36,037 nucleotides of DNA from Thermoplasmata archaeon (GTDB lineage Archaea > Thermoplasmatota > Thermoplasmata > Lutacidiplasmatales > UBA184). Shown in pieces: positions 1 through 36,037 of the stretch. Numbering within the stretch: position 1 is the stretch's first letter; each line of letters opens with the position of its first letter. Under the pieces are notes generated by a model. The model saw only the letters and a list, made by a program, of their open reading frames with translations. It searched no databases and had not been told where the DNA came from. The position numbers and the translations under genes are program-made. Where the stretch lies: positions 1-36,037 of the forward strand of contig DASPVQ010000017.1 of the NCBI GenBank assembly GCA_035622275.1, in the 5' to 3' direction.

Positions 1-2
1 TT

Positions 3-2170
<2,168 letters not shown>

Positions 2171-2174
<4 letters not shown>

Positions 2175-3100
2175 GCTCGGGTGTCACGATCGCGGTCGTC
2201 GGCGGGCCCCTCGCGCACGAACTCGGCAAGAAGGGGACGGCCTCGGATCTCACGCTCTACCACGCGGTGCGCGACGAGCACGCGGCCACGCTGGTCGAGC
2301 CGAGCCAGTTCCCCGAGCGGTTCCCGCCGCTCCTCGCCGCGCTCGCGATGGCCGACCGTTGCCTCCTCGTGGTCCCCGAGCTCTCCCGACCGGTCGCCGA
2401 GACGATCGCCACGGTCGAGCTCGCGGACGTGCCGACCACGATCGTGCGAGGTGCCGCGGTCGGACAGAGCGAGCTCGCACGAGCGCTGAAGGGCGGACGC
2501 CTCGAGACGGCGGAGCAGCGGCCGCTCGATCTCCCCGCCCTGCGAGCGCTCGTCGAGAGCTGGTCGGCGCCGATCGTCGACGGTCCGGTGGTGGTCCCCA
2601 TCGACCACGCCTTTCCCGTGAAGGGCGTCGGTGCGGTCGCGCTCGGCGTCGTGCGGCGCGGCGTGCTGCACGCTCACGACAAGCTGCGTCTGTGGCCGGG
2701 CCCGAAGTCGGTCGAGGTCCGATCGATCCAGGTCCACGACATCGATCGAAGGGACGCCAGCAGCGGCGAGCGTGTCGGGGTCGCCCTGCGGGGCGTCGAG
2801 GCGGACGAGCTCAGTCGCGGGCAGGTCCTCGCCCCGGACGGTTCCCTGCGTGAGGGAGCGGCCCTGGTCGGCGGGGCGTTCGCACGATGCCGCTACTACC
2901 GCGGCGACGCCGGCCTCGGGGCCCAGGTGAACCTGGCCGTCGGGTTGCAGTCGGTCCCGGGCACGATCGACGAGCTCTCGGCGGCCGCGAGCCGGGTCAG
3001 CTCCGACCGGCCGGTCGTCCACGCGCCGGGCACGCGAGTCTACGTGATGGACCTGTCCGTCCCGCTGGGTCCGCGGTTGGTCGGCGCCTTCGCGCTCTAG
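2171..3100 (+). CDS. EF-Tu/SelB-like protein with degenerate GTPase domain
   Basis: 309-residue protein starting inside the clpB stop codon. Residues about 138-222 read as an EF-Tu domain 2 beta barrel ([18 protein letters not shown], then [12 protein letters not shown] and a [12 protein letters not shown]-like segment), followed by a domain-3-like stretch. The first 115 residues occupy the place of the GTPase domain: the pattern [10 protein letters not shown] recalls the DGALLVVDA strand of EF-Tu, but no P-loop GHVDHGKT, no DxxG and no NKxD can be seen. It therefore looks like a pseudo-GTPase paralogue of archaeal SelB or EF-1A. Related EF-Tu-domain-2 proteins occur in archaea without an assigned role. 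The coupling to clpB hints at a task in protein homeostasis, but that is only inference. A selenocysteine function is unlikely without GTP binding. Confidence 0.8.
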
Positions 3101-3125
3101 GTCCCTCGAGGCTCCCGGGCCCCGC

Positions 3126-4331
3126 CTAGGCGAACATCGTGACGGACTCCTTGCGGAGCTCTTCCTCGCCGACGACCTTCTCGATGGCACGCTCGAAGTC
3201 GGAGAGCGTCACGCTGTCGCGCTCCTCCCGGATCGCCCACATGCCGGCCTCGGTGCAGACCGCCCGGATGTCGGCGCCGGTGGCGCCGTCGCACCGGCCC
3301 GCGAGCGCCTCGAAGTCGATCGGCTCGCGCAGCGCGATGCCGCGCGAGTGGATGCGGAAGATCTCCGCCCGGCCCTGGAAGGTCGGCACCGGGATCTCGA
3401 TGATCCGGTCGAACCGGCCGGGGCGCAGGAGCGCGTCGTCGAGGATGTCGGGGCGGTTGGTCGCCGCGATGATCTTGACGTTCGAGAGCGGCTCGAAGCC
3501 GTCCATCTCGGCGAGCAGCTGCATCAGGGTGCGCTGCACCTCCCGGTCACCGCTCGTCGCGACCTCGAGCCGTTTCGCGCCGATCGAATCGACCTCGTCG
3601 ATGAAGATGATCGTTGGCGCCTTCTCCCGCGCGAGCTGGAACAGCTCGCGGACCAGCCGGGCGCCCTCGCCGATGTACTTCTGCACCAGCTCGCTGCCGA
3701 CGAGCCGGACGAAGGTCGCGTTGGTGTGGTGGGCGACCGCCTTCGCGATCATCGTCTTGCCCGTGCCCGGCGAGCCGATCAGCAGCACGCCCTTGGGGGG
3801 GTCGACGCCGACTTTCTTGTAGAGCTCGGAGCGGAGCAGCGGGTACTCGACCGCCTCCCGGATCTCACGGATCTGATCGGTGAGGCCCCCGATGTCCGAG
3901 TAGGTGATCGACGGCTTGTCCACGATCTCGCTCGCGGTGACGAGGGGATCGAGCGACGCGGGGAGGACCCCCATGACGGCCAGGGTCTGCTTGTTGAGCG
4001 CGACGCGGCTCCCGACGGTGATCTTCGAGTGCTCGACCGACTCCGCCGAGTTGACCACGAAGTCCGGCCCGGTCGACGACTTGACGATGACCCGGCCGTC
4101 CGTGAGGACGTCCCGCACGCTCCCGACGATCAGCGGTGGGTAGCGCAATCGGTCGAGCTCGGTCTTCAGCCGCTTGACCTCGCGCTGGAGGCGGAGGATC
4201 TCGGCCTCCATGTAGTGGCGCTCGCTCTCGACGCGCTTGATCGCCTCGGCGAGCTGGGTGTTCCGCAGCTCGAGGAAGTTCAGCCGGTCGAACGCCTCGT
4301 GGGGCGCTGCGGGCACGTCCGAATCGCTCAT
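3126..4331 (-). CDS. pan: Proteasome-activating nucleotidase (PAN)
   Basis: AAA+ ring ATPase that unfolds substrates and feeds them into the archaeal 20S proteasome. From the start chosen here (401 residues) it has an N-terminal coiled coil (about 10-60), an OB domain (about 65-125), Walker A GSPGTGKT at 186-193 (Ser replaces the usual Pro), pore loop KYIGEG near 219, Walker B IIFIDEVD at 241-248 and arginine-finger segment RPGRFDR at 303-309. The ATG at 4331 is preferred over an in-frame upstream ATG at 4376 because a TATA-like element (ATATCC reading, near 4366-4372) lies too close to the upstream one. The C-terminus is MFA, a Phe variant of the usual hydrophobic-Tyr-X docking tail. It is divergent from pantoate kinase and convergent with the SelB-like gene. 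Confidence 0.97.
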   Translation of the reverse strand: MSDSDVPAAPHEAFDRLNFLELRNTQLAEAIKRVESERHYMEAEILRLQREVKRLKTELDRLRYPPLIVGSVRDVLTDGRVIVKSSTGPDFVVNSAESVEHSKITVGSRVALNKQTLAVMGVLPASLDPLVTASEIVDKPSITYSDIGGLTDQIREIREAVEYPLLRSELYKKVGVDPPKGVLLIGSPGTGKTMIAKAVAHHTNATFVRLVGSELVQKYIGEGARLVRELFQLAREKAPTIIFIDEVDSIGAKRLEVATSGDREVQRTLMQLLAEMDGFEPLSNVKIIAATNRPDILDDALLRPGRFDRIIEIPVPTFQGRAEIFRIHSRGIALREPIDFEALAGRCDGATGADIRAVCTEAGMWAIREERDSVTLSDFERAIEKVVGEEELRKESVTMFA

Positions 4332-4387
4332 CGCAGTGAAATCCCGGCCTCCGCCGCGGTTCCCGGATATTCTCAAAGCGCGGTCCG

Positions 4388-4395
4388 CTTATAAG
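4388..4395 (+). promoter_or_regulatory. TATA box for pantoate kinase gene (CTTATAAG)
   Basis: A perfect palindromic TATA element lies between two divergent genes. On the plus strand it would start RNA near 4417, giving a short leader that holds GGAG (4420-4423) about 8 bases before the GTG at 4432. Being symmetrical it could also fire toward PAN. Confidence 0.6.
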
Positions 4396-4431
4396 AAGTC
4401 GTCATTCGACGATGGTAACGGAGAGTTTTTC

Positions 4432-5343
4432 GTGACCCTCGCTGGCGGACGCGAGGTCCGTTCGTTCGCCCCGGGCCACGTGACCGGTCTGTTCGGCCGG
4501 ATCACGGAGGCCGCCGACCCTCGCGCCCGAGGTTCGATCGGCGCCGGCATCGTCCTCGAGCTCGGCGTACGTGCGACGGCCCGGCACCAGCCCGACCGAG
4601 GTCGTCGGGTGCGCCTGACGAGCGATCTCGACCGCGCCCTGCCTATCTCCGAGGAGGTCGCCTGGCGCCTCCTCCCGGCGACCGCCGGCCGGCTCTCCGT
4701 GCACCTCGTGCACGAGCTGCCGGTCGGCCAGGGCTTCGGCATGAGCGCCGCCGGCGCGACCGCCACCGCCCTCGCCGTCGCCGGGGTTTTCGGCGAGAGA
4801 CGCGCCAGGGCCCTCGAGGTCGCGCACCTCGCCGACCTGTTCGGGCGCGGAGGCCTCGGCGGCGTCGCGGCGATCGTCGGGGGCGGGGGCCTCGAGGTGC
4901 GTCGACGCGCCGGGCTGCCGCCCCGTGGCGAGGTCGTCCACCGCCCCTTGGATGGGGTGATCCTGCTCGGCGTCGTCGGCGCGGCGATCCCGTCGCCGGC
5001 CGCCCTCGCAGACCCCCGCGTGCTCGCGGACCTCCGGCACGCCGCGACGGGTCTGCCCGCCACGCTCGCTCGACTCACCCCGGAGCGATTCTGGTCCGCC
5101 AGCGAGCGATTCACCGACCGGGCCGGGCTCGCCTCGACCGAGGTGCGCCGTGCCCTTCGGGCGCTGCGGTCGCGCGGGTGCTGGGCGGCGCAGTCGATGT
5201 TCGGCGGCAGCCTATTCGCCCGACCGCGGTCGACCTCCCACCGGGCCAAGGCGCTCGCCTGGCTCGAGGACGCCGGGGTCCGGGCGGTGGAGGTGGGCGC
5301 GGCCCCGCGCGGCGCATTCGCCCGGCGCGCGCAACCGTTTTAA
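4432..5343 (+). CDS. Pantoate kinase, archaeal GHMP-kinase type
   Basis: Phosphorylates pantoate with ATP to 4-phosphopantoate, the archaeal route to coenzyme A that replaces the bacterial PanC and PanK steps. The N-terminal block SFAPGHVTGLF followed by DPRARGSIGAGIVL is the hallmark of archaeal pantoate kinase, and the GHMP glycine-rich ATP loop LPVGQGFGMSAAG sits at residues 96-108. The frame stays open upstream, but the GTG at 4432 fits the TATA box at 4388-4395 and the GGAG at 4420; it gives 303 residues, normal for the family. The partner phosphopantothenate synthetase is not in the window. The next gene (L10e) follows closely but has its own promoter signal. Confidence 0.9.
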   Translation: MTLAGGREVRSFAPGHVTGLFGRITEAADPRARGSIGAGIVLELGVRATARHQPDRGRRVRLTSDLDRALPISEEVAWRLLPATAGRLSVHLVHELPVGQGFGMSAAGATATALAVAGVFGERRARALEVAHLADLFGRGGLGGVAAIVGGGGLEVRRRAGLPPRGEVVHRPLDGVILLGVVGAAIPSPAALADPRVLADLRHAATGLPATLARLTPERFWSASERFTDRAGLASTEVRRALRALRSRGCWAAQSMFGGSLFARPRSTSHRAKALAWLEDAGVRAVEVGAAPRGAFARRAQPF

Positions 5344-5345
5344 TG
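5336..5345 (+). promoter_or_regulatory. TATA-like element for L10e gene
   Basis: The T/A-rich run CCGTTTTAAT overlaps the pantoate kinase stop codon and is centred about 28 bp before the L10e ATG, the spacing expected for a leaderless archaeal transcript. Confidence 0.5.
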
Positions 5346-5368
5346 GGAGTCCCGTCTGGGCCGCGCCC

Positions 5369-5878
5369 ATGACCCGCAAGCCGGCCCGGATGTACCGCAA
5401 GATCGAGGGGCAGGTGTACACCCGGCGGGAGTACATGGGCGGGGTCCCGACCTGCCGCATCACCCAGTTCGACACCGGCGACCTACGCAGCGCCTTCCCC
5501 GTCGCGCTGTCGCTCGACACCGAGGAGGCCGCGCAGGTGCGCGACATCGCGCTCGAGGCCGCCCGCATCAGCGCCGTGCGCGTGCTCGAGAAGCACGCGC
5601 CGAACCAGTTCCATCTCAAGGTGCGGCGCTTCCCCCACCAGATCCTGCGGGAGCACAAGATGGCGATGGGCGCCGGCGCCGACCGTATCTCCGATGGGAT
5701 GCGGCGCGCCTTCGGCAAGCCGGTCGGCCACGCGGTGCGCGCCCAGATCGGGACCGAGCTGCTCACCGTCTACACGACGGAGGAGCACGTGCCCGATGCC
5801 AAGGAGGCGCTGCGCAAGGCCTCCCACAAGCTGCCGGTGCCCACGCGGCTGAACGTGGTCCGCGCTACGTCTTCGTAG
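5369..5878 (+). CDS. rpl10e: Ribosomal protein L10e (uL16)
   Basis: Large-subunit protein at the base of the central protuberance that contacts the A-site tRNA; homologue of bacterial L16 and eukaryotic Rpl10. The N-terminal signature PARMYRKIEGQVYTRREYMGG is typical, with further conserved blocks such as APNQFHLKVRRFPHQILREH and KMAMGAGADRISDGMR. It has 169 residues, the usual archaeal length. The frame is open far upstream, but the ATG at 5369 matches the family start and lies about 28 bp after a TATA-like element, so the mRNA is probably leaderless. The 3' end overlaps the convergent UspA gene by 14 bp. Confidence 0.98.
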   Translation: MTRKPARMYRKIEGQVYTRREYMGGVPTCRITQFDTGDLRSAFPVALSLDTEEAAQVRDIALEAARISAVRVLEKHAPNQFHLKVRRFPHQILREHKMAMGAGADRISDGMRRAFGKPVGHAVRAQIGTELLTVYTTEEHVPDAKEALRKASHKLPVPTRLNVVRATSS

Positions 5879-6326
5879 GCGACGGCCGGACGACCAGGAC
5901 CGGGCACGGGGCGTGCTCGACGAGCGCGCTCGACACGCTGCCGAGGAAGATCCGCTTCGCGGTCGTGAGCCCGCGCGAGCCGACGACGAGGAGGTCGGTG
6001 GGGTGCTTGTCGAGATGGTCGAGCAGTTCGTCGACGATCACGCCCTCGTAGGCGATTCCGTCGACGGCGCCGAGGCCGGCGCCCTTCGCCTTCTTCACGG
6101 CGTCCTCGACGATTTGCCGGAACCGACCCAGCTCGCTCGGCGGCACGACGGCCGGCACGAACGGCTCGCTCGGCGCCATGTAGACCGGCACGAACGGTGC
6201 AACGCCGACGACGGTGAGCGAGGCGTGGTACTGACCCGCGATGTCGATCGCCACGTCGAGCGCCGCGTCCGCGTTCGCCGAGCCATCGACCGCGACGGCG
6301 AGCCGTCGGAAGATCCCCCGCGCCAT
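5865..6326 (-). CDS. Universal stress protein (UspA family), ATP-binding type
   Basis: Single-domain UspA protein of 153 residues with the Rossmann-like fold of the family. The start of the domain (RRLAVAVDGS) and the C-terminal nucleotide motif G-x2-G-x9-G-S (GSRGLTTAKRIFLGS, residues about 116-130) are intact, so it should belong to the ATP-binding subgroup. The ATG at 6326 is chosen because the domain begins right after it; the open frame reaches 6434, but that extension is arginine-rich and unlike the family. It is convergent with L10e (14 bp overlap). Such proteins are generally linked to stress survival; no specific partner is indicated here. Confidence 0.9.
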   Translation of the reverse strand: MARGIFRRLAVAVDGSANADAALDVAIDIAGQYHASLTVVGVAPFVPVYMAPSEPFVPAVVPPSELGRFRQIVEDAVKKAKGAGLGAVDGIAYEGVIVDELLDHLDKHPTDLLVVGSRGLTTAKRIFLGSVSSALVEHAPCPVLVVRPSPTKT

Positions 6327-6432
6327 CGACTCGCGCCAGCGGAGGCGGGCTACAAGGCGCTTTCGTGAAGATCGGATGACGCGGAGAGCGGGGCGGCCGG
6401 GCGCGGCCCTGGCCCCGCCCCGCAGCGCAACC

Positions 6433-6440
6433 ATTTTAAA
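6433..6440 (+). promoter_or_regulatory. TATA-like box for zinc-ribbon gene
   Basis: ATTTTAAA-type element in otherwise GC-rich DNA, centred 42 bp before the GTG at 6479. It predicts a roughly 16-base leader that contains GGTAGGTG (6464-6471), a plausible ribosome binding site. Confidence 0.5.
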
Positions 6441-6478
6441 CCGAGGGCTCGCCTCGCAATCACGGTAGGTGCCAGTCC

Positions 6479-6976
6479 GTGCCTCCCGTGTGCAGCAACT
6501 GCGGCTCGAGCGACTTTGTCTGGGCGAACGATCTGAAGACCGGCTCGATGGGCCGCGGCGGACTCTCGCTGCGCGCCCGCGGGGAGCTCTCGCTGGGGAC
6601 GCGCATCTGTCGGGTGTGCGGTCACGCGGACCTGTTCCTCAAGGACCCTTCGACGCTCCGCCATCCCCACACGTGGCAGCCGGGCGAGTTCGTCCCGATC
6701 GGCGGCTCCAATTCGGCGGCGTCCGCTCGCAAGGCCGAGGCGGCACCCGCGCGTCCGGCGGACGGCGCGCCGGCCCCACCGGCGTCGCCGGTCCGCGCCA
6801 CCGCGGCGGAGCCCATGGCGCCGCCACCTCCACCCCCACCGCCACCTCCCCCGCCCGAGCCGACCGTGATGCCGGCGCCGAGCGCTCCGGTCGCGTCCGT
6901 CGAGGAGTCCGCCGCGCGTCGCCCGGCCCGGCGTCGGTCGAAGGCCAAGGCGGCCCCCGTCGAGTCAGCGTCCTAG
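6479..6976 (+). CDS. Zinc-ribbon protein with polyproline linker and basic tail
   Basis: 165-residue protein with a predicted N-terminal zinc ribbon: CSNC (Cys5, Cys8) and CRVC (Cys44, Cys47) separated by a Gly/Arg-rich loop. After about residue 75 the sequence becomes low complexity, rich in Ala and Pro, including twelve consecutive prolines (115-126), and ends in a short Arg/Lys-rich segment (148-157). The prolines are encoded by mixed codons, so this is a protein feature rather than a simple DNA repeat. The GTG start is supported by GGTAGGTG just upstream and a TATA-like box. No specific family is recognised; nucleic-acid or protein binding by the ribbon is possible. Its 3' end lies about 50 bp from the tRNA-iMet gene. 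Confidence 0.8.
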   Translation: MPPVCSNCGSSDFVWANDLKTGSMGRGGLSLRARGELSLGTRICRVCGHADLFLKDPSTLRHPHTWQPGEFVPIGGSNSAASARKAEAAPARPADGAPAPPASPVRATAAEPMAPPPPPPPPPPPPEPTVMPAPSAPVASVEESAARRPARRRSKAKAAPVESAS

Positions 6977-7024
6977 GACGAGTCGGGCCCCGGGCGCCGG
7001 GAACCGACGCGCATCGCCCGCGGG

Positions 7025-7127
7025 TAGCGGGGCATGGATTTGAACCATGGATCTACGGGTTATGAGCCCGTCGGGATTTCAGGACGACCGGCGGTGCCGG
7101 GCGCTTTCCTGACTACCCTACCCCGCT
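7025..7127 (-). tRNA. Initiator tRNA-Met(CAT) with 28-nt D-loop intron
   Basis: Read on the minus strand the gene has acceptor arms AGCGGGG and CCCCGCT, anticodon stem ACGGG/CCCGT with loop CTCATAA (anticodon CAT), a T arm CATGG/CCATG and discriminator A. The A1-T72 pair and three G:C pairs next to the anticodon loop mark the archaeal initiator tRNA. The D arm is interrupted; removing 28 nt (7078-7105) restores a 75-nt cloverleaf with the usual initiator D loop. CCA is not encoded. The exons are 7106-7127 and 7025-7077. A TATA element (GTATATGA on plus, 7151-7158) lies about 27 bp upstream. Confidence 0.93.
7078..7105 (-). other. tRNA-iMet intron with bulge-helix-bulge
   Basis: On the minus strand exon CAGG pairs with intron CCTG as a 4-bp central helix. 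AAA bulges lie on both sides, and inside is a stem of GCG/CGT plus CCGGC/GCCGG closed by loop ACC. Cutting after the second base of each AAA bulge gives a 28-nt intron and a normal 75-nt tRNA, placing the intron in the D loop just before position 21. This matches the splicing motif of the archaeal tRNA endonuclease at a non-canonical position. Confidence 0.85.
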
Positions 7128-7150
7128 GCGGGTCGAGCTAGCCGGCTGCC

Positions 7151-7158
7151 GTATATGA
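7151..7158 (-). promoter_or_regulatory. TATA box for tRNA-iMet
   Basis: The sequence GTATATGA (plus strand) is centred about 27 bp before the tRNA 5' end at 7127, in a GC-rich surrounding. Confidence 0.6.
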
Positions 7159-7265
7159 AACTTCGAGTCGGAAACTCTGGGGGAGCCGCGTCGGCCGCCG
7201 CGGCGAGGCCCGGCGACCGAGCGTGTCCACGATAGCCGGGTGCGATCGGGCGCGTGCCGCAGCGC

Positions 7266-7760
7266 TCAGAGGATCGGCGCGGGCCGCGTGCCGGAATAGA
7301 CCATGAGACCCGAGACCTCGACCGTGGTGGGCGTCGACGCGCTCGCTTCGTACTCCATCGGGTCTCCGCAGACCCCGTGGGAGAGGAACGCGAAGCCACC
7401 GGACGTTGCGTTCGTGACGTAGTAGAGCGCCGCGAATTCGTTGACGCCGAGCGCTAGGAACAGGCCGAATCGCTGCAGCACCTGCCCGTCCGAAGTGTTC
7501 CAGAGAAGTGAGATCGTCGCGTTGTCCTGCGGGTTCGAGGGATCGCAGTAGGTCGACGCCGGCACGAGCTTGATGTCGCCCGTCGGGAGCCCCATTTCGA
7601 ACGAGAAGCTCGTTGCGACCGTCGCGCCGGTCGAGGCGAGGGGGAGTACCGCGAGGACGATCACCGCCGCCAGAGTCACTGAGGCCGCGACCGCGATCGC
7701 GGGCCAGCGTCGGCCGTTGACGGACGGAGGCGGGGGAGGAGGAGGCACCGTCCGCGTCAT
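7266..7760 (-). CDS. Membrane-anchored extracellular protein, unknown function
   Basis: 164-residue protein with a short proline-rich cytoplasmic start (MTRTVPPPPPPPSV), one hydrophobic segment at about 20-42, and a soluble rest expected outside the cell. The outside part has two cysteines (72 and 131) that could form a disulfide and three N-glycosylation sequons (N80-A-T, N88-T-S, N117-A-T), consistent with an archaeal surface protein. No family is recognised. Codon third positions are mostly G or C, like the core genes, so it is probably a real gene. It follows tRNA-iMet on the same strand; no clear promoter is seen before the ATG. Confidence 0.75.
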   Translation of the reverse strand: MTRTVPPPPPPPSVNGRRWPAIAVAASVTLAAVIVLAVLPLASTGATVATSFSFEMGLPTGDIKLVPASTYCDPSNPQDNATISLLWNTSDGQVLQRFGLFLALGVNEFAALYYVTNATSGGFAFLSHGVCGDPMEYEASASTPTTVEVSGLMVYSGTRPAPIL

Positions 7761-7942
7761 GGTACCGCGTCCCGCAGGGCCCCTCCGCCCACCCCCCGCG
7801 GTGAGGTTGCCGACCTAGATGAGCGTCCCCGGTGGCGATGGCCCGGCGCCATGCGCGCAGCGAGCGGCGGTGCCCCGCCGCTGGGTCAGCCGGTTCGGGC
7901 ACGGAGGACCGGGCGCCGAACGCCCGTCGACTCCCGGGTCGG

Positions 7943-8155
7943 CTACTTCGCGTCGGAGGGCTCGGGGTCGCTCCACTCGTGGATCGGCTTCTTGCGGACC
8001 CCCGCCGCCCGAGCGAGCGCGTTCTTGGCGCCCTCTCGCGCGAGCCGGGGCGCTCCGGCGACATCCCTCTCGACATCGTGACCCATCGCGCCTAGGGCCT
8101 CGCGCATCTCGTGCAGGTGCTCTCGAAAGCGTGGCCGGTCGTTCTCCTCGGTCAT
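7943..8155 (-). CDS. Small charged helical protein, unknown
   Basis: 70-residue ORF starting at the ATG at 8155 (the frame reaches further, but the extension is Gly/Ala/Arg-rich and unlike protein). The sequence is amphipathic and charged (RFREHLHEMREALGAMGHDV, then AREGAKNALARAAG), ending in a short acidic tail. It resembles a small soluble helical protein rather than random GC-rich frame. GGATCACC just before the ATG may act as a weak ribosome binding site. Function and family are unknown; it could still be a spurious ORF. Confidence 0.5.
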   Translation of the reverse strand: MTEENDRPRFREHLHEMREALGAMGHDVERDVAGAPRLAREGAKNALARAAGVRKKPIHEWSDPEPSDAK

Positions 8156-8490
8156 GGTGATCCGGAGGACGCTCGCGCCGCCGGCCCAAAAACCTTCAGG
8201 TCCAGGCGCAGCGCGGCGTCCCCTTCCCGCCACCGGCTCCTCCGCCGGGCCGGAGGCCGGTCCCTACGGGCCCCGAACCCCGTCCCACGCCGGGGGCGGT
8301 CCGCGTGGGAGACGCCGGGGCCTTACCCATCGAGGTCCTGACGAGCGCGAGCGCCCACGCCGCCGAACAGCCACCGCGGGAGGCGTTCGCTCTGCGGATT
8401 CCACTCCTTGAGGCAACTCGTACGGGTGATCCCACGGCTAAGAGTCGCGCCGCGAGCGAATGAGCGGGTGACACGGGTGGCCTTCCCCGG
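8156..8490. other. Gene-free stretch between small protein and GNAT genes
   Basis: About 335 bp with no convincing ORF on either strand. GC-rich at the left and more balanced to the right, where the accessory region begins. A 9-base CGCGGGAGG near 8376 recalls the tRNA-Thr end, but nothing around it supports a copy. No RNA gene or clear promoter was found. Confidence 0.4.
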
Positions 8491-9036
8491 CTAGCGAGCT
8501 CGCCTTCGTCGGGGTCGGTAGTCTCGCGGCCAGCGCTTCCTCGGAGGGCCGAGTTGTTTGCCCAGGATCAGTCCCCGACGTGAGAATCCGTTCCGGAAGT
8601 AGAGCCGCTGCGCTTTCTGGTTGGGGAAGAAAACGCTCAGACCCATCAGGTCGCAACCCTCGCGACGGAACCGCTCTTCCGTCTCGTGGAGCAGTCGGGT
8701 TCCGATCCCCCTCCCGCGCCACCTCGCGAGGACCGACAGGTCGCTGAGGTAACCAAAACGGGTCGGAACCTCCGTGGTTCGCTGGGCCGGGGAGAACTTG
8801 ACCTGCCAGGCGACCGCGACGCCGGCCGTCTCGCCGTCTACCTGAGCCACGAGGATGAATCCCTGATCCTGTCGCACCCGATGCAGAATCTGACGAAGGA
8901 ACAGCTTCCCGTGAGTCGGAAGGCGAACCGTGCGCCTCCACGGATCGAGAGGAACCATCGCGTCGTGCATCTCGTCCAGGCAGCGGACGACGTCGTTTCG
9001 GTCCGTGGACCGATAGTCTCGGATGACGAGCTTCAA
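8491..9036 (-). CDS. GNAT-family N-acetyltransferase
   Basis: Acetyl-CoA-dependent acyltransferase of the GNAT fold. The acetyl-CoA loop is clear as RWRGRGIGTRLL (R-x2-G-x-G type), preceded by the strand YLSDLSVLA and followed by a C-terminal block with NQKAQRLYFRNGF, the usual position of the family's Tyr. The tail GPPRKRWPRDYRPRRRRAR is very basic and may bind nucleic acid or be a local extension. The substrate cannot be predicted. The start is uncertain: the TTG at 9036 is chosen because the domain starts with the next residues (KLVIRDYRSTD); the open frame continues to 9177 without recognisable sequence. An 8-bp hairpin lies about 40 bp upstream. It lies at the left side of the accessory region. 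Confidence 0.82.
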   Translation of the reverse strand: MKLVIRDYRSTDRNDVVRCLDEMHDAMVPLDPWRRTVRLPTHGKLFLRQILHRVRQDQGFILVAQVDGETAGVAVAWQVKFSPAQRTTEVPTRFGYLSDLSVLARWRGRGIGTRLLHETEERFRREGCDLMGLSVFFPNQKAQRLYFRNGFSRRGLILGKQLGPPRKRWPRDYRPRRRRAR

Positions 9037-9350
9037 CGCGGTTGAAGGGCGTACGGGAACCGATAGATGAGCTCGCCGAAGTGGCCCGGCGACTTCGGCA
9101 TGAATCCGGTGCGATGTCCCCGCGGGCGTGTGCTCCCCTCGAGAGAGGCCGGTCCCCGTTCGGGTCATGCGGGCCACGTGGGGGCCGACGGCCGGCGCCC
9201 TGAGGGGGACTCGGTACTCACCACTCCGGACCCCACCGCCCGGGGATCCGAAGCGGCGGTGATACGAGAGCCACGATCACGACGGGATCGACCCACGCGC
9301 GCGGCCATTGTTTCACCACCCTTCCCCAGGCGCCAAGGGTCCCCCCGAGG
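9037..9350. other. Intergenic stretch between GNAT and SRPBCC-like genes
   Basis: No ORF with protein-like sequence is seen, apart from a possible N-terminal extension of the GNAT frame up to 9177. The only structure found is the inverted repeat at 9075-9099. Confidence 0.4.
9075..9099. repeat. Inverted repeat (8-bp stem, 9-nt loop) upstream of GNAT
   Basis: GCCGAAGT and ACTTCGGC form a perfect 8-bp stem around a 9-base GC-rich loop. It lies 39 bp upstream of the proposed GNAT start and could be an operator or an RNA hairpin. Confidence 0.4.
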
Positions 9351-9839
9351 TCAGCCTCGAGCCGGAGCCCGAGCGCGATAGCGTTCCTCGATCGCCGTCG
9401 CGAGGCGGCCCCACGTAGCCGAGACTCGCCGTCGCAGCTCCCTTGGCGTCGGGAAATCTCGAGTCACCCAGCGCTCGGTGACGTACAGCTCAAGGCGTGT
9501 CTTCCTCGGTCCCAGCCGGACCAGGTGGTAGTCGAGCGCCATGCGGTCGGTTTCGTCGATCTGATCGGTGTGCCAATCCGCGGGCGGATGGAGCCGGACG
9601 ACATCCACGGCGATATCCGGGTCGTGCGACCCGTTAGGCGCTAGCCGTACTCGTACGACTCGGTGCGGCGAGATACGGAGCACCCGGAACCGGGGCTTGA
9701 TCGCGCCTTTGCGGCCGAGCCGCCCGTCATCGGAACGATAGTCGGTGCACCAATCGTAGACATACCTGAGGGGTGCGTGGACCGTCTTGGAGACTCGGAC
9801 CGTCGTCGTCGCGAACACACGATGGCCCCGCTGCGGCAT
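9351..9839 (-). CDS. SRPBCC (START/Bet v1-like) domain protein
   Basis: 162-residue protein with the outline of a polyketide-cyclase/START-like fold: an N-terminal strand and helix (TTTVRVSKTVHAPLRYVYDWCTDY), several long strands in the middle, and a long C-terminal helix (TPRELRRRVSATWGRLATAIEERYRARA). Such domains form a hydrophobic cavity that binds lipids or small ligands, and no catalytic role can be read out. The ATG at 9839 is chosen; a GTG at 9818 is also possible and begins directly at the first strand. The open frame continues to 10310, but that part does not look like protein. It sits inside the accessory region, downstream of the cyclase on the same strand. Confidence 0.68.
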   Translation of the reverse strand: MPQRGHRVFATTTVRVSKTVHAPLRYVYDWCTDYRSDDGRLGRKGAIKPRFRVLRISPHRVVRVRLAPNGSHDPDIAVDVVRLHPPADWHTDQIDETDRMALDYHLVRLGPRKTRLELYVTERWVTRDFPTPRELRRRVSATWGRLATAIEERYRARAPARG

Positions 9840-10311
9840 GCCGTGGGGACAGCCAGGGCGTACTTGAATGGTGGAGTGGCCGTCCGCGTTATCGTCGGCA
9901 TTGTTGGCAGCTCGGCTACGCGCCGACGTGCCCGGAGATACTCCGGCCGACCGAATCACGGGCAGGGCCTGGGTCATAGCGGAAAGGCCCGCCTTCGTTC
10001 CCTGGGCGGGTGAGCGAGTTCTAGCCGACCACTCGGCAGAGGCGGGTTCTTCCCGTCCGAGCTCGACGATCCTGCGTGCGCGCCGGAAGGTCAGCCGGAC
10101 GGGTCGAGCGATGGCAGGTCGTGAGGAAGAAATTTCAGCCGGGAAGGGGTGTGATCTACGGGTTCGAAGCCTCGCGGGGAGGCTCCCGAGAACGGGTGCA
10201 CTCGGCAGACGTTCGCCCCGCGGCCAAAGGACCGTGAGAATCGGGTGCCTTCCACTCGCTGAAGGTCCCCACGGGGCGATTCGTTCGACCTGCGACCATT
10301 CGAGGGTCACA
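9840..10311. other. Long non-coding interval with att-like repeat copy
   Basis: About 470 bp between the cyclase stop and the SRPBCC gene. The minus-strand frame is open, but its translation looks random. It contains the diverged repeat copy at 10123-10171; nothing else is recognised. Confidence 0.45.
10123..10171. repeat. Diverged direct repeat, att-like copy 2
   Basis: Aligned by eye to 12461-12510 it matches at 39 of 50 columns with one gap, sharing GAGxxAGAAAxTTCAGCC, AGGGG, a TGA-CTA block and GGGTTC. Homology extends beyond the tRNA-derived core, so the two copies share ancestry. Confidence 0.6.
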
Positions 10312-12249
10312 CTATAGGCCCGATTTCTTGAGCAGCTGAGCGAATCGAGGATCCTTACGGACTGGCTCCGCGAGGGGGCTTAATCGCCAGAAGTGAAAGG
10401 GGATCTGCCGTCGTTCCCACATCGTTTCCAGGACTCGAAAGCATTCGTCCCGGTCACCGAGGAGAGCAAGCGTCATGGCCCTGCCGTGGAGCGTCTCCTG
10501 GGTTTCCCGCCGGCCGCGGAGCTCCTGGAGAAGGTCCCTTGCCATGTCTGTTTGCCTCGCCAAAGCATAGATTATGGCCCGAGCGAACGAGGTCCCACGG
10601 TAGCCATCATCGGTGGGCAGCTCCTCCGCGCGCAGAACTTCTCGCACGGCACTCTCGAAGTCCGAACGCTGAGCGTAGTAGAAGGCAAGTCCCTCGTGGT
10701 AGTCGTGACCCCCAGGATCGAGCTGGGCGAAACGGTCCAACGCCTGCTTCGCTTCGTCGAGTTTCTGGAGGTACAGAAGGAGTCCCACGTGAAAACCGAC
10801 GACGGTCTTGGACTGGGGGTCGGCCTCCTCAGCCAGTCTCAGCTCCCGTAACGCCTCCTGCGGGCGGACCTCCTCCGCGAGAAGTGACGCATACCACAGA
10901 CGGGTCTGGGAGTAGCTCGGATTCAGTGAGAGCGCTATCTTCGCCTCGTTCTCCGCGGCAGACCATTCTTCCTTTGTCAACGCACCGTTGTACAAAAAGT
11001 GGCCAAGCGCGCCATGCGCCTCGGCGAGATTTGGATCAAGCTCGATAGCGCGGGAAGCGAACCGATGGCTGGGTTCTACTCTGGTTCTTTCCGCTGTATG
11101 ATAGAATATGGCGAGCGAATGAGTTACTTCCGCGAGCCCGGCGTACGCACGAGCATTTTGTGGGTCGAGGGAGACGGCCCGTTCGAACTGTTCCCGAGCC
11201 TCGTTCAATGATTTTTCGGATAGGGAGTCGAGTTCTGCCTTTCGACCCTTGAGGTAGGCCACGTAGGATTCCGGGTCCACGGTTCGACTTCCGGCGAGTC
11301 GAGCTGCGTCGCCCTCTTGGACGCGGACCTTGAGAACCGGTGCAACCTTACTCGCTACTTCGGCCTGGACCGCGAAGACATCCTCGAGTTCACGATCGTA
11401 CGTCTCCGCCCATAGGTGTTCCTGGGTGGTGGTGTCGATCAGCTGGAGGCTGATGCGTAGCCGGATCCCCGCTTTTCGAACACTTCCCTCCAGAATCTGG
11501 CTCGCTCCGAGCTCGATACCGATCTGGGGCACTGGTTTCGGCGTCGACTTGTACTGCTTGACCGAGGTGTGAGCGATTACCCGCAGCCCGCGCAGCTGGG
11601 ACAGGACGGAGATGAGTTCCTCCGTAAGGCCATCCGCAAAGTACTCATCTTTCGGGTCAGGACTGATACTGTCGAGGGGCAGGACCGCTAGGCGAGGCAC
11701 AGTTGGTCCTTTGGCGGGTTCCTCTTTGGCGGTCCACGGGAGGACCACGCGATAGACCTCGATCGGTTCCCGAATTCCCTTCAGATTCCTTGGACCGAGC
11801 TTCTCGAGCTGGTAGGGCACCTTGTTGTGCACCTGGTCGAAGACTTGTACCGAGAAGCAGACTCCCCCCTCTTCTGCGAGAGGTTCGATCCGGGATGCGA
11901 TGTTGACGGCGTCCCCGAAAATGTCGGTCCCTTTCTCCTGAACGTCCCCCAGATGAATTCCCAGACGCAAGCGAAGAGGGTGGGCCCCCTCCTGCGTGTT
12001 GCGCTCATGCACGGATCGCTGGAGGTCCACCGCGCACTGTAGCGCATCCAACGCGTTGGGGAACTCGACCAGCGTCCCGTCGCCCATGGACTTGATCTTG
12101 CGGCCCCGGTGGGCCACCAGGGTCGTCCCGATCAGTTCTTCCTGCTCTTCGAGGAGCTGGAGCGCTCCCGCCTCGTCCCGATGAGTGTCCTGAGTGAATC
12201 CCTGAAGATCGGTGAACATGATGGCGGCGAGGCGACGGGTTGCAACCAC
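10312..12249 (-). CDS. Class III adenylate cyclase with TolB-like and TPR regions
   Basis: 645-residue predicted cytoplasmic cyclase making cAMP from ATP. The N-terminal cyclase homology domain (1-170) has all key residues: metal-binding Asp14 (FTDLQGF) and Asp57 (SMGDG), adenine-selecting Lys53 and Asp109, transition-state Asn116 and Arg120 (GDAVNIASR). The Lys/Asp pair indicates ATP rather than GTP. Next comes a TolB-N/FlgO-like region (about 186-300, starting LAVLPL) and then TPR-like helical repeats from about 325 to the end. No membrane segment is seen. This architecture is well known in bacteria and unusual among archaea. The GTG start lies about 26 bp after TTTAATCT (12271-12278), so the transcript is probably leaderless. 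Base and codon use are less GC-rich than the core genes, and tRNA-Thr-end repeats flank it. Confidence 0.93.
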   Translation of the reverse strand: MVATRRLAAIMFTDLQGFTQDTHRDEAGALQLLEEQEELIGTTLVAHRGRKIKSMGDGTLVEFPNALDALQCAVDLQRSVHERNTQEGAHPLRLRLGIHLGDVQEKGTDIFGDAVNIASRIEPLAEEGGVCFSVQVFDQVHNKVPYQLEKLGPRNLKGIREPIEVYRVVLPWTAKEEPAKGPTVPRLAVLPLDSISPDPKDEYFADGLTEELISVLSQLRGLRVIAHTSVKQYKSTPKPVPQIGIELGASQILEGSVRKAGIRLRISLQLIDTTTQEHLWAETYDRELEDVFAVQAEVASKVAPVLKVRVQEGDAARLAGSRTVDPESYVAYLKGRKAELDSLSEKSLNEAREQFERAVSLDPQNARAYAGLAEVTHSLAIFYHTAERTRVEPSHRFASRAIELDPNLAEAHGALGHFLYNGALTKEEWSAAENEAKIALSLNPSYSQTRLWYASLLAEEVRPQEALRELRLAEEADPQSKTVVGFHVGLLLYLQKLDEAKQALDRFAQLDPGGHDYHEGLAFYYAQRSDFESAVREVLRAEELPTDDGYRGTSFARAIIYALARQTDMARDLLQELRGRRETQETLHGRAMTLALLGDRDECFRVLETMWERRQIPFHFWRLSPLAEPVRKDPRFAQLLKKSGL

Positions 12250-12270
12250 GGCCCGGAGACGTCCCGCGAT

Positions 12271-12278
12271 AGATTAAA
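12271..12278 (-). promoter_or_regulatory. TATA box of the cyclase gene
   Basis: TTTAATCT on the minus strand, centred about 26 bp before the GTG at 12249, fits a leaderless archaeal promoter. Confidence 0.6.
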
Positions 12279-12460
12279 CGCTGAGATTCAATGAGTCGGA
12301 CCCGAAACCGTGAGTCCCGAAACGGCCGGTTCTTTCCTGAGGACAACCTTCGTATTCGGAGGTCGCCTTTTGGGCACAACGGCTTCTTCTCGGCCTGGCC
12401 CACGGATCCCTTTCTTCGAGCCGCGCAAGCCGCCGATCGAATCTCAAGAGAACCAAGGGT

Positions 12461-12510
12461 GAGCGAGAAAATTCAGCCGCGGGAGGGGTTTGAACTAAGG
12501 GTTCAGATCC
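12461..12510. repeat. Direct repeat carrying tRNA-Thr 3' end, att-like copy 1
   Basis: Bases 12475-12495 match 13155-13175 of the tRNA-Thr gene at 20 of 21 positions (one A to G change), covering the T loop, 3' T stem, acceptor strand and discriminator. Next to it, in the direction of tRNA transcription, is a T-rich stretch (GAATTTTCTC on minus) that could be the original tRNA terminator. The toxin stop codon lies inside this repeat. Confidence 0.7.
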
Positions 12511-12847
12511 GCCCCGAAGGGGCCCGGTCCGAGACCACCTTTCGCAACCGTTTCAGCTTGTCGTAGAACTCGGGCAGCCGGAATCCGAAAGCGATGAAAA
12601 CCAGAGACTCGCCCCGGCGGAAGTAGATACCTCGCCAGAGATCCCGTACGTGGAGCGAGTACAGCCCTCCGGTCGCGATGCGCTGGCGTTGCCGCAATTC
12701 CTCGGCGTACCACTCGGGTCCTCGGGCGAGCGGAGTATTGCTCACAGCCAACTCTCGAAACGCCGCGATGAACACTTCTCGGACATCGGGAGGGAGCGCG
12801 AGAAACTCGGTGTCCGCCTCCTCGTCGCTCGCGAGGCGAAACGGCAC
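12503..12847 (-). CDS. RelE/ParE-superfamily toxin-like protein
   Basis: 114-residue protein with the outline of a RelE-fold mRNA interferase: two N-terminal helices (DEEADTEFLALPPDVREVF and following), then strands ending in LYSLHVRDLWRGIYFRRG and LVFIAFGFR, and a C-terminal basic helix (YDKLKRLRKV). RelE-type toxins cut mRNA in the ribosome; whether this one is active cannot be told from the sequence. The GTG start is 7 bp after the stop of the antitoxin-like gene, so both are likely one transcript. Its TGA lies inside the tRNA-Thr-end repeat. It is more divergent than typical RelE, so the family call is moderate. Confidence 0.68.
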   Translation of the reverse strand: MPFRLASDEEADTEFLALPPDVREVFIAAFRELAVSNTPLARGPEWYAEELRQRQRIATGGLYSLHVRDLWRGIYFRRGESLVFIAFGFRLPEFYDKLKRLRKVVSDRAPSGRI

Positions 12848-12854
12848 GGTGCGC

Positions 12855-13067
12855 TCAGTACGGCTGCTCTCGGCTGCGAACGATGAGCTCCTCGATAGGA
12901 TGCGGCCGCCCCTCTCGAATCCGACGGGCCAGCTCCGCCATGGTCAGCTGGGTCGGGTGGGCGATGATCAACCCGCGAATGACATCGTCGTAGGTGGCGC
13001 CGCCGGTCTTCAGACCCTCCAATAGCTTCCGCGTCTCCTGAGAAACCGTGATGGTCGTTGCTGCCAT
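12855..13067 (-). CDS. RHH/VapB-like antitoxin
   Basis: 70-residue protein beginning TTITVSQETRKLLEGLK, the pattern of short archaeal ribbon-helix-helix antitoxins (an initial beta strand that pairs in the dimer, then two helices), with a C-terminal half that would wrap the toxin. It lies directly upstream of the RelE-like gene with 7 bp between them, the usual antitoxin-first order. In such pairs the antitoxin represses its own promoter; the upstream region holds an inverted TGCAA/TTGCA that could be the operator. It lies about 85 bp downstream of tRNA-Thr. Confidence 0.7.
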   Translation of the reverse strand: MAATTITVSQETRKLLEGLKTGGATYDDVIRGLIIAHPTQLTMAELARRIREGRPHPIEELIVRSREQPY

Positions 13068-13080
13068 GGCTCAGGTCAAT

Positions 13081-13101
13081 TGCAATTATGGCTATGTTGC
13101 A
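13081..13101. promoter_or_regulatory. Possible antitoxin operator with promoter
   Basis: TGCAA and TTGCA are inverted around an 11-base spacer just upstream of the antitoxin ATG (13067). The A/T-rich stretch AGTTAAAGCT at 13101-13110 may be the TATA element for the minus strand. Confidence 0.4.
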
Positions 13102-13151
13102 GTTAAAGCTATTGACACGCCAGAAACATGGCCCTTCGAAGGCCGTTGGTT

Positions 13152-13227
13152 TGGAGCCGCGGGAGGGATTTGAACCCTCGGCCTGCTCCTTACCAAGGAG
13201 CCGCTCTGCCAGCTGAGCCACCGCGGC
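13152..13227 (-). tRNA. tRNA-Thr(GGT), CCA encoded
   Basis: Minus strand cloverleaf with acceptor GCCGCGG/CCGCGGC, D arm GCTC/GAGC, anticodon stem GCTCC/GGAGC with loop TTGGTAA (anticodon GGT), T arm GAGGG/CCCTC with TTCAAAT, discriminator T as in archaeal tRNA-Thr, and an encoded CCA. It begins 3 bp after the enoyl-CoA hydratase stop codon on the same strand, and no convincing TATA box of its own is seen, so it may be made from the upstream transcript. Its 3' end is duplicated at 12475-12495. Confidence 0.96.
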
Positions 13228-13230
13228 GCG

Positions 13231-14115
13231 TCAGCGCTTACGGGATGCGTGGGGCCTCTTGCGCTTTCGGGTCGCCGCGGAGACGCGCGGGCGCGCCCAC
13301 GGGAATCCGTCCGAGCGCTGGACCCAGTCCCGGCGGGAGAGGAGCGGCGGCGGCTGCCGCGTGAGGAAGGCGTTCATCCCCTCGCGCTGATCCACGCTCC
13401 CGAAGAGCTGGGCCCACAGCTCGAGCTCGTAGCGCAGGCCCGCGTCGATGTCGGGATACATCGCCCGGTGGATCGCGTACTTCGCGGCGGCCAGAGCGAG
13501 CGGCGGCTTGCGTGCCAGCTCTTCCGCGAGCGCGAGCGCGGCCGGCAGCAGCTCGGAGCGCGGCACGACGCGGTCCACGAACCCGGCTATCGCCGCGTCG
13601 GCGGCGGTGACGGGCCGCCCGGTGAGGATCCACCGTCGCGCCCGGGCCGGGCCGATCCGCGCCGGCAGTCGCTGACTGCCGCCCCAGCCCGGGAGGATCC
13701 CGAGATTGATCTCGGGTTGCGCGAACTGCGCGTCCTCGCTCGCGACGACGAAGTCGCAGGCGAGCGCGATCTCACAGCCTCCGCCGAAGGCGACCCCGTG
13801 CACGGCCGCGATCACCGGTAACGGCAGCCGCTCGATCGTCCGGGTCAGGGCCTGGCCGAGACCCCCGTAGTCGAGCGCCTCGGCCCGGCTCATCGGCGCC
13901 ATGTCGCGGATGTTCGCCCCCGCGGAGAACGCCTTTTCCGCGGCCCCGGTGAGCACGACGGCACGCACATCCTCGTCGTCCGGCGCCGTCGCCAGCCGAC
14001 GCCCGAGCTGCTCCAGCACCGGGCGGCTGAGCACGTTCACGGGCGGGTGGTCGATGGTGAGGACGAGGGAGGGACCGATCCGCGCGGCCCGGACGAGCTC
14101 CGGCGTTGGGTCCAT
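13231..14115 (-). CDS. Enoyl-CoA hydratase / crotonase family
   Basis: Hydrates trans-2-enoyl-CoA to 3-hydroxyacyl-CoA in fatty-acid or related acyl-CoA degradation; some archaeal relatives act on crotonyl-CoA. The crotonase core is complete: oxyanion-hole segment AFSAGANIRDM and the second one HGVAFGGGCEIALACD. Both catalytic glutamates of true hydratases are present, one in GGCEIAL and one in QPEINLGILPGWGGSQRL. It has 294 residues, about 30 longer than most because of a very basic C-terminal tail. The ATG lies about 27 bp after CTAAATAG (minus strand reading), so the transcript is probably leaderless. tRNA-Thr follows after 3 bp. Confidence 0.93.
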   Translation of the reverse strand: MDPTPELVRAARIGPSLVLTIDHPPVNVLSRPVLEQLGRRLATAPDDEDVRAVVLTGAAEKAFSAGANIRDMAPMSRAEALDYGGLGQALTRTIERLPLPVIAAVHGVAFGGGCEIALACDFVVASEDAQFAQPEINLGILPGWGGSQRLPARIGPARARRWILTGRPVTAADAAIAGFVDRVVPRSELLPAALALAEELARKPPLALAAAKYAIHRAMYPDIDAGLRYELELWAQLFGSVDQREGMNAFLTRQPPPLLSRRDWVQRSDGFPWARPRVSAATRKRKRPHASRKR

Positions 14116-14137
14116 CGTCGTGCGGACCCGTGCCGTC

Positions 14138-14145
14138 CTATTTAG
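14138..14145. promoter_or_regulatory. Shared TATA-like box between divergent ECH and Nop5-like genes
   Basis: CTATTTAG is nearly symmetrical. It sits about 27 bp before the hydratase ATG on minus and about 40 bp before the Nop5-like ATG on plus. Confidence 0.5.
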
Positions 14146-14181
14146 CCCGCACGGCCTCCCGGTCCCCGGTACATCAAATCG

Positions 14182-15228
14182 ATGACTCCCACGGTGGTCG
14201 CGACCTGGTTCGGGGTCTTCCTGGTCGATGCCGCGCAGGTCGTCGACACGCAGCGGGCGCCGCTCGACGCGGGAGCGCTCGCGGAGCGGGCTCGCGCCCG
14301 ACGGGAAGGACAACTGACCCCCGAGGAGATCGCGCTGCTGGCGCGACGGGGCTCCGCGGAGTGGGGAACGCGGGATCGGCGGCTCGCCGACCACGGACTC
14401 CGGCTCGACTTCGCGGCCGCGTTGCTGCCCGCTGGCCTGGAGCCGCCGGACGCGCGAGTGCGATGGCGCGAGGCCCTGCTCGCGGAGGCCGAGCGCGCTC
14501 TGGCCGCCGCATGGGACCCGTCCGTCCATGTCGAGGAGGCGGTGCGCGCGGCGGCAGACCTCGATCGCGTCCGGAACCTGGTCGGGGAGCGACTCGGCAG
14601 TTGGGTCGCCCGGGACGCTCCGGAGATCGATCCCGGCGATCACGAGCGGGCCGCGCGGCACGCGCTGGGCCCCACCACCGGCTCCCGACTCGGCCCGGCC
14701 GACCCCGAGCTGCGCGAGGCCCGCCGGCAGCTCGCCGAGCTGTACGATTCGCTCGGCACCGTCCGCGCCCAGTTGGGCGCCGCCGTCGCTGCCGCCACTC
14801 CGCAGCGGGCTCCGAACCTCGCGGCTCTCCTCGGGCCCGAGCTGGCGGCCCGCCTCCTCGCGCACGCCGGCGGCCTCGATCGCCTGGCGCGACTGCCCGC
14901 GAGCACGATCCAGGTGCTCGGGGCCGAGAGCGCGTTCTTCGAGCACCTTCGGGGACGGGCGCCGCCGCCCCGGCACGGGCTGCTCTTCCTGCATCCGGCC
15001 GTCCAGTCGGCGGTCCGGCGGGATCGGGGCCGACTCGCCCGAACGCTGGCGGGCAAGGTCGCGATCGCCGCCCGGCTCGATCACGCCGGGGCTCCGGTCG
15101 ACCCGGCGCTCGCGGCGTCGTTCCAGGCCCGTCGCGATCGGATCCGCTCCGAAGGCGCGGGCCCGCGCGGCCCGGGCGGCCGGCGCGGTTCAGGGAAGCC
15201 ACTTGACCGTGCAGCCGGCGACCGATAG
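14182..15228 (+). CDS. Divergent Nop5/Nop56-family RNP protein
   Basis: 348-residue relative of archaeal Nop5, the scaffold that joins L7Ae, C/D guide RNA and fibrillarin for 2'-O-methylation of rRNA. The Nop domain (about 208-322) is clear: PNLAALLGPELAARLLAHAG, LARLPASTIQVLGAESAFFEHL, PPRHGLLFLHP and RGRLARTLAGKVAIAARLDH. A preceding block (ALDD-like AADLDRVRNLVGERLGSWV, 123-141) matches the region before the Nop coiled coil. The N-terminal fibrillarin-binding part is divergent, and no fibrillarin gene is adjacent, although the two usually sit together. The C-terminal tail is short and Gly/Arg-rich. The gene overlaps the convergent thioredoxin-like gene by 39 bp. Confidence 0.9.
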   Translation: MTPTVVATWFGVFLVDAAQVVDTQRAPLDAGALAERARARREGQLTPEEIALLARRGSAEWGTRDRRLADHGLRLDFAAALLPAGLEPPDARVRWREALLAEAERALAAAWDPSVHVEEAVRAAADLDRVRNLVGERLGSWVARDAPEIDPGDHERAARHALGPTTGSRLGPADPELREARRQLAELYDSLGTVRAQLGAAVAAATPQRAPNLAALLGPELAARLLAHAGGLDRLARLPASTIQVLGAESAFFEHLRGRAPPPRHGLLFLHPAVQSAVRRDRGRLARTLAGKVAIAARLDHAGAPVDPALAASFQARRDRIRSEGAGPRGPGGRRGSGKPLDRAAGDR

Positions 15229-15741
15229 CTCGGCCGGTCGGACCGGGCTGCCGGCGAGCGCCTGGTCGAGCGCGCGCTCCAGATAGCGCTCGGTCACCCG
15301 CTCCGGGTGCTGGTGGTCGTTGTCGATCCGCCCCTGGAACAGCAACCGGCGGTCCCGGCCGAAGAGCATCGGGTGGGGCGTGACGAGCGCCCCGTAGGCG
15401 TGCGCGATCTCCTGCGTCTCGTCCTGCAGATACGGGAACGGGTAGCCATGCTCCGCAGCCCGACGGACCATGGACTCCAGGCGGTCCTCGGGGTAGGCCC
15501 GGTCGTCGTTCGAGTTGATCAGGAAGACGTCGACCCCTTTCGGGATGTACCGGCGTCCCAGCTCGACCATCCGGCCCTCCCAGGCCCGCACGTACGGGCA
15601 GTGATTGCACCAGAAGACGACCAGGACGAGGTGGTCGTTCGGGACATCCGAGAGACGGTAGGTCTTCCCGTCGACGCCCGGCAGGGCGAACTCGGGCGCG
15701 GGATCGCCGGCGTGGAGCCGGAACTCGCTCATCTCAGCCAT
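15190..15741 (-). CDS. Thioredoxin-fold redox protein (CNHC)
   Basis: 183-residue thioredoxin-like protein of the AhpC/TSA-TlpA type. After the N-terminal GDPAPEFALPGVDGK stretch the active site is FWCNHCPYV, a CxxC pair, and the end carries the conserved GCTVKW motif of this subfamily (thioredoxin family proteins often annotated as redoxin). There is no signal peptide, so it acts in the cytoplasm, probably as a thiol reductase or peroxidase. The ATG at 15741 lies about 26 bp from a TATA-like CTAAGAAC; an ATG three codons in (15732) is equally possible. Its 3' end overlaps the Nop5-like gene. Confidence 0.9.
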   Translation of the reverse strand: MAEMSEFRLHAGDPAPEFALPGVDGKTYRLSDVPNDHLVLVVFWCNHCPYVRAWEGRMVELGRRYIPKGVDVFLINSNDDRAYPEDRLESMVRRAAEHGYPFPYLQDETQEIAHAYGALVTPHPMLFGRDRRLLFQGRIDNDHQHPERVTERYLERALDQALAGSPVRPAELSVAGCTVKWLP

Positions 15742-15781
15742 GCGGTCTCGGATGCGAGGGCGTTCTTAGCGTTTTGAGGCC

Positions 15782-16474
15782 ATGGACGGTGCGTCGGGCG
15801 TGCCGCAGGGTCCGCCGATCGTCGCGGGCATGATCCCGCTGGCGGAGAGCCTCGGCCAGGACGAACGGTCGTTGAGGGCCGGGCGCCACCGGGCGCATGC
15901 CGCGGCGCTCTCGGATCGATCGGTGTCCTACGGCGTCGGCGTCCGGGGCGCGCCGGCCTATCTGGCGCGCGCTCGCGAGCTCGGGATACCGGCGCTCCGC
16001 CGGACGACCGGCGGCACCGGCCTCGTGCACCTCGCCGGCGATCTCGTCTGGTCGATCGTCCTACCGCGCTCGGATCCCCGGGTGGGGCGGGACTTCGTGC
16101 GCGCGTACGCACGACTCGGCGAGCCGCTCGTGCGCTTCTTCGTGGGGCTCGGCCTCGACGCACGCTGGTCCGATCCGCCGGGTCTCGTCGACGACTACTG
16201 CCCGTTGAGCGCCCGCGGTTCCGTCCTCGTCTCCTCGGGCCGCGTCATCGGCGCCGCGGCCCAGCACCTGTCCCGAGACTCGCTCCTGCACCAGGGGACC
16301 GTGTTCGTGTCCGTCGATCGGCCGCTCATCGCCCGACTCTTCGGGATCGCCGACGGGACGATCACGGCCCGTCTCTCGGGTCTCAGGGAGCTCGGCCTCG
16401 AGCGCCGTGCGCCGGCGTCGCTCGCGTCGGATCTCCAGCGACTCCTCGCCAGCGCCTTGGAGCGCCCGGGCTGA
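15782..16474 (+). CDS. Lipoate-protein ligase A-like protein lacking the usual lysine
   Basis: 230-residue member of the BPL/LplA/LipB family that attaches or transfers lipoyl or octanoyl groups onto carrier proteins. The substrate-pocket motif RRTTGGTGLVHLAGDLVWSIV (from residue 73) and the later AQHLSRDSLLHQGTVFV block are typical of LplA and LipM. However, the motif normally GRK-[IV]-x-G-x-A reads GRVIGAAAQ, with Val155 in place of the lysine that contacts the lipoyl-AMP. The protein may use another residue, act as an octanoyl-transferase-like or regulatory variant, or be inactive. It is divergent from the thioredoxin-like gene. A later in-frame ATG at 15830 is an alternative start. Confidence 0.82.
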   Translation: MDGASGVPQGPPIVAGMIPLAESLGQDERSLRAGRHRAHAAALSDRSVSYGVGVRGAPAYLARARELGIPALRRTTGGTGLVHLAGDLVWSIVLPRSDPRVGRDFVRAYARLGEPLVRFFVGLGLDARWSDPPGLVDDYCPLSARGSVLVSSGRVIGAAAQHLSRDSLLHQGTVFVSVDRPLIARLFGIADGTITARLSGLRELGLERRAPASLASDLQRLLASALERPG

Positions 16475-16477
16475 CCC

Positions 16478-17782
16478 CTAGCGCGACTCCGGGGGAGGAG
16501 GTCGGGCCGCCCAGAGCGCCCGTGCCGCCCGCTCCGCTTCGGCGCGGATCTGGGACCAGTCTCCACCGGTCAGGCGGCGACCTTCCACCACCGCGACGCC
16601 CCCGACGAAGACAGAGTCGATCGCCTCGTCGCTCGCGGAATAGGCGAGATGCGAGACGATCGTCTCCGGGCGCGCGGGGACGAGCGTGGGATGGTCGAGC
16701 CGGACCAGCGAGAAGTCGGCGCGCTTACCTACCTCGATCGAACCGATCTCCTCGGCGCGGCCGAGCAGCCGCGCGCCCTCGATCGTCGCCAGGTCGAGCA
16801 GTTCCTGCGCGGGGAGCGCGGTCGCGTCCCACCGGTGGTTCTTCTGCACGAGCCCGGCGAGGTGCATCTCGCGGAGCATCGACAGCGAGTTGTTGCTCGC
16901 CACCGAGTCCGTGCCCAGCCCGACGCTCGCCCCGGCCCGACGCAGCTCGACGATCGGTGCGACGCCCCCCGAGGCGAGTTTCAGATTCGAGCTCGCACAG
17001 TGCGCGACCCCGACCCCCCGTCGGGCGATCAGCTCGATCTCCCGGCCCGTCAACCATGCGGCGTGCGCCGCCACCTGTCGGGGACCCAGCACACCGAGCT
17101 CGTCGAGCCATTCGACGGGCCGTCGGCCGGTCCTTTCCAGGTGGTCGCTCACCTCGCGCCGGGTCTCGGAGAGATGGTAGTGGAGGAGCGTCCGATGCCG
17201 GTCCGCGAGGGCCTTCGCGCCCTCCCACGTCTCGCGCCCGCAGACGTAGACGCCCTGCGGGGCGACGAGCGGCTCGACGAGCGGATGGCGCTGCCAGCGG
17301 TCGATGAACGCGGCGGCGTTGTCGAGCGGGCGGCCGTGCTGCGTCGTGAGCTCGGCATCCAGCACCGCCCAGCCGAGGAACCCGCGGATCCCGAGGGAAA
17401 CGCAGGCGCGCGCGATCGCGTCCTCGAAGTAGTACAGGTCCAGGAACGCGGTCGTGCCTCCCAGCAGCATCTCGGCGATCCCGGCCCGCGCGCCCGCCTC
17501 CACGTCGGCCTCGGTTCGGTTCGCGTCGACCGCGAAGAGTACCTCGAGGAATCCGGCGAGCTCCCGGTCGTCCGCGATACCGCGCATTGGGGTCATCGCG
17601 ACGTGGGTGTGGGCGTTCACGAGCCCCGGCACGAGCGCGAAGCCGCTCCCGTCGATCTCGTTGGCTCCCTCCCGGGGCGCCCGCGGGCCGACGTGGACGA
17701 ACCGCCCCTGCTCGATCCGCACGTCGGCGCGTCCGACCGACCGCCGCGCGTCCTGGTGAACGACCAGGGCGTCGGCGATCAC
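16478..17782 (-). CDS. Amidohydrolase, MTA/SAH or 5'-deoxyadenosine deaminase type
   Basis: 434-residue metal-dependent deaminase of the TrzA/MtaD group (COG0402). It has the zinc motif NAHTHVAM (His58, His60), the HYHLSE block, the AHCASSNLKLASG block and the Asp motif GTDSVASNN, all in order, so it should be active. In archaea such enzymes deaminate 5'-deoxyadenosine, S-adenosylhomocysteine or methylthioadenosine and so recycle SAM by-products; the exact substrate is not readable. Start is GTG; an earlier start is blocked by a stop codon and only a CTG intervenes. The gene begins 51 bp after gyrB on the same strand and may be cotranscribed with it. Confidence 0.92.
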   Translation of the reverse strand: MIADALVVHQDARRSVGRADVRIEQGRFVHVGPRAPREGANEIDGSGFALVPGLVNAHTHVAMTPMRGIADDRELAGFLEVLFAVDANRTEADVEAGARAGIAEMLLGGTTAFLDLYYFEDAIARACVSLGIRGFLGWAVLDAELTTQHGRPLDNAAAFIDRWQRHPLVEPLVAPQGVYVCGRETWEGAKALADRHRTLLHYHLSETRREVSDHLERTGRRPVEWLDELGVLGPRQVAAHAAWLTGREIELIARRGVGVAHCASSNLKLASGGVAPIVELRRAGASVGLGTDSVASNNSLSMLREMHLAGLVQKNHRWDATALPAQELLDLATIEGARLLGRAEEIGSIEVGKRADFSLVRLDHPTLVPARPETIVSHLAYSASDEAIDSVFVGGVAVVEGRRLTGGDWSQIRAEAERAARALWAARPPPPESR

Positions 17783-17833
17783 CAGCGGCGGCGGTTCGCG
17801 CGCGAGGCCCTCGGTCGTGCTCCGACCTCCGGC

Positions 17834-19805
<1,972 letters not shown>

Positions 19806-19945
19806 GCTTGGGTTTCGGCGGAAAAATCGCCACGAAATCACGCGCTCCGGAGCCCGCTTCCGGAGCCGTCGGGGACTCGACGCGCTCGCCCCCGCGACCG
19901 GGGTTCCGCCGCGCTCCGCCGTGTCCCGGTGGGGCGCCAGAAGCC

Positions 19946-19953
19946 GTAATAGT
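19946..19953 (+). promoter_or_regulatory. TATA-like box for grpE
   Basis: GTAATAGT centred about 31 bp before the grpE ATG at 19981. Confidence 0.45.
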
Positions 19954-19980
19954 CGCGACCCCACTGCGCAGGCCGGACCG

Positions 19981-20538
19981 ATGGGCGACGAGTCGAAGCC
20001 GAGCGCGCCGGAGGCGGCCAACGCGGCGACGCTCACGGGCGAGACCGGTGCGGCGGTCCCGAGCAGCGGGTCTCCGCCCGAGGACTGGGCGACCCGGTTC
20101 AAGTACCTCTACGCCGACTTCGAGAACTTCCGTCGGCGCGCCGAGCGCGAGCGGGAGTCGCTGACCCGGCAGAGCCGCGGCGCGATGCTCCGGGAGCTGC
20201 TGCCGATCATCGAGGCGTTCCATGGCGCCGCTCGGGCGGCCGCCGAGCTCCCCGGCGACCACCCCCTCCGTCGTGGCATCGAGCTCCTCGACCGGGAGTG
20301 GTCGACGTTCCTCAAGCACGAGGGCGTCGAGCCGATCGCCCGGGTCGGAGGGACGTTCCGGCCGGAGGAGGCGGTGGCCGTCGGCGATTCGTCCCCGTCG
20401 ACGGAGGCCCCCGACGGTGCCATCGCCGAGATCGTCCAGCAGGGCTACCGGTTCTTCGGCGGGATCCTGCGACCGGCCAAGGTCATCGTGGCGCGGTCCC
20501 CGAACGGCACCTCCGCGCCGGTCGAGCCGGGCGAGTGA
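19981..20538 (+). CDS. grpE: GrpE, nucleotide exchange factor of DnaK
   Basis: 185-residue co-chaperone that releases ADP from DnaK. The N-terminal third is disordered, then the long helix ADFENFRRRAERERESL, the four-helix core LLPIIEAFHGAA, and the beta-wing region with GVEPIARVGGTFRPEEAVAVGD and GYRFFGGILRPAKVIVA, all typical of GrpE. The ATG 19981 is supported by a TATA-like element; the upstream frame is open but has no conserved sequence. dnaK and dnaJ are not adjacent, which is unusual since the three often cluster. HMG-CoA reductase starts 7 bp after the stop codon, so grpE seems to lead a three-gene operon. Confidence 0.95.
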   Translation: MGDESKPSAPEAANAATLTGETGAAVPSSGSPPEDWATRFKYLYADFENFRRRAERERESLTRQSRGAMLRELLPIIEAFHGAARAAAELPGDHPLRRGIELLDREWSTFLKHEGVEPIARVGGTFRPEEAVAVGDSSPSTEAPDGAIAEIVQQGYRFFGGILRPAKVIVARSPNGTSAPVEPGE

Positions 20539-20545
20539 GGTCGGG

Positions 20546-21859
20546 ATGACGCGATCGAGCCAGCTGCCGGGCTTCTACAAGAAGTCGATCGACGAGCGGC
20601 GCGCGTTCGTCCGCGAGTGGGCCGGGCTCAGCGAGGAGGAGGCGGCGAGCTATGCGTTCCCGCCCGGGGTCGACCCGGCGACGCTCGACCGGATGATCGA
20701 GAACGTGATCGGGGTGATGCCGCTCCCGCTCGGGATCGCGACGAACTTCCAGATCAACGGCGTCGATCGCCTGATCCCGATGGCCATCGAGGAGCCGAGC
20801 GTCGTGGCCGCCGCGTCGAACGCCGCGAAGGTCGCCCGCGACGGTGGAGGCTTCCTCGCGCAGACCACCGCGCCGGTGATGATCGGTCAGGTACAGGTGC
20901 TCGATGTCCCCGATCCGGTGGCGGCCCGCCTTCGGATCCTCGACCACAAAGACGACCTCCTAGCGGCCGCGAACGCGAAGGACCCGGTCCTCGTGAAGTT
21001 CGGCGGCGGGGCCAAGGACCTCGAGGTACGCATCGTCCGCTCGGCCCGCGGGACGATGGTGGTCATCCACCTGCTGGTCGACGCGCGCGACGCCGGTGGC
21101 ATGAACGCCGTCAACACGATGTGCGAGGCGCTCGCCCCGGAGTTCGCTCGGCTCGCCGGCGGACGTGCGGTCCTGCGGATCATCTCGAATCTCGCGATCC
21201 ATCGCCTCGCCCGAGCCCACGCCACGTTCCCGGCCGCGGCGCTCGCGACGCCGACGGCGACCGGTCCCGAGGTCGTCGACGCGATCCTCGACGCCTACGC
21301 TCTCGCGGTCGCGGACCCGTTCCGCTGCGCGACCCACAACAAGGGGATCATGAACGGAATCTCGAGCGTGGTGATCGCGACCGGGAACGATTTCCGCGCG
21401 ATCGAGAGCGGCGCGCACAGCTTCGCGGCCTGGCGCGCCGGCGAGGTCGATGCCGGCACCGTCATCCTGCCGCTGACGACCTACGAGAAGGACAAGAACG
21501 GCGACCTCGTCGGCTCCATCGAGGTGCCGGCACCGGTCGGCCTCATCGGCGGCGCGACCGCCGTCCACCCGACCGCGAAAGCGAACGTCAAGGTCCTGGG
21601 GGTGAAGAGCGCCCGCGAGCTGGGCGAGGTGCTCGCCGCGGTGGGGCTCGCCCAGAACTTCGCGGCGCTGCGCGCCCTCGCCACCGAGGGGATCCAGCGC
21701 GGCCACATGGAGCTGCACGCGCGCAACATGGCGGTCAGTGTCGGCGCCCGGCCGGACGAGGTCGACCGGGTCGTCGAGCGTCTGGTGCGGGACCGGCAGG
21801 TCCGCTTCGACCGCGCGAAGGAGATCCTCGACGAGCTGCGGCGCGGCGCCCCCGGATGA
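20546..21859 (+). CDS. mvaA: HMG-CoA reductase, class II
   Basis: Reduces HMG-CoA to mevalonate, the committed step toward isoprenoid (archaeol) lipids. The N-terminal block ENVIGVMPLPLGIA carries the catalytic Glu; ARDAGGMNAVNTM is the nucleotide-binding DAMGMN-like motif; HNKGIMNGI carries the catalytic Lys; and RGHMELHARNMA the catalytic His, the class II pattern. It has 437 residues without a membrane region, as expected. The ATG at 20546 follows grpE after 7 bp with GAGG-like bases nearby; the open frame upstream is the shadow of grpE. Its stop overlaps the pdxT ATG (ATGA), so the two are coupled. Most archaea use class I; class II occurs in some lineages. Confidence 0.95.
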   Translation: MTRSSQLPGFYKKSIDERRAFVREWAGLSEEEAASYAFPPGVDPATLDRMIENVIGVMPLPLGIATNFQINGVDRLIPMAIEEPSVVAAASNAAKVARDGGGFLAQTTAPVMIGQVQVLDVPDPVAARLRILDHKDDLLAAANAKDPVLVKFGGGAKDLEVRIVRSARGTMVVIHLLVDARDAGGMNAVNTMCEALAPEFARLAGGRAVLRIISNLAIHRLARAHATFPAAALATPTATGPEVVDAILDAYALAVADPFRCATHNKGIMNGISSVVIATGNDFRAIESGAHSFAAWRAGEVDAGTVILPLTTYEKDKNGDLVGSIEVPAPVGLIGGATAVHPTAKANVKVLGVKSARELGEVLAAVGLAQNFAALRALATEGIQRGHMELHARNMAVSVGARPDEVDRVVERLVRDRQVRFDRAKEILDELRRGAPG

Positions 21860-22449
21860 AGATCGGGGTGCTGGCGCTCCAGGGCGACGTCCCGGAGCAT
21901 GTCCGGGCGGTCGGTGCCGCCGCTCCTCGCGCGCCGGTGGTCGCCGTTCGTCGACCCGCCGATCTCGCCGAGGTCGACGCGCTGCTGCTGCCGGGCGGAG
22001 AGTCAACGGCGATCGCACGGCTCCTGGAGGAAGCCGGCCTCTGGGCCCCGCTCGCCGAGCGCCTGCGTTCCGGCCTACCGGTCCTCGCCACCTGCGCGGG
22101 TCTGATCCTGCTGGCGCGCGAGCTCGCGCCCGGCCCGTCCGGTCCCGATCCTCCGACCTTCGGCGTGCTCGACGTGGTGGTCCGGCGCAACGACTACGGG
22201 GCCCAGCGCGAGTCGTTCGAAGCCCCGCTGGTCGTCAGCGGGATCGGCCCGCGGCCGTTTCCGGGCGTGTTCATCCGGTCCCCGCGCATCGCGGCCGTCG
22301 GCCCCGGAGCGACCGCCATCGCCTGGCAGGGCGAGGAGGTCGTCGGGGTTCGGGCCGGGCCCTTGTGGGGGCTCGCCTTCCACCCCGAGTTGTCGGCGGA
22401 CCCGCGGGTGCACCGACGCTTTCTCTCGACCCTCGGCCCCCGACGTTAG
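21856..22449 (+). CDS. pdxT: PdxT, glutaminase of pyridoxal phosphate synthase
   Basis: Class I glutamine amidotransferase that supplies ammonia to PdxS for de novo vitamin B6 synthesis. Conserved blocks are LALQGDVPEH at the start, the oxyanion PGGES (residues 47-50), the nucleophile Cys80 in ATCAGL and the His176-x-Glu178 pair in FHPEL. It has 197 residues, normal for PdxT. PdxS is not in the window. It begins inside the HMG-CoA reductase stop codon, so it is cotranscribed with grpE and mvaA although their pathways differ. The 3' end overlaps the convergent DUF131 gene by 4 bp. Confidence 0.95.
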   Translation: MKIGVLALQGDVPEHVRAVGAAAPRAPVVAVRRPADLAEVDALLLPGGESTAIARLLEEAGLWAPLAERLRSGLPVLATCAGLILLARELAPGPSGPDPPTFGVLDVVVRRNDYGAQRESFEAPLVVSGIGPRPFPGVFIRSPRIAAVGPGATAIAWQGEEVVGVRAGPLWGLAFHPELSADPRVHRRFLSTLGPRR

Positions 22450-22850
22450 CCGAGCAGAGCGAGCGCGACGAGGACGGACGCGACTACGGCGGTCCCGCCG
22501 GCGACGGCGAGCAGCCAGCGCGTGCGGCGAGAGACCTCCCGCCAGGTCCCGAAGAGGATCGGCACGGGTCCGATCAGCACGAAGCCGCCCGTGCCGACGC
22601 CTCCCCTGGAGCGCACTGTGGGGCCCGTACCTTCCTCCTCCGCGGCCGGGTGGGGCGCGAGGGCGAGGGGAAGGGTTAGCAGCCCCCCTGCCATCAGGAC
22701 GACCCCGGCCGCGAACCCCGGGGAGCTTCCGTAGACGACCGGGACGATGAGGACCCAGGCGAGATGCGCGCTCCCATCGGCGATCGCGAGCGCCGTGAGA
22801 CCCGCGCCGGCGAGGAGGAGCACCCCCGGGACCAGCGCGCGGGCGAGCAT
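22446..22850 (-). CDS. DUF131 archaeal membrane protein
   Basis: 134-residue integral membrane protein with about four hydrophobic segments (roughly 3-22, 29-44, 47-66 and 110-133) and a short charged loop in the middle. The segment GGFVLIGPVPILFGTW matches the conserved GGVxxIGPxPIxFG block of the DUF131 (TIGR00304) family found in archaea. The biochemical role is unknown. It lies downstream of dph2 on the same strand with 46 bp between, and overlaps pdxT convergently by 4 bp. Confidence 0.85.
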   Translation of the reverse strand: MLARALVPGVLLLAGAGLTALAIADGSAHLAWVLIVPVVYGSSPGFAAGVVLMAGGLLTLPLALAPHPAAEEEGTGPTVRSRGGVGTGGFVLIGPVPILFGTWREVSRRTRWLLAVAGGTAVVASVLVALALLG

Positions 22851-22896
22851 GCGTTGACGGAGCGAGCTTCGGGGGCTTGGGCCTTGCGGTCGCCGG

Positions 22897-23931
22897 CTAG
22901 TGGTAGGTGTCGAAGCGGTACGGCTCGAGCGGGAGCTCCCCCAGCGCCATCAGGAACTCCGGCGGTGTCAGGATCGGCTTTGGATAGAGGCCGCCGTCGT
23001 CCAGCGCGATGCGCGGACAGGCGGTGTTGACGTACGCGTCGAGCGCGCGGCCCTCGAGATCGCGCGGATCGAGCCGGTCGAAGACGAGGATCTCGGCGGT
23101 CCGTCCTCGGGCCCGCGCCCGTTCCTGCAGCGCGAGCGCGGTCGGCGTGCGGTTCTGTCCGGCGAAGGTCGAGACGAGGATCCCCCAGCGCTGCGCGTCG
23201 CGCGCGGTGGCCACCGTGAGCTGGCGCCGACGGAGGAGCGCCGCGCGATCGATCGGAGGTTCGAGGACGTTGCGCAGGGGATCGAGCGACCAGACCGGCC
23301 GGTCGACAGCGTAGGCGAGTCCGACCGGATGGAACCGTCCGGTGCCCACGAAGAGGAACGCCTCCACCGTGGCGGCCACGCTCTCGGCCCCCGTGTAGTT
23401 GCAGCCCAGGGCCTGCGCCGGGTAGGCGAGGCGGCGGTCGCCGGACCCCACGTGGACCTCGCGGCCGCGGCGTTCGAGCGCCGCGACCAGGGGGGTGACG
23501 AGGTCGAGGTGCTGGACCGACGCGACGAGGCCCAGCCGGCGGGGCATCTGGGCCCGGTCGACCGTCGCCGCGAGGGCCTCGGGATCGCCCGCGGACTCCC
23601 GCATCTCGACGAAGAACGTCGGTCGGACGACGGCCAGGTTCGGGATCGGCGCGTGGCCGAGCACGATCGCGAGGTCGGCGTTGGGTGCCTCGTCCCGGGA
23701 CGGGGCGTCGCAGGCGCCGAAGCAGGCGCGCGTCGCGATCACCACCGGCGCCCCACCCTCCTCGCGGAGCCGCGCGGCCAGATCGTGCGCGTTCCGGACC
23801 AGGCCCGCGGGCACCTGGAGGACGATCCGCCGGGGACGGACCTCCCGGATCGCCTGGAAGAGCGGCGCCCCCACCGTCGCAAAGACCCTCGACGGGCCGG
23901 GGTCGGCAACGGCGGGCGCCGGATCGGACAT
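22897..23931 (-). CDS. dph2: Dph2, diphthamide synthesis 3-amino-3-carboxypropyl transferase
   Basis: Noncanonical radical enzyme that cleaves SAM with a 4Fe-4S cluster and adds the 3-amino-3-carboxypropyl group to a histidine of elongation factor 2, the first step of diphthamide synthesis. The three cluster cysteines are visible: CFGACD (Cys70/Cys74), LGCNYTG (Cys177) and NTACPRIALDD (Cys305). It has 344 residues, the usual archaeal length. The TATA-like TTTAGC lies at 23960-23965, about 32 bp before the ATG and overlapping the stop of the NUDIX gene. Together with NAC and the CBS-HPF protein it forms a translation-related cluster. Confidence 0.95.
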   Translation of the reverse strand: MSDPAPAVADPGPSRVFATVGAPLFQAIREVRPRRIVLQVPAGLVRNAHDLAARLREEGGAPVVIATRACFGACDAPSRDEAPNADLAIVLGHAPIPNLAVVRPTFFVEMRESAGDPEALAATVDRAQMPRRLGLVASVQHLDLVTPLVAALERRGREVHVGSGDRRLAYPAQALGCNYTGAESVAATVEAFLFVGTGRFHPVGLAYAVDRPVWSLDPLRNVLEPPIDRAALLRRRQLTVATARDAQRWGILVSTFAGQNRTPTALALQERARARGRTAEILVFDRLDPRDLEGRALDAYVNTACPRIALDDGGLYPKPILTPPEFLMALGELPLEPYRFDTYH

Positions 23932-23959
23932 GGTACCGAGCGTCGACCGCCGGCGCGGG

Positions 23960-24409
23960 CTAAACCTTTGGGGACCCGGGCCGCTCGACGCGCTCGATCA
24001 GGCGCCGGACCGCCGCGCGGTTGTCCGGGTAGTGCAGGCGGCGGACCGCCTCCTCCGCGTCGACCCATTCCGCGGCCTCGTGTTCCGGGCTCAGCCGCGG
24101 TCGGAACGACCGATCGATCTCGACGCCGTAGGCGTGCAGTCGCCAGACCTCCCCGTTGTCGGCCGGGAAGCGGACGTGCCAGTCCAGCGGCACGATCCGT
24201 CGCGGGGACGTTAGCCCGGTCTCCTCCTCGAGCTCCCGCCGCAGCGCCTTCTCGAAGTCGGGATCCTCGGGTTCCACTTTGCCGCTCACCGGCACCCACA
24301 CCCGTCCCCGGGCCGGCGGTCGTCGCAGCAGGAGGAGCCGGAAGGGCGGGTCCGAAAACAGGTACCCTTCGACGCACTCCCGGGCGACCGGCCCGTCCGG
24401 CTCGTCCAC
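23960..24409 (-). CDS. NUDIX hydrolase
   Basis: 149-residue hydrolase of nucleoside diphosphate derivatives. The Nudix box is readable as GKVEPEDPDF then KALRRELEEETGL, with one extra residue between the glycine and the REL-EE-TG part compared with the consensus. The strand before it (VWVPVSGKVEP) is typical of the Ap4A or NADH pyrophosphatase-like branch. Substrate unknown. The GTG start follows the NAC stop codon directly (TAG-GTG), so it is translated from the same mRNA. The C-terminal helix (RLIERVERPGSPKV) is normal. Confidence 0.88.
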   Translation of the reverse strand: MDEPDGPVARECVEGYLFSDPPFRLLLLRRPPARGRVWVPVSGKVEPEDPDFEKALRRELEEETGLTSPRRIVPLDWHVRFPADNGEVWRLHAYGVEIDRSFRPRLSPEHEAAEWVDAEEAVRRLHYPDNRAAVRRLIERVERPGSPKV

Positions 24410-24793
24410 CTACCGGCCCCGCGCGAGGATCTTCATGATCGCCTCGGCGGGTTCGCCGCTCGACTGGAGGAGGGCCTCGACGGCCTCCTCGCGGGAGACG
24501 TTCGCCTGTTCCATCACGAGCCGCACGTCCTCTTCGGGGGGACCGGCCGGCGCGCCGGTCCCGGGCGCCGGAGCGTCGGCCACGCGGGAGCGCACCGTCG
24601 GCTGGCCCACGACCTGGTAGGTCCGCACCCCCTGCACGGTGAGGACCGTGACCTCGGGGCGCTCGAAGACGTGCTCCTTCGTCCGGGTCCTCACGACCAC
24701 CTCCTCGACGTCGGGGACGGCCTCGCTGGTCATCCCCAGCCGTCGCATCATCTGCTCCATCTGGCGCTGGTTGCGCGGACCGCCCGGGATCAT
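24410..24793 (-). CDS. nac: Nascent polypeptide-associated complex protein (alpha-NAC)
   Basis: Homodimeric archaeal NAC that sits near the ribosome exit tunnel and shields nascent chains. The NAC beta-barrel domain is at about 28-70 (VEEVVVRTRTKEHVFERPEV, then VQGVRTYQVVGQ), followed by a Pro/Gly/Ala linker and a C-terminal UBA domain (about 88-125, DVRLVMEQANVSREEAVEAL). The N-terminus MEQMMRRLGM is the ribosome-binding segment. The 127 residues fit archaeal NAC. Its ATG overlaps the stop of the CBS-HPF gene (ATGA), which implies translational coupling of two ribosome-linked proteins. Confidence 0.95.
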   Translation of the reverse strand: MIPGGPRNQRQMEQMMRRLGMTSEAVPDVEEVVVRTRTKEHVFERPEVTVLTVQGVRTYQVVGQPTVRSRVADAPAPGTGAPAGPPEEDVRLVMEQANVSREEAVEALLQSSGEPAEAIMKILARGR

Positions 24794-26043
24794 TCCTCGT
24801 CCTCCGTCTCAGCGCCGCCGGTCGCCGAGCGGATCCGCCGCTCGAGGTCCGGGTCGTCGACGCCGAGGTCCGCCTCCTCGGTATCGACCTTGCGTCCCCC
24901 CCGGGAACGCTGGCGACGTGCCTCGCGAACGCGTCGCGTCTGACCCGCGAGGTCGTCGAGCAGGGCCGCGACCCCCGCGAGCAGGTTCCAGCCAGTGTGG
25001 GAGGCGTAGAAGATGCCCGCGTCGGAGTGGAGGCGGGCCTCGACCGTGATGTCGCTCGTCCGGTGGGTCGCGTGGGGCGCGAAGTGCAGGCTCAGGAGCG
25101 TCGGACGGACCTGCTGCGCGATCCGGCGCAACCCGCTCGCGACCAGGTGGTCGATCTCGGCGAGGAGTCCGGGATCGCCCGAGCCCCGGAGCCCCGAGAC
25201 CTCCACGTAGACGTCCTCGACGCGGGTGCGCCCGGTCGACGGCCGCCCCCGCCCGACGACCAATCCGAGGAGCTCCGACTGGCCGAGGACTCGCGGCGGA
25301 CGCCCCGCCTCGACGACGAAGACGCTGGAGACGACCTCCTCGGTCATCGTGCGCGCCGCCTCGGCGGCGGAGGTCCCGACCGGGACGGTCACGGGCGGCG
25401 AGTGCATGATCGAGCCGACCCGGACGTCGAGCACGCTGCCGGGCGTGTGCACGTCGCGCTTCCCCGGCGCGACCGGACGCCAGAGAACGTTCCCGAGGTC
25501 GCGCACGCCGACCGCCCCCACGAGCCGTTCCCGGCGGTCGAGGACCGGCAGCGGGTGGGCCTCGAGGAGCCGGATCTGGCCGAACAGTTGACGGCACAGG
25601 TCCGACTCGTGGACGAGGAGGTCGGCGGCGCGGGCCAGCTGCTCGACGCGGACCCGAGCGACCTCGGGCAGGCCCGCGAGGACCCGGACGATGTCCGTGC
25701 GACTCACCACGCCCAACAGCTCGCCGCGGCGGCCGACGACGGGCGCGGCCCGCAGCCCGTTCGCGAGCAGCTCCTCGGCGAGCTCGGGCAGCGCGGTCGC
25801 CGGGGTGACCAGCGGGGCGAGCGTGAGCAGATGCTCGACCTTCGTCTCCAGCGGCCGGCTCACCCGCCGGGCGATCGATTCGAACGTGATCATGCCGGCG
25901 AGACGGGAGCGCCGAAGGACCGGGATCTCGTGGAACCCCTTGGTCCGCATCACGCCGAGGGCGCGCGAGATGGGCGCGTCGGCGGGAAGCGTCACCGGAC
26001 GCGGCGTCATCATCTCGCCGGCGGTGGGCCAGGGATCGGGCAT
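24790..26043 (-). CDS. Four CBS domains fused to ribosome-hibernation-factor-like domain
   Basis: 417-residue protein. Four CBS motifs (about 8-60, 68-122, 136-188 and 210-265), each of the form MTPxPVTLPAD-like start, form two Bateman modules that bind adenine nucleotides and sense energy state. The C-terminal part (about 276-372) has the strand-helix-strand order of HPF/YfiA ribosome-hibernation proteins: VEDVYVEVSGLRG, a helix EIDHLVASGLRRIA, strands LLSLHFAPH and DITVEARLHSDAG, and a last helix WNLLAGVAALLDDLAGQTRR. A highly charged tail follows. The ATG 26043 fits a TATA-like GGCTAAGAC 27 bp upstream. The HPF assignment rests on pattern only; the CBS part is secure. The gene is directly coupled to alpha-NAC. 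Confidence 0.85.
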   Translation of the reverse strand: MPDPWPTAGEMMTPRPVTLPADAPISRALGVMRTKGFHEIPVLRRSRLAGMITFESIARRVSRPLETKVEHLLTLAPLVTPATALPELAEELLANGLRAAPVVGRRGELLGVVSRTDIVRVLAGLPEVARVRVEQLARAADLLVHESDLCRQLFGQIRLLEAHPLPVLDRRERLVGAVGVRDLGNVLWRPVAPGKRDVHTPGSVLDVRVGSIMHSPPVTVPVGTSAAEAARTMTEEVVSSVFVVEAGRPPRVLGQSELLGLVVGRGRPSTGRTRVEDVYVEVSGLRGSGDPGLLAEIDHLVASGLRRIAQQVRPTLLSLHFAPHATHRTSDITVEARLHSDAGIFYASHTGWNLLAGVAALLDDLAGQTRRVREARRQRSRGGRKVDTEEADLGVDDPDLERRIRSATGGAETEDEE

Positions 26044-26065
26044 GGCGGCCAAGCAGGGCCCCGAG

Positions 26066-26074
26066 GTCTTAGCC
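26066..26074 (-). promoter_or_regulatory. TATA-like box for CBS-HPF/NAC operon
   Basis: GGCTAAGAC on the minus strand, about 27 bp before the ATG at 26043; probably starts the transcript covering the CBS-HPF, NAC and NUDIX genes. Confidence 0.5.
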
Positions 26075-26094
26075 CCTGCGCTCGCGGGCGATCG

Positions 26095-26604
26095 CTAGGC
26101 GAGGTCGCGGGCCATCTGGTACCCGTTCTCCCCGTCCGAGTAGTAGGCGCGCAACAGGTCGATGACCGAGAAACGGTAGCGCGTGTAGAAGCGGATCGCC
26201 CGGGCGTTCGACACGCGGACCTCGAGGGTGACGCGGCGGAACCCCCGGCCCCGGCTCCGGTCGAGGAACGTCGTCATGAGCAGGGTCCCCACGCCCCGAG
26301 TGCGATGATGGCGGTCGACGGCGAACATGAGCACCCGGACCTCGTTCTCGATCTGGGAGACGCCGAGCAGGAAGCCGACCGGGACGTCGCTCGGATCGGC
26401 GGCGACGAGGAACCCCTCCGGCCAGTCGCCGCTCAACGACTGGTACAGCGAGGGGTCGTAGTGCTCGTGCAGGGCGTCGGCGACGATCGCGGCGACGAAC
26501 GGCACGTCCGTCGGACGGAAGCCCCGCAGGCTGACCGGCGGGAGATCGGCAGGCGCAACGCCCACGGACGGCGGGGGACGCGCCGTGTCAGCGATACATC
26601 TCAC
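26095..26604 (-). CDS. rimI: RimI-like GNAT N-acetyltransferase
   Basis: 169-residue GNAT acyltransferase. The acetyl-CoA loop is HHRTRGVGTLLM (R-x2-G-x-G type), preceded by VLMFAVDR and followed by LEVRVSNARAIRFYTRYRF with the conserved N-x-x-A-x-x-F-Y block of the RimI/ArdI type. Archaeal relatives acetylate protein N-termini. A long N-terminal tail (residues 1-25) may be spurious: a GTG at 26565 is an alternative start. With the GTG at 26604 the gene overlaps the PAC2 gene by 17 bp, so the pair is cotranscribed. Confidence 0.85.
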   Translation of the reverse strand: MRCIADTARPPPSVGVAPADLPPVSLRGFRPTDVPFVAAIVADALHEHYDPSLYQSLSGDWPEGFLVAADPSDVPVGFLLGVSQIENEVRVLMFAVDRHHRTRGVGTLLMTTFLDRSRGRGFRRVTLEVRVSNARAIRFYTRYRFSVIDLLRAYYSDGENGYQMARDLA

Positions 26605-27358
26605 CCGGTCCTTCGGACTCGGCGTTCCGCATGCTCGACATCGATTCGCGGGTCTGCTGGAGCGTCTTGCGCACCTCCGCCTCGATCTGGCGCGCCTTCT
26701 CCCGGAGCGGCTTCGTGTCGAGCACCATCAGCGGGACGAGCGGATTCACCGTCTCGATCACCTTCGCGGCCGCCCGGGCGTCGGGGTAGTCCTTGTGCGC
26801 CTGGGCCACCAGGCAGAGCACGGGTGTCGTCCGACCGATGGCCCCGAGCAGGAGGCCGCCGGCCAGGCCGGTGACGACCCCGTTCGCCGCGGCGAACTGG
26901 TACTTCTCGAGCAGCGGGGCGGCCGCGCGGTTCGCCATCGCGACCACCCGGGCGTCGCCGCGGGTCTCGTCCTCGATCGGCTGGCCTTCGACGGCCACCA
27001 CGAGCTGGATCCCCTTCGACTCCGCCCAGTCCAGGAGCACGCGGCCGAGCGAGTTCAGCAGGTTCACGGGCGGCTGGATGTCCGCGATGACGACCAGCAG
27101 CTGGTCGCAGGAGCGATCGACGCCGCAGACGAGCTTGCTCGCGTAGAAGCGGACGGGGGCGCCGACGACGCCCTCCTCCATGATGACGGTCGGGGGGAAC
27201 TCCTCGCTCACCATGTAGGCGACCAGGCTCATGTCGAGGGTATGGACGAGGTACGAAGCGGCGACCGATCCGACGAGGCCGTGGGTGGGGAAGCCCACGA
27301 CCATCATGGCGCCCTTGAGCGGCTCGTCGCGAGTGTCGACGATCCGGATCTCCTCCAC
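26588..27358 (-). CDS. PAC2-family proteasome assembly chaperone-like protein
   Basis: 256-residue member of the PAC2 family (COG2047 type), related to eukaryotic PAC1-PAC2 and archaeal PbaA/PbaB. The family core GAMMVVGFPTHGLVGSVAAS, the EEFPPTVIMEEG segment and VVTGLAGGLLLG are seen; the last 50 residues are a charged helix ending in EMYR. Its last three residues MYR form a hydrophobic-Tyr-X tail, the motif by which proteasome activators dock onto the alpha ring. Archaea with 20S proteasomes have such proteins. The GTG 27358 is preferred because the TATA-like GGTTAAGT near 27404-27410 would start RNA near 27381; a GTG at 27403 also exists. Confidence 0.87.
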   Translation of the reverse strand: MEEIRIVDTRDEPLKGAMMVVGFPTHGLVGSVAASYLVHTLDMSLVAYMVSEEFPPTVIMEEGVVGAPVRFYASKLVCGVDRSCDQLLVVIADIQPPVNLLNSLGRVLLDWAESKGIQLVVAVEGQPIEDETRGDARVVAMANRAAAPLLEKYQFAAANGVVTGLAGGLLLGAIGRTTPVLCLVAQAHKDYPDARAAAKVIETVNPLVPLMVLDTKPLREKARQIEAEVRKTLQQTRESMSSMRNAESEGPGEMYR

Positions 27359-27452
27359 GCCGCGGGGAACCTCCTCGCCCGAGCGCCGGAGTCTCCTCGA
27401 CACTTAACCCCCTTTGGACCGTTCGCGCGGACGCCGATGCCCGCCGCCGAGA

Positions 27453-27459
27453 CTATATC
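27453..27459 (+). promoter_or_regulatory. TATA box of the SQD1-like gene
   Basis: CTATATC in GC-rich DNA, about 36 bp before the ATG at 27492, so a short leader is expected. Confidence 0.55.
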
Positions 27460-27491
27460 CTTCCCCCGACCCTCTTCGACGCGGAATCGCA

Positions 27492-28745
27492 ATGAAGGTG
27501 CTCATCACCGGAATCGACGGCTACTCGGGCTGGCCGCTCGCCCTCCATCTGCTCGGCCGCGGGCACGAGGTCGTTGGCGTCGACAGCTTCGTCACGCGGC
27601 GTCGCGTGCGCGAGGTGGGCAGCTGGTCGGCGACCCCGATCCCCTCCTTCCCCCGACGGCAGGCGGCCGTCCGCGAGATCCTGGCACGGGAGCTCGGCTT
27701 CCACCGGGGGGACCTCTCCGACTTCGCGTTCACCCGGCACGTCCTCGAGCTCGAGCGACCCGACGCGATCGTCCACCTCGCCGAGCAGCGTTCGGCACCC
27801 TACTCGATGATCGACGTCCACCACGCGGTCGAGACCCAGGTCGGCAACCTCACCGGCACGCTCCACCTGCTCTACGCCATGCGGGAGATCTGTCCGGACG
27901 CCCACCTGGTCAAGATGGGCACGATGGGCGAGTACGGCACCCCCAACGTCGACATCCCCGAGGGCTCGTTCGAGATCGAGTACCGGGGGCGCCGCGACCG
28001 GCTGCCGTTCCCGCGGCAAGCCGGCTCGTGGTACCATTGGAGCAAGGTCTTCGACTCCGGCGACGTCATGTTCGCCTCCCGGATCTGGAACCTGCGGGCG
28101 ACCGACGTGATGCAGGGCGTGATCTACGGGATCCGGACCCCGGAGATCACCGATCGCCGGCTCCTGACCCGATTCGATTTCGACGAGACCTGGGGAACCG
28201 CGCTCAACCGCTTCATCGTGCAGGCGATCCTCGGGCTGCCGATCACCCCGTACGGCAAGGGCGACCAGCGACGCGGATTCATCGCCCTCGAGGACTCGAT
28301 GCAGTCGCTGCGGCTCGCGCTCGAGCATCCGCCGGCGCGCGGCGAGTACCGCGTCTTCAACCAGTTCGACGCCGCCTACTCGGTCAACGAGCTCGCGGAG
28401 CGCACGGCGCGCATCGCCACCGAGCTCGGCCTGCACCCGAGCGTCGACCATCCCCCGAACCCGCGGATCGAGGCCGAGGAGCACTACTACGCGCCGATCC
28501 ACGATCACCTCGCCGGGCTCGGCTACCGGCGGACCCGGGAGCTCGACGACGTCGTCCGGGAGATCTTCCGCGACCTGCGAACCTTCCGGCGACGCCTACA
28601 GGCGCGGCGTCACGTGGTGCAGCCCGCCGTCCGCTGGGCGGAAGCGGACAGTCGGCCGGCGCTCGCCGCGCGCGCGCCGAACCCGGCCCCCACGCCGCCC
28701 CCGGCCCCGGGATCCGCGGCACCGGAAGGCCGAAGCGTCGCGTGA
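27492..28745 (+). CDS. UDP-sulfoquinovose synthase-like SDR epimerase
   Basis: 417-residue extended short-chain dehydrogenase. NAD-binding motif GIDGYSG at 7-13, the active-site segment KMGTMGEYGTPNVDIP (Thr144, Glu147) and the Tyr181-x3-Lys185 pair in WYHWSK are those of SQD1/Agl3, which make UDP-sulfoquinovose from UDP-glucose and sulfite; the motif RATDVMQGVIYG is also characteristic. In plants and bacteria the sugar goes to sulfolipid, in Sulfolobales to the N-glycan of surface proteins. The Pro/Ala/Arg-rich extension after about residue 370 is unusual and may be disordered. It starts at the ATG with a TATA box upstream. Two glycosyltransferase genes follow downstream. Confidence 0.92.
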   Translation: MKVLITGIDGYSGWPLALHLLGRGHEVVGVDSFVTRRRVREVGSWSATPIPSFPRRQAAVREILARELGFHRGDLSDFAFTRHVLELERPDAIVHLAEQRSAPYSMIDVHHAVETQVGNLTGTLHLLYAMREICPDAHLVKMGTMGEYGTPNVDIPEGSFEIEYRGRRDRLPFPRQAGSWYHWSKVFDSGDVMFASRIWNLRATDVMQGVIYGIRTPEITDRRLLTRFDFDETWGTALNRFIVQAILGLPITPYGKGDQRRGFIALEDSMQSLRLALEHPPARGEYRVFNQFDAAYSVNELAERTARIATELGLHPSVDHPPNPRIEAEEHYYAPIHDHLAGLGYRRTRELDDVVREIFRDLRTFRRRLQARRHVVQPAVRWAEADSRPALAARAPNPAPTPPPAPGSAAPEGRSVA

Positions 28746-28876
28746 GCTCGCGCGGTCGCGCGGACCCCGTCGCAGCGCGCGCCCCGCCCGAAGCAACGAT
28801 TAAGACGCTACCGGCGATTCCGGTCCGAAGATCGTTCGGGCAGTCCGGCATCGAACGGCGAGAGGGTCCCCATCCG

Positions 28877-29956
28877 ATGAAACGCCAGATGATCGACATG
28901 CTGTCGGAGCTGATCAAGATCCCGAGCGACCCGTTCGCGGACAAGCAGGAGGTGCTCGACTACGTCCAGTCGTTCACCGACCAGATCCACATGCGCAACA
29001 CGCTCTTCGGCGACGCGCAGGCGCCGTCGCTGCTGGCCGAGTACGGCCAGGGCGGGGTCGTCCTCTCCGGTCACCTCGACACGCCGCCGGTCGGGGACTA
29101 CTGGAGCTTTTCGCAGAGCCAGCTCGCCTCGGGCCGGATGTACGGCCGCGGCGCGGCCGACATGAAGGGGACCGTCGTCGCGATGCTGGAGGCCGCGCAG
29201 GACCTGGTCGTTCGCAAGATCCCGGTCGTGCTCGCGTTCACCACCGACGAGGAGACCTCGATGCAGGGGGCGATGGCGCTCGCCAAGACACTGCCCCTGC
29301 GTCGCGCGAAAGCGGTGGTCGTCGGCGAGCCGACCGGGCTACGGGTCGCCTACGCCGAGAAGGGCGTTCTCGACCTCTCGATCGAGACGCGGGGCAAGGC
29401 CGCCCACGGGGCGATGCCCCACCTCGGCGAGAACGCGATCGGCAAGATGATGCGGATCCTGCGGGGCCTCGAGTCGTTCAAAGGGCGGATCGCCCACCCC
29501 GAGCTCGGCACGGTCACGCTCAACATCGGGACGTTCAACGGCGGCACTCGCCTCAACGTCGTCCCCAACAAGTGCACGGCCGAGGTCGACATCCGCTTCC
29601 CGCCGCCGTACACCCCCGATCAGCTTTACCACGAGATCGAGGAGCACCTGCGCCGGATCAAGACGCCGTTCACCCTTCGCCGGATCCTGTCGATGCCCGC
29701 CGTCCAGATCGATCCGAACGGCGAGCACGTGCGGATCCTGCGCGACGTCGCGCAGGCCGAGAGCGCGGTCCTCGTCCACGCCTCGGAGGCAGTCCACTAC
29801 GCCCAGGTCAACCCGCGGGTCGTGATCTTCGGCGCCGGCGAGGAGGAGCTGTCGCACCAGGCCAACGAGTACGTGAAGGTCGAGTCGGTCTCGCGGGCGA
29901 GCGAGGTCTACAAGAAGTACGCCCAGCGCCTCGCCGGCATGCGCACCCTGTCCTAG
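28877..29956 (+). CDS. M20-family metallopeptidase (ArgE/DapE-type)
   Basis: 359-residue zinc amidohydrolase of the M20 family, which deacylates N-acyl amino acids or cleaves small peptides. Metal ligands and catalytic residues are complete: His66 and Asp68 in SGHLDTPPVGD, Asp95 in GRGAADMKG, Glu125-Glu126 in TTDEETS, Glu151 in GEPTG and His327 in SHQANEY. The central dimerisation insert (about 166-280) is present. It could be an acetylornithine or LysK-type deacetylase in lysine/arginine synthesis, or a general peptidase; no neighbour decides. The ATG 28877 lies about 76 bp after a TATA-like GATTAAGAC; upstream frames are non-coding. Confidence 0.9.
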   Translation: MKRQMIDMLSELIKIPSDPFADKQEVLDYVQSFTDQIHMRNTLFGDAQAPSLLAEYGQGGVVLSGHLDTPPVGDYWSFSQSQLASGRMYGRGAADMKGTVVAMLEAAQDLVVRKIPVVLAFTTDEETSMQGAMALAKTLPLRRAKAVVVGEPTGLRVAYAEKGVLDLSIETRGKAAHGAMPHLGENAIGKMMRILRGLESFKGRIAHPELGTVTLNIGTFNGGTRLNVVPNKCTAEVDIRFPPPYTPDQLYHEIEEHLRRIKTPFTLRRILSMPAVQIDPNGEHVRILRDVAQAESAVLVHASEAVHYAQVNPRVVIFGAGEEELSHQANEYVKVESVSRASEVYKKYAQRLAGMRTLS

Positions 29957-29971
29957 CGCCCTCGCTACGGC

Positions 29972-29980
29972 ATCAAATAC
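29972..29980 (+). promoter_or_regulatory. TATA-like box for glycosyltransferase pair
   Basis: TCAAATAC-type element centred about 26 bp before the GTG at 30002, the spacing of a leaderless transcript. Confidence 0.5.
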
Positions 29981-30001
29981 CGGCGGCGGTACCACGCGGT
30001 C

Positions 30002-31180
30002 GTGAAGGTCGCGCAGCTGTGCGCACGCTATCCTCCCGCACCGGGGGGCGTCGAGCGGCACGTCGCGGAGATCGCCCGCCGGCTGGGGGATCGCGGGGAC
30101 CGCGTCGACGTCTTCACGAGCGATCTCTACCGAGAGTTCCCGGTCGAACGCCTCGCGCCCGAGGTGCCTCGTTCCGAGCGGACGTCGTTCGGCTCCGTCC
30201 GCCGGCTCCCGGTCTGGTCGCTCCCGGGCGAGCTGCACTACCTGTTCTTCCGGGGCCTCGTTCCGGCCGTCGAGGCGGCGCGCCCGGAGATCGTGCACGT
30301 CCATACGTTCGGGACGAACCCGGTGGCCGCGGCCCGCCGGGTGCGACGGCGCACCGGCGTCCCGTTCGTGCTGACCGCGCATTTCCATCCGATCTGGTCG
30401 ATCGAGGGTGGCTGGATCCGCCACCGACTGCGTGGGTTCTACGACCGCTGGGTCGCCGGTGGGGTCACCGCGGCGGCCGCGCGGGTGATCGTGCAGACGC
30501 GAGAAGAGGAGCGGCTCCTGCGCGGCCTTGGCCTTGCGCTGCCCCCCGTGGAGATCGTCCCGCCTGGCTACACGCCGCTCCCCCCGGCGGCGCCGGGCCC
30601 GGTCTTCTGCGACCACTTCCGCATTCCGGGGCCGTACGTACTCTTCGTCGGCCGGCTCGCGTCCAACAAGGGGCTCGTCGAGCTCCTCGGCGCCTTCGAA
30701 CGACTCGCCCGGGCGGCCCCCGAGGCCCATCTCGTCCTCGTGGGGGCCGATGGCGGCATGCAGGCCTCGCTCGCGAGACGCGTGCGCGGATTCGGGCTCG
30801 GCGACCGGGTCCATTTCCTCGGCCACGTCGCGGACGACCGGCTGCTGTCCGCGGCCTACCGCGAGGCGACGGTCACCGTCCTCCCCAGCGAGTACGAGGC
30901 GTTCGGCCTGGTCCTGCTCGAGTCCCTCGCGGCCGGCACCCCGGTGGTCGCGACCCGGGTCGGCGGCGTCCCCGAGTTCATCGAGGACGAGCGCTCGGGA
31001 CTGCTCGTGCCGCCGGGGGACGTCGGGGCGCTCGCGCTCGCCCTGCAACGGATCTGGGACGATCCTGCGCTCGGGCGGCGGCTCGGCCACCACGGCCGCG
31101 TCGAGGTCGTTCCGCGCTACACCTGGGAGCGCACGGTCGACCGCCTGAGGGAGATCTACCGCGAGGTCCTCGGCCGATGA
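30002..31180 (+). CDS. Glycosyltransferase family 4 (first of pair)
   Basis: 392-residue GT-B glycosyltransferase. The N-terminal half has GGVERHVAEIARRL (acceptor side); the donor-binding half has FVGRLASNKGLVELL, then LPSEYEAFGLVLLESLAAGTPVVATRVGGVPE, which carries the E-x7-E motif of GT4 (EAFGLVLLE). It likely transfers a sugar from a nucleotide donor to a lipid or glycan at the cytoplasmic membrane face. Start is GTG with a TATA-like element 26 bp upstream. Its stop overlaps the ATG of the second glycosyltransferase (ATGA). The pair follows the SQD1-like gene, so sulfoquinovose transfer is conceivable but unproven. Confidence 0.93.
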   Translation: MKVAQLCARYPPAPGGVERHVAEIARRLGDRGDRVDVFTSDLYREFPVERLAPEVPRSERTSFGSVRRLPVWSLPGELHYLFFRGLVPAVEAARPEIVHVHTFGTNPVAAARRVRRRTGVPFVLTAHFHPIWSIEGGWIRHRLRGFYDRWVAGGVTAAAARVIVQTREEERLLRGLGLALPPVEIVPPGYTPLPPAAPGPVFCDHFRIPGPYVLFVGRLASNKGLVELLGAFERLARAAPEAHLVLVGADGGMQASLARRVRGFGLGDRVHFLGHVADDRLLSAAYREATVTVLPSEYEAFGLVLLESLAAGTPVVATRVGGVPEFIEDERSGLLVPPGDVGALALALQRIWDDPALGRRLGHHGRVEVVPRYTWERTVDRLREIYREVLGR

Positions 31181-32331
31181 GGATCGCGCTGGTCACGCTG
31201 CGCTACGACGCGCCCGGGGGCGTCGAGACCGTCGTCCGCCAGATCGCCGGTCGGCTGCGCACGGGCGGCGACGAGGTCGCGGTCTACGCGAGCGACCTGT
31301 ACGACGAGGGCGAGTGGGTCCGCCGCACCGACTTCCCGCCGATCGTGGACGGGGTGCCCGTCCACCGCTTTCCGGTCCGCCGCCACCTGATCCCGCGGCT
31401 GAGCATGCCGATGATGGTGGGGCTGATCGATGCCCTCGCCGCGAGCGACGCCGACGTGCTGCACGCGCACTCGCACCGCTACGGCCACGTCCTTCAGTCG
31501 GCGGCTGTGGCGGAGCGCCGGGGGATCCCGCTCGTGGTGTCGACGCACTACCACCCGGCGCACCGCAGCGAGTCCGGGCTCAAGCGGGGCCTCCTGCGCC
31601 TGCAGGACGCCGGCTTCGGCGCGAGCGCCTACCGCGTCGCCCGAGCGATCATCGTGATCACCGAGCATGAGGCGCGTCTGGTCCGCGAGTTCGCGCCGCG
31701 CGGTCGGATCCACGTCATCCCGCACGGGATCGACCTCGCCGCATGGGGAGCGCCGGAACGGGACGGGCCACCGCCCGCCGGCCTGCCGCCCCAGTACTTC
31801 CTCTTCGCCGGGCGCCTCGCACCCAACAAGGGGCTTCCCGAGCTCTTCGAGGCACTGGCCCGCCTCGATCCTCCCCACCGCCTCCCGCTCGTTCTCCTGG
31901 GCCCGGAGTGGGGACAGCGCTCCGCGCTCGTCGCCCACGCGAGCCGGCTCGGCCTCGAGCGCGAGGTCGTCTTCCTCGGACACGTGGACGACCCGGCCGC
32001 GTATCGCGCCGTGATCCGGGGGGCGAAGGCGCTCGTGCTGCCGAGCGAGTACGAGGCGTTCGGCCTGGTGCTGCTCGACGCGATGGCGGCCCGGGTTCCG
32101 ATCGTCGCGACCGCCGTCGGGGGCGTACCGGAGGTGCTCGACGGAGGTCGCGTGGGCCGTCTCGTCCCCTACGGCGACCCGGCGGCGCTCGCGCAAGCGC
32201 TGCGGGACGTGCGGGACGACGCCGACGGAACCCGCGCCCGGACCCTCGCCGCGAGCGAGTGGGTGACGCGCTACGACTGGTCGGTCGCGATCGAGCGACT
32301 GCGGTCCGTCTACCGGGCCGTCGCCGCCTGA
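31177..32331 (+). CDS. Glycosyltransferase family 4 (second of pair)
   Basis: 384-residue GT-B glycosyltransferase, a paralogue of its neighbour with the same layout (GGVETVVRQIAGRL at the start, FAGRLAPNKGLPELF, then LPSEYEAFGLVLLDAMAARVPIVAT). The GT4 motif reads E-x7-D here (EAFGLVLLD): the second acidic residue, which usually holds the sugar-nucleotide ribose, is Asp instead of Glu. That is tolerated in some family members. It begins inside the stop codon of the first gene, so both are coupled. The 3' end overlaps a tiny minus-strand ORF (32310-32450). Confidence 0.92.
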   Translation: MRIALVTLRYDAPGGVETVVRQIAGRLRTGGDEVAVYASDLYDEGEWVRRTDFPPIVDGVPVHRFPVRRHLIPRLSMPMMVGLIDALAASDADVLHAHSHRYGHVLQSAAVAERRGIPLVVSTHYHPAHRSESGLKRGLLRLQDAGFGASAYRVARAIIVITEHEARLVREFAPRGRIHVIPHGIDLAAWGAPERDGPPPAGLPPQYFLFAGRLAPNKGLPELFEALARLDPPHRLPLVLLGPEWGQRSALVAHASRLGLEREVVFLGHVDDPAAYRAVIRGAKALVLPSEYEAFGLVLLDAMAARVPIVATAVGGVPEVLDGGRVGRLVPYGDPAALAQALRDVRDDADGTRARTLAASEWVTRYDWSVAIERLRSVYRAVAA

Positions 32332-32450
32332 GCCGAACGCGCGTCGAGCCGAACGAGCTCGTCGCCCACGTGGGCCAGGTCGCGGCCGGCGTCGCCGCCC
32401 CGCACCCGGCCGATCGACCGGAAGAGCCGGCCGAGCAGACCCACGATCAT
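32310..32450 (-). CDS. Small ORF downstream of aminotransferase, 46 residues
   Basis: The ATG lies inside the aminotransferase stop (ATGA overlap), and the ORF runs 46 codons to TAG, overlapping the end of the glycosyltransferase by 22 bp. The start reads MIVGLLGRLFRSIGRV, an amphipathic basic helix, and the rest is Asp/Arg/Ala-rich (DLAHVGDELVRLDARSAQ). Nearly every codon ends in G or C, like the real genes, but in this genome that is only weak evidence, since random frames may do the same. No family recognised. The coupled start is the best argument that it is a gene. Confidence 0.4.
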   Translation of the reverse strand: MIVGLLGRLFRSIGRVRGGDAGRDLAHVGDELVRLDARSAQAATAR

Positions 32451-33580
32451 TCGCCGTCCTCGTCGCGCGCATAGGCCCGGACGAGACCGATCCCGCGCTC
32501 CAGGTTCGCTCGCGAGGCGGCGAAGGAGATCCGCAGGTGGCGCGCCCCGAGCGAGCCGAAGGCGTCGCCCGGGGTCGTGATGACCCCACGCCGCAGCAGC
32601 GCCGTCGCGACCTCGGCCGAGGAGCGGGGCCAGGCGAAGCGCGGGAACGCGTAGAACGCGCCGGCCGGCGGGACGATCTGGATCCCCGGTATCCGGCGGA
32701 GCAAACGTACGACGAGGTCTCGGCGGACCCGGAACTCTCGCACCATCGCGCGGACCGCCGCGGTGCTGTTCCCGAGGCCCGCGATCACGGCGATCTGGGC
32801 GGGCGTCGGCGGACAGGCCATGATGTGGTAGTGCATCTTGTTCAGGTCGAGGGCGAGCGACCGGGGGGCGACCAGGAAGCCGAGCCGCCAGCCGGTCATC
32901 GCGAGCGTCTTGGAGAACGAGTTCACGACCACGACCCGGTCGCTCCGGCCCCAGAACGAGGCGAACGCACCGTCGTAGACCATCTCCTCGTAGACCTCGT
33001 CCGACACGATCACGAGGTCGTGGCGCTCCGCGAACGCGACGATCCGGTCGACGACGGTCGACGGGATCACCCCGCCCGTCGGGTTCGACGGGCTGTTGAC
33101 GACGATCGCTCGCGTGCGCGGCGTGACGAGGCGCTCGAGCTCCTCGAGGTCCGGGACGTAGCGCCGGCGACCCGTGAGCGAGTAGGGGACCGGAGTCGCC
33201 CCCATCAGCCGGGCGTCGGGCGCGTACAGCACGAAGCCCGGGTTCGGCACGAGCACCTCGTCGCCCGCGTCGTACAGCGCCATCGCCGTCGCCATCAGCG
33301 CCTCCGAGCCGCTGCCGGTCACGATGACGTTCTCCCGGCTCGTCCGAGGGTCGCGGTCACGATAGCGCTCGGCGATCTTCTCGCGCAGCGCGGCGAGTCC
33401 CGCCGACGGGCCGTAGTGGTTCAGCCCGTCGCGCACGGCTGCACAGAGCGCTTCGACGACCTCGGGCGGTGGCTCAAAGTCGGGCTCGCCGAGGCCGAGG
33501 TTGATGGCGTTGCGCGGAGCCGCTTCGAACATCTTGCGGATGCCCGAGATCTCGACAGAACGCACCCGTCGCGCGACCAT
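32447..33580 (-). CDS. Class I/II PLP-dependent aminotransferase
   Basis: 377-residue aspartate-aminotransferase-like enzyme of fold type I. Seen are the substrate loop LGLGEPDF, HYGPSAGLAALR, NSPSNPTGG (pyridine-ring Asn), SDEVYEEM (Asp and Tyr), the lysine that forms the Schiff base in NSFSKTLAMTGWRLG (Lys224) and the carboxylate Arg in LRISFAAS. Substrates could be aspartate, aromatic or branched-chain amino acids. The ATG 33580 is chosen because the TATA-like CCATAACG at 33611-33618 would start RNA near 33588; upstream ATGs at 33607 and 33661 are less likely. Divergent from purA. Its TGA overlaps the ATG of the small ORF. Confidence 0.93.
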   Translation of the reverse strand: MVARRVRSVEISGIRKMFEAAPRNAINLGLGEPDFEPPPEVVEALCAAVRDGLNHYGPSAGLAALREKIAERYRDRDPRTSRENVIVTGSGSEALMATAMALYDAGDEVLVPNPGFVLYAPDARLMGATPVPYSLTGRRRYVPDLEELERLVTPRTRAIVVNSPSNPTGGVIPSTVVDRIVAFAERHDLVIVSDEVYEEMVYDGAFASFWGRSDRVVVVNSFSKTLAMTGWRLGFLVAPRSLALDLNKMHYHIMACPPTPAQIAVIAGLGNSTAAVRAMVREFRVRRDLVVRLLRRIPGIQIVPPAGAFYAFPRFAWPRSSAEVATALLRRGVITTPGDAFGSLGARHLRISFAASRANLERGIGLVRAYARDEDGE

Positions 33581-33610
33581 TCCGCCGCCGACCGTCGGGC
33601 TCCTCATTAC

Positions 33611-33618
33611 CGTTATGG
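33611..33618 (-). promoter_or_regulatory. TATA-like box of the aminotransferase gene
   Basis: CCATAACG read on minus, about 35 bp before the ATG at 33580; it argues against the upstream ATG at 33607, which lies too close. Confidence 0.4.
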
Positions 33619-33705
33619 CGGGGCGGCGGTCCGGCGTGCGCCGGCGTGACGCGCGGGGCACAAGGGCCTTCTATCCGGACCGCTCCGGGAGTTCGGAACG
33701 CCCCG

Positions 33706-35046
33706 ATGCCGGTCCGGATCGTCCTCGGCGCCCAGTTCGGCGACGAGGCGAAGGGCAAGATCGCGGACTTCATGGCCGCGAACGCGCGTTACGTCGTCCG
33801 CAGCGCCGGCGGGCCCAACACCGGCCACACGATCGTCCTCCCCGAGGGCCCGGTGGTCCTCCACCAGGTCGCCTGCGGGGTGCTGCGGCACGGCGTGGGC
33901 GCGGTGAGCGGGCCGGGCATGGTGATCCAGCCGTTCAAGCTCGAGGAGGAGATCCGGGAGCTCGAGCGACGCGGTCTCCGGCGGGGCGAGATCGTGCTCT
34001 CGGACCGGGCCCACGTCGTCCTGCCGCTGCACGAGGCCGAGGACGTCTGGGAGGACCAGCTGCGCGCCCGCACGAACCCGACGGCCGCGCTCGACACGAC
34101 GAAGAGCGGCATCGGCCCGGCCTACGCCGACCGCTACGCCCGCTTCGGGATCCGTCTCGGCGACCTGAGCCGACCGGCCGTGGTTCGCGAGCGCCTCGCG
34201 CTCCTCTACGCGACCAAGACCCACCTGGCCGACCTCCCGCCCATCGACACGCTGGCCGCCAGCCTCCTCGACGTCGGCTCGCGGCTCGCGCCGATGATCC
34301 GCCCGACCGAGCCGCTCCTCTGGGAGGCGATCGACCGGGGCGAGGAGATCCTGCTCGAGGGGGCGCAGAGCGCGCTGCTCGACGTCGATTTCGGAACCTA
34401 CCCCTACGTCACGAGCTCGCATCCCACGAGCGCCGGCGCCCTGCAGGGGAGCGGCATCCCCCCGACCGAGGTCGACGCGATCGTCGGGGTCGCGAAGGCC
34501 TACTCGACCCGCGTCGGCGCGGGCCCGTACCCGACCGAGGACACCGGCGAACGCGGCGAGTTCCTGCGCCGCGTCGGTGGCGAGCGTGGGGCGACGACCG
34601 GGCGCGCGCGCCGCTGCGGCTGGCTCGACCTCGTGCTGCTCCGCTACGTCGCCCGGCTCAACGGCTTCACCTCGCTGGCGATCACAAAGGTCGACGTCCT
34701 CGGCGGGCTCGACGAGGTGCCGGTCTGCGTCGGCTACCGGCTCCCGGACGGCTCGACGACGCGGGCACTGCCGCCGAGCCGAGTGGAGGACCTCGCCCGG
34801 GCCGAGCCGATCTACGAGAGCCTGCCGGGCTGGTCGGAACTGCACGCGCGCGCGAAGGAGCGGCTCCAGCGGGAGGGCGTCTCCGCGCTCCCGTCGACGC
34901 TCCGTCGGTTCCTCGAGTTCCTCGAGGAGGAGACCGGTGTGCCCGTCGAGTACCTCGGCTACGGCGCCCACCGCGACGAGACCCTCTGGCTGGGCCCGCC
35001 CGGTCGCCTCGGGCGTCGGCGGACGATGCGCGAGTGGACCTCCTAG
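33706..35046 (+). CDS. purA: Adenylosuccinate synthetase
   Basis: Joins IMP and aspartate using GTP to adenylosuccinate, the first step to AMP. The P-loop-like start GAQFGDEAKGK carries Asp13 and Lys16, and His41 lies in GGPNTGHT, both catalytic; TNPTAALDTTKSGIGPAYADR, LEGAQSALLDVDFGTYPYVTSSH and the C-terminal ITKVDVL are all conserved. It has 446 residues, normal. The ATG at 33706 is the family start; a TATA-like TTCTATCC lies at 33669-33676. The LysO-type gene follows within a few bases, so both may be cotranscribed. Confidence 0.97.
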   Translation: MPVRIVLGAQFGDEAKGKIADFMAANARYVVRSAGGPNTGHTIVLPEGPVVLHQVACGVLRHGVGAVSGPGMVIQPFKLEEEIRELERRGLRRGEIVLSDRAHVVLPLHEAEDVWEDQLRARTNPTAALDTTKSGIGPAYADRYARFGIRLGDLSRPAVVRERLALLYATKTHLADLPPIDTLAASLLDVGSRLAPMIRPTEPLLWEAIDRGEEILLEGAQSALLDVDFGTYPYVTSSHPTSAGALQGSGIPPTEVDAIVGVAKAYSTRVGAGPYPTEDTGERGEFLRRVGGERGATTGRARRCGWLDLVLLRYVARLNGFTSLAITKVDVLGGLDEVPVCVGYRLPDGSTTRALPPSRVEDLARAEPIYESLPGWSELHARAKERLQREGVSALPSTLRRFLEFLEEETGVPVEYLGYGAHRDETLWLGPPGRLGRRRTMREWTS

Positions 35047-35051
35047 GTCCC

Positions 35052-35924
35052 GTGGCGTTCGACCTGTACCTCTACGTCGCGCTGGCGGCCGGCTTCGCCG
35101 TCGGACGCTTCGTTCGCCTCAAGGGGCCCTGGGTGCCGCGCGCGACGCTCGCCACGGTCGCGCTCCTGGTGGCGCTGCTCGGGGCCTCGCTCGACTCGGT
35201 CCCGCCGGTCGCGCTCCTCTCGGCCATCCCCGTCGCGCTCGCGCTCGTCGGCGGCATCCTCGCGATCACCGTCGCGGTATTCGCGCTCCTCCGCGGTCTC
35301 GGCCCGGGCCGGCCGGCCACGCCCGCTACGGGACGCCCCGGTACCCGACGCCCCGTGGTCACGTTCGGTCTGTTGGCTGCCCTCCTCGCCGGATTCGGCC
35401 TCGGGCGGGTGGTCGCTCTGCCGGCCGCCGCCGCGATCCCGTGGGTCCTCTGCGCCCTCCTGGCGCTGGTCGGGTTCGGCCTCGTCCTGACGGCGAAGGG
35501 TCTGGAGCGGGTCTGGGTCCCGATCGTCGCGGCGAGCGTGGGCGCGGTCACGGCCGCGGTCCTTGCGACCGCGTTCGCCCGGATCCCGCTGTCCGCAGCC
35601 CTGGCGACCGGGCTCGGTTTCGGGTTCTACTCGCTGGCCGGGCCCCTCGTCGCGGCGCGGCTGGGGGCGGTCCTCGGCCTCATCGCGTTCCTGACGAACT
35701 TCCTGCGGGAGGACCTCACGATGCTCCTCGCGCCCTACCTCGGACGACGGCTGGGCGGTGCCGGTCTGACCGCGATGGGCGGCGCCACGGCGATGGACAC
35801 GACGCTCTACTTCGTCACCCGGTACGGCGACCCGGACTCCGCCAGCCTCGCGCTCGCCTCCGGGCTCGTCCTGACGATCGCGGCGAGCCTGCTCGTCCCG
35901 GCGGTCCTGTCGCTGCCGGCGTGA
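35052..35924 (+). CDS. lysO: LysO-family lysine exporter-like membrane protein
   Basis: Integral membrane protein of the LysO (former DUF340) family with about eight hydrophobic segments. The conserved C-terminal half is clear: GLGFGFYSLAGPLVAARLG, GLIAFLTNFLREDLTMLLAP and GGATAMDTTLYFV, as in E. coli LysO, which exports L-lysine. Substrate in this organism is not proven. Start is uncertain: GTG 35052 gives 290 residues; a GTG at 35034 would overlap purA. The gene lies 5 bp after purA. A TATA box of tRNA-Val begins right at its stop codon. Confidence 0.88.
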   Translation: MAFDLYLYVALAAGFAVGRFVRLKGPWVPRATLATVALLVALLGASLDSVPPVALLSAIPVALALVGGILAITVAVFALLRGLGPGRPATPATGRPGTRRPVVTFGLLAALLAGFGLGRVVALPAAAAIPWVLCALLALVGFGLVLTAKGLERVWVPIVAASVGAVTAAVLATAFARIPLSAALATGLGFGFYSLAGPLVAARLGAVLGLIAFLTNFLREDLTMLLAPYLGRRLGGAGLTAMGGATAMDTTLYFVTRYGDPDSASLALASGLVLTIAASLLVPAVLSLPA

Positions 35925-35933
35925 ACGTTAAGG
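35925..35933 (+). promoter_or_regulatory. TATA-like box of tRNA-Val
   Basis: ACGTTAAGG directly after the LysO-type stop codon, about 29 bp before the tRNA 5' end. Confidence 0.5.
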
Positions 35934-35957
35934 GACCGGTGCGCTCGGCCGGACCTC

Positions 35958-36030
35958 GGGCTCGTGGTCCAGCGGTTACGACGTCGCTCTCACACAGCGA
36001 AGACCGCCGGTTCGAATCCGGCCGAGCCCA
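35958..36030 (+). tRNA. tRNA-Val(CAC)
   Basis: Acceptor GGGCTCG/CGAGCCC, D arm GTCC with CGAC, anticodon stem TCGCT/AGCGA with loop CTCACAC (anticodon CAC), T arm GCCGG/CCGGC with TTCGAAT, discriminator A. The CCA is not encoded, and no intron is seen. Confidence 0.95.
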
Positions 36031-36037
36031 TCCGACA

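Follow-up and report, generated by a model that had tools for sequence, protein, structure and literature searches.

The window analyzed in this study, a 36,037-nucleotide stretch of DNA from a Thermoplasmata archaeon, was found to carry an initiator tRNA gene that is interrupted in its D loop by an intron (Table 1). On the minus strand, positions 7127–7025 read AGCGGGGTAGGGTAGTCAGGAA, the 28-nt intron and ATCCCGACGGGCTCATAACCCGTAGATCCATGGTTCAAATCCATGCCCCGCTA. By sequence reading, the exons make up a standard archaeal initiator tRNA, with an A1:U72 pair, three G-C pairs (GGG/CCC) closing the anticodon loop and a CAU anticodon. The D arm, when numbered back from the anticodon, has the stem G10-G12:C23-C25, U13.U22 and, in the spliced form, the loop A14 G15 U16 C17 A17a G18 G19 A20 A20a A21, which places the intron at ~20a/21. 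The boundary is ambiguous by up to 2 nt within AAA, and the mature tRNA is unchanged whichever position is taken. Default ARAGORN and the Rfam gathering thresholds both missed the gene in the window, where only tRNA-Thr and tRNA-Val were called. The 103-nt precursor gave no ARAGORN match and the 75-nt spliced form was identified as tRNA-Met(cat). The original prediction, that removal of these 28 nucleotides restores an initiator tRNA, was exact in its coordinates. An A/T-rich element similar to the one upstream of this gene was present at about the same distance from the initiator genes of relatives.

Table 1. Features of the interrupted initiator tRNA gene and its upstream region in the window.
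Feature	Position	Strand	Remarks
Initiator tRNA-Met(CAU) gene including intron	7025..7127	-	103 nt, 75 nt once spliced; ARAGORN, sequence reading and fold
5' exon, positions 1-20a, AGCGGGGTAGGGTAGTCAGGAA	7106..7127	-	Near-universal identity among intron-bearing relatives
Intron, 28 nt, AGCGCCCGGCACCGCCGGTCGTCCTGAA, D loop ~20a/21	7078..7105	-	Edge ambiguous inside AAA
3' exon, positions 21-73, CCA not encoded	7025..7077	-	3' half CGGGCTCATAACCCGTAGATCCATGGTTCAAATCC unchanged in almost every relative listed
Central helix, 5' strand CAGG, 17-19 region including G18 G19	7108..7111	-	Partner 7080-7083; invariant in 29/29 distinct 28-nt introns
5' splice-site bulge AAA	7105..7107	-	Fold; predicted cut 7106/7105
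Intron hairpin GCG-C-CCGGC-ACC-GCCGG-T-CGT	7084..7104	-	Covariation, controlled by shuffling and by sliding the register
Central helix, 3' strand CCTG	7080..7083	-	Fold and covariation set
3' splice-site AAA, internal loop opposite U13-U16	7077..7079	-	Fold; predicted cut 7078/7077
TATA-like promoter element TTTCATATAC	7151..7160	-	24-33 nt upstream of the initiator tRNA gene

Comparison with related genomes, which had been suggested along with the prediction, revealed that the intron is conserved in 53 genomes of three genera. These genomes (genera g1, g5 and g6) contributed 54 loci with an intron of 26–32 nt at the same site. All 11 loci from 10 genomes of the sister genera g2, g3, g4 and g7 were intronless, without exception, as was the initiator gene of an order-mate outside the family (G382), which has the same AAA in its exon. 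Across the family the exons were near-invariant around the junction (CAGG AA|A TCCC) and the intron sequences diverged. That 54 orthologous loci combine fixed exons with variable introns excludes chance as the source of the arrangement. Genomes that gave no initiator match also lacked the 5' half of the gene, except for one poor match in G007; the missing genes are therefore probably assembly gaps, and the idea that these relatives carry the intron at an alternative position is disfavored.

The gene is present in a single copy. In the genome (1.73 Mb, 29 contigs, 97.4% complete), a tolerant search with the 3' half of the initiator matched this gene and, at the limit of allowed mismatches, one unrelated tRNA-Arg; the only perfect match was at the locus itself. 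A second, intact initiator gene had been named beforehand as an observation that would count against a functional interrupted gene, and the genome-wide search found none. We nevertheless weighed whether the locus is a decaying pseudogene or an assembly error, with the intact gene absent from the assembly, as at 97.4% completeness a second copy could in principle be missing. This is extremely improbable, given that the structure is common to 53 genomes, some of them in few contigs (five each in G029 and G006, seven in G026), that none of the intron-bearing genomes listed has an intact second initiator gene, and that the exons have no signs of decay. For the relatives this explanation is already refuted, and we dropped it because there was no second initiator match in the genome and the relatives share the structure.

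In the folded precursor, the D stem (GGG/CCC) is followed by an internal loop (3x3) and then by the helix UCAGG/CCUGA, which a 3-nt AAA bulge separates from the intron hairpin. From this fold, CAGG/CCUG is the central helix of ~4 bp that joins exon and intron, and the 5' site forms a true bulge. At the 3' site, AAA sits in the internal loop (3x3 or 4x4) that adjoins the D stem, and the strict motif, which has helix-flanked 3-nt bulges on both sides, is thus not formed. The junction does have one 3-nt bulge and one internal loop with a helix of ~4 bp between them, as in the relaxed HBh' or bulge-helix-loop motif (defined as in PMC8707768 and PMC6379350). Because the 3' AAA lies opposite unpaired D-loop residues, we class the motif as this relaxed form rather than as a symmetric bulge-helix-bulge (BHB). 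The original prediction had proposed a BHB with AAA bulges on both sides of the helix; the CAGG/CCTG helix, both A-runs and the 5' bulge were borne out, and the strict BHB reading was dropped on account of the internal loop on the 3' side.

The intron hairpin is supported by covariation. Among the 29 distinct 28-nt introns, the inner hairpin was paired in 241 of 261 cells, against a mean of 218.8 ± 2.8 (SD) in 2000 shuffles, none of which scored as high; when the register was slid, the maximum was 108 paired cells. Variation was also observed in the unpaired bases at the junctions. In the 5' bulge the third base differs in G038 (AAC) and the second in G063 (ATA), and three relatives (G075, G039 and G046) have G as the second base in the 3' loop (AGA). 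Such changes (AAC in G038, AGA in the three relatives) would be expected if the varying bases are carried by the intron, with predicted cuts at AA^A. In two relatives with longer introns, G038 and G048, the central helix contains a G.A mismatch.

The initiator intron was considered a notable case when it was predicted. It does bear on the specificity of the splicing endonuclease; however, it is not isolated, as introns in the D loop or T loop interrupt 13 other tRNA genes of the genome. In total, 15 introns at these positions were found in 14 of the 42 tRNA matches in the genome (RF00005, permissive E-values), or about one third. D-loop introns are present in the initiator Met, Arg-GCG and Lys-TTT genes. 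T-loop introns, located after TTCRAA, are present in the genes for Ala-GGC, Ser-GCT, Ser-GGA, Ser-CGA, Gly-TCC, Asp, Asn, Arg-TCT, Arg-TCG, Glu-CTC, Gln-CTG and Lys-TTT, the last of which has both kinds. ARAGORN recognized each spliced form as the expected isoacceptor and missed or mis-ended the precursors. Many of these genes are overlooked or cut short by ARAGORN and Rfam at default settings, so the tRNA sets of such genomes look incomplete though they are complete. A pattern search for further T-loop introns led to no additional recognized tRNA, and genes for Leu-TAG, Pro-GGG, Pro-TGG, Glu-TTC and His-GTG were not found in this genome at permissive thresholds; these five may fall in assembly gaps or may be more strongly or multiply interrupted. 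Homologous T-loop introns and the Arg-GCG D-loop intron recur in G004, of the same genus (L301-L311, L313), and several T-loop introns, one of them in Arg-CCG, are present in G003 (L314-L319). As G003 belongs to another genus, the T-loop set appears to be older than the initiator D-loop intron.

These data bear on whether the insertion is removed at all. If it were retained, the mature initiator tRNA would have an enlarged, hairpin-bearing D arm that is never spliced, and the stability and conservation of the hairpin are compatible with this. We consider it very unlikely. The conserved G18 and G19 would stay locked in the CAGG/CCTG helix. A splicing substrate needs both the pairing of intron with exon and the A-runs that flank the insert, features that would serve no purpose in an arm that is kept. 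In addition, the D loop is of the usual form in the sister genera and the order-mate, and the T-loop inserts in the same genome could hardly be tolerated in mature tRNAs.

The genome encodes the machinery that splicing would need. There is one EndA gene, with two PF01974 domains, and RtcB is encoded as well (E = 1.6e-170). The 354-aa EndA ORF aligns across both units with the α'2 EndA of A. fulgidus, and the catalytic Tyr, His and Lys are found in the C-terminal unit (FRAY, AHARYLV and VRKEFV). With two fused units and the triad in the second, the predicted enzyme is likely of the α'2 type, which fits Euryarchaeota in the broad sense. The Crenarchaea- and ARMAN-specific loops were defined as an insertion near the active site, 11–18 residues long and containing a conserved Lys. 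In our alignment neither unit has the Crenarchaea-type insertion at the site of VEKPRGADF in Aeropyrum, and in sequence alignments the insertion was likewise absent from 21 EndAs of the family (20 relatives); the enzyme thus appears to lack a loop of either type. Twenty relatives, among them genomes with and without the initiator intron, all have the same two-domain EndA pair, which indicates that the intron arrived without a change of enzyme type.

We propose that the locus is a functional, single-copy initiator gene whose D-loop intron is cut by EndA, with the exons joined by RtcB, and that the intron was probably gained once; we put the probability of this at roughly 0.93. In the precursor, CAGG (residues 17-19) would pair with CCUG at the 3' end of the intron, and the interior of the intron would form the hairpin. 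The 5' splice site would thereby lie in a 3-nt bulge and the 3' site in an internal loop, each with the sequence AA^A, and a homodimeric (α'2) EndA could cut both. Joining by RtcB would then yield a standard initiator tRNA, with G18 and G19 freed for contact between the D loop and the T loop. That 13 further tRNA genes require the same kind of processing, and that relatives have homologous introns, supports this proposal. Against it stand the relaxed 3' side of the motif, when reviews give the euryarchaeal α2 enzymes a narrow specificity for strict BHB motifs (PMC4033280, PMC6379350), and the G.A mismatch in the central helices of G038 and G048. If the proposal is correct, protein synthesis in these archaea depends on the removal of a non-canonical intron from their sole initiator tRNA.

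Non-canonical introns have been regarded as characteristic of Crenarchaeota and Nanoarchaeota (PMC4090602), three thermophilic euryarchaeal methanogens being exceptions (PMC3218864), and were more recently found to be abundant in Asgard archaea (PMC11291895). The introns described here resemble those of Thermoproteota (Thermoproteales), Nanoarchaeota, Caldiarchaeum and Asgard archaea, which are likewise short, lie in the D and T arms (20/21 and 59/60 among other positions) and are recognized by secondary structure, often with relaxed motifs (PMC4090602, PMC3293823, PMC11291895). In Crenarchaeota and Nanoarchaeota, however, they occur with (αβ)2 EndA, whereas the enzyme here is predicted to be α'2 without a specific loop. 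According to one review, euryarchaeal α2 and α4 enzymes cut canonical BHB motifs only, and as of 2014 Korarchaeum was the only α2 archaeon with non-canonical introns, its enzyme being loop-bearing (PMC4033280); the loop model also has structural support (PMC12397907). Korarchaeum cryptofilum therefore shares with our genome an α2-type EndA and non-canonical tRNA introns and differs in having the loop. Methanopyrus kandleri and Methanothermobacter provide euryarchaeal examples of introns outside 37/38, or of several per gene (PMC4033280, PMC3218864), but the cases in thermophilic methanogens are few and the Methanopyrus enzyme is of the (αβ)2 type (PMC6379350), unlike that predicted here. Single-copy, essential initiators that are rebuilt by BHB processing are known from Thermofilum pendens (permuted, with a canonical intron) and Nanoarchaeum (split at 37/38) (PMC3218864); those genes are permuted or split, and ours is interrupted in the D loop by an ordinary cis intron. 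We came across neither an initiator tRNA with a D-loop intron nor an intron-rich lineage of Thermoplasmatota in the literature searched, which did not extend to Marck and Grosjean (2003) or Kaneta (2018).

We somewhat favor the view that, in this family, an α'2 EndA without the loop cleaves relaxed D-loop and T-loop motifs in about one third of the tRNAs, including the single initiator. This would mean that broad specificity arose in the absence of a Crenarchaea- or ARMAN-type loop and that the accepted rule of loop and intron co-evolution is incomplete; the genome would seem to speak against the strict form of that rule. The broad specificity could instead come from an unrecognized subunit, a loop-bearing paralogue or another nuclease, rather than from the α'2 EndA by itself. 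This would accommodate an EndA without the Crenarchaea- and ARMAN-type loops, to which reviews link cleavage of relaxed motifs (PMC4033280, PMC12397907). We regard such an extra factor as unlikely, as the genome has one EndA gene only, every genome tested has the same two-domain pair, and Tocchini-Valentini argue that homodimers are able to cut bulge-helix-loop motifs (PMC8707768). With 15 D-loop and T-loop introns in one genome, this apparently loop-less α'2 clade offers natural substrates with which to settle the contested rule that the loop equals broad specificity.

A tree of EndA from 21 genomes has one branch (100/100) that parts the intron-bearing from the intronless set. The simplest reading, which we consider probable, is a single gain of the initiator intron in the common ancestor of the three related genera g1, g5 and g6. 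A search of 391 genomes of the phylum, which covered introns of ~11–41 nt and D loops with CAGG, identified one further case in a genome (G392; L295, G392:C86, ~29366-29440) that belongs to a different family within the class. There, a 31-nt intron with a CAGG/CCTG helix occupies the same position in the D loop of the initiator tRNA. The two genes share initiator identity, site and helix, but the intron sequence differs and the family is distant, and the intron of G392 is probably an independent gain. Most of the other matches outside the family had CAGG upstream of an intact gene, and G392 alone was real. When the species collection was scanned for initiator genes with a gap, most of the records returned were bacterial and apparently chance matches, and the three archaeal examples that we inspected were intronless. 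In four genomes (G427, G402, G455 and G130) the initiator mismatches lie at or just past the anticodon loop, which suggests introns at the canonical position in initiator tRNAs of other families.

During these analyses, we noted other features of the tRNA genes in this genome. ARAGORN placed introns in the anticodon loops of Tyr, a Met(CAT) gene, Leu-TAA and Trp. The intron of tRNA-Trp (L041 305-470) is ~90 nt in length; archaeal tRNA-Trp introns often carry a C/D box guide RNA. Two near-identical copies of tRNA-Ile(GAT) were observed (C3:48325-48399 and C19:532-606), both near contig ends, and these are possibly an assembly duplicate.
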